Position numbers and translations under genes: made by a program | From: an uncultured Pelagibacteraceae bacterium | GTDB lineage: Bacteria; Pseudomonadota; Alphaproteobacteria; Pelagibacterales; Pelagibacteraceae | Direction of reading: 5' to 3' | Assembly (NCBI GenBank): GCA_902590915.1 | Contig: CACIYQ010000009.1 | Span: forward strand, 1-33,653 | DNA: 33,653 nt | The notes under the pieces: generated by a model | The model's database searches: none | What the model saw: the letters and a program-made list of their open reading frames with translations, nothing else | What the model was told of the DNA's origin: nothing | Shown here: one piece after another, positions 1 to 33,653 of the stretch | How the letters are laid out: each line of letters begins with the position of its first letter | Numbering within the stretch: the first letter of the stretch is position 1

Positions 1-113
1 GTTTTATTAAATTAGCAAATTCAAAAAAAAATTTGTATATGATAATTGACTCAAATTTAGAAATTGAAAAAAACAAAAAATTAATCTTAGATAAAATAAA
101 AAATTTAATTTAA
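1..113 (+). CDS. tmk: Thymidylate kinase, C-terminal end (partial)
   Basis: The frame beginning at base 3 is open from the window edge to a TAA at 111-113 and gives 36 residues. The visible part contains MIIDSNLEIEK followed by a short Lys/Ile-rich helix, which resembles the end of bacterial dTMP kinases (the beta-strand with IIDS/IIDA and then a last helix). The stop lies 3 bases before the ATG of holB, and tmk-holB is a common bacterial gene pair, which supports the call. dTMP kinase phosphorylates dTMP to dTDP for DNA synthesis. The catalytic P-loop and LID lie outside the window, so the assignment rests on the short C-terminus plus context. Confidence 0.6.
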   Translation, partial: FIKLANSKKNLYMIIDSNLEIEKNKKLILDKIKNLI

Positions 114-116
114 TAT

Positions 117-1040
117 ATGGTGTCTTCATCACAACAAAGTTTATTTGGGCATTATGAAATTTTTGACACATTTAAAAATTTATATTTAAGCAAAAAGTTT
201 CCAAATAAAATAATTTTGTCAGGTGAAAAGGGTATAGGCAAGTGTACTTTAGCTTATCATTTAATCAATTATACTTTATCCTCAAATGAAGATCATAGTT
301 ATGATACGAAAAATTATAAAATTAATAGCGAAAACAAATCTTTTAAATTAATTGAGAATAAATCTAATCCTAATTTATACCTCATTGATGTTGAGGAAGG
401 AAAAAAAAATATTGATATTAATCAAATCAGAGATCTAATTTCCAATTTAAACAAATCATCATTTAACGAAGATCCAAGGTTTGTTTTGATTGATAATATT
501 AATTTACTTAACCTTAATTCAATCAACGCATTACTTAAAGTAATTGAAGAACCAAATGATAATATAAACTTTATTTTAATAAATAGTAATAAAAGAGTAC
601 TTCCTACTTTGAAATCAAGATGTATAAATTTTAAAATCTCTCTTTCTCACAAACAGACTATTGAAATAGCTAATAAGATCATAAATCAAGATATTTATGA
701 CATATTTAATGAAGAATTAATTAATTATTATACCACGCCTGGAAAATTATTAAAAATTTTAAAAGTTTCTGAAGAATTTGAAATAGATGTAAAAAATCTG
801 TCATTAAAAAATTTTTTATCATTGATAATTAAAAATAAGCTTTACAAAAAAGATAAAATCTTGATTGAATTGACCTACTCATTTATTGAAAATTACTTTA
901 GGAGTAAAGTTAATATCTATAATGTTGAAATATTAAACTTTTATAACCTTTTTTTAAAAAAAATTATAAATACCAAAATTTATAATTTAGATGAAGAAAC
1001 GCTTTTTATGGAATTTGAAGATAGAATGTTAAATGGGTAA
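117..1040 (+). CDS. holB: DNA polymerase III subunit delta'
   Basis: A 307-residue clamp-loader AAA+ subunit that works with delta and gamma/tau to open and load the beta clamp. A Walker A motif GEKGIGKC lies at residues 36-43, a Walker B-like FVLIDNINLL follows, then the family signature INALLKVIEEP and the SRC motif in LPTLKSRC. The cysteine after the P-loop lysine replaces the usual Ser/Thr/Ala, so ATP hydrolysis by this subunit may not matter, as is usual for delta'. The zinc-finger cysteines of some delta' proteins are not visible. The gene starts 3 bases after tmk and its 3' end overlaps metG by 8 bp, the tmk-holB-metG-tatD order typical of many bacteria. The C-terminal third is poorly conserved and Lys/Asn rich. 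Confidence 0.9.
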   Translation: MVSSSQQSLFGHYEIFDTFKNLYLSKKFPNKIILSGEKGIGKCTLAYHLINYTLSSNEDHSYDTKNYKINSENKSFKLIENKSNPNLYLIDVEEGKKNIDINQIRDLISNLNKSSFNEDPRFVLIDNINLLNLNSINALLKVIEEPNDNINFILINSNKRVLPTLKSRCINFKISLSHKQTIEIANKIINQDIYDIFNEELINYYTTPGKLLKILKVSEEFEIDVKNLSLKNFLSLIIKNKLYKKDKILIELTYSFIENYFRSKVNIYNVEILNFYNLFLKKIINTKIYNLDEETLFMEFEDRMLNG

Positions 1041-2574
1041 AAATTTTTACATCACAACACCAATATACTACCCCTCTGCAAGGCCACACATGGGTCATGC
1101 TTATTCAAGTATTATTGCTGATTTTTTTTCACGATTTAAAACTATTGATGGTTACAAAGTTTATTTCCTAACTGGAACTGACGAACATGGACTTAAAATA
1201 CAAAGATCAGCAGAGAAAAAAGGTCTAGATCCACTCATATTCTGTGATCAAATTAGTAAAACCTTTAGAGATTTATCCAAAATTTTAAATTTAACTAATA
1301 CAGATTTTATACGAACTACTGAAGAGCGACATAAAAAAACAGTTCAACATTTATGGATAGAACTAGAAAAGAATGATGATATTTATCTTTCCAAATATTC
1401 AGGATGGTACTCTGTTTCAGATGAAGCTTTTTATAATGAAGATGAAATAGAAGAAGTAGAAGGTAAAAAAATTTCAATTAGTTCTAAATCACCTGTTGAA
1501 TGGATAGAGGAGGAGTCATATTTTTTTAGACTTTCTAAATGGGAAAAGCCCTTATTAGATTTTTATAAAAAAAACCCTAATTTTATTTCACCTGGTTCAA
1601 GAAAAAACGAGATAATAAGTTTTGTTAAAAGTGGACTCAAAGATCTTTCAGTAAGTAGAAAATCTTTTTCATGGGGCATTAAAGTGCCTGGGAATGATAA
1701 CCATGTTATCTATGTTTGGCTTGATGCACTTACCAACTATATAAGTGCTTTAAATTACCCCAATAAAGAAGATGAATTGTTTAAAAAATTTTGGCCTGCC
1801 TCAATACATTTAATTGGTAAAGATATATTAAGATTTCATGCTGTATATTGGCCAGCTTTTTTATTAGCTGCTAAAATTGAATTACCAAAAAAAGTTTATG
1901 GTCACGGATGGATACTTTCGGGGGATGAGAAAATGTCTAAATCAAAAGGCAATATTTTAGATCCATTGCAAATTATTGATGAATATGGTCTAGATCCATT
2001 AAGATATTATTTAATAAAAGAAGTCTCTTTCGGCAATGATGGAAATATATCCCAAGATAGATTAGAGGACTGTATAAATAGTGATTTAGCAAATAATTAT
2101 GGAAATTTATGTCAACGTGTTACTGCTTTTGCAATAAAAAATTGTGATGGGAAAATACCAGAAAAAATAAAATTTGAAGAAGATGATTTAAATATTTTAA
2201 ATAAATTTAGGGACAATTTAGAAAATATTAGATCTAAGATAGACCAACAAAATTTAAATTTTTATATTGACTATATAGTTAATTCACTTTTTGAGGCTAA
2301 TAAATATTTTAACGACCAAGAGCCATGGAAAAAGAAAGACGATATTATTAGATTAAATACTATCGTATTTACTGCCTTGGAAATTATTAGAAAAATAAGT
2401 TTTTTACTCTATCCGATAATCCCAGGATCAGTATTAAAGGCTTTAAAAATATTTAATCTTGGTGAAAATGACATTAAATTAGAAGACATATCTAAAAATG
2501 AATTTTTAATTAAAGGAAATAATATTAATAAAATAGACATACTTTTTAAAAAAATAGAAAAAGATAATGATTGA
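1033..2574 (+). CDS. metG: Methionine-tRNA ligase
   Basis: A 513-residue class I aminoacyl-tRNA synthetase that charges tRNA-Met. The ATP-binding HIGH-type motif appears as HMGH at residues 19-22 after the ITTPIYYPS strand, and the KMSKS loop is at residues 300-304. The connective insert lacks the zinc-knuckle cysteines, having DEAFYNEDEI and later EWIEEESYFF, which is the shorter MetG2-like form common in alphaproteobacteria. No C-terminal EMAP/Trbp111-like tRNA-binding domain is present, consistent with the short length. The start overlaps the end of holB by 8 bp and the stop overlaps the start of tatD by 8 bp, so the genes are probably translationally coupled. Confidence 0.96.
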   Translation: MGKNFYITTPIYYPSARPHMGHAYSSIIADFFSRFKTIDGYKVYFLTGTDEHGLKIQRSAEKKGLDPLIFCDQISKTFRDLSKILNLTNTDFIRTTEERHKKTVQHLWIELEKNDDIYLSKYSGWYSVSDEAFYNEDEIEEVEGKKISISSKSPVEWIEEESYFFRLSKWEKPLLDFYKKNPNFISPGSRKNEIISFVKSGLKDLSVSRKSFSWGIKVPGNDNHVIYVWLDALTNYISALNYPNKEDELFKKFWPASIHLIGKDILRFHAVYWPAFLLAAKIELPKKVYGHGWILSGDEKMSKSKGNILDPLQIIDEYGLDPLRYYLIKEVSFGNDGNISQDRLEDCINSDLANNYGNLCQRVTAFAIKNCDGKIPEKIKFEEDDLNILNKFRDNLENIRSKIDQQNLNFYIDYIVNSLFEANKYFNDQEPWKKKDDIIRLNTIVFTALEIIRKISFLLYPIIPGSVLKALKIFNLGENDIKLEDISKNEFLIKGNNINKIDILFKKIEKDND

Positions 2575-3328
2575 TTCACACTGTCATCTTGATCATGAAC
2601 CATTAATTAGTGATCTTAATAACGTAATACAAAGATCAAAAGATGTTGGCATTAAAAAATTGCTAACCATATCAACATCAATAGATAGTTTTTCTAAGAT
2701 TAAACAATTGATCTATAAAGACGACATTATTTATGGTACAGTTGGTATTCATCCACATGAAAGTGACAAAAATGTTTTAACCTCCTCTCAATTAGTTCAG
2801 AACTTTAAAGAAAATGATAAAATTATTGGCATAGGTGAAACTGGACTAGATTTTTATTATAATAATAGTGATCGTGACAAACAAATATCGAGTTTTAAAG
2901 AACACATAGAAGCTTCAATTGAGACCAAGTCACCATTAATTGTTCATTCAAGAAATGCAGAAGATGAAACATATGAAATACTTAATTCATATAAAAATAA
3001 TGATCTTAAAATTTTAATGCATTGTTTTACAGGATCTATAGAATTTTCAAAAAAGCTCTTACTATTGAACTCGTATTTTTCAGCAAGTGGTATTATTACC
3101 TTTAATAACTCCTTAGATTTGCAAGATACCTTTAAGTCATTACCTCTAGAAAAAGTATTGATTGAAACCGACAGTCCCTTTTTAACACCAGTACCAAATA
3201 GGGGTAAAAAAAATGAACCGTCATTTATTGATTTTACAGCTGTTAAACTTGCTGAAATTAAAGAAATACCAAAGTCAAAACTAGTTGAAATAACTACAAA
3301 TAATTTTAATCAACTATTCTTTAAATAA
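2567..3328 (+). CDS. tatD: TatD family metal-dependent hydrolase/DNase
   Basis: A 253-residue TIM-barrel metallohydrolase of the TatD/YcfH family. Metal ligands are visible in order: HCH in MIDSHCHLD near the N-terminus, GIGETGLDFYY, the VHSRNAEDE histidine, MHCFTGS, and the ETDSPFLTP aspartate with the following PVPNRGKKNEP loop. Family members have 3'-5' exonuclease or D-aminoacyl-tRNA deacylase-like activities; the actual substrate cannot be told from sequence. The position after metG is the classical holB-metG-tatD-MBL order. The gene begins 8 bp inside metG. Confidence 0.93.
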   Translation: MIDSHCHLDHEPLISDLNNVIQRSKDVGIKKLLTISTSIDSFSKIKQLIYKDDIIYGTVGIHPHESDKNVLTSSQLVQNFKENDKIIGIGETGLDFYYNNSDRDKQISSFKEHIEASIETKSPLIVHSRNAEDETYEILNSYKNNDLKILMHCFTGSIEFSKKLLLLNSYFSASGIITFNNSLDLQDTFKSLPLEKVLIETDSPFLTPVPNRGKKNEPSFIDFTAVKLAEIKEIPKSKLVEITTNNFNQLFFK

Positions 3329-3333
3329 TAGTT

Positions 3334-4104
3334 ATGAAATTTATTATATTAGGTTGTGGTAGTTCAATGGGTGTACCAAGACCGGATGGTTTTTATGGTA
3401 ATTGTGATCCAAATAATAAAAAAAACTATAGAACAAGATGCTCAGCATTGTTTCAAACTTCAGATGAAAATATTTTGATAGATACTTCACCAGACCTTAG
3501 ACAGCAACTATTGAGACATAAAATTAAAAAGATAAATAAAGTACTTTATTCACATATGCACGGTGATCAAACTCACGGTATTAATGATTTAAGGTCATTT
3601 TTTATTAATAGAAGAAAACCAGTTGATGTTTACGCCGATAAATTCACATCTAATTATTTATTGAAAACTTTTTCTTATATATTTAAAAGTTATTCAAGAG
3701 AATATCCAGCAACCTTAAAATTAAATAAATTAAAAAAAAATTTCTTCACATTAAATAATAATAGAAAAGTAAAAATTAAATCTATTGAAGTAGAACATGG
3801 CAAAGTTAAATCAAATTGCTTTATTTTGGATAAGAAATTAGCTTATATAAGTGATGTAAGTAAAATTTATAATAAAGACTATAAATATTTTAAAAATCTA
3901 AAATATTTAGTTATCGACTGTTTATGGTATAATTTTCATCCATCACATTTCAATTTAGAAAACTCACTTTCAATGATTAAAAAATTCAAACCTAAACATG
4001 CTATTCTAACAAATTTATCACCAGTATTAGACTACAAAGTTTTAAAAAAGCTTTTACCTAAAAATGTAATTCCAGCTCATGATGGATTAACAATAAAATT
4101 ATAG
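3334..4104 (+). CDS. MBL-fold metallohydrolase, PhnP-like
   Basis: A 256-residue metallo-beta-lactamase-fold protein. The zinc-binding HxHxDH-type motif is present as HMHGDQTHG, with further ligands in the D of YISDVSK, in HPSHFN and in the terminal AHDG. The N-terminal ILGCGSSMGVPRP and the TRCSALF stretch are typical of the PhnP/phosphoribosyl 1,2-cyclic phosphate phosphodiesterase subgroup found beside tatD in alphaproteobacteria. No phosphonate genes are nearby, so a role in phosphonate use cannot be concluded. It starts 5 bases after tatD and ends in a 6-bp convergent overlap with the glutathione peroxidase gene. Confidence 0.9.
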   Translation: MKFIILGCGSSMGVPRPDGFYGNCDPNNKKNYRTRCSALFQTSDENILIDTSPDLRQQLLRHKIKKINKVLYSHMHGDQTHGINDLRSFFINRRKPVDVYADKFTSNYLLKTFSYIFKSYSREYPATLKLNKLKKNFFTLNNNRKVKIKSIEVEHGKVKSNCFILDKKLAYISDVSKIYNKDYKYFKNLKYLVIDCLWYNFHPSHFNLENSLSMIKKFKPKHAILTNLSPVLDYKVLKKLLPKNVIPAHDGLTIKL

Positions 4105-4644
4105 TATTGCTTCAATTTTTTTTATTAATTTACCTGACATAGGTTTAGTGAATGACGCGAATGTATCCTCAATTTTACCTTCTTTATTAATTAATATTTT
4201 ATGAAAATTCCATTTTGGAACAGCAGATTTTCCATAGTTTTTTTTCGCCCATTTAAAAATTTCATGAGCACTATCACCTTTAACTTCAGTAATAGTTGTT
4301 AAAGGAAAATTTATATTAAAATTAACCTCACAAAATTCTTTTACTTCGTCGTTATTTTTTTTTTCTTGGTTAAATGAATTTGAAGGAACGCCTAGAACTA
4401 CTAATCCTTTTGACTTATAATTATCCCATAATTCCTGAAGTTCTTCGTATTGATTTGTAAAACCACAATAACTAGCTGTATTCACTACTAAAACTGCTTT
4501 ATTTTTGTATTCCTTAAAATCTATTACCTCTCCAGTTATACTTTGTATGTTAAGATCGTAAAAAATTTTCTCATACTCAGCTTTAGCTAGATTATTAAAA
4601 AAAAACATTATTATTGTTATAACTGTTAAAAAGTATTTTTTCAT
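4099..4644 (-). CDS. Glutathione peroxidase family protein, exported
   Basis: A 181-residue thiol peroxidase of the GPx/BtuE family, likely removing hydroperoxides outside the cytoplasm. Residues 1-22 form a signal peptide (two lysines, a hydrophobic core, cleavage after AKA). The peroxidatic cysteine is C60 in NTASYCGFT, replacing selenocysteine. The remaining catalytic set is Q93 (in SNSFNQ) and W145-N146 (PKWNFHKI). C105 (EFCEVNF) sits where the resolving cysteine of thioredoxin-dependent GPx proteins lies, so thioredoxin rather than glutathione may be the reductant. It lies 9 bases downstream of nhaA in the same direction and may be co-transcribed with it. Confidence 0.92.
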   Translation of the reverse strand: MKKYFLTVITIIMFFFNNLAKAEYEKIFYDLNIQSITGEVIDFKEYKNKAVLVVNTASYCGFTNQYEELQELWDNYKSKGLVVLGVPSNSFNQEKKNNDEVKEFCEVNFNINFPLTTITEVKGDSAHEIFKWAKKNYGKSAVPKWNFHKILINKEGKIEDTFASFTKPMSGKLIKKIEAIL

Positions 4645-4653
4645 ATAGTAGAA

Positions 4654-5835
4654 TTAACTTTTAGGTCTATTAGGTGTAAGTAATATCAAAAAGTATCCAA
4701 ATAAAGTGGATAATAATGACCCAGTTAGGACTCCTATTTTTACCCCATCCATGTACTGTATATTTTCGGCAAAAGCTAAATTTCCAACAAAAAGACTCAT
4801 TGTGAAACCAATACCGGTTAGTACACCAACGCCATAAAAATTGTACCAGCTAGTATCATTAGGCATTTGTGCTATTTTAGCTTTAATAGATATATAAGAG
4901 AAAACAAAAACTCCTAGTTGTTTACCAACGAATAATCCTAATAAAATTCCTAATGGTACTTTGTTTAATAAGGAAGCAAAAGTTAAACCTTCTAGTGATA
5001 CACCTGCATTAGCGAAAGCAAATAATGGCATTATACCAAAGGCAACATAAGGACTGATGGCATGTTCAATTTTAATTAATAATGAAAAATCTTTTTCTTT
5101 TTTTCTATGAGGTATTGTCATAGCTAGTAAAACTCCAGCTATTGTTGCATGAATACCTGAATTATGAGTAAAATCCCAAAGAAACAATCCTACAATCAAG
5201 TAGGGTAAAAATTTTTTGATTTTAAATTTATTGATCAATAATAAAATAATAAATGCTACCAGCATTAAGAGTAAATATTTAATACTTAAGTCCCCTGAGT
5301 AGAAAAGGGCAATAATAACTATCGCACCTAAGTCATCTATAATAGCTAGAGCTGTTAAAAAAACTTTTAATGATAAAGGTACTCGCTTTCCAAGTAGTGA
5401 CAAAACACCTAACGAGAAAGCTATGTCTGTAGCTGATGGTATAGCCCATCCTTTTAGAGTTTCACTATCACCAAAATTTATAAATACATAAAATAATGCA
5501 GGTACCAACATTCCACCTACAGCTGCAATTATTGGAAGTAAGGCTTGTTTTATGTTCGAAAGTTCTCCCTGTAAAAACTCTCTTTTAATCTCAAGAGTTA
5601 CAAAGAAGAAAAATATTGCCATTAAAGCATCATTAATCCAATGAATTACAGACAATTTTAATCCAAAATTATTAATACCGATGAATAGATATTTATTTAA
5701 TGTTGAAAAGTATAAATCTGCTAAGTTTGAATTGCTTATAAATAAAGCAATAATGGCAGCAAATAACAAAACTAATCCACTGGCTGCCTCTAATTTAAAG
5801 AACCATCTAAAAGGTTTTGAAATGTAATTGATCAT
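4654..5835 (-). CDS. nhaA: Na+/H+ antiporter NhaA
   Basis: A 393-residue, roughly 12-helix inner-membrane antiporter exchanging Na+ and H+. The paired ion-binding aspartates are D167-D168 in ALAIIDDLGA, and the unwound-helix motif ATDIAFSLG around D137 is intact. NDALMAIFFFFVTLEIKREF, characteristic of the family N-terminus, is also present. The length matches E. coli NhaA (about 388). It sits between a zinc-ribbon protein (4 bases upstream) and an exported peroxidase, forming a three-gene minus-strand unit. It fits a marine organism managing sodium. Confidence 0.96.
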   Translation of the reverse strand: MINYISKPFRWFFKLEAASGLVLLFAAIIALFISNSNLADLYFSTLNKYLFIGINNFGLKLSVIHWINDALMAIFFFFVTLEIKREFLQGELSNIKQALLPIIAAVGGMLVPALFYVFINFGDSETLKGWAIPSATDIAFSLGVLSLLGKRVPLSLKVFLTALAIIDDLGAIVIIALFYSGDLSIKYLLLMLVAFIILLLINKFKIKKFLPYLIVGLFLWDFTHNSGIHATIAGVLLAMTIPHRKKEKDFSLLIKIEHAISPYVAFGIMPLFAFANAGVSLEGLTFASLLNKVPLGILLGLFVGKQLGVFVFSYISIKAKIAQMPNDTSWYNFYGVGVLTGIGFTMSLFVGNLAFAENIQYMDGVKIGVLTGSLLSTLFGYFLILLTPNRPKS

Positions 5836-5839
5836 AGAA

Positions 5840-6331
5840 TTATGAAAGGTCCATAATAAATAGTTTAATATCTTTCAATGTTTCATATAGGTTGAAAAGC
5901 AACACTTCTAATCCAGGAAATATGTTGATTAATGGTGTTTTAAGAGTGTCTAGTAAAATAATTAGTGCCCCTAATGAAATTATAAATACAATTAAGTATG
6001 AAAAAAACTTGCTACTTTGAGTTTTTTTAATTTCCTTAGATTTGTTCTCAGTTTCATTGATGATTGATAATTTAGATTTTGCTTTTTTATTCTCTTCAAC
6101 TGGTTGTTTTATTAATTGATCTTTAGATTTATCGTCATTTAATTTATCAATATCTTTATTTTGTTGAATAACATTATCTTCATTTATTTGTATAGGTTCT
6201 GGTATTGGATCTTCTTTTTTATAAAACCAAACACGATCACAGGAACCACATTGTAAATTACGTCCCTCTGCCGGGATTAAATTTGTATCAATATTGAATT
6301 TTTTTTTTTTACAAGGACATTCAATAATCAT
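5840..6331 (-). CDS. Zinc-ribbon (MJ0042-type) single-pass membrane protein
   Basis: A 163-residue protein of unknown function. The N-terminus has a CxC...CxxC zinc-ribbon (C5, C7, C28, C31) resembling the MJ0042 family of alphaproteobacterial zinc-ribbon proteins. Next comes a long charged, Lys/Glu/Asn-rich linker (about residues 45-105), one strongly hydrophobic helix (FFSYLIVFIISLGALIILL) and a short tail of about 38 residues. It is probably anchored in the inner membrane with the zinc ribbon in the cytoplasm. It is the first gene of the nhaA-peroxidase unit and diverges from the tRNA-Pro gene. Confidence 0.7.
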   Translation of the reverse strand: MIIECPCKKKKFNIDTNLIPAEGRNLQCGSCDRVWFYKKEDPIPEPIQINEDNVIQQNKDIDKLNDDKSKDQLIKQPVEENKKAKSKLSIINETENKSKEIKKTQSSKFFSYLIVFIISLGALIILLDTLKTPLINIFPGLEVLLFNLYETLKDIKLFIMDLS

Positions 6332-6387
6332 AAATTCTTATATACCAGATATTTGTAAAAATTCTTTTAATTTTGAAGCTTTAATCG

Positions 6388-6415
6388 TTGAAAATATCAA
6401 TAACTATTGTATTAG
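6388..6415 (+). promoter_or_regulatory. Candidate sigma70-type promoter for tRNA-Pro
   Basis: TTGAAA at 6388-6393 is separated by 16 bases from TATTAG at 6410-6415. Predicted initiation is a few bases before the mature tRNA 5' end at 6425. The -35 is good and the -10 is a 4/6 match; in DNA this AT-rich such boxes arise by chance, so position is the main support. Confidence 0.4.
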
Positions 6416-6424
6416 TAATGCTCT

Positions 6425-6501
<77 letters not shown>

Positions 6502-6506
6502 TCATT

Positions 6507-6788
6507 ATGAAAAAAGCAATAATTTATATCCCTAACAAAAGCCCGATGCAGTCAGGTCTTGGAAAAACCAATAAATGGATATTAGAATTTAAAACAAAAG
6601 ACCCAACTAAAAATCCTTTAATGGGATGGGAAAGTTCTTCTGATACATTAACTGAATTAAAATTAGAATTTTCAACTAAAGAACTAGCAATTAATTATGC
6701 AAAAAAGAAAAAAATTGTATACGAAATAATTGAACCAAGAAAAAGAAAAACTGTAAAAAAATCATATGCAGACAATTTCTTAAAATAA
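6507..6788 (+). CDS. NADH dehydrogenase accessory subunit, NDUFS4-like (ETC complex I)
   Basis: A 93-residue protein of the ETC complex I subunit family (18-kDa/NDUFS4). Family hallmarks visible are the N-terminal AIIYIPNKSPMQSG segment, KNPLMGWESSSDTL, and the LEFSTKELAINYAKKK stretch, which match mitochondrial NDUFS4 and its alphaproteobacterial homologues. The protein stabilises the peripheral arm of complex I around the NADH-oxidising module. It is encoded apart from any nuo genes. The ATG is 5 nt after the tRNA-Pro CCA with no Shine-Dalgarno sequence, so its mRNA may become nearly leaderless after tRNA 3' processing. The next gene follows 2 bases later. Confidence 0.88.
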   Translation: MKKAIIYIPNKSPMQSGLGKTNKWILEFKTKDPTKNPLMGWESSSDTLTELKLEFSTKELAINYAKKKKIVYEIIEPRKRKTVKKSYADNFLK

Positions 6789-6790
6789 TT

Positions 6791-7783
6791 ATGTTTAGAT
6801 TTTTTACTGAAAGAAATTGGTATCTGTGGTCTTGGCTTGGTTCTGCTATAATACTTTCATCACTTTGGATTCAAGTTAAAATCGATGTAAAAATAAATGA
6901 GTGGTTTGGAGAATTTTATGACATGATTCAAAAAGCACTTGGAGCACCCAATGCTATAACAATTGAGGAATATTGGGCAAGTTTACTTTCATTTATAATT
7001 TTAGCAGCTATGTATGTTGGTGTTGCAGTATTAGTTAGTTTTTTTACTTCACATTATTTATTTAGATGGAGAGCTGCTATGGTTGAATGGTACCATTCTG
7101 TTTATGACAAAGCTCGAAAAATTGAAGGTGCTGCTCAGAGAGTTCAAGAAGATACAATAAAATTTTCTAGGATTATGGAATCGTTAGGAACAAGTTTAAT
7201 TGAAGCTTTGATGATTTTAATTGAATTTATGCCAATTTTGTTTGGTTTAAGTATTGGAATTCCAATTTTCTTTTTTGGAGATTGGGATTACGGTTTAATA
7301 GTTGGTGCTCTTATTTGGTCAATAGGCGGTACTATTTTTCTTATAATATTAGGTTTAATATTAAGATTAGTTGGAGTTGAATATGACTTGCAAAAAAAAG
7401 AGGCAGCTTATAGAAAAATATTAGTAATAGCTGAGGATGATGGAACTGTAAGACCAAAAACTATAGATGAATTGTTCGAGGATGTAAGAAGTATTCATTA
7501 CTTAAGCTATCTAAGATATCTATATTTTAATATTGGTAGAATTGCTTATTTACAGGCAAATGTTTTGTCTGCTTACGTCTTTTTAGCACCTGCTATAGTA
7601 GCAGGTGCAGTTACTTTAGGTGTAATGCAGCAAATAATCAGAGCATTTGGAAGAGTAGAAGGATCAATGCAATATATACTTAAAGCTTGGCCGACTATAA
7701 TAGAACTTGCTAGTGTTTATAAACGTCTGAGGGAATTTGAAAATAAAATAAAACAAGAAGAATTTGTTGACCAAAAAATTTAA
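6791..7783 (+). CDS. SbmA/BacA-like family inner-membrane transporter (short form)
   Basis: A 330-residue membrane protein matching the SbmA/BacA peptide-uptake family from its second helix onward: INEWFGEFYDMIQKAL, HYLFRWRAAMVEWY, the highly conserved EGAAQRVQEDT, a middle helical region, then LRYLYFNIGRIAYLQ, FGRVEGSMQYILKAW and IELASVYKRLREFE. E. coli SbmA is 406 residues; here the first helix and loop (about 75 residues) are absent and the gene starts 2 bases after the NDUFS4-like gene, leaving no room for them. There is no ATPase domain, so transport would be proton-driven as in SbmA. The substrate (peptides, cobalamin or others) cannot be told. The stop overlaps glpX by 1 base. Confidence 0.85.
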   Translation: MFRFFTERNWYLWSWLGSAIILSSLWIQVKIDVKINEWFGEFYDMIQKALGAPNAITIEEYWASLLSFIILAAMYVGVAVLVSFFTSHYLFRWRAAMVEWYHSVYDKARKIEGAAQRVQEDTIKFSRIMESLGTSLIEALMILIEFMPILFGLSIGIPIFFFGDWDYGLIVGALIWSIGGTIFLIILGLILRLVGVEYDLQKKEAAYRKILVIAEDDGTVRPKTIDELFEDVRSIHYLSYLRYLYFNIGRIAYLQANVLSAYVFLAPAIVAGAVTLGVMQQIIRAFGRVEGSMQYILKAWPTIIELASVYKRLREFENKIKQEEFVDQKI

Positions 7784-8724
7784 TGACAATCGAACGAAAA
7801 TTTATAGATAAATTCTTAAATGTAACTTCTAAAGCTGCTATTGCTTCATATAACTTTGTAGGAAAAAAAGATAAAATCGCAGCAGATAAAGCAGCTGTTG
7901 ACTCTATGCGAAATGAGCTAAATAAATTAGACATTAAAGGACAGATAGTTATTGGTGAGGGTGAACTTGACGAAGCTCCGATGTTGTATATTGGTGAAAA
8001 AGTTGGTACAACCAAAGGTCCTGAAATAGATATTGCTGTTGATCCTCTTGAGGGGACTAATTTTGTAGCAAATAATTTACCTGGGGCTTTATCTGTAATT
8101 GCAGTTGCTGAAAAAAATAATCTTTTTAATGCTCCGGAGACTTATATGGAAAAAATATCAGCAAAGATAGGGGAGAAGGGAGTTATCGATTTAGATTTTT
8201 CAGTTAAGAAAAATATTTTTAATTTATCTGAATATTTAAATAAAAAACCTGAAAATATCACGGCGTGCGTTATGGATAGAGCAAGACATAAGGATATAAT
8301 TAATGAATTAAATAAATTAAAGGTTAATATTAAATTAATTACTGATGGTGATGTATCTGGCGCTTTATTGGTAACTAATGAAAAATACAAAGTTGATATT
8401 TTTCTCGGTATAGGAGGAGGTCCCGAAGGTGTCTTAGCCGCAGCTGCTCTCGATACATTTAAATGTTTTTTTCAAGGAAGGTTTTTATTTGACTCAGAAG
8501 AAGATAAAATAAGAGCTAATAAAATGGGAATTGATGATCTTTCAAAAAAATATGAACTAAACGAAATTGTGAAAGGAGATTCAATTTTTTGTGCAACAGG
8601 CATAACAGCAGGAGATTTAGTTTCAGGTATAAAAATTAAAAATAATGAATTAATTTCTGAAACCTTAATAACGCATAAGAGCTCTGGTATGAAAAAAGTA
8701 ATTAAAAAAGTTGTAAATAGATAA
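7783..8724 (+). CDS. glpX: Class II fructose-1,6-bisphosphatase
   Basis: A 313-residue GlpX-type phosphatase hydrolysing fructose-1,6-bisphosphate in gluconeogenesis. Diagnostic motifs are GEGELDEAPM (residues 58-67), the metal-binding DPLEGTN (87-93), ITDGDVSGAL, GIGGGPEGVLAAAAL and the C-terminal FCATGITAGDLVSGI. Length is typical. It overlaps the SbmA-like gene by 1 base (TAATG) and is the last gene before the tRNA-Glu gene. In many alphaproteobacteria glpX sits next to hom; here hom is about 10 kb away on the other strand. Confidence 0.96.
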   Translation: MTIERKFIDKFLNVTSKAAIASYNFVGKKDKIAADKAAVDSMRNELNKLDIKGQIVIGEGELDEAPMLYIGEKVGTTKGPEIDIAVDPLEGTNFVANNLPGALSVIAVAEKNNLFNAPETYMEKISAKIGEKGVIDLDFSVKKNIFNLSEYLNKKPENITACVMDRARHKDIINELNKLKVNIKLITDGDVSGALLVTNEKYKVDIFLGIGGGPEGVLAAAALDTFKCFFQGRFLFDSEEDKIRANKMGIDDLSKKYELNEIVKGDSIFCATGITAGDLVSGIKIKNNELISETLITHKSSGMKKVIKKVVNR

Positions 8725-8772
8725 TGTTTAAAATTACAACAAATCTATTAAAGCTTGATTAATATACTTTTT

Positions 8773-8778
8773 TACAAT
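8773..8778 (+). promoter_or_regulatory. Candidate -10 box for tRNA-Glu
   Basis: TACAAT, a 5/6 match to TATAAT, lies 15 bases before the mature tRNA-Glu 5' end. No convincing -35 box is seen at the right distance (a TTGATT at 8755-8760 is too close). It is supported mainly by position in the short gap after glpX. Confidence 0.3.
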
Positions 8779-8792
8779 AAAAAGCAGCATTC

Positions 8793-8867
8793 GGTCCCTT
8801 CGTCTATCGGTTAGGACACGTGGTTTTCATCCTCGAAAGAGGGGTTCGATTCCCCTAGGGACCGCCA
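8793..8867 (+). tRNA. tRNA-Glu (anticodon TTC)
   Basis: The acceptor stem GGTCCCT pairs with AGGGACC (8857-8863), followed by discriminator G and an encoded CCA. The D arm, the anticodon loop TTTTCAT (anticodon TTC) and the T arm AGGGG-TTCGATT-CCCCT are all present. The anticodon stem reads CGTGG/CCTCG and contains an apparent U-U mismatch at the third pair. As with tRNA-Pro, a start codon follows exactly 5 nt after CCA. Confidence 0.96.
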
Positions 8868-8872
8868 AATTT

Positions 8873-9121
8873 ATGCATTATTTTACATATATGCTAAAAT
8901 CAGTTTCGCCTGGAACCAAAAAAACTTATGTTGGTTATACTAACGATATTAGAAAGCGTTTAATAAAACACAATTCAAATACTGGAGCAAAAAGTACAAA
9001 AGGGTATAAATGGGAAGTTATATATTTTAAAAAATTTAAAAATAAACATGAAGCGATGTCTTTTGAATATAAACTTAAAAACAATAGATATTTAAGAAAC
9101 CAAATATTAAATAAATCATAA
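8873..9121 (+). CDS. GIY-YIG domain protein (UPF0213/YhbQ-like)
   Basis: An 82-residue protein that is a single GIY-YIG nuclease domain. The two signature strands are FTYML and TYVGYT, followed by the catalytic arginine helix DIRKRLIKHN, the GAKSTKG loop typical of UPF0213, and the metal-binding glutamate in MSFEYKLKN. Members are proposed DNA endonucleases or repair proteins, but no cellular role is certain. It starts 5 nt after tRNA-Glu and ends 2 bases before the large glycosyltransferase gene, so it may be transcribed with both. Stand-alone GIY-YIG genes also occur in mobile regions, and this one sits at the edge of a variable island. Confidence 0.88.
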   Translation: MHYFTYMLKSVSPGTKKTYVGYTNDIRKRLIKHNSNTGAKSTKGYKWEVIYFKKFKNKHEAMSFEYKLKNNRYLRNQILNKS

Positions 9122-9123
9122 GA

Positions 9124-11232
9124 ATGAAAATTTCAGTTCTACTGCCTTATAAAGAAAATTTTTCAAAATCGTACGCAGGTGCTGTTTCTATTTCAATTAG
9201 AGATACAGTTAAAGAAAGTAAGTATAGAAATAATATTTACATTTATGGAAACACAAAATTTAAAAAAAAACTTTTAAAAAATTATATAAATATTAAATTT
9301 GCTAAAAATTTTCTTCAAAGTTCTTCCAAAAATTATATTTTAAGTTTTTTAAAACAAGAAAGCAAAAATAGATCTTCACTAATTGAAATGCATAATAGAC
9401 CAACATACGCAAAATTTTTGTCTAATCTAAAGTACGCAAAAAAAGTTCTTTATTTTCACAATGATCCACTTGAAATGAATGGATCGAGAACAATTAATGA
9501 GAGGTTATTTCTGGTAAATAAATTAGATAAAATTATTTTCAATAGTAATTGGTCAAAAAGTAGATTTGTTAACAATCTGAGTATAAAAAATAAACTTTCT
9601 CCCAAATTAATTGTTATTAAACAATCTACAAATTTACAGAAAATAAATTTAAAGACAAAAAAGAAAATTGTAACTTTTGTTGGTAAACTTAATTCAGCAA
9701 AAGGTTATGACATTTTCGGTAAAGCAATAATAATGATTTTAAATAAATACCCAGAATGGAAATCTATAGTTATTGGTGATGAACCAAGAGAAAAAATTTT
9801 TTTTAAACACAAGAGACTAAAAATTCTTGGCTTTCAAGCCCATGATAAAGTTTTATCATATTTAAAAAGTGCATCCATATCAGTAACATGCTCTAGGTGG
9901 AATGAACCTTTCGGAAGATCTAGTTTGGAAGCTGCTAGCAGAGGGTGTGCAGTTATAATTAGCAATAAGGGAGGACTACCTGAAACTATTACAAATGGTA
10001 TTATTTTAAAGAGACTTGATGAAAAAAATGTTTTTAAAAGTATAGAGAAATTAATTTTAAACGAAAAATATCGACAAAAATTACAAAAATTATCTCTAAA
10101 AAATTTTTATTTAACAAATAAATTTACAAGCACAAAAATTGATCAATATAGAGATTTAATTATTGGTTCAAAAAATTATAAAATAAAAAAAAAACATTTA
10201 AATATTTTGCATGTTACAAATTTAAACGAAAGACATAATGGAAGACTTTTTTATAATACCGGAAGGAGGATTAATAATGGTCTTGTCAGATTAAGACATA
10301 ATGTAATGACAATTAGTGATCGCGACATTGTTAGTAAGAATAGAAAAATATCAGACATAGACGGTTCAAAATCTTTAAATGAAATTTTTATTAAAACTGT
10401 AGATACCTTTAATCCAGATTTAATTATTTTAGGTCATGCTGATTTAATAAGAAAAAAATCTATTGAATTTATCAAAAAAAATAATCCAGAAATTAAAATA
10501 TGCCAGTGGTTTCTTGATAGAATGGACTCTAAATGGATCATTAATAAAAGAAGATTTTTAGACAAAATAGATATTATCGATGCAAGTTTTTGCACAACTG
10601 ATCCTAAAGTCCTTAATTTTAAGAAAAAATATAAAGTCTTTTATATGCCTAATCCTGTTGATGTTTCATTTGAAAATTTAAAAGCTTATGAAAATAAAAA
10701 TTCAGAATATGATCTTTTTTTTGCAATGTCGCATGGTGTACACAGGGGTAGGTTGAAAAAGGGCAAATTCGATCAACGGGAAGTTTTTTTAAATAAATTA
10801 ATTAAATGTAATACCGATAAAAAATTGGATTTTTATGGTTTTGATAATACGGAACCTTTATGGGGGGATGATTTTAAAAAGCAAATTTACAAATCGAAAA
10901 TGGCACTTAATTTAAGTCAGGGTAAACCTTTAAGATATTATAGCAGTGATAGAATCGCACAATTAATTGGTAATGGTTTACTAACCTTTATTGATGAAAA
11001 AACAAAATTGAATGATTTTTTTACTAAGGATGAGGTAATTTTTTATAAAAATGAAAGGGATTTAACGAGTAAAATGGATTTTATGTTAAAAAATGACAAA
11101 CTGAGAGTATCTATTTCAAAAAAAGGTCGTAGCAAATATCATAAATTTTTTAATTCAAATCTTGTTGCTGAATTTATTATTAATAAAACTTTTAATATAA
11201 AAAAAAAATATTACTGGGAGTCAAAACATTAA
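9124..11232 (+). CDS. Two-domain glycosyltransferase (GT4-like plus CgeB-like)
   Basis: A 702-residue protein with two glycosyltransferase GT-B-type halves. Residues 1-350 resemble GT4 family enzymes: VTFVGKLNSAKGYDIF, a nucleotide-sugar motif in SRWNEPFGRSSLEAASRG, and GGLPETITNGI. Residues 358-700 start a new domain at ILHVTNLNERHNGRLFYNTG and end with the Spore-protein-YkvP/CgeB-like segment KMALNLSQGKPLRYYSSDRI followed by AQLIGNGLLTFID. Such fusions occur in surface-polysaccharide clusters, where each half may add a different sugar; donor and acceptor are unknown. There is no membrane helix. The stop TAA shares one base with the next ATG, pointing to coupled translation with the GT2 gene. 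Confidence 0.85.
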   Translation: MKISVLLPYKENFSKSYAGAVSISIRDTVKESKYRNNIYIYGNTKFKKKLLKNYINIKFAKNFLQSSSKNYILSFLKQESKNRSSLIEMHNRPTYAKFLSNLKYAKKVLYFHNDPLEMNGSRTINERLFLVNKLDKIIFNSNWSKSRFVNNLSIKNKLSPKLIVIKQSTNLQKINLKTKKKIVTFVGKLNSAKGYDIFGKAIIMILNKYPEWKSIVIGDEPREKIFFKHKRLKILGFQAHDKVLSYLKSASISVTCSRWNEPFGRSSLEAASRGCAVIISNKGGLPETITNGIILKRLDEKNVFKSIEKLILNEKYRQKLQKLSLKNFYLTNKFTSTKIDQYRDLIIGSKNYKIKKKHLNILHVTNLNERHNGRLFYNTGRRINNGLVRLRHNVMTISDRDIVSKNRKISDIDGSKSLNEIFIKTVDTFNPDLIILGHADLIRKKSIEFIKKNNPEIKICQWFLDRMDSKWIINKRRFLDKIDIIDASFCTTDPKVLNFKKKYKVFYMPNPVDVSFENLKAYENKNSEYDLFFAMSHGVHRGRLKKGKFDQREVFLNKLIKCNTDKKLDFYGFDNTEPLWGDDFKKQIYKSKMALNLSQGKPLRYYSSDRIAQLIGNGLLTFIDEKTKLNDFFTKDEVIFYKNERDLTSKMDFMLKNDKLRVSISKKGRSKYHKFFNSNLVAEFIINKTFNIKKKYYWESKH

Positions 11233-12113
11233 TGTTTTCAATTTTAATTCCTACATTCAATAACCTAGAATATTTAAAACTATGCATATCAAGTTTAGAA
11301 AAAAACTCGAAATATACTCATCAGATTATACCTCATGTTAACATTGGTGATGATGGAACTTTGAATTATCTAAAAGAAAAAAATATAGAATATAGTTATA
11401 CAACATATAATTCAGGTATTTGCAAAGGTATTAACATGGCATCCAAATTGAGTAAATTTGATTACATTTTATATGCACATGATGATTTTTATTTTTGTCC
11501 AAACTGGGATGAAATTTTAGTGGATGAGGTAAATAAAATTGGTCACAATAATTTTTATTTATCTGGCACAATGATGAATAATGGACAAATAGCATTTAAT
11601 TGTGGTGAGAGTCCTAATAACTTTAATGAAAAAAAATTTCTAGAAGAATATGAAAATCATAATTTATATGATTTTCAAGGTACAACATGGGCCCCCATGT
11701 TAGTGCATAAAGAATTATGGGAAAAAGTTGGTGGTTTCAGTGAGGAATTTTTTCCAGGCACAGGATCAGATCCTGATTTTAATATGAAGTTATGGAATCA
11801 GGGTGTAAGAATTTTCAAAGGTATAAATAATTGTAAGGTTTATCATTTTGGATCAATTGTACTCAGAAAAAAAATTAACAAAATTTATAATAATCCAAAT
11901 TACGGTAGCAAAGGTGCTAAATTATTTTTACTTAAATGGGGTATTACAATTAAATTCTTTAAAAAATATTATTTACAATCAAACACAAAATATGAAAAAG
12001 CGCTCGTAAAACCTGTTTATACCTTATCATTTATTTTAAACTATCTAATCTGTAAGTTAAATTATTTATATTTAAAACTTTTCTATGATAAACAATTACT
12101 TAAGAAGAGTTAA
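11232..12113 (+). CDS. GT2-family glycosyltransferase
   Basis: A 293-residue GT-A-fold transferase. The N-terminal FSILIPTFNNLEYLKLCISS is the family signature, followed by NIGDDGTLNYL and the metal/nucleotide-binding acidic motif AHDDFYF. The acceptor region includes TTWAPMLVHKELWEKVGGF and a GSDPDFNMKLW segment. The last about 45 residues are hydrophobic/basic and may associate with the membrane. It probably adds a sugar to a cell-surface glycan; substrate unknown. It overlaps the preceding transferase by 1 base and is 21 bases before the oxygenase gene. Confidence 0.88.
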   Translation: MFSILIPTFNNLEYLKLCISSLEKNSKYTHQIIPHVNIGDDGTLNYLKEKNIEYSYTTYNSGICKGINMASKLSKFDYILYAHDDFYFCPNWDEILVDEVNKIGHNNFYLSGTMMNNGQIAFNCGESPNNFNEKKFLEEYENHNLYDFQGTTWAPMLVHKELWEKVGGFSEEFFPGTGSDPDFNMKLWNQGVRIFKGINNCKVYHFGSIVLRKKINKIYNNPNYGSKGAKLFLLKWGITIKFFKKYYLQSNTKYEKALVKPVYTLSFILNYLICKLNYLYLKLFYDKQLLKKS

Positions 12114-12134
12114 TAGACCACTATTTAAATTCAA

Positions 12135-12935
12135 ATGAATATTATTAATATAAAATATAATAATCTAAAAAAATATTCACAGTTATTTAAATTAGCAAAA
12201 CCTTTTCCACACGCAATATTAGATAATTTTTTAGATGAAAATTTTTTTAAAAATTTAAATTTAAATGAAATCATAATAAATAAAAAAAAAGGAAGAATAT
12301 TCAACACAGATATAGAGAAAAACAAATGGGCAAGTAAAAACGAAATATTATCTAATAATCTTAAGTCAATAATAGATGAACTTAATAAAAAAGATTTTTT
12401 GGAAAATTTACATAAATTAACTGGTATTACTGAGCTATTTTCTACTTCAGAAGGTAATACTTCTTTAGCCAATTACCATGAAATGTATGAGTCTGGTTTT
12501 TTAGGCACACATATTGATCATTCATCAGAGCCAGTTACAGGTCTTCCGCATGTTTTAAATATAATTTTATATTTATCCAAAAATTGGCAAAAATCCTGGG
12601 GAGGTTCCACAATTTTTGCAAACAAATATGGGACGAAAATTGAAAAACTAGTTGACTTTAAACCTAATAGAGCAGTTATTTTTTTGCATAGTCCGTTTAC
12701 ATTTCATGGTGTTACCGAAATAAAAAATAATTTAAATAAGAGATCAACTATTTATGTGGATTATTATTCTGCAAATAAAAGTCCATATGATCATTTGAAT
12801 TTAAAATTTAAAAATGTTTGGTTCAAGCATCCAACAACATTTATACTACCAAATATAAAAGACTATTTTCCAAAAAAAAATAGAATATATTTAAAAAAAA
12901 TGATCAAATATAGAATAAAAGCTTTTTTGTGCTAA
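12135..12935 (+). CDS. 2OG-Fe(II) oxygenase superfamily protein
   Basis: A 266-residue dioxygenase of the prolyl-4-hydroxylase-like 2OG-Fe(II) superfamily. The iron ligands are visible as H126-x-D128 (GTHIDHSS) and H191 (FTFHGV), and R203 (NNLNKRSTIYVDYY) is placed to bind 2-oxoglutarate. The middle strand NIILYLSKNWQKSWGGSTIF is typical of this group. Stand-alone members in glycan clusters are thought to hydroxylate sugars, lipids or proteins; the substrate here is unknown. It lies between the GT2 gene and a broken methyltransferase gene on the same strand, so it belongs to the surface-glycan block. Confidence 0.88.
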   Translation: MNIINIKYNNLKKYSQLFKLAKPFPHAILDNFLDENFFKNLNLNEIIINKKKGRIFNTDIEKNKWASKNEILSNNLKSIIDELNKKDFLENLHKLTGITELFSTSEGNTSLANYHEMYESGFLGTHIDHSSEPVTGLPHVLNIILYLSKNWQKSWGGSTIFANKYGTKIEKLVDFKPNRAVIFLHSPFTFHGVTEIKNNLNKRSTIYVDYYSANKSPYDHLNLKFKNVWFKHPTTFILPNIKDYFPKKNRIYLKKMIKYRIKAFLC

Positions 12936-12942
12936 ACAAATT

Positions 12943-13644
12943 ATGAGAAACCTATTTCGTTTGTTTGTCCCACTAATAATAAATCCTTATTATTATATAA
13001 AAAAAATTAAAAAAAGTTTAATTAAAAATCATTTCGATTATGAGAATAATTTTTACAATAAAGAGTCTTTTATTTCACTTTCAATTGCAAAGATAATAAA
13101 AGATAAAGGGTTCAACAATTGTAATTACTTAGAAATAGGCGTTTGATAATAAGTCATTTAATATAATACCATTACCAAAAAAACAAAAAATAGGTGTTGT
13201 TCCTTTTAAAAGTGGCACACATAGAATGAGTAGTGATAAATTTTTTAAAATTAATAAAATTATTTTTTGATGTAGTATTTATTGATGGACTACATAAATA
13301 TGAACAATGTCAAAGAGATTGTATGAATTCAATGAAATTTTTAAATCAGGGTGGTATTATAATTTTCCACGATAATGTTACCTAGATCCTCTAATGAAGA
13401 AAAACAAGATAAATCTGGAGATGTTTGGAAAAATGCTTATGAAATTTCTATGATGAATGATTCCAAATTTGTTATTGTAAATATTGATCAAGGGGTCGGT
13501 ATATTGAAAGTTAAAAAAAGCGCTAAATATATGAAAATTCCTGAGATAAAAGATAAATCTTTTAAGGATTATATCAATAATTTTAAGCCTAAATTGCCAA
13601 TTGTTAATTCAGACGAGGCTTTAGATTTCATTTTTAACAAATAA
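12943..13644 (+). pseudogene. Class I SAM-dependent methyltransferase remnant, three frameshifts
   Basis: The reading passes through three frames. It opens at 12943 and runs to YLEIGV, the SAM-binding motif I, then meets TGA at 13144. The next frame (from about 13142) continues as FDNKSFNIIPLPKKQKIGV and later THRMSSDKFFKINKI to a TGA at 13268-13270. A third frame (from about 13266) reads FDVVFIDGLHKYEQCQRDCM and then FLNQGGIIIFHDN to a TAG. The last frame (13375-13644) starts MLPRSSNEEK and runs to the normal-looking end. Joined, this is an almost complete methyltransferase of the Methyltransf_24-like type (EIGV, D in FIDGLH, HDMLP). Each shift is equivalent to one extra base; at 13374 the extra A is obvious because HD-MLPR is the family pattern. 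It is non-functional as read, unless the assembly has errors here. Confidence 0.85.
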
Positions 13645-13649
13645 AAATT

Positions 13650-14489
13650 TTAATCGAATTTCGATCTTTTGTATGAACTAAAACCCATAATTGAGGCGAG
13701 TAATCCTTCAATCTTAAAATAGATATATTTAGCCTTTTTTTGATTGATAAATACATTTATTAAGAGTTGTAATAAATTTGTAAAAAAGTTTGGTAGACAT
13801 CTTTGCAGAGCTATAACATAACCAAAATATTTCTTATGATAATAAAATTTTGACCATTGGCCATGCCATCCAGTTAAATAGTAAGCATAATTTCTTTCAT
13901 TTTCATTTTTGAAGAAAGCTGAGCCTTTACTCTTTTTTTTATGGTCATGAAATGAATTCATTATAATATATAATTTATAATCATTATTTTTACATTTTGT
14001 AAAGTAATCATTATCCTCGTAATAGAGAAATATATTCTTATCAAAACCTTTTATCTTTTTAAAAATTTTAGTCTCAAACAGCATTGCTCCACCCGTGAGT
14101 TCCTCCTTTTCAACTATTATTCGATCATATTTTTTTTTTTTATTAAGAATATGATTTGGACTTATTGCTCCAAATTTTTTGATTTTTTTACAATTTCTTA
14201 ATAACAAGTTCAAAGTTGAACTATAGATTTTAGTATCTGGATTTATAACAAAAAAGTATTTTGTTTTAACTAAATTTGCTGCTTTATTTATTGCATTTCC
14301 ATATCCAATATTTTTTTCTAGAGTTACCTTTACATTTTTATATTTCTTATTTATTGCATCTTTGAGACTTTTATCTCTTGAGTTTTCAATGATAATTATT
14401 TGTATTCTTTTGGAAATATTTTTCACATGTTTTAAAATTAATTTTTTTGATTTATATGAGGGAATAACTATAGTTATATCTTTATTCAT
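13650..14489 (-). CDS. GT2-family glycosyltransferase (rhamnosyltransferase-like)
   Basis: A 279-residue GT-A transferase. The signature strand ITIVIPSYKSKKLILKHVKN is followed by IIIENSRDKSL, NIGYGNAINKAANLVKTKYF, the DXD-like VINPDTKIY, and LTGGAMLFETKIFKKIKGFD with IFLYYEDNDYFTKC, the order typical of WbbL/rhamnosyltransferase-like proteins. It probably extends a surface polysaccharide. It faces the methyltransferase remnant (5-bp convergent gap), and its start directly abuts the stop of the recombinase gene upstream on the same strand, so the two may share a transcript. Confidence 0.87.
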   Translation of the reverse strand: MNKDITIVIPSYKSKKLILKHVKNISKRIQIIIIENSRDKSLKDAINKKYKNVKVTLEKNIGYGNAINKAANLVKTKYFFVINPDTKIYSSTLNLLLRNCKKIKKFGAISPNHILNKKKKYDRIIVEKEELTGGAMLFETKIFKKIKGFDKNIFLYYEDNDYFTKCKNNDYKLYIIMNSFHDHKKKSKGSAFFKNENERNYAYYLTGWHGQWSKFYYHKKYFGYVIALQRCLPNFFTNLLQLLINVFINQKKAKYIYFKIEGLLASIMGFSSYKRSKFD

Positions 14490-15461
14490 TTATATTTTAA
14501 TTTTATTTAAAGCATTGTTTTTAAAGATGTTAGCTTCTCTAATATATCTTCTAACCATCTGTGATGATTTGTGACCAGTCATTGCCATTATACTTCTCTC
14601 ATCAGCACCTGACTCTGCAGCAACAGTTGCAAAACCTGATCTTAAACTGTGACCAGCAAAATTTTTATTTTCAATACCTGCTAAGTTCAAATAGTTTTTC
14701 ATTAGTAAAACTACAGATTGATCCGTTAATCTTTTGTGGGTTAATAACGACCCTTTAGAAAATCTTCTAAAAATTGGTCCAGATTTGATTTTGGAAATAT
14801 CTAACCATTTTTTAAGATTGACAACTGGGCAATAAGTTTCATTAGAGAAGTAGGGTAGGCCTTTTATCATCCCTTCTCCAAATTGATCAGTTTTTGATCT
14901 TTTAATAGTTATTTTGAGGCCCTCAGGTACAAATTCTAAATCTTCATGATCAATTGATATAAGTTCAGTTCGTCTAAATCCACCTCCAAAACCAACTAAG
15001 ATAATTGACTTGTCTCTGAATTTCTTAATATTCTTAATTTTTTGATTATCTATTACATTAATTATAGATTTTAAATGATTGATTAATATAGGTTTTTTAC
15101 CTTTTTGAATGCTTCCTTTTATCCTTCTTATCCCCATTAGGTTTTCCACAATAATTGGATGTTTTGTATCTAGATAATACCCTTTAAGTCTATGTATCAT
15201 ACTTATTGATACTAACCTTCTTCTTAATGTGCTGATTTTAGAATTTTTAGAGAGTTGTGTAATGTATAAAGAAACTGTCTTGGGCTCCGCAGGTAAACAA
15301 TTAAAACCATGCTTAACACAAAAAGCCCCAAAATCTTTAAAGTCTGATTTATATGCTCTTAAGGTGTTATCTGCCTTCGAGCTTTTGAGGTTATTTAAAG
15401 TAGCCTCATGAAGTAATTTTACATCTGTTGTCAATTCATTCATAATTACTATTGATAACAA
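14490..15461 (-). CDS. Tyrosine recombinase / phage-type integrase
   Basis: A 323-residue site-specific recombinase. An N-terminal SAM-like core-binding domain (about 17-100) is followed by the catalytic domain with all expected residues: R163 in GFRRTEL, K190 in KRSKTDQ, H271-x-x-R274 in GHSLRSGF, H297 in TGHKSS and Y306 in RRYIRE. It should therefore be active. It is distinct from XerC/XerD in its N-terminal half (TLRAYKSDFKDFGAFC). An alternative start at the second methionine (15443, MNELTTD) is more natural, giving 317 residues. Its place at the edge of the glycosyltransferase block suggests an island integrase, although it may be a long-resident enzyme. Confidence 0.92.
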   Translation of the reverse strand: MLSIVIMNELTTDVKLLHEATLNNLKSSKADNTLRAYKSDFKDFGAFCVKHGFNCLPAEPKTVSLYITQLSKNSKISTLRRRLVSISMIHRLKGYYLDTKHPIIVENLMGIRRIKGSIQKGKKPILINHLKSIINVIDNQKIKNIKKFRDKSIILVGFGGGFRRTELISIDHEDLEFVPEGLKITIKRSKTDQFGEGMIKGLPYFSNETYCPVVNLKKWLDISKIKSGPIFRRFSKGSLLTHKRLTDQSVVLLMKNYLNLAGIENKNFAGHSLRSGFATVAAESGADERSIMAMTGHKSSQMVRRYIREANIFKNNALNKIKI

Positions 15462-15521
15462 TTAATTATCGTTAGTAATATATTAAGTGATTTTAAATGT
15501 CAATAGTTTAAAAAATAAAAT

Positions 15522-15698
15522 ATGGCCTCGATGAATGGAATTATAGAACCAAATTATTTTCTTATTACCTCAATAGCTTTTGCAGTCTTGAGTGCTATTC
15601 AATACAAGAAAGCTGGAAAAACTTTAGAGACAATATATTTGTCAATTCTATTTATTTTTTTTTTAATAAGCTATTTTATACTTATTTTTGGTGATTAG
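15522..15698 (+). CDS. Small two-helix membrane protein, 58 residues
   Basis: An ATG at 15522 opens a 58-codon frame ending with TAG at 15696-15698. The product has a short polar N-terminus with two early methionines (MASMNGIIEPN), a hydrophobic helix YFLITSIAFAVLSAI, a polar turn QYKKAGKTLE, a second helix TIYLSILFIFFLISYFILIF and ends GD. The clean hairpin of two transmembrane segments separated by a basic turn argues for a real small membrane protein. No family is recognised. The second ATG (15531) is an equally possible start. It lies between the divergent recombinase and the candidate structured RNA. Confidence 0.6.
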   Translation: MASMNGIIEPNYFLITSIAFAVLSAIQYKKAGKTLETIYLSILFIFFLISYFILIFGD

Positions 15699-15779
15699 AG
15701 TTATCCCCATCATTCACAGGTCATTACCAAAAAATAAAAAAAACAACTAAAAAGTGATAAAAATAAATAATACAGCTGA

Positions 15780-15785
15780 TATAAG
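15780..15785 (+). promoter_or_regulatory. Candidate -10 box for the structured RNA
   Basis: TATAAG, a 5/6 match to TATAAT, would start transcription near 15792. The -35 region is A-rich with no clear TTGACA-like box, so this is weak. Confidence 0.3.
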
Positions 15786-15791
15786 AAAGTT

Positions 15792-15974
15792 AATTTAGTG
15801 ATGACTCTTAACTACCCAGCTGAAGAAAAACCGCAAGTAACAAATTCAGAGGGCAGAAAGTTTCGCGAGGGGTTGCTGAACGCGCGAGACGGGTGGCGTG
15901 GTGATAGCGAGACAACGACGTGCCTACAACTACTATTTTGTGCACTGAAAAGTGCATAAATACTGTTTTTTTTT
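15792..15974 (+). ncRNA. Candidate structured RNA (GC-rich patch with own terminator)
   Basis: No gene is recognised here. By direct count, 49 of the 80 bases at 15851-15930 are G or C, in a genome where neighbouring DNA is mostly A/T. The patch folds: 15860-15867 (GTTTCGCG) pairs with 15883-15890 (CGCGAGAC) over 8 pairs including one G-U, and 15895-15900 (GGCGTG) pairs with 15919-15924 (CGTGCC). The two loops carry complementary GTTG (15872-15875) and CAAC (15913-15916), which could kiss. A terminator-like hairpin and T-run follow. High GC confined to stems in an AT-rich genome is a classical sign of non-coding RNA. It could be a free sRNA or the regulatory leader of the methyltransferase gene starting at 15985. 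It does not match tmRNA, RNase P, SRP or 6S RNA signatures that I know. The 5' end is a guess. Confidence 0.5.
15937..15974 (+). terminator. Rho-independent terminator-like hairpin
   Basis: TGCACT (15941-15946), loop GAAA, AGTGCA (15951-15956), extendable outward by TTTG/TAAA to about 10 pairs, followed after 5 bases by nine T (15966-15974). It lies at the end of the GC-rich patch and 10 bases before the ATG at 15985. It may end the structured RNA or act as an attenuator for the next gene. Confidence 0.55.
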
Positions 15975-15984
15975 CACACTAAAT

Positions 15985-16254
15985 ATGAATGGAACTAAAT
16001 TTCAACTAAAAGTTTGGAAATATCTTAAAACTATACCAAGAGGCACTGTTAAAAACTATAAACAGGTAGCGATTGCAATAAAAAGACCTAAATCAGCCCG
16101 TGCTGTAGCTAATGCATGTGGAAAAAACCCTTATGCTCCCAAAATACCGTGTCATAGAGTAATTCGGTCTGATGGAGGCCTTGGTGGATACTCAGGCAGA
16201 GGTGGAATTAAGACAAAGCTGCGTTTATTGAGATCTGAAAAAGTTGATATTTAG
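15985..16254 (+). CDS. O6-alkylguanine-DNA methyltransferase family protein, domain-only
   Basis: An 89-residue protein that is just the C-terminal catalytic domain of Ogt/Ada-type enzymes, which remove alkyl groups from O6-alkylguanine. The motifs are FQLKVWKYLKTIPRGTV, the helix-turn-helix RAVANACGKNP with the intercalating arginine, and the active-site PCHRVI with C56, then GGLGGYSGRGGI. Because the cysteine is kept it is not a tryptophan-type alkyltransferase-like (ATL) protein, although its small size is similar. The start at ATG 15985 begins the domain cleanly; a GTG at 15952 in frame would fall inside the terminator hairpin. It lies directly downstream of the candidate structured RNA, which might control it. 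Confidence 0.88.
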   Translation: MNGTKFQLKVWKYLKTIPRGTVKNYKQVAIAIKRPKSARAVANACGKNPYAPKIPCHRVIRSDGGLGGYSGRGGIKTKLRLLRSEKVDI

Positions 16255-16769
16255 TGGCTTTTTTAACCTATTTTATAGTCAAAAATACTAATAAAATCAA
16301 CGTTTTTTCAATATTTAAGCTTATTTTAACATGAATAGTAATATTCACCCTTCAGTTGTACTATATATTGAGATATAACAAAATAAAGTGCCTCTATGGC
16401 CGCTTAAAACACATATTCTCTAACTGCATTGCTCTACTTTTCAATGATAGTAAGACTATATTTAGTATCAAATTTCATAGAATTTTTTAAAAATTTTTGT
16501 TCCCCTACCCACTTATTAAAATAAGAATTTTGAATTTTGTGTTTAATTAACTAAATAAACCATTGATATTAAACACTTTTAAGTATTATAGTTTATTTTC
16601 TTTATTAAGATTGCTATATTTGCCTTTATCTATTTAAAATAATAGTTATTAATTGGATGATTTGTATTAATTTATCTATATATAAAATATAAAAAAATAA
16701 CATAATTACAATTGTTTAAAAGTATATATTGAAGTATTAAATTATATATTAGTAACTATTTATTTACTA
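16255..16769. other. Gene-free stretch of about 515 bp
   Basis: No convincing gene, RNA or repeat family is seen. It has short open frames only. Features are a weak inverted repeat TATAT/ATATA near 16361-16376, a small GC-richer spot around 16390-16405, a C-rich TTCCCCTACCC at about 16500, and an extremely AT-rich second half. In DNA otherwise packed with genes, this gap may be a decayed insertion next to the island. Confidence 0.5.
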
Positions 16770-17621
16770 TTAATTAGAACTAGTAAGTAAATATTCTCTT
16801 CTGGAAATGTATAAACCACTGAGAATAATAATAAATAGACCTAAATAAGTCCAATTATCAGGTAATTCATGAAAGAAATAATAACTAATTAGTATGTTGG
16901 TAATTATCTCTGTGTAGCCTAAAGGAGCTAATTTGGATGCATCAGCATATTTGAGTGATAATATTAGGAAAAGATGCGCTAGAGCTGCAATAAAGCCGAT
17001 TAAAGCCATTAAAACCCATTCAGTTAAAGAAGGTGTAACCCATACAGCTGGCACAAATAAGCTAACTATTATTAAACCTACTAAACTAGTAAACAACAAC
17101 GTTAAAAAAGAATTATCAGAAGTGCTCAATTTCCTAGTTATTATAAAATAGAACCCATAACAAATTCCACAAGTAACTGCGGCTAAAGTTGCTAAGTTTA
17201 CCTCAATAAAACCAGGTCTAATTACAATCATAGCACCCAAGAAACCAACTAAAACAGCGGACCATCTTCTAATACCAACCTTCTCGTTTAGAAATATTGG
17301 AGAAAAAGTAGTACAAGTTATAGGTGCTACAAATGCTAAAGTTAAAGCTTTCGGAAGAGAAATAACAGAAATTGCATAAAAGAAACATAATGTAGAAAAG
17401 GATAGCACAAAACCTCTAATCAATTGTAATTTAGGGTTTTTACTCCAAACAAGAGTTTTTCTATAAAAAATTAACATTAAAGACAATGTAAAAAGTGCTG
17501 AAAAGAAATATCTCGCCCATACAATCTGAAAAACATCTATTGAAGAACTTAAATGTTTAGCAAACGCGTCCATAACTGGAACAATCATCCAAGCTGAAGC
17601 ATTTAATATTATAGCTTTCAT
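16770..17621 (-). CDS. EamA/DMT-family permease
   Basis: A 283-residue inner-membrane protein with about ten hydrophobic helices in two EamA repeats (residues about 5-138 and 145-275). The first repeat shows WARYFFSALFTLSL and the typical end-of-repeat LNEKVGIRRWSAVLVGFLGAMIVIRPG (seen as separate segments), and the second ends FFHELPDNWTYLGLFIIILSG. Drug/metabolite transporters of this type move amino acids, nucleosides or S-adenosylmethionine, and some relatives in Rickettsiales import SAM; the substrate here is not predictable. It is 16 bases downstream of an AEC permease on the same strand. Confidence 0.88.
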   Translation of the reverse strand: MKAIILNASAWMIVPVMDAFAKHLSSSIDVFQIVWARYFFSALFTLSLMLIFYRKTLVWSKNPKLQLIRGFVLSFSTLCFFYAISVISLPKALTLAFVAPITCTTFSPIFLNEKVGIRRWSAVLVGFLGAMIVIRPGFIEVNLATLAAVTCGICYGFYFIITRKLSTSDNSFLTLLFTSLVGLIIVSLFVPAVWVTPSLTEWVLMALIGFIAALAHLFLILSLKYADASKLAPLGYTEIITNILISYYFFHELPDNWTYLGLFIIILSGLYISRREYLLTSSN

Positions 17622-17637
17622 AAAAAAAGGATATAAT

Positions 17638-18537
17638 TTAATAAAAGTATTTTAAAGTAAAGAATACAACAACTGGTAATGTTATAAACGACATAATTGT
17701 TGAAACTACAATCATACTTGCAATGCTATCAACAATTTTTTTAGGTGAATACATTGATCCAATTAAATAAGTTAAAACTGCACTTGGCATAGCGCATTGA
17801 ATTAAAAATACACCTGCCGCAAAACCAGACAAATTAAACATTTTTATAATACCTAGTCCAATTAATGGACCAATAAAAACTCTACATATAGAAGAAATAA
17901 AAGCAGATTTAAAAGAAAAAACTTTTAATCTTGTAAGGGCTATACCTAAAGACATCAATATTAAAAATATTGCTGTGTAAGCAGTAATCATAGTTGTATT
18001 CACTAAAAAAACTGGTGTTTGAATTTCATAATATATAAAGATAATTGAAATTATTATTGCATATACAGGTGGGCTTTGAAGTAAAAGCTTTAAACTAAAT
18101 TTTTTACTAGCCAAAAAAACATTTATTGTAAAATGAAAAAATATAACTAATGAAGAGATAGTAGCTGCAATACCTAATCCTAAATCACCATAAGCAAATA
18201 AACAAATTGGTAAACCCATGTTACCGACATTAGGTAAAACAAATGGGGGAAGTTCTCTTATTATTTCTTTATTTAAAAAAATTAAAAAGATTACACCTAC
18301 TACAGCAAAGGCAAATATTGCAATTAATGAATACCAAAAATATTCAATAAACATTGAGAATGTTACACCAGTGGTAGTAATAGCGTAAAAAACCATCGCA
18401 GGGCTTCCAACATTAGCAGCAAAATTTGTGATAAAAGAAGTATCTAATTTAGGATTTTTTTTACCGATAAAGTAACCAATACCCACCATAAAAAAAACAG
18501 GAAATAAAACTTCAAAGAGTTTAAAATAAATTTCCAT
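17638..18537 (-). CDS. AEC (auxin efflux carrier) family permease
   Basis: A 299-residue membrane protein with about ten helices in the 5+5 arrangement of the AEC family. Visible marks are FPVFFMVGIGYFIGKK at the N-terminus, PPFVLPNVGNMGLPICLFA with the conserved Asn/Gly-Pro crossing, and QCAMPSAVLTYLIGSMY near the end. AEC members export or exchange small organic anions such as malate; the substrate is unknown. The start codon overlaps the stop of homoserine dehydrogenase by 1 base, so it is probably translated from the same mRNA. Confidence 0.87.
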   Translation of the reverse strand: MEIYFKLFEVLFPVFFMVGIGYFIGKKNPKLDTSFITNFAANVGSPAMVFYAITTTGVTFSMFIEYFWYSLIAIFAFAVVGVIFLIFLNKEIIRELPPFVLPNVGNMGLPICLFAYGDLGLGIAATISSLVIFFHFTINVFLASKKFSLKLLLQSPPVYAIIISIIFIYYEIQTPVFLVNTTMITAYTAIFLILMSLGIALTRLKVFSFKSAFISSICRVFIGPLIGLGIIKMFNLSGFAAGVFLIQCAMPSAVLTYLIGSMYSPKKIVDSIASMIVVSTIMSFITLPVVVFFTLKYFY

Positions 18538-19829
18538 TAACCAAGCACTCTAATAAGTGTTGGCGTTTTTAAAATATTTTTATTTTTTTTAAATATAGAT
18601 AAACAATTCTTGGAATTTATCTCAGAAGTTTTATGAGTTATTATTACAATTGTTGCTTTATTTGTTTTTTTATCAGGTGTTTGGATAAGTCTTTTTACAG
18701 ATATTTTATACTTGGCCAAACGATTAGTAATTTGAGATAAAACTCCAGGTCGATCTTTCACTTCAAACCTTAAATATAGTGAATTTGTATAATTATTTGT
18801 ATTATAATATTTTAGAGCTTTTAATTGTGCAAAAGGTATTCCAAAAGGTTTTTTAATATTACCTCTGAGTATGGACAATAAGTCAGAAAGCAGAGAAGAA
18901 GAAGTAGGACCAGGACCTGCACCTTCACCTTGTAAAATACTTTCACCGACTGGTTTTCCTTCAAGAATTACTGCATTCATTACCCCGTTAACATTTCCAA
19001 TATAAGATTTTTTGTTAACTAAACATGGATGAACTGTTTCAAAAAGTTGATTATTTTTTAGTTCAGTTATTCCAAGAAGTTTTATTCTTAAATCTAATTG
19101 ATTAGAGATTTTTATATCTTTTAATTCAATTTTTTCTATCCCCTCCATTAAACATTTGTGTTGTGAGATTTTACTATTAAATGCAAGTGCAGATAAAATT
19201 CTTACCTTTGCAAAAGCATCAAAACCATTTAAATCTAATTTAGGGTTGCCTGGTTCAGCATAGCCAAGTTTTTGTGCTTTAATAAGAACATCATTAAATT
19301 TTTGATTAGAATTTTCCATTTCAGATAAGATATAATTTGAAGTACCATTTAATATTCCATAAATCTTTGAAATCTTGTTTGATGCTAATCCTTCCTTAAT
19401 TGATCTTAAGATTGGGATACCTCCTGCTACAGAAGCCTCAAATTCTAAATTAACATTATTTTTTTCCGCTAATTTTGCTAGATAATTTCCATGTTTAGAA
19501 ATTAAAGCTTTATTTGGTGTAATGACGTGAACCTTACTTTTTAAAGCTTTTTCTACAATCTTTTTAGACACACCATCAGATAATCCTATTGCTTCAAATA
19601 AAATATCTACTTTATGTTTTTTGAGAATTTCAAGAGGGTTAGTATAAAAAATTTTTTTATTAATTTTAAATTTTCTTTTTTTTTTAATATTTTTTGCTGA
19701 TATAGCAACTACATTAATTTTTGTTCCTGTTTTTATTTCAATATTTTTTTTTTTAGTATTTAACTCATTAAGTAAAAAAATACCAACCTGTCCTAAACCA
19801 ACTACTGCAATATTATATTTTTTTTTCAT
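18537..19829 (-). CDS. hom: Homoserine dehydrogenase
   Basis: A 430-residue NAD(P)-dependent enzyme reducing aspartate semialdehyde to homoserine, the branch point to threonine and methionine. The Rossmann start is VVGLGQVGIFLLNEL (residues 9-23). The substrate-binding signature is seen as EFEASVAGGIPILRSIKEGL and the GILNGTSNYILSEM segment. The catalytic region holds KLDLNGFDAFAKVRIL, and an ACT regulatory domain (about 348-428, LRFEVKDRPGVLSQITNRLA) suggests feedback control by threonine. Its product feeds MetY, encoded 2.4 kb away. The 5' end overlaps the small lipoprotein gene by 4 bp. Confidence 0.95.
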   Translation of the reverse strand: MKKKYNIAVVGLGQVGIFLLNELNTKKKNIEIKTGTKINVVAISAKNIKKKRKFKINKKIFYTNPLEILKKHKVDILFEAIGLSDGVSKKIVEKALKSKVHVITPNKALISKHGNYLAKLAEKNNVNLEFEASVAGGIPILRSIKEGLASNKISKIYGILNGTSNYILSEMENSNQKFNDVLIKAQKLGYAEPGNPKLDLNGFDAFAKVRILSALAFNSKISQHKCLMEGIEKIELKDIKISNQLDLRIKLLGITELKNNQLFETVHPCLVNKKSYIGNVNGVMNAVILEGKPVGESILQGEGAGPGPTSSSLLSDLLSILRGNIKKPFGIPFAQLKALKYYNTNNYTNSLYLRFEVKDRPGVLSQITNRLAKYKISVKRLIQTPDKKTNKATIVIITHKTSEINSKNCLSIFKKNKNILKTPTLIRVLG

Positions 19830-20053
19830 TTACTAATATCAGGATATTTACTTTTTTTTGTATAGTCTTCTATATATAATTTATATTCTTCTAAAGTCAT
19901 TGACGTTATATCTTTTGATTTTTTTAATATTTTTGAGAGATTTTTTTGCTCATTTTTTTTTTTAATAGTATCTTCAGTCCAATACTGAGAATCTGTATTC
20001 AAAGAACAGTTGGAAATAAATAATAGTGCAAAGAAACTAAATATTAATCTCAT
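19826..20053 (-). CDS. Small predicted lipoprotein, 75 residues
   Basis: The N-terminus is a lipoprotein signal: MR, a hydrophobic run LIFSFFALLFI and lipobox ISNC with the modified cysteine at C16. The mature part is about 60 residues, very Lys-rich, with SQYWTEDTIKKKNEQ and MTLEEYKLYIEDYTKKSKYP. It is probably anchored in the outer membrane. No family is recognised, though small lipoproteins with a SxYW(T/N)xD start occur in SAR11-like genomes beside hom and argC (recollection, not checked). ATGA-type 4-bp overlaps with argC upstream and hom downstream show it is translated within that operon. Confidence 0.72.
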   Translation of the reverse strand: MRLIFSFFALLFISNCSLNTDSQYWTEDTIKKKNEQKNLSKILKKSKDITSMTLEEYKLYIEDYTKKSKYPDISK

Positions 20054-21072
20054 ATTAATCCGGTTGTTTCTGGAAAATTAAATCTATTGTTTAGACTTTG
20101 CACTGCTTGCCCTGCTCCACCTTTTATTAAATTATCTATAGCTGAAAGTATAATAATTTTATTATTAAATTTTGACTTGCAAACCGAAATTAGACAATTA
20201 TTAGTATTAATAACATCATTTGTACTTATGAGAGTATTTGATTTGGAAATCTTCACAAATTTTTCTTGCTTATAAAATTTTGACAATAAACCTAAAACGT
20301 TTGACATATTTACATTATTATTCAAATCTAAATATATAGTACTTAGAATTCCTTTAAACATTGGTGACAAATGTGGTGTAAAACTTACTTCAATTTTCTT
20401 CTTAGAAAATTTTTTTAACATCTGGTCAATTTCTGAATTATGACGATGTTTTCCAACACCATAAGCACTTAAAGAGTCATATAAATTTTTATTTTTATAT
20501 TTTTTGTGAACACCTCTTCCTGCACCAGAATAACCTGATTTGGAGTCTATTATAATATTTGAAGCCTTAATTAAATTTTTATTAATCAAGGGTATTAATG
20601 GTAAAAGTATAGATGTTGGATAACAACCGGGACTTGAGATTATATTATAATTTTTAAGTTCTTTTCTATTAATTTCAGGAAGTGAATAAATACTTTTTTT
20701 TATAAGTTTAATTGCTCGATGCTTCTGCTTGTACCATTTTTTATACTCAGAGGCTTTTTCAAGTCTAAAATCTGCAGCTAAATCAATTAATATATTTTTT
20801 TTATTTAAATATTTAGATATATCTTGAGCTTCTCCATTAGGTAAAGCTGTAAAAATAATATCAACATCATCTAATAAATTTTTATTAAATTTTTTTATTT
20901 TAGGTAATTTATATTTTGATAATGACTTTTCATAAAATGAAATACTCTTACCTACTGACGAATTACCACATAGATATTTTATGTTTATATATTTGTGCTT
21001 AACTAATATCTTAATTAATTGAGTACCAATATATCCAGTTGATCCAGCGACTAACGCATTAAGCATATGCAT
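20050..21072 (-). CDS. argC: N-acetyl-gamma-glutamyl-phosphate reductase
   Basis: A 340-residue NADPH-dependent reductase of arginine biosynthesis (third step). The Rossmann motif AGSTGYIGTQLIK is near the N-terminus, and the catalytic cysteine is C150 in ISSPGCYPTSILLPL. SGYSGAGRGVHKKY and KHRHNSEIDQ are family motifs that follow, and SPMFKGILSTIYLDL precedes the C-terminal GGAGQAVQSLN. The third codon is also ATG (MLNALVAG) and may be the true start. It is downstream of rpsI, the alphaproteobacterial order rplM-rpsI-argC. Confidence 0.95.
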   Translation of the reverse strand: MHMLNALVAGSTGYIGTQLIKILVKHKYINIKYLCGNSSVGKSISFYEKSLSKYKLPKIKKFNKNLLDDVDIIFTALPNGEAQDISKYLNKKNILIDLAADFRLEKASEYKKWYKQKHRAIKLIKKSIYSLPEINRKELKNYNIISSPGCYPTSILLPLIPLINKNLIKASNIIIDSKSGYSGAGRGVHKKYKNKNLYDSLSAYGVGKHRHNSEIDQMLKKFSKKKIEVSFTPHLSPMFKGILSTIYLDLNNNVNMSNVLGLLSKFYKQEKFVKISKSNTLISTNDVINTNNCLISVCKSKFNNKIIILSAIDNLIKGGAGQAVQSLNNRFNFPETTGLI

Positions 21073-21105
21073 TTTATATTATAACAGTTAAATATTAAAA
21101 AAAAA

Positions 21106-21543
21106 TTATCTTTTAGAAAATTGGAAGCTTCTTCTAGCTTTTCTTCTACCAGGTTTTTTTCTCTCTACTGCTCGAGAGTCTCTTGTGGTAAGTTTTTCAG
21201 TTTTCAATGTGCCTTTTAAATTTTCATCAAATAAAACTAATGCTTTAGATATTCCGTGAACCATAGCTCCAGCTTGACCAGTAGGTCCACCACCTTTAAC
21301 ACTACATCTTACATCATAATCTGTAGATTGATTTATAATCTCAAAAGGTCTTGTAATTTGCATTTTATGAGTTTCGTCTGCAAAATAATCACTAAATAAT
21401 TTTCCATTCACATATATTTTGCCAGATCCTTTTTTTAACCAAACTTTCGCAATAGAAGTTTTTCTTCTACCAGTTGCATATTTACTATCTTTAAAATCTA
21501 ATTTAAGTTTAGTTGATTTTGAAGATGTTTGAGTATTTTCCAT
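21106..21543 (-). CDS. rpsI: Ribosomal protein S9
   Basis: A 145-residue 30S protein. KYATGRRKTSIAKVWLKKGS opens the conserved core at about residue 21, GGGPTGQAGAMVHGISKAL is in the middle, and the basic tail RRKARRSFQFSKR, which reaches the P-site tRNA, is intact. An approximately 20-residue N-terminal extension precedes the core. It begins 1 base after the stop of rplM, as in nearly all bacteria. Confidence 0.97.
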   Translation of the reverse strand: MENTQTSSKSTKLKLDFKDSKYATGRRKTSIAKVWLKKGSGKIYVNGKLFSDYFADETHKMQITRPFEIINQSTDYDVRCSVKGGGPTGQAGAMVHGISKALVLFDENLKGTLKTEKLTTRDSRAVERKKPGRRKARRSFQFSKR

Positions 21544-21544
21544 A

Positions 21545-22003
21545 TTAATTTCTTGCTAAATTTTTACTGTTCAATTTATTTAATTCAATAACTTTAGGAT
21601 TCTGTGCAGAATGTGGGTGATCATTACCTGCATAAATTTTTAATTTAGTTAATTGTTTTCGACCCAAAACGCCACCGGGTAACATTCTTTTAACCGCAAG
21701 TTTCAAAGTTTCACCTGGTTTTTTTTCATCTAATCTTTCAGGTGTAGCAATCTTGATGCCACCAGGGTGACCTGTGTGTCTGTAATACTTTTTGTCTTGA
21801 AATTTTTTTCCTGTGAATTTTACTTGTTCAATATTTTTAACAACTACAAAATCACCATCATCCATGTGTGGTGTATAAGTTGTTTTATTTTTTCCTCTTA
21901 TAATATTTGAAACAACTGTAGCTAATCTCCCAACAACTGCATTAGTTGCATCAATTTCATACCAAGATGATGTTATTTGGTCTTTTTTAAGGAATTTTGT
22001 CAT
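21545..22003 (-). CDS. rplM: Ribosomal protein L13
   Basis: A 152-residue 50S assembly protein. WYEIDATNAVVGRLATVVSN, KTTYTPHMDDGDFVVVKN and VKRMLPGGVLGRKQLTKLKI are all typical L13 motifs, and the YAGNDHPHSAQNP end is conserved. It is first in the rplM-rpsI-argC unit and diverges from metY, whose riboswitch leader lies just upstream. Confidence 0.97.
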   Translation of the reverse strand: MTKFLKKDQITSSWYEIDATNAVVGRLATVVSNIIRGKNKTTYTPHMDDGDFVVVKNIEQVKFTGKKFQDKKYYRHTGHPGGIKIATPERLDEKKPGETLKLAVKRMLPGGVLGRKQLTKLKIYAGNDHPHSAQNPKVIELNKLNSKNLARN

Positions 22004-22086
22004 TGTGCGAGGATTAATACTATTATTAAATTCAATGTCAATTTTATATTTACCTTGAAAATAGGTCTTAATTTGATAAAAAGATT

Positions 22087-22130
22087 ATGCCGATTTGATC
22101 CTATTGCGGGCTTTAAACTGCTAAAGAGGA
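22087..22130 (+). promoter_or_regulatory. SAM-II riboswitch upstream of metY
   Basis: The conserved SAM-II core is present: GATTTGA (22092-22098), CC, ATTGC, then TTTAAAC and GCTAAAGAGG. GCC (22089-22091) pairs with GGC (22109-22111) as P1. The pseudoknot helix forms between 22100-22107 (CCTATTGC) and 22120-22129 (GCTAAAGAGG), with C-G, C-G, T-A, T-A, T-A, G-C and C-G pairs. It senses S-adenosylmethionine. It is the first of two tandem aptamers on the metY leader. Confidence 0.85.
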
Positions 22131-22149
22131 ATTTTCATAAAACTATCGG

Positions 22150-22206
22150 TAGGCATTTGAACTGTATTGTGCGCCTTACATAAAGTTGAAGCACTAAAAA
22201 AGGAGT
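22150..22206 (+). promoter_or_regulatory. SAM-V riboswitch covering the metY ribosome binding site
   Basis: GGCATTTGAACTGTATTG is the SAM-V core. GGC (22152-22154) pairs with GCC (22173-22175), and GTGC (22169-22172) pairs with GCAC (22191-22194) to close the pseudoknot. The downstream CTAAAAAAGGAG contains the Shine-Dalgarno AAGGAG (22200-22205), 6 bases before the metY ATG. SAM binding would therefore hide the ribosome binding site and block translation. Confidence 0.88.
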
Positions 22207-22211
22207 ATATT

Positions 22212-23540
22212 ATGAGTAATAAAAGAAACAATCCTGAGACTATTGCGGTCCATGGCGGTGATTACAGAAGTGATCCTGCTACAAATGCTGTAGCTGTGCC
22301 TATATATAGAACTACATCTTATGAGTTTAACAGTACAGAACATGCAGCTAATTTGTTTTCACTAAAAGAGTTTGGAAACATTTATACTAGAATAATGAAT
22401 CCAACAAACGATGTGTTAGAAAAAAGAATTGCTTCCCTTGAAGGTGGATTATCATGTGTTACTGTTTCATCTGGTCAAACAGCTTCAACTTTTGCTGTAT
22501 TAAATGTTGCTCAAGCTGGTGATAATATTATAAGTTCAACCGATCTATACGGAGGCACTGTATCATTATTTAATAACACACTTAGCAAACTTGGTATTGA
22601 AATAAGATATGCGGATCCAAGTGATCCTAAAAATTTTGAAAAATTAATTGACGATAGCACACGTGCTTTTTATGGTGAAACTCTACCTAACCCCTATTTA
22701 AGAGTTTTTCCAATTAAGGAAGTTTCGGATATTGGAAGAAAATATAATATTCCTTTAATTATGGACAATACTGCTGCACCTGTAATTTGTAAGCCCATAG
22801 AGCATGGTGCTGCTGTAGTTATTCATTCTTTAACAAAATATATTGGCGGACATGGAACAGCAATTGCTGGCAGTATAGTAGATAGTGGTAATTTTGATTG
22901 GACAGCTGATGCAAAAAGACAGCCATTATTCAATGAACCAGACGCAAGCTACAATAATGTTATATGGGGCAAAGCTGTACCGGAGATGACAGGAGCTAAT
23001 GTTCCTTTTTCTGTACGTGCAAGAGTTTGCTTATTGAGAGATCTAGGGTCGGCATGTCCCCCAGATAACGCTTTTGCGATTATACAAGGACTTGAAACTG
23101 TGGCTTTAAGAATGAAACAACATTGCGAAAATGCCCAAAAGGCTGTTAATTTTTTAAAAAAACACAAGGAAGTAACTAAAGTAATTTATTCGACTGAACA
23201 TGATAAGCATATATCGGATAGAGCCAAACAGTACCTTAAAGGTGGAAATGGACCAATGGTTGGAATTGAACTAAAAGGTGGAATAGAAGCTGGAAAAAGA
23301 TTCATTGAGTCTTTAAAAATGTTTTATCATGTGGCAAATATCGGAGATGCTAGAAGTTTAGCTATTCACCCAGCTAGCACAACACACAGCCAATTAAATG
23401 ATAAAGAACTTGCTGCATCGGGTGTAACACAAAGTTATGTTAGACTTTGTATAGGTATCGAACATATTGATGATATTATTGAGGATTTAGATCAAGCTTT
23501 AAATAAATCCTCAAAAGGCAAACTTAAAGCAGTAAGTTAG
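22212..23540 (+). CDS. metY: O-acetylhomoserine sulfhydrylase / aminocarboxypropyltransferase
   Basis: A 442-residue PLP enzyme of the Cys/Met-metabolism family. It joins O-acetylhomoserine with sulfide (or methanethiol) to make homocysteine (or methionine). Motifs are the N-terminal HGGDYRSDPATNAVAVPIY, YTRIMNPTNDVLEKRIASLE, SSGQTAS, and the PLP lysine K209 in HSLTKYIGG. The start at 22212 (MSNKRNNPET) is chosen because a strong AAGGAG lies 6 bases upstream inside the SAM-V riboswitch; an in-frame codon at 22167 lies inside that aptamer. The 3' end overlaps the convergent heme A synthase gene by 17 bp. It is controlled by tandem SAM riboswitches. Confidence 0.96.
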   Translation: MSNKRNNPETIAVHGGDYRSDPATNAVAVPIYRTTSYEFNSTEHAANLFSLKEFGNIYTRIMNPTNDVLEKRIASLEGGLSCVTVSSGQTASTFAVLNVAQAGDNIISSTDLYGGTVSLFNNTLSKLGIEIRYADPSDPKNFEKLIDDSTRAFYGETLPNPYLRVFPIKEVSDIGRKYNIPLIMDNTAAPVICKPIEHGAAVVIHSLTKYIGGHGTAIAGSIVDSGNFDWTADAKRQPLFNEPDASYNNVIWGKAVPEMTGANVPFSVRARVCLLRDLGSACPPDNAFAIIQGLETVALRMKQHCENAQKAVNFLKKHKEVTKVIYSTEHDKHISDRAKQYLKGGNGPMVGIELKGGIEAGKRFIESLKMFYHVANIGDARSLAIHPASTTHSQLNDKELAASGVTQSYVRLCIGIEHIDDIIEDLDQALNKSSKGKLKAVS

Positions 23541-24552
23541 GTCTTTTATTTATAAAGAAAAAATAAATAGAGGAAGTTATTAAAAAAATAGAACTTACTT
23601 GGTGTACAGCAGCAATATAAATTTGTGCACCAAGTAAAACAGTAAAAATTCCTAGAACAATCTGTAAAAATATAAAAAATCCTAAAATATTAATTGGTCT
23701 ATATAATTTAATTATTTTATTTTTGTAAACGTTAAACAACATAAACACATAAAATAATCCTATTAAATAAGCAAGATTTCTGTGTATAAACTGAACTAAT
23801 GAAGGATCACTAAAGGCAGATAATTTAAATAAATTTTCAAAATTATTATCATTTGGAAAATAACTATTACCCATAAGTGGCCATGAATTATAAATTTTTC
23901 CAGCATCCATTCCAGATACAAATGCACCAATTACAATTTGTGTTAAAATTAAAAGTAAAAATACAAATGGAATAATTGAATTTATTCTATTTTCAACCTG
24001 GTTATTTTTTTTTTGATATTTTAAATAATTCCAAAAAATTAATGATAAAATCAGAAAAGCGATTAATAAATGTATAGATAGTCTAAAGTGACTAACATCT
24101 ACCCTATCAACTAGACCACTGCTAACCATATACCAACCAATAAATCCTTGGAAACAAATGAGAAAAAAAATGAAATATAAATCTAGTATTTTTGAGACTT
24201 TTATTTTAAAGGAAAAATATATAAGTGGAATAAAAAAGCATAAACCTATTAATCTACCTAAAAACCGGTGCACCCACTCCCACCAGAAAATAACTTTAAA
24301 TTCTTGTAATGTCATGTTGAAATTTTGTAATTTAAACTCAGGTATTTCTTTGTATAAATTAAAGTATAATATCCAATCGTTTTGGTTAAGAGGTGGAAGC
24401 AAACCAGAAAATAATTCCCATCGCGTTATTGAAAGACCAGAGTCAGTTAATCTAGTCAAACCACCAACTACGATCATAATTGAAATGATAATAAACATTG
24501 TAATTAACCAAAAAGATAATTGATTATTAATTTTTGCATTTTCAGTATACAT
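23524..24552 (-). CDS. ctaA: Heme A synthase (COX15/CtaA family)
   Basis: A 342-residue, eight-helix inner-membrane enzyme that hydroxylates heme O to heme A for cytochrome oxidase. Conserved elements are VVGGLTRLTDSGLSITRWE, EWVHRFLGRLIGLCF (heme-ligand histidine), SHFRLSIHLLIAFL, GAFVSGMDAGKIYNSWPLMG, FIHRNLAYLIGLFY and the C-terminal AAVHQVSSIFLI histidine. It matches the alphaproteobacterial/mitochondrial COX15 type. It is divergent from the chorismate mutase gene with a 43-base gap. Confidence 0.95.
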   Translation of the reverse strand: MYTENAKINNQLSFWLITMFIIISIMIVVGGLTRLTDSGLSITRWELFSGLLPPLNQNDWILYFNLYKEIPEFKLQNFNMTLQEFKVIFWWEWVHRFLGRLIGLCFFIPLIYFSFKIKVSKILDLYFIFFLICFQGFIGWYMVSSGLVDRVDVSHFRLSIHLLIAFLILSLIFWNYLKYQKKNNQVENRINSIIPFVFLLLILTQIVIGAFVSGMDAGKIYNSWPLMGNSYFPNDNNFENLFKLSAFSDPSLVQFIHRNLAYLIGLFYVFMLFNVYKNKIIKLYRPINILGFFIFLQIVLGIFTVLLGAQIYIAAVHQVSSIFLITSSIYFFFINKRPNLLL

Positions 24553-24563
24553 AAGCGCTTAAA

Positions 24564-24569
24564 TATAAT
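24564..24569 (+). promoter_or_regulatory. Candidate -10 box upstream of chorismate mutase
   Basis: A perfect TATAAT in the gap between divergent ctaA and the chorismate mutase gene, 26 bases before the ATG at 24596. The -35 (TTCAGT at 24541-24546, spacer 17) is poor and lies inside ctaA. Perfect TATAAT is common by chance in such DNA. Confidence 0.3.
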
Positions 24570-24595
24570 ATTTTTTTGATAATCCAAATATATAA

Positions 24596-24886
24596 ATGTC
24601 GCCTTTAAAGAGAAAAAAATTAAGTAAAATTAGAATTGAATTAGATAAGCTTGATAATTCTCTTATCAAAATTATAAAGAAAAGAACAAATCTTGTAAAA
24701 AAGGTTCTAGATCTAAAAGATAAAAAAAATCAAATTATTGATCAAAAAAGAATAAATATTATATTAAGAAATATCAAAAAAAAATCAGTTAAAAATAATA
24801 TTGACCCAAAAATAACAAACAGAATATGGAAAAATATGATTTGGGCTTATATAGAATACGAAAAAAAAAACTTTAAAAAAAAATAA
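24596..24886 (+). CDS. Chorismate mutase (AroQ class)
   Basis: A 96-residue all-helical protein of the monofunctional AroQ type, converting chorismate to prephenate for Phe/Tyr synthesis. The first helix carries the pattern RIELDKLDNSLIKIIKKRTN, followed by VKKVLDLKD, the basic QKRINIILRNIK and a final amphipathic helix. R12 and the later KR/R positions fit the chorismate-binding arginines. It is exceptionally Lys/Asn rich. It abuts rpmG convergently with no gap. Confidence 0.85.
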   Translation: MSPLKRKKLSKIRIELDKLDNSLIKIIKKRTNLVKKVLDLKDKKNQIIDQKRINIILRNIKKKSVKNNIDPKITNRIWKNMIWAYIEYEKKNFKKK

Positions 24887-25078
24887 TTATTTGCTGTGCG
24901 GTGGTAACTTCTTTTCTACAAACATTTCATGTTTTCTCGTATCAGGATTATATTTTTTGGCTGAAAGTTTTACCTTAGCCTTTTCACCACCAGCAGGTTT
25001 TTTTACATAATAAAAAAAAGAACTATCAGGTTTAGCTTCAGGAACTAGTCGTACTTTAACATGAGTTTTTTTTGCCAT
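24887..25078 (-). CDS. rpmG: Ribosomal protein L33
   Basis: A 63-residue 50S protein. The core VKVRLVPEAKPDSSFFYYVKK, AKVKLSAKKYNPDTRKHEMF and VEKKL follow the L33 pattern, with the KYNP-RKH signature. None of the four zinc-binding cysteines of the C+ form is present, so this is the zinc-free form. A short insertion (PAGGEKAKV) and a PPHSK tail make it a little longer than usual. Confidence 0.93.
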   Translation of the reverse strand: MAKKTHVKVRLVPEAKPDSSFFYYVKKPAGGEKAKVKLSAKKYNPDTRKHEMFVEKKLPPHSK

Positions 25079-25079
25079 A

Positions 25080-25442
25080 TTATTTTAATTCTTTTATAAT
25101 TTTAGAAATCTTAACTAATTTATTTTTTAAATTTTCAGCTTTTATAGATTTATCTGCAATTTCGTCAAGCTTTAAAGAAACTTGATTATTTAGTATTTTT
25201 TTTACACCGTTTATTGTCATACCTTGCTCCTTTAAAAGAAACTTAACTTTCTTTAATAAATTGATTGTTTTTTCATCATAATATCTTCTATTAGAGTTTA
25301 GTATTTTAGGTTTAATTTGATTAAATTGCGTTTCCCAAAATCTAATTATATGGGTTGGGCGAGTGCCATTTTTATTTGGTTGAAGTTTTAAAATTTTAGC
25401 AACTTCACCAATAGTTTTATATGCACTTTCAGATTTATCCAT
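25080..25442 (-). CDS. MerR-family transcriptional regulator
   Basis: A 120-residue protein with a MerR winged helix-turn-helix: YKTIGEVAKILKL, THIIRFWETQF, RRYYDEKTINLLKKVKFLLKEQG and MTINGVKKIL, then a short coiled coil to the end. There is no effector or metal-binding domain. Homologues beside ihfA in alphaproteobacteria (plsX-fabH-ihfA-merR cluster) are conserved but uncharacterised. It overlaps ihfA by 8 bp. Confidence 0.88.
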   Translation of the reverse strand: MDKSESAYKTIGEVAKILKLQPNKNGTRPTHIIRFWETQFNQIKPKILNSNRRYYDEKTINLLKKVKFLLKEQGMTINGVKKILNNQVSLKLDEIADKSIKAENLKNKLVKISKIIKELK

Positions 25443-25734
25443 TTTCTTTCATATTAATAAATTCTTTAAATTCTTTTGACGGCTTAAATAAAACAACTTC
25501 CCTACTTGAGATTATTTTTGACTCTTTTGTTTTAGGGTTTCTTCCTATTCTTGATTTTTTTTGTCTTATAGAAAATGTCCCAAATTTTGACAATTTTAGT
25601 TTTTTTTCAGATTTGATATTAATTACAATTGTTGATAAGAATTCTTCAATTAAATTTTCTGAGATTTGTTTGGAGAAACCAAGTTGCATATACACTAAAT
25701 TAACTAAGTCTTTTTTAGTTAAGTTTATTCTCAT
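25435..25734 (-). CDS. ihfA: Integration host factor alpha subunit
   Basis: A 99-residue HU/IHF-family DNA-bending protein. It begins with LTKKDLVNLVYMQLG, contains KLSKFGTFSIRQKKSRIGRN and the intercalating-proline arm motif GRNPKT, and ends VVLFKPSKEFKEFIN. With IhfB it bends DNA in transcription, replication and site-specific recombination, including possibly that of the integrase in this window. It starts 1 base after the plsX stop, with no fabH between them. Confidence 0.9.
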   Translation of the reverse strand: MRINLTKKDLVNLVYMQLGFSKQISENLIEEFLSTIVINIKSEKKLKLSKFGTFSIRQKKSRIGRNPKTKESKIISSREVVLFKPSKEFKEFINMKENG

Positions 25735-25735
25735 T

Positions 25736-26737
25736 TTAAATATTGTGTTTGATCTTTTCTATCAAATTACCTTTTACAATTCTATGACAAACATCTAGTG
25801 AATTTGAAAAACCTACATAATCTGTTCCGCCATGACTTTTGACCACTGGTGAGTCTAGCCCAATAAAAATTGCTCCATTGTACAATCTAGGATCTAATCT
25901 TTTCTTAAATTTCTTAAGATTTGATATGTTTATTAACGCAGAAATTTTACCCATAATATTTCCAGTCATTGTTTTTTTTAATTCGCCAGTAATAAAATTT
26001 GCTGTGCCTTCGGCTGTTTTTAAGGCAACATTTCCTGTGAACCCATCAGAAACAATTACATTAACATCCCCATCCATTAGATGATTTCCCTCAATATAGC
26101 CTGCAAAATTATAATTTTTGGAATTTTTTTCATTTAAAATCTGAAAGGTTTCTTTTATTATTTCATTTCCTTTTAATTCTTCAGATCCTATATTTAATAA
26201 TGCTACGTTAGGTTTTTCATTAGGATATAGTGACGTGTATAAAGCAGCACCCATTATGGAAAAATCAATGAGATTTTTTGAACTACATTCAATATTTGCT
26301 CCTAAATCTAATACGACACTCATTCCTCTTTTATTTGGCCAAAGCGCTGACAAAGCCGGTTTATCAATATTTTCGATCATTTTTAAATTAAGTTTAGCGA
26401 CAACTAATAAGGCTCCTGTATTTCCGGCTGATATAACTATGTCGGCTTTTTTTTCTTTAACACTTTGTATGGCAAGCCACATACTAGTTTCTTTGCCCCT
26501 CTTTGCTCCTTCTAAAGGGCTATCTGTGCTTTTTATTACTTTATCAGTGTGAACAATTTCATAAAATTTATCTTCAATTCTATTTTTAATTAATTGAAGA
26601 ATTTGGTTCTCGTCTCCAAAAATTTTATAGAAAATATTTTTATTTGTTTTATTGTTTAGAATAATTCCATCAATAATTTTTTTTGGAGATCCATCTCCTC
26701 CCATTGCATCTACTGCAATTTTTATCAAATCTGACAT
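25736..26737 (-). CDS. plsX: Phosphate acyltransferase PlsX
   Basis: A 333-residue enzyme making acyl-phosphate from acyl-ACP for phospholipid synthesis. The N-terminal IAVDAMGGDGSPKKIIDG, SAGNTGALLVVA, LDLGAN, LLNIGSEELKGNE, GNHLMDGDVNVIVSDGFTGN and LDSPVVKSHGG are family motifs in order. Length is slightly under that of E. coli PlsX. It is downstream of rpmF (17-base gap) as usual. Confidence 0.95.
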   Translation of the reverse strand: MSDLIKIAVDAMGGDGSPKKIIDGIILNNKTNKNIFYKIFGDENQILQLIKNRIEDKFYEIVHTDKVIKSTDSPLEGAKRGKETSMWLAIQSVKEKKADIVISAGNTGALLVVAKLNLKMIENIDKPALSALWPNKRGMSVVLDLGANIECSSKNLIDFSIMGAALYTSLYPNEKPNVALLNIGSEELKGNEIIKETFQILNEKNSKNYNFAGYIEGNHLMDGDVNVIVSDGFTGNVALKTAEGTANFITGELKKTMTGNIMGKISALINISNLKKFKKRLDPRLYNGAIFIGLDSPVVKSHGGTDYVGFSNSLDVCHRIVKGNLIEKIKHNI

Positions 26738-26754
26738 TATATTGAAATATTATA

Positions 26755-26937
26755 CTATTCTTTTGGGTCTAAAACTTGTCTTCCCTTGTACATACCAGTT
26801 TTTAAATCAAGGTGGTGTGATAACCTATATTCACCTGATTTTTTGTCCTCAACTATATTTTTAGTTGAATATTTCATTGTCTGGGCTCTTCTCATTCCTG
26901 TTCTAGAAGGTGTTTGTTTTCGTTTTGGTACAGCCAT
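26755..26937 (-). CDS. rpmF: Ribosomal protein L32
   Basis: A 60-residue 50S protein. [20 protein letters not shown] is the classic start and [18 protein letters not shown] the usual end. The zinc-binding cysteines of some L32 proteins are absent. It lies between the bc1 chaperone gene (2-base gap) and plsX. The DUF177/YceD gene that often precedes rpmF is not present. Confidence 0.96.
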
Positions 26938-26939
26938 AA

Positions 26940-27407
26940 TTAGGATTTACTTACACCTTTTATATAAGAATTCAAAGTTTTTTTTGATAAATCATTATTA
27001 AAATTCTCAAAATAATTAAGCAAATATTCACTATTTTCAAAATCACTCAGAAATATTTGAATTTTTTTTAATTTATCAGATTTCGACAAATCTTCCCAGA
27101 AGTGAATTTCTGAAACCATAGAATGGAATAAATTAACATAATCTTTCATTTTTTTATTAATAGATTGATCGCCATAACCAATTTCTCTTATACTTAGTTC
27201 AAGTTGTCGAAAATTAAAATCATAAATTTCTTGTAATAAACTCTTATTTTTATCATTTTTATAATTTTTCAAAAAAAAAGAGAAATGAAGTAAAAATAAG
27301 GTCAACCTATCTGAGAAATTATCCTTTCTATTTAAATTAATATATAAATCTTTATTTCTAGTGTAATTAATTAAATTGTTATAAACATATAAGTATTTTT
27401 CATTCAT
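26940..27407 (-). CDS. Ubiquinol-cytochrome c chaperone family protein
   Basis: A 155-residue protein (from ATG 27407) of the CBP3/Ubiq_cyt_C_chap family that helps assemble cytochrome b of the bc1 complex. Marks are [54 protein letters not shown], matching the family's LRE-GxGD pattern. The frame remains open upstream to a TTG at 27476, but that would lie inside the divergent bamE signal peptide, so ATG 27407 is preferred. Its ATG overlaps the ATG of bamE on the other strand by two bases. No Shine-Dalgarno is visible. Confidence 0.82.
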
Positions 27408-27891
27408 GCAAAATTTATTATATATAATTTTCTTATCTTTAATAGTTACTAATTGTTCATTTAAACCAGTTGTCAAACATCATGGTGTACCCTTTTTGGA
27501 AAAAAAACAAGCTTTATTAATTGTCAATGAGAGCAATAAGAATGATATTAAAAAAATATTAGGATATCCATCAACCAAAAGTAAATTTGATAATGATATT
27601 TGGATATATATAGAAAGGAAACAAACCCAATCAAAAATAAGTAATTTAGGAAAAATGAAAATTTTCAAAAATGATGTATTAGTTTTGCAAATTGATAATT
27701 ATGGTATCCTCAAAAAGAAGAATTTTTATAATAAGAAAGATATGAAAAATATTAAAATTTCGAAAGCATCAACAAAAGATGCGTACAATAGAAATGCTTT
27801 TATTTATGATTTTTTATCTAGTATGAGGCAAAAAATGAATGACCCCCTTGGTCAGAGGGCCAAAAAACGTAAAGAAATTACCCAGCGATAA
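27406..27891 (+). CDS. bamE: Outer-membrane assembly lipoprotein BamE (SmpA/OmlA)
   Basis: A 161-residue lipoprotein of the BamE family, part of the complex inserting outer-membrane proteins. A signal peptide [17 protein letters not shown] ends in a lipobox (C17), and the BamE core includes [20 protein letters not shown] with WIYIE and the following [12 protein letters not shown]. The C-terminal 40 residues are a basic extension. No Shine-Dalgarno is seen upstream because that DNA is the coding start of the divergent chaperone. The 3' end overlaps hppA by 14 bp convergently. Confidence 0.88.
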
Positions 27892-29983
27892 CTGCTAATA
27901 AAAGTAACGCGACTATATTTGTAATTTTAATCATTGGATTTACAGCTGGACCTGCTGTATCTTTATACGGGTCACCAACAGTATCTCCTGTAACCGCAGC
28001 TTTATGCGCTTCAGAACCTTTTCCACCATGATTTCCATCCTCAATATATTTTTTAGCATTATCCCATGCTCCGCCACCTGCTGTCATTGAAACTGCAACA
28101 AATAAACCAGTGATGATTACACCTAATAGCATTGCACCAACAGCTGCAAGTGCAGCAACCTGTCCACCTATAGCTAAAATTATAAAATAAAGTACTACTG
28201 GGGAAAGCACTGGCAACAAAGATGGAATAATCATTTCTTTAATTGCTGCTACGGTTAATAGGTCGACTAATTTTGCATAATCAGGTTTCTGTTTTCTCTT
28301 CATTATACCTGGGAATTTTTTAAACTGTCTTCTTACTTCAACGACTACAGCACCACCTGCTCTACCCACAGCTTGCATACCCATAGAACCAAATAGATAA
28401 GGCAACATACCACCAATCAGTAATCCAACTACAACATATGGATTAGATAAATCAAAAGTTACAACAATACCTTCAAGTGCTGATCCAGCTTCTTTTGAAA
28501 AATGTTTAATATCCTCTGTGTAAGCAGCAAAAAGAACTAAAGCTCCAAGACCTGCTGATCCAATTGCGTAGCCTTTGGTAACAGCTTTTGTTGTATTTCC
28601 AACAGCGTCCAATGCATCTGTTGTTTTTCTAACTTTCTTATCCAAATTAGACATTTCTGCAATGCCACCAGCATTATCAGTAACTGGACCATAAGCATCC
28701 AAAGCAACAACCATACCTGCTAATGCAAGCATTGTGGTAACTGCAATTGCAATACCAAACAGACCAGCAATTGAATTAGTAATCAAAATACCAGCTACAA
28801 TTATTAAAGCTGGAATTGCAGTAGCCTCCATTGACACCGCTAAACCTTGAATTACATTGGTTCCATGACCAGTCGTTGAGGATAAAGCCACAGATTTTAC
28901 AGGTCTATAATTAGTACCAGTATAATATTCTGTAATCCAAATTAATAACCCTGTAATTACCAAACCAATAACACCACAATAGTACAAATTCATACCATTA
29001 AAAGTTTTACCGTTAACTGTATATTCGTTTGAAAAACCTATTACATAATCTGTAACAGGCCATAAAATTATTAAAGATCCAATAGCTGATACAATAAATC
29101 CTTTATACAAAGCATTCATAACATTTTTGTTATTGCCAAGTTTAACAAAAAAAGTACCAAGTATTGATGTAAGTAAACATGCTGCACCTATGCTTAAAGG
29201 ATAAATCATCATTTTCAAATCTCCAATAAAAAATATGGAAGATAAAACCATTGTAGCAACAATGGTTACAGCATATGTTTCAAATAAATCAGCGGCCATT
29301 CCAGCACAATCTCCAACATTGTCTCCGACGTTATCAGCAATTACAGCTGGATTTCTTGGATCATCTTCTGGTATACCAGCCTCAACTTTTCCAACAAGAT
29401 CGGCACCTACGTCAGCACCTTTTGTAAATATTCCACCACCTAATCTTGCAAAAATTGAAATTAACGATGCGCCAAATCCTAATGCAACAAGTGCATTAAC
29501 AATTTCTCTCTCATCTACTTTAAATTTTAATAATAAATAATAATAAACTGCTATAGACAACAATGCTAGTCCAGCCACTAACATTCCTGTTACAGCACCA
29601 GACTTAAAGGCTACAGAAAGTCCCTTTGCTAGACCTTTTCTTGAAGCTTCGGCGGTTCTCACATTAGCTTCAACAGACACAAGCATACCGACGTATCCGG
29701 CTATACCTGACAAAGCAGCACCAATTAAATAACCTACACCTACCAAAGGGCTGAAAGCGATGCTAACAATAACTAAAACGACTACACCAACAATTGCAAT
29801 TGTTTTATATTGTCTTGCCAGATATGCTTTTGCACCAATTTGTATAGCTGATGCAATCTCTTGCATTTTTGAATTACCTGCACTTGAATTAAGAATATTT
29901 TTTCCTGTGAAAAATCCATAAACAATAGATAATAAACCTGCACCAATTGTGTATAGTAAAATAGTTTCGACTATAGAGCTCAT
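27878..29983 (-). CDS. hppA: Membrane-bound H+-translocating pyrophosphatase
   Basis: A 701-residue, about 16-helix proton pump driven by PPi hydrolysis. [20 protein letters not shown] and [20 protein letters not shown] (about residues 210-235) are the catalytic PPi/Mg site, with the second site near the C-terminus ([25 protein letters not shown]). The K+-type position reads GNTTKA near residue 460: lysine there marks the K+-independent H+-pumping subclass (A marks the K+-dependent one). It is less AT-rich than its neighbours. It conserves energy from biosynthetic PPi, in keeping with an oligotroph. Confidence 0.97.
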
Positions 29984-30023
29984 GAAAACCTTAATGTTGT
30001 TGGTTGTTAAATTTTAAGCTGGC

Positions 30024-30051
30024 ACAATACAAAAAAAGCTAAAAAAGACAA
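30024..30051 (-). promoter_or_regulatory. Candidate promoter of hppA
   Basis: On the minus strand TTGTCT (30046-30051) and TATTGT (30024-30029) are 16 bases apart, within the 78-base gap between thiL and hppA. Initiation would fall near 30017, about 33 bases before the ATG. Both boxes are moderate matches. Confidence 0.35.
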
Positions 30052-30061
30052 TAATTAACTT

Positions 30062-31021
30062 TTAAAATTGATGAATGTATCCTTTGTTTTTAAGCTGTAT
30101 TTCCTTACCTTTTTCATCAACAATTACTGATTTTTTTTTATTTGAATAAATTTTACCTATTTTAGAAATTCTAATACCTAAACTTTTAGCCGTTTGAGTT
30201 ATGATTCTTGATTTTTTCTTGCTAGCAGTAAATAAAATTTGATAATCATCACCGTTAGATATTAAATTAATTTTCTTTAATTTTCGCAATTTTATAATTT
30301 TTGATAATTTTTCCGAAATTGGTATTTTGCTTAGATTTAATAAAAATGATAATTTTTGATGATTAATCATTTTACCCAGGTCATCAACTAAACCATCTGA
30401 AATATCAATAGAAGAATTTGCAAAGTTTAATAATTTTTTTGTTAACTTAAATTGTATATCAGGAAGGTAATATTTTTGAATAAAGTATTGATTTAATTTT
30501 TTTGAATTTTTAATTTTATTTTTAAGAATTTGAAGGCCTATAAAACTATCTCCTAAATTTCCAGTAACATATATATCATCATTTAAGCAAACCTTATTTC
30601 TATAAACAATTTTTTTTGAAAAACCGAGAGATGTAATTGTAAAACTGAGCTTATTAGAAAATGTAGTATCTCCGCCACATAAAATAATATTATATTTCTT
30701 TTGCTCTTCTTTTAATGCTTTTGAAATTAACATTAGATTTTTTTTTGAAAAGGTTACTTTATTTCCTGAACCAGCTATAAAATAATATTTAGGAATTACT
30801 CCTTTACAAACTAAATCTGAGATAGAAGATCTCAAAATTTTTTTAATTACTAAATCTGGATATTTAAAGTCAACAAAATGATATCCTAATGTATATGTAT
30901 CTACAGATATAGCTAATCGGTTTTTATTATCAAAAAAAACATCGTCATTTAGATTAAGTGCGTATTGATTATTTTTTGAAATTTTTGATAAGTAATGTTT
31001 GATTAATTCAAATTCATGCAT
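30062..31021 (-). CDS. thiL: Thiamine-monophosphate kinase
   Basis: A 319-residue enzyme converting thiamine phosphate to thiamine diphosphate. Family marks are LNDDVFF near the N-terminus, LAISVDTYTLGYHF, RSSISDLVCKGVIPKYYF, ILCGGDTTFSNKLSFTITSL, DIYVTGNLGDSFIG and SIDISDGLVDDLGKM, the PurM/ThiL ATP site. SAR11 relatives keep ThiL although they cannot make the pyrimidine moiety of thiamine (literature knowledge). It overlaps nusB by 8 bp in the order ribH-nusB-thiL, common in proteobacteria. Confidence 0.94.
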   Translation of the reverse strand: MHEFELIKHYLSKISKNNQYALNLNDDVFFDNKNRLAISVDTYTLGYHFVDFKYPDLVIKKILRSSISDLVCKGVIPKYYFIAGSGNKVTFSKKNLMLISKALKEEQKKYNIILCGGDTTFSNKLSFTITSLGFSKKIVYRNKVCLNDDIYVTGNLGDSFIGLQILKNKIKNSKKLNQYFIQKYYLPDIQFKLTKKLLNFANSSIDISDGLVDDLGKMINHQKLSFLLNLSKIPISEKLSKIIKLRKLKKINLISNGDDYQILFTASKKKSRIITQTAKSLGIRISKIGKIYSNKKKSVIVDEKGKEIQLKNKGYIHQF

Positions 31022-31418
31022 TTTTAGATCTCAATTTTTTTCCTATATTATCTAAAAGTGCATTAAGATATTTGGTTTGAGAATTTTCTAAAAAAAAATT
31101 CGATGAATTTAAATACTCTTTTATAATAATATTTATGGATAGTTGCGGTTTATACATAAATTCATAAGTTGCAGCCTTAAGAATTGTTTGAAATACTTTA
31201 TCAAGATTTTCAAAAACAAAGTCATCACCCAATTTAGTATTTAACTCTTCTAATATAAGATCATTTCTTTCTATAGTGCCTGTTACAATATCTTTAATAA
31301 ATTTTTTGAAACGATGTTTGGGAAAATATAAAGCATCGTCATCATTATAAAATTTCCCATATAATTTTTGTATAATTATAACCCTTGGATTATTTTTTGG
31401 ATTAAAATGAGTTCTCAT
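31014..31418 (-). CDS. nusB: Transcription antitermination factor NusB
   Basis: A 134-residue all-helical RNA-binding protein, functioning with NusE/S10 in rRNA antitermination. LILEELNTKLGD, TILKAATYEFMYKPQLSINI with the I-x-EY helix (NIIIKEYLN), and KYLNALLDNIGKKLR are typical. The N-terminal NPRVIIIQKLYGKFYND replaces the RR-x-AR-x-x-AVQxLY motif with little conservation. It sits between ribH (4-bp overlap) and thiL (8-bp overlap). Confidence 0.9.
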   Translation of the reverse strand: MRTHFNPKNNPRVIIIQKLYGKFYNDDDALYFPKHRFKKFIKDIVTGTIERNDLILEELNTKLGDDFVFENLDKVFQTILKAATYEFMYKPQLSINIIIKEYLNSSNFFLENSQTKYLNALLDNIGKKLRSKNA

Positions 31419-31804
31419 CTTTGAGATAAAACAGAAATTACAGCTTTTGCAGCTTCAGCACCCTTATGTTTTCTAGCTATAGCTTGTTTCATGTTAATAC
31501 AGGTAATTATACCATTACCGATAGGTTTTTTATTAATTATAGATAAGTCCATAATTGCATTAGTTGATGCTTGTGAAATAAAATCAAAATGAGGGGTTTG
31601 ACCCTTAATAACACAACCTAATGCCAGGAATCCATCATATTTATTTATATTCTTTGAAATAGTTACTGGTATTTCAAATACACCAGGCACATTAACTATC
31701 CTTATCAAATTTGATTTAGGAATTAATTTTAATGCACTTTTCAACAAACCTTCAGAAATATCCTTATAATAATCTGCAATTACTATTAAATATTTCTTTT
31801 TCAT
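31415..31804 (-). CDS. ribH: 6,7-dimethyl-8-ribityllumazine synthase
   Basis: A 129-residue enzyme, shorter than the usual 150-160, condensing DHBP with the ribitylamino-uracil. The substrate region is NVPGVFEIPVTISKN, the catalytic histidine stretch GCVIKGQTPHFDFISQ has the expected PHFDF, and the C-terminal MKQAIARKHKGAEAAKAVIS is intact. It forms an icosahedral or pentameric shell in relatives. It shares 1 base with ribB. Confidence 0.94.
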   Translation of the reverse strand: MKKKYLIVIADYYKDISEGLLKSALKLIPKSNLIRIVNVPGVFEIPVTISKNINKYDGFLALGCVIKGQTPHFDFISQASTNAIMDLSIINKKPIGNGIITCINMKQAIARKHKGAEAAKAVISVLSQR

Positions 31805-32904
31805 TAAATTAATTCCTGCTTAATAATCTTTATATCATATCCCTCTAAACCAATAACTTTTTTTGGAGATTTAGTAATAAGTATCATATTTTTTATTTTT
31901 AAATCTTTTATTATTTGTGCACCTATACCATAATTTCTAATTAGTTTATCATTACCCTTTTTTTTCAATCCTTTATTTTTATAAACTTTAAGTGTTTGAG
32001 AGACAGATCTAAGATTAGAGTCTTTGATAAATACTAAAACACAATTTGGATATTTTTTAAAATAATTTAAAGTTTTATTAAATGCGTTTGGTAATTGTTG
32101 TTTTATTAAATAATTTTGAACTACATTTGAGGAAATAACCCTAACTCTAGGTGTAACACCTTTTTTGATTTTGCCCTTGATTAAAGCAAAATGCTCTGCA
32201 CCATCTAATATGTTTTCATAAATTTTTATCTTGTATTTTTGGTTTTTGACCTCAATAAAACTTTGTTTTTTAAATCTGATTAACTTTTCTTTTTTTAACC
32301 TATATGAAATAAGATCTTCGATTTTACCAATTTTAAGATTATGTTTATATGCAAAATTAAAAAGACTATCTCCTTTCGCCATCGTTCCATCTTCATTCAT
32401 TATCTCACATATAACTGCAGAATTATTTTTTTTAGCTAATTTAGATATATCAACCGATGCCTCGGTATGACCTGCTCTAACTAATACACCTCCGTCTTTT
32501 GCAATTATAGGAAATATATGGCCAGGTGAAACGATATCATTTTTTTCTGCATTTTTTCTTGAGGCAATTTTGATTGTTCTCGCTCTGTCTTTAGCGGAAA
32601 TACCTGTGGTAATACCTTTTTTTGCCTCTATTGAAACAGTGAATGCAGTCTGATTTCTCGATTGGTTTACTGGTGACATTAAAGTTAAATTTAATTTTTT
32701 TGCTTGAGAAGTATCTAAAGCAAGACAAATTAGACCTCGTCCATACTTCGCCATAAAATTAATATTTTTTGCATTAGTGTCAGATGTTGAAATTACCAAG
32801 TCACCCTCATTTTCTCTTTTTTCATCATCAACAAGAATAAACATACCGCCTTTTTTAGCGATATTAATTATTTGCTCAATTTTAGCAAAATTATTTTTTT
32901 TCAT
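31804..32904 (-). CDS. ribB: 3,4-dihydroxy-2-butanone-4-phosphate synthase with degenerate RibA-like half
   Basis: A 366-residue protein. Residues 1-200 are a complete DHBP synthase: DDEKRENEGDLV (26-37), YGRGLICLALD, TGISAKDRARTI, RAGHTEASVDISKLA and the metal/substrate motif MNEDGTMAKGDSL. Residues 205-366 align with GTP cyclohydrolase II in outline, but the zinc-binding cysteine cluster (CxxGD...CDC) is absent: the corresponding segment reads VRVISSNVVQNYLIKQQLP, with only one cysteine in the whole half. It looks like the RibBX type described in proteobacteria, so GTP cyclohydrolase II activity must come from elsewhere. It overlaps ribE by 14 bp and ribH by 1. Confidence 0.92.
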   Translation of the reverse strand: MKKNNFAKIEQIINIAKKGGMFILVDDEKRENEGDLVISTSDTNAKNINFMAKYGRGLICLALDTSQAKKLNLTLMSPVNQSRNQTAFTVSIEAKKGITTGISAKDRARTIKIASRKNAEKNDIVSPGHIFPIIAKDGGVLVRAGHTEASVDISKLAKKNNSAVICEIMNEDGTMAKGDSLFNFAYKHNLKIGKIEDLISYRLKKEKLIRFKKQSFIEVKNQKYKIKIYENILDGAEHFALIKGKIKKGVTPRVRVISSNVVQNYLIKQQLPNAFNKTLNYFKKYPNCVLVFIKDSNLRSVSQTLKVYKNKGLKKKGNDKLIRNYGIGAQIIKDLKIKNMILITKSPKKVIGLEGYDIKIIKQELI

Positions 32905-33484
32905 TAAAATAATTTCTAACGTATTTAGATAAGATATCTATCTCAATATTAACCAAGCTAGATTTCTTTAAAGTAGATAAATTTGTCTCTTTATAAGTGT
33001 GAGGGATTATCCAGATTTGAAATCCTTTTTTTGTAACTTTCGAAATAGTAAGTGAAATACCATTTACACTAATAGATGCTTTTTCTATTAAATGTTTTCT
33101 TTCCTTCTTAGGAATTTCAAAATCAAAAACATATGATTTATCGACTTTAAAGATACTCAATACCTTACCAACAGTATCGACATGACCTTGGCAAATATGT
33201 CCCGAAATTTTGGTACCATATTTTAAGGGTAATTCTAAGTTTATAATATCTCTAGGTTTTAAAAATTTAAACTTTGATCGTTTGATTGTTTCATTAGAAA
33301 GATAAAATTCCATATTTTTTTTTTTAAAAGAAATCAATGTTAAGCAAACGCCATCACAGGCTACTGATAACCCCATATCTTTATTTGAAACTTTTAGGTC
33401 ACTTTTAACAAAAATATTAAGCCCCTTATCTCTTTTGATTATTTTAGAAACAGACCCTTGATTATAAATAATTCCGTTAAACAT
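32891..33484 (-). CDS. ribE: Riboflavin synthase alpha subunit
   Basis: A 197-residue protein with two lumazine-binding repeats, making riboflavin from two lumazines. MFNGIIYNQGSVSKI begins the first repeat and LSVACDGVCLTLISF is its core; HICQGHVDTVGKVLS begins the second, with ASISVNGISLTISKV its core. The order ribD-ribE-ribB-ribH-nusB-thiL is the classical riboflavin operon of proteobacteria. The start is 1 base after the ribD stop. Confidence 0.94.
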   Translation of the reverse strand: MFNGIIYNQGSVSKIIKRDKGLNIFVKSDLKVSNKDMGLSVACDGVCLTLISFKKKNMEFYLSNETIKRSKFKFLKPRDIINLELPLKYGTKISGHICQGHVDTVGKVLSIFKVDKSYVFDFEIPKKERKHLIEKASISVNGISLTISKVTKKGFQIWIIPHTYKETNLSTLKKSSLVNIEIDILSKYVRNYFNEKK

Positions 33485-33485
33485 G

Positions 33486-33653
33486 CTATTTGTTATAATG
33501 AGTTATTGTATCTTTTCCATAGGAAGAATTAAGATTTTGCCTCAATGGATAATTTTTATTTAAGACTTTTAATCCGTTAAATTTAACAAAATATGAATTT
33601 GTAGGAAGTTTTTTTTGACTTTTAAATAAATAAAATTCATTAAATATTTTATT
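33486..33653 (-). CDS. ribD: Riboflavin biosynthesis protein RibD, C-terminal end (partial)
   Basis: On the minus strand the frame runs from the window edge at 33653 to a stop at 33486-33488, giving 55 residues. FNEFYLFKSQKKLPTN and FNGLKVLNKNYPL match the end of the RibD reductase domain (the DEF-x-LF motif). The frame stops 1 base before ribE, in the expected operon order. The deaminase part is outside the window. Confidence 0.8.
   Translation of the reverse strand, partial: NKIFNEFYLFKSQKKLPTNSYFVKFNGLKVLNKNYPLRQNLNSSYGKDTITHYNK

Follow-up and report, generated by a model that had tools for sequence, protein, structure and literature searches.

The GC-rich patch of the window (the whole stretch of DNA analyzed, 33,653 nucleotides from an uncultured Pelagibacteraceae bacterium) is a gene for IMES-2 RNA, which was catalogued before; it is a rediscovery and not a new family. 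We regard it as likely that this gene specifies a free-standing, single-copy SAR11 RNA of approximately 180 bases with four hairpins, the third and fourth clasped together, and that the RNA is under relaxed constraint in the window's lineage. Comparison among relatives shows the family membership, the secondary structure, the loop-loop covariation, the upstream elements, and the two main chromosomal homes. To the catalogued family, we add three things: a contact between two hairpin loops, conserved elements upstream of the RNA together with its two chromosomal homes, and a copy that is probably in decay.

IMES stands for "identified in marine environmental sequences," and IMES-2 belongs to the orphan RNAs of bacteria that are among the most numerous in the sea. 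The founding paper on the IMES RNAs reportedly appeared in Nature in 2009, and to our knowledge, these RNAs have no known function. The term "IMES-1" was not found in the literature searched. In the literature searched, the word IMES-2 occurred in a single paper, on the giant squid genome, which calls it a likely contaminant that is known from marine metagenomes (PMC6962438), and the text available on strain HTCC1062 names no such RNA (PMC2704228).

The GC-rich patch is an IMES-2 RNA gene

When all Rfam families were searched, RF02035 (IMES-2) matched over the full model (positions 1 to 141) on the forward strand of the window at 15787 to 15926, with 88.2 bits and an E value of 3.3e-21. Membership in IMES-2 was decided by score, the gathering score of RF02035 being 54.7 bits. 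The initial annotation, made from the sequence alone, had proposed an undescribed structured RNA and recommended an Infernal search against Rfam. That search returned RF02035 above the gathering score, and since the match extends over the whole model, the RNA was already catalogued and "undescribed" has to be withdrawn. Its description of the patch was accurate in other respects. A recount by eye again gave 49 G/C among the 80 bases at 15851 to 15930; the 8-pair stem (15860 to 15867 with 15883 to 15890) is present and is helix 3 of the Rfam model; and the 6-pair stem (15895 to 15900 with 15919 to 15924) is the outer part of its helix 4. As had been stated, the patch is unlike tmRNA, RNase P, SRP, and 6S RNA: it gave no match to those Rfam families.

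The folding energy of the patch was near chance (z-score of -0.24 for 15792 to 15974 and +0.19 for 15787 to 15926). What sets the patch beyond chance is homology, not folding energy. The features of the locus are listed in Table 1.

Table 1. Features at the IMES-2 locus of the window
Feature	Position	Strand	Basis or remark
Upstream box TTATCCCCATCATTCACA (consensus TTATCC[C/A]CA..ATT[C/A]ACA)	15701..15718	+	Only match in the genome with at most one mismatch
Conserved promoter element CAACTAAAAAGTGATA, -35 position	15744..15759	+	CAAYNANNNAGTGATA matches nowhere else in the genome
-10-like TGATATAAG	15777..15785	+	Read from sequence
IMES-2 RNA (RF02035), divergent copy	15787..15926	+	Covariance model match
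Hairpin 1	15794..15811	+	2 of 7 model pairs broken, GCAA tetraloop lost in window copy
Hairpin 2	15812..15856	+	One outer pair broken, 3 of 4 inner pairs lost in window copy
Hairpin 3	15860..15890	+	8-pair stem intact; loop with TTGCTG (15873-15878)
Hairpin 4	15895..15924	+	Loop with TAGCGA (15905-15910), pairs with hairpin 3 loop
Intrinsic terminator, stem 15937-15960, T-run 15966-15974	15937..15974	+	Terminator scan, fold z-score
ogt, O6-methylguanine-DNA methyltransferase	15985..16254	+	PF01035; TIGR00589 over cut-off

Covariation supports a loop-loop contact between hairpins 3 and 4

For the comparison, 60 representatives below 96% identity were aligned by sequence only; L100, chimeric by eye, was excluded. 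Five nested helices plus a loop-loop helix were paired in 93.2% of the cells of this alignment. Changes on both sides were seen in 29 of the 45 pairs, and none of 500 shuffles was as good. Compensatory changes in homologues, suggested in the initial annotation as a check, are therefore present. The window copy shares the hairpin plan with the IMES-2 model (RF02035), and its relatives belong to SAR11. Its hairpins 3 and 4 have no broken pair except at an internal G-A mismatch position, which is unpaired in all 60 representatives.

The six-pair helix between loops 3 and 4 was paired in 96.4% of the cells, with 14 cells changed on both sides. None of 500 shuffles matched it in paired cells, in both-side-changed cells, or in covariation score, and slid registers paired in at most 56.4% of the cells. 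Two weaker measures did not stand out: 51 of the 500 shuffles equaled the number of both-side-changed pairs, and 250 equaled that of pair types, so the support for the contact comes from few lineages. The most frequent combination of loop 3 and loop 4 was GCGCUA/UAGCGC (40 sequences); GUACUA/UAGUAC was present in four and UCGCUG/UAGCGA in three. The window has UUGCUG/UAGCGA, in which a private C-to-U change still pairs as G-U. At least one of the six pairs was lost in 12 of the 60 sequences: two copies of a locus type designated g2 (GCACUU/UAGUGC, last pair lost) and 10 others (six with UCGCUG/UAGCGC, two with GCGCUA/UAGCGA, one with GCGCUC/UAGCGC, and one with UCGCUU/UAGCGC).

Complementary GTTG and CAAC loops that could kiss had been pointed out earlier. 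The complementarity exists in the window, but this register is not conserved; it pairs in 24.6% of the cells, a value equaled by 396 of 500 shuffles. The comparison supports a loop-loop contact with compensatory changes in another register. The RF02035 structure line given by cmscan draws no such contact, and nested models cannot show one. Some other RNAs, purine riboswitches among them, also have a pair of parallel hairpins that touch through their loops, and the IMES-2 hairpins likewise lie side by side with complementary loops. However, IMES-2 is unrelated to them in sequence (there was no such family among the Rfam matches) and has no regulated gene downstream.

A short protein-coding gene was also considered, since an open frame of 52 codons exists at 15801 to 15959 and might have explained the conservation. 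A closed frame of at least 45 codons was found in only 1 of the 60 representatives, the window itself. Furthermore, the sister genome lacks the frame, and its ATG is formed by bases private to the window copy. A protein-coding gene is hardly conceivable here.

The RNA has two main chromosomal homes and is probably not an ogt leader

We screened 191 loci, of which 21 gave no match (18 RNA-less ogt loci, L113, L190, and L191) and 170 did. Removal of L072 and L147 (below 50 bits) and of L138, L145, L048, and L112 (cut by contig ends) left 164 copies, which correspond to 126 distinct RNAs; several copies may come from one genome. Upstream of ogt and on the same strand lie 117 of the copies, 44 lie downstream of mnmA, and 3 are elsewhere.

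In the window, the terminator-like hairpin with a run of T claimed in the initial annotation was recovered, with a 10-pair stem. The scan found one terminator compared to a mean of 0.1 in shuffles, and the fold z-score of 15932 to 15974 was -4.44. At least five T within 70 bases 3' of the RNA were present in 121 of the 164 copies, and 29 copies had at most three. Among the representatives, at least five T followed the RNA in 31/34 at the ogt home, 11/24 at the mnmA home, and 2/2 of g2; three T were counted in 11 of the 24 representatives at the mnmA home. By these counts, copies at the ogt home clearly have a terminator; the picture is less clear for the mnmA home, where some copies may end otherwise.

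These data bear on the choice, left open by the initial annotation, between a free small RNA and a regulatory leader of the methyltransferase gene. The position of ogt downstream on the same strand in 117 of the 164 copies is what a leader would predict. However, 44 copies follow mnmA instead, which makes a leader of the methyltransferase gene unlikely, and at four loci that were inspected, three of the mnmA home and one of g2, the gene after the RNA is oppositely oriented. In addition, a terminator separates the RNA from ogt in the window, in line with the T-runs at the ogt home, and an Ogt match (70 to 94% identity) was kept in 18 of 20 RNA-less genomes searched. Across members, a leader would run on into the 5' region of a gene on the same strand; such continuity was not found. 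A cis-regulatory leader is therefore very improbable, the free RNA is supported, and ogt is a neighbor outside the RNA gene.

Two mnmA-home copies (L151 and L117) are, by eye, nearly equal in their first two thirds to an ogt-home copy (L121). Their hairpin 4 and terminator are of the mnmA type, which looks like recombination between the homes. On the other side of the RNA in the window lies a small open reading frame (15522 to 15698, forward strand), membrane-protein-like in our own reading, and beyond it a tyrosine recombinase gene (14490 to 15461, reverse strand), whose product resembles XerD yet scores well under the cut-offs for both XerC and XerD. As we read the loci, the recombinase adjoins the small membrane frame and ogt in relatives whether they carry the RNA or not (L044; L052 to L055).

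The GC skew of the window peaks near 12 to 14 kb, and the RNA lies near this peak, where genes converge (12000 to 16000). In another genome (G015), the RNA (near 1.34 Mb) is close to the maximum of the sampled cumulative GC skew. In a third (G001), it is at 303 kb, far from the sampled maximum near 720 to 780 kb. A link to the replication terminus, which fits the window and G015, fails in G001, and the terminus-like place is thus not conserved.

Elsewhere in the window, a SAM-V riboswitch (RF01826, 81.6 bits) was found on the forward strand at 22142 to 22208, where a gene for O-acetylhomoserine sulfhydrylase begins (TIGR01326 over cut-off). In SAR11, a SAM-V riboswitch preceding metY has been described (PMC2704228, Table 1).

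Conserved elements upstream of the RNA

The GTGAT-type element was present in all 164 copies (1.2 expected; the pattern was derived from the same data), at both the ogt and the mnmA home, and was located 35 to 38 bases 5' of the RNA in 60/60 representatives. A shorter pattern of the upstream box, also derived from these data, occurred in 54 of the 60 representatives and in 119 of the 164 copies (1.5 of 164 expected); 45 copies lacked it. In other genomes, the box and GTGAT patterns sometimes miss the RNA or match elsewhere; for example, the box pattern with at most one mismatch misses the RNA in G015, G022, G001, and G007. Judged from these patterns, the GTGAT element and, mostly, the upstream box travel with the IMES-2 RNA. 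In a raw count, a hexamer with at least four of six matches to TATAAT was seen near the -10 place in 58/60 representatives, and the -10-like TGATATAAG of the window was not listed by a generic promoter scan.

The distance between the box and the GTGAT element was bimodal, 37 to 41 or 47 to 51 bases and never 42 to 46, in the 56 representatives in which a slightly looser pattern located the box, related copies being counted separately. The two classes differ by approximately one helical turn, as if the box were held on one face of the helix. No known binder or regulator was found for the box. It resembles the DnaA box (consensus TTATCCACA), but a DnaA/oriC connection was dismissed: the exact 9-mer was unclustered in five genomes and no commoner than a reversed control.

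According to the model that we favor, a putative regulator would bind the upstream box and switch the RNA on, so that the RNA would be made when this regulator is active. The transcript would start near 15787 and end at its own terminator near 15970.

IMES-2 is patchily distributed in the order

IMES-2 was detected in 140 of 297 genomes of the order, in one copy each, and in none of 14 control genomes. The window's own genome also has a single copy. In a subset of 97 genomes, 30 of 48 from the window's family had the RNA, compared to 0 of 49 from a second family; within the window's genus, 15 of 38 genomes had no match. The window copy (88.2 bits) scored lower than that of its sister G267 (124.7 bits) and than the others (135.6 to 166.3 bits), apart from G001 (68.7 bits), G007 (62.1 bits), and the partial copy of G230 (64.1 bits).

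We also searched named contigs for the hairpin-1 pattern, which gave at least 120 matches, 80 of which were inspected. Among the matches listed, 78 of these 80 were from SAR11 (Pelagibacteraceae, Pelagibacterales, or Candidatus Pelagibacter); it is by such named relatives that we place the window in SAR11. Of the two non-SAR11 contigs listed, L113 had no RNA profile match and L147 reached 15.6 bits. Viral carriage was rejected: two viral contigs with the hairpin-1 pattern had no RNA profile match, and two further patterns gave no viral contig.

The window's nearest relatives by ogt lack the RNA. A tree of ogt, built on about 270 sites and carrying no support values, placed the window among L052 to L058, which have ogt and no RNA, and a second RNA-less group (L060 to L063) elsewhere. 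In L052 to L055, the small membrane gene runs directly into ogt, its stop codon overlapping the start codon of the latter, and there is no space for the RNA between the two. A search of 34 genomes, including 30 that have no RF02035 match, by our own covariance model, R1, revealed no convincing hidden diverged copy. Four weak full-length matches (G112, G103, G116, and G092; E values of 4e-5 to 0.002) were false positives at the rpoA end and rplQ start, and eight weaker ones (E values of 0.01 to 0.58, including L250 and L251), six of which were read in sequence, were unconvincing.

The window copy is probably decaying

Among the 60 representatives, none folds as weakly as the window copy, with -33.3 kcal/mol compared to a mean of -46.6 kcal/mol (standard deviation, 3.1) for the others and -40.7 kcal/mol for the next weakest. 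Its fold is 13 kcal/mol weaker than that of the sister, and a rearranged hairpin 1 is the sole exchange. Six of its pairs are broken, a number exceeded only by the two g2 rows, whose score of 16 comes from poor alignment; the count omits two pairs, one open in 35 and one in all 60 of the representatives. Of the six, four pairs are intact in at least 57 of the 60 representatives, and the remaining two are unpaired in 11 and 17 of them. At conserved columns, the window copy departs from the consensus nine times, once more exceeded only by g2 (next, 7, 6, and 5). Among the usual but non-defining IMES-2 features, an intact hairpin 1 with a GCAA loop and the inner hairpin of helix 2 are missing here.

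We then counted changes on the branches to the window and to its sister (L034, that is, G267). When L099 and L124 served as outgroups, 15 changes in the RNA fell on the window's branch compared to 2 on the sister's, and a short stretch 3' of the RNA had 10 compared to 0. In the same four-genome test, the upstream flank had 30 compared to 70 and the promoter stretch 2 compared to 3. The use of L124 alone as the outgroup let the whole ogt be compared. In this test, the counts for window and sister were 15 and 3 in the RNA, 7 and 2 in the terminator stretch, 18 and 17 in ogt, 2 and 5 in the promoter stretch, and 49 and 98 in the upstream flank. The counts place the window's excess of changes in the transcribed part. 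The contrast of the RNA with ogt is weak (Fisher P = 0.036); that with the upstream flank gave P = 6e-5. The similarity patterns of the four genomes differ among the upstream flank, the RNA, and ogt, so recombination may disturb this rate test.

The RNA in the window's lineage is probably under relaxed constraint, with loss in progress. The breakage would affect hairpin 1 and, in hairpin 2, the inner part; the promoter region is still present, as are hairpins 3 and 4 and a terminator. Since neither the promoter region nor these two hairpins have been lost, the copy may instead be diverging under a changed role, with the hairpins and their loop-loop contact retained. In line with this, the promoter stretch has only 2 changes compared to the sister's 5, helices 3 and 4 still pair, and so does the loop-loop helix, its private C-to-U change included. 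We consider a changed role unlikely: the fold lost 13 kcal/mol relative to the sister with only the rearranged hairpin 1 in return, and the nearest relatives by ogt do not have the gene.

Possible role of IMES-2

The role that we favor for IMES-2 is that of a trans-acting RNA, most likely a protein-bound scaffold. Hairpins 3 and 4 would stand side by side, clasped by the six-pair loop-loop contact, and this clasp, the part surviving in the decaying copy, would be the functional core.

A more specific proposal is that IMES-2 stands in for 6S RNA, binding RNA polymerase and tuning transcription in SAR11. Its appeal comes from the failure to recognize 6S RNA in the order: RF00013 was found in 0 of 97 genomes (E value cut-off of 0.001) compared to 5 of 14 controls, Caulobacter included, and was detected neither in the window's own genome (E value cut-off of 10) nor in the patch (E value cut-off of 1). 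IMES-2 is moreover free-standing, of similar length to 6S RNA, and has its own promoter region. However, 6S RNA has the shape of a rod with a central bubble, and IMES-2 has, in addition to giving no covariance match, another architecture, four hairpins with a loop-loop clasp. IMES-2 is also missing too often: the genomes without a match to it, 15 within the window's genus and the entire second family (49), have no recognizable 6S RNA either. We therefore view a 6S-like role as quite improbable.

A wider reading would make IMES-2 a SAR11-private accessory regulator. Its promoter would be controlled by a box-bound regulator in helical phase, and a cassette of approximately 270 bases would have been rehomed and would be decaying in some lineages; the RNA might even be 6S-like. 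As a whole, we hold this reading to be unlikely. If it is true, the window would catch the loss of IMES-2 in progress. The loop-loop contact, the upstream elements, and the series of intact, decaying, and missing copies are handles for testing the role of IMES-2.
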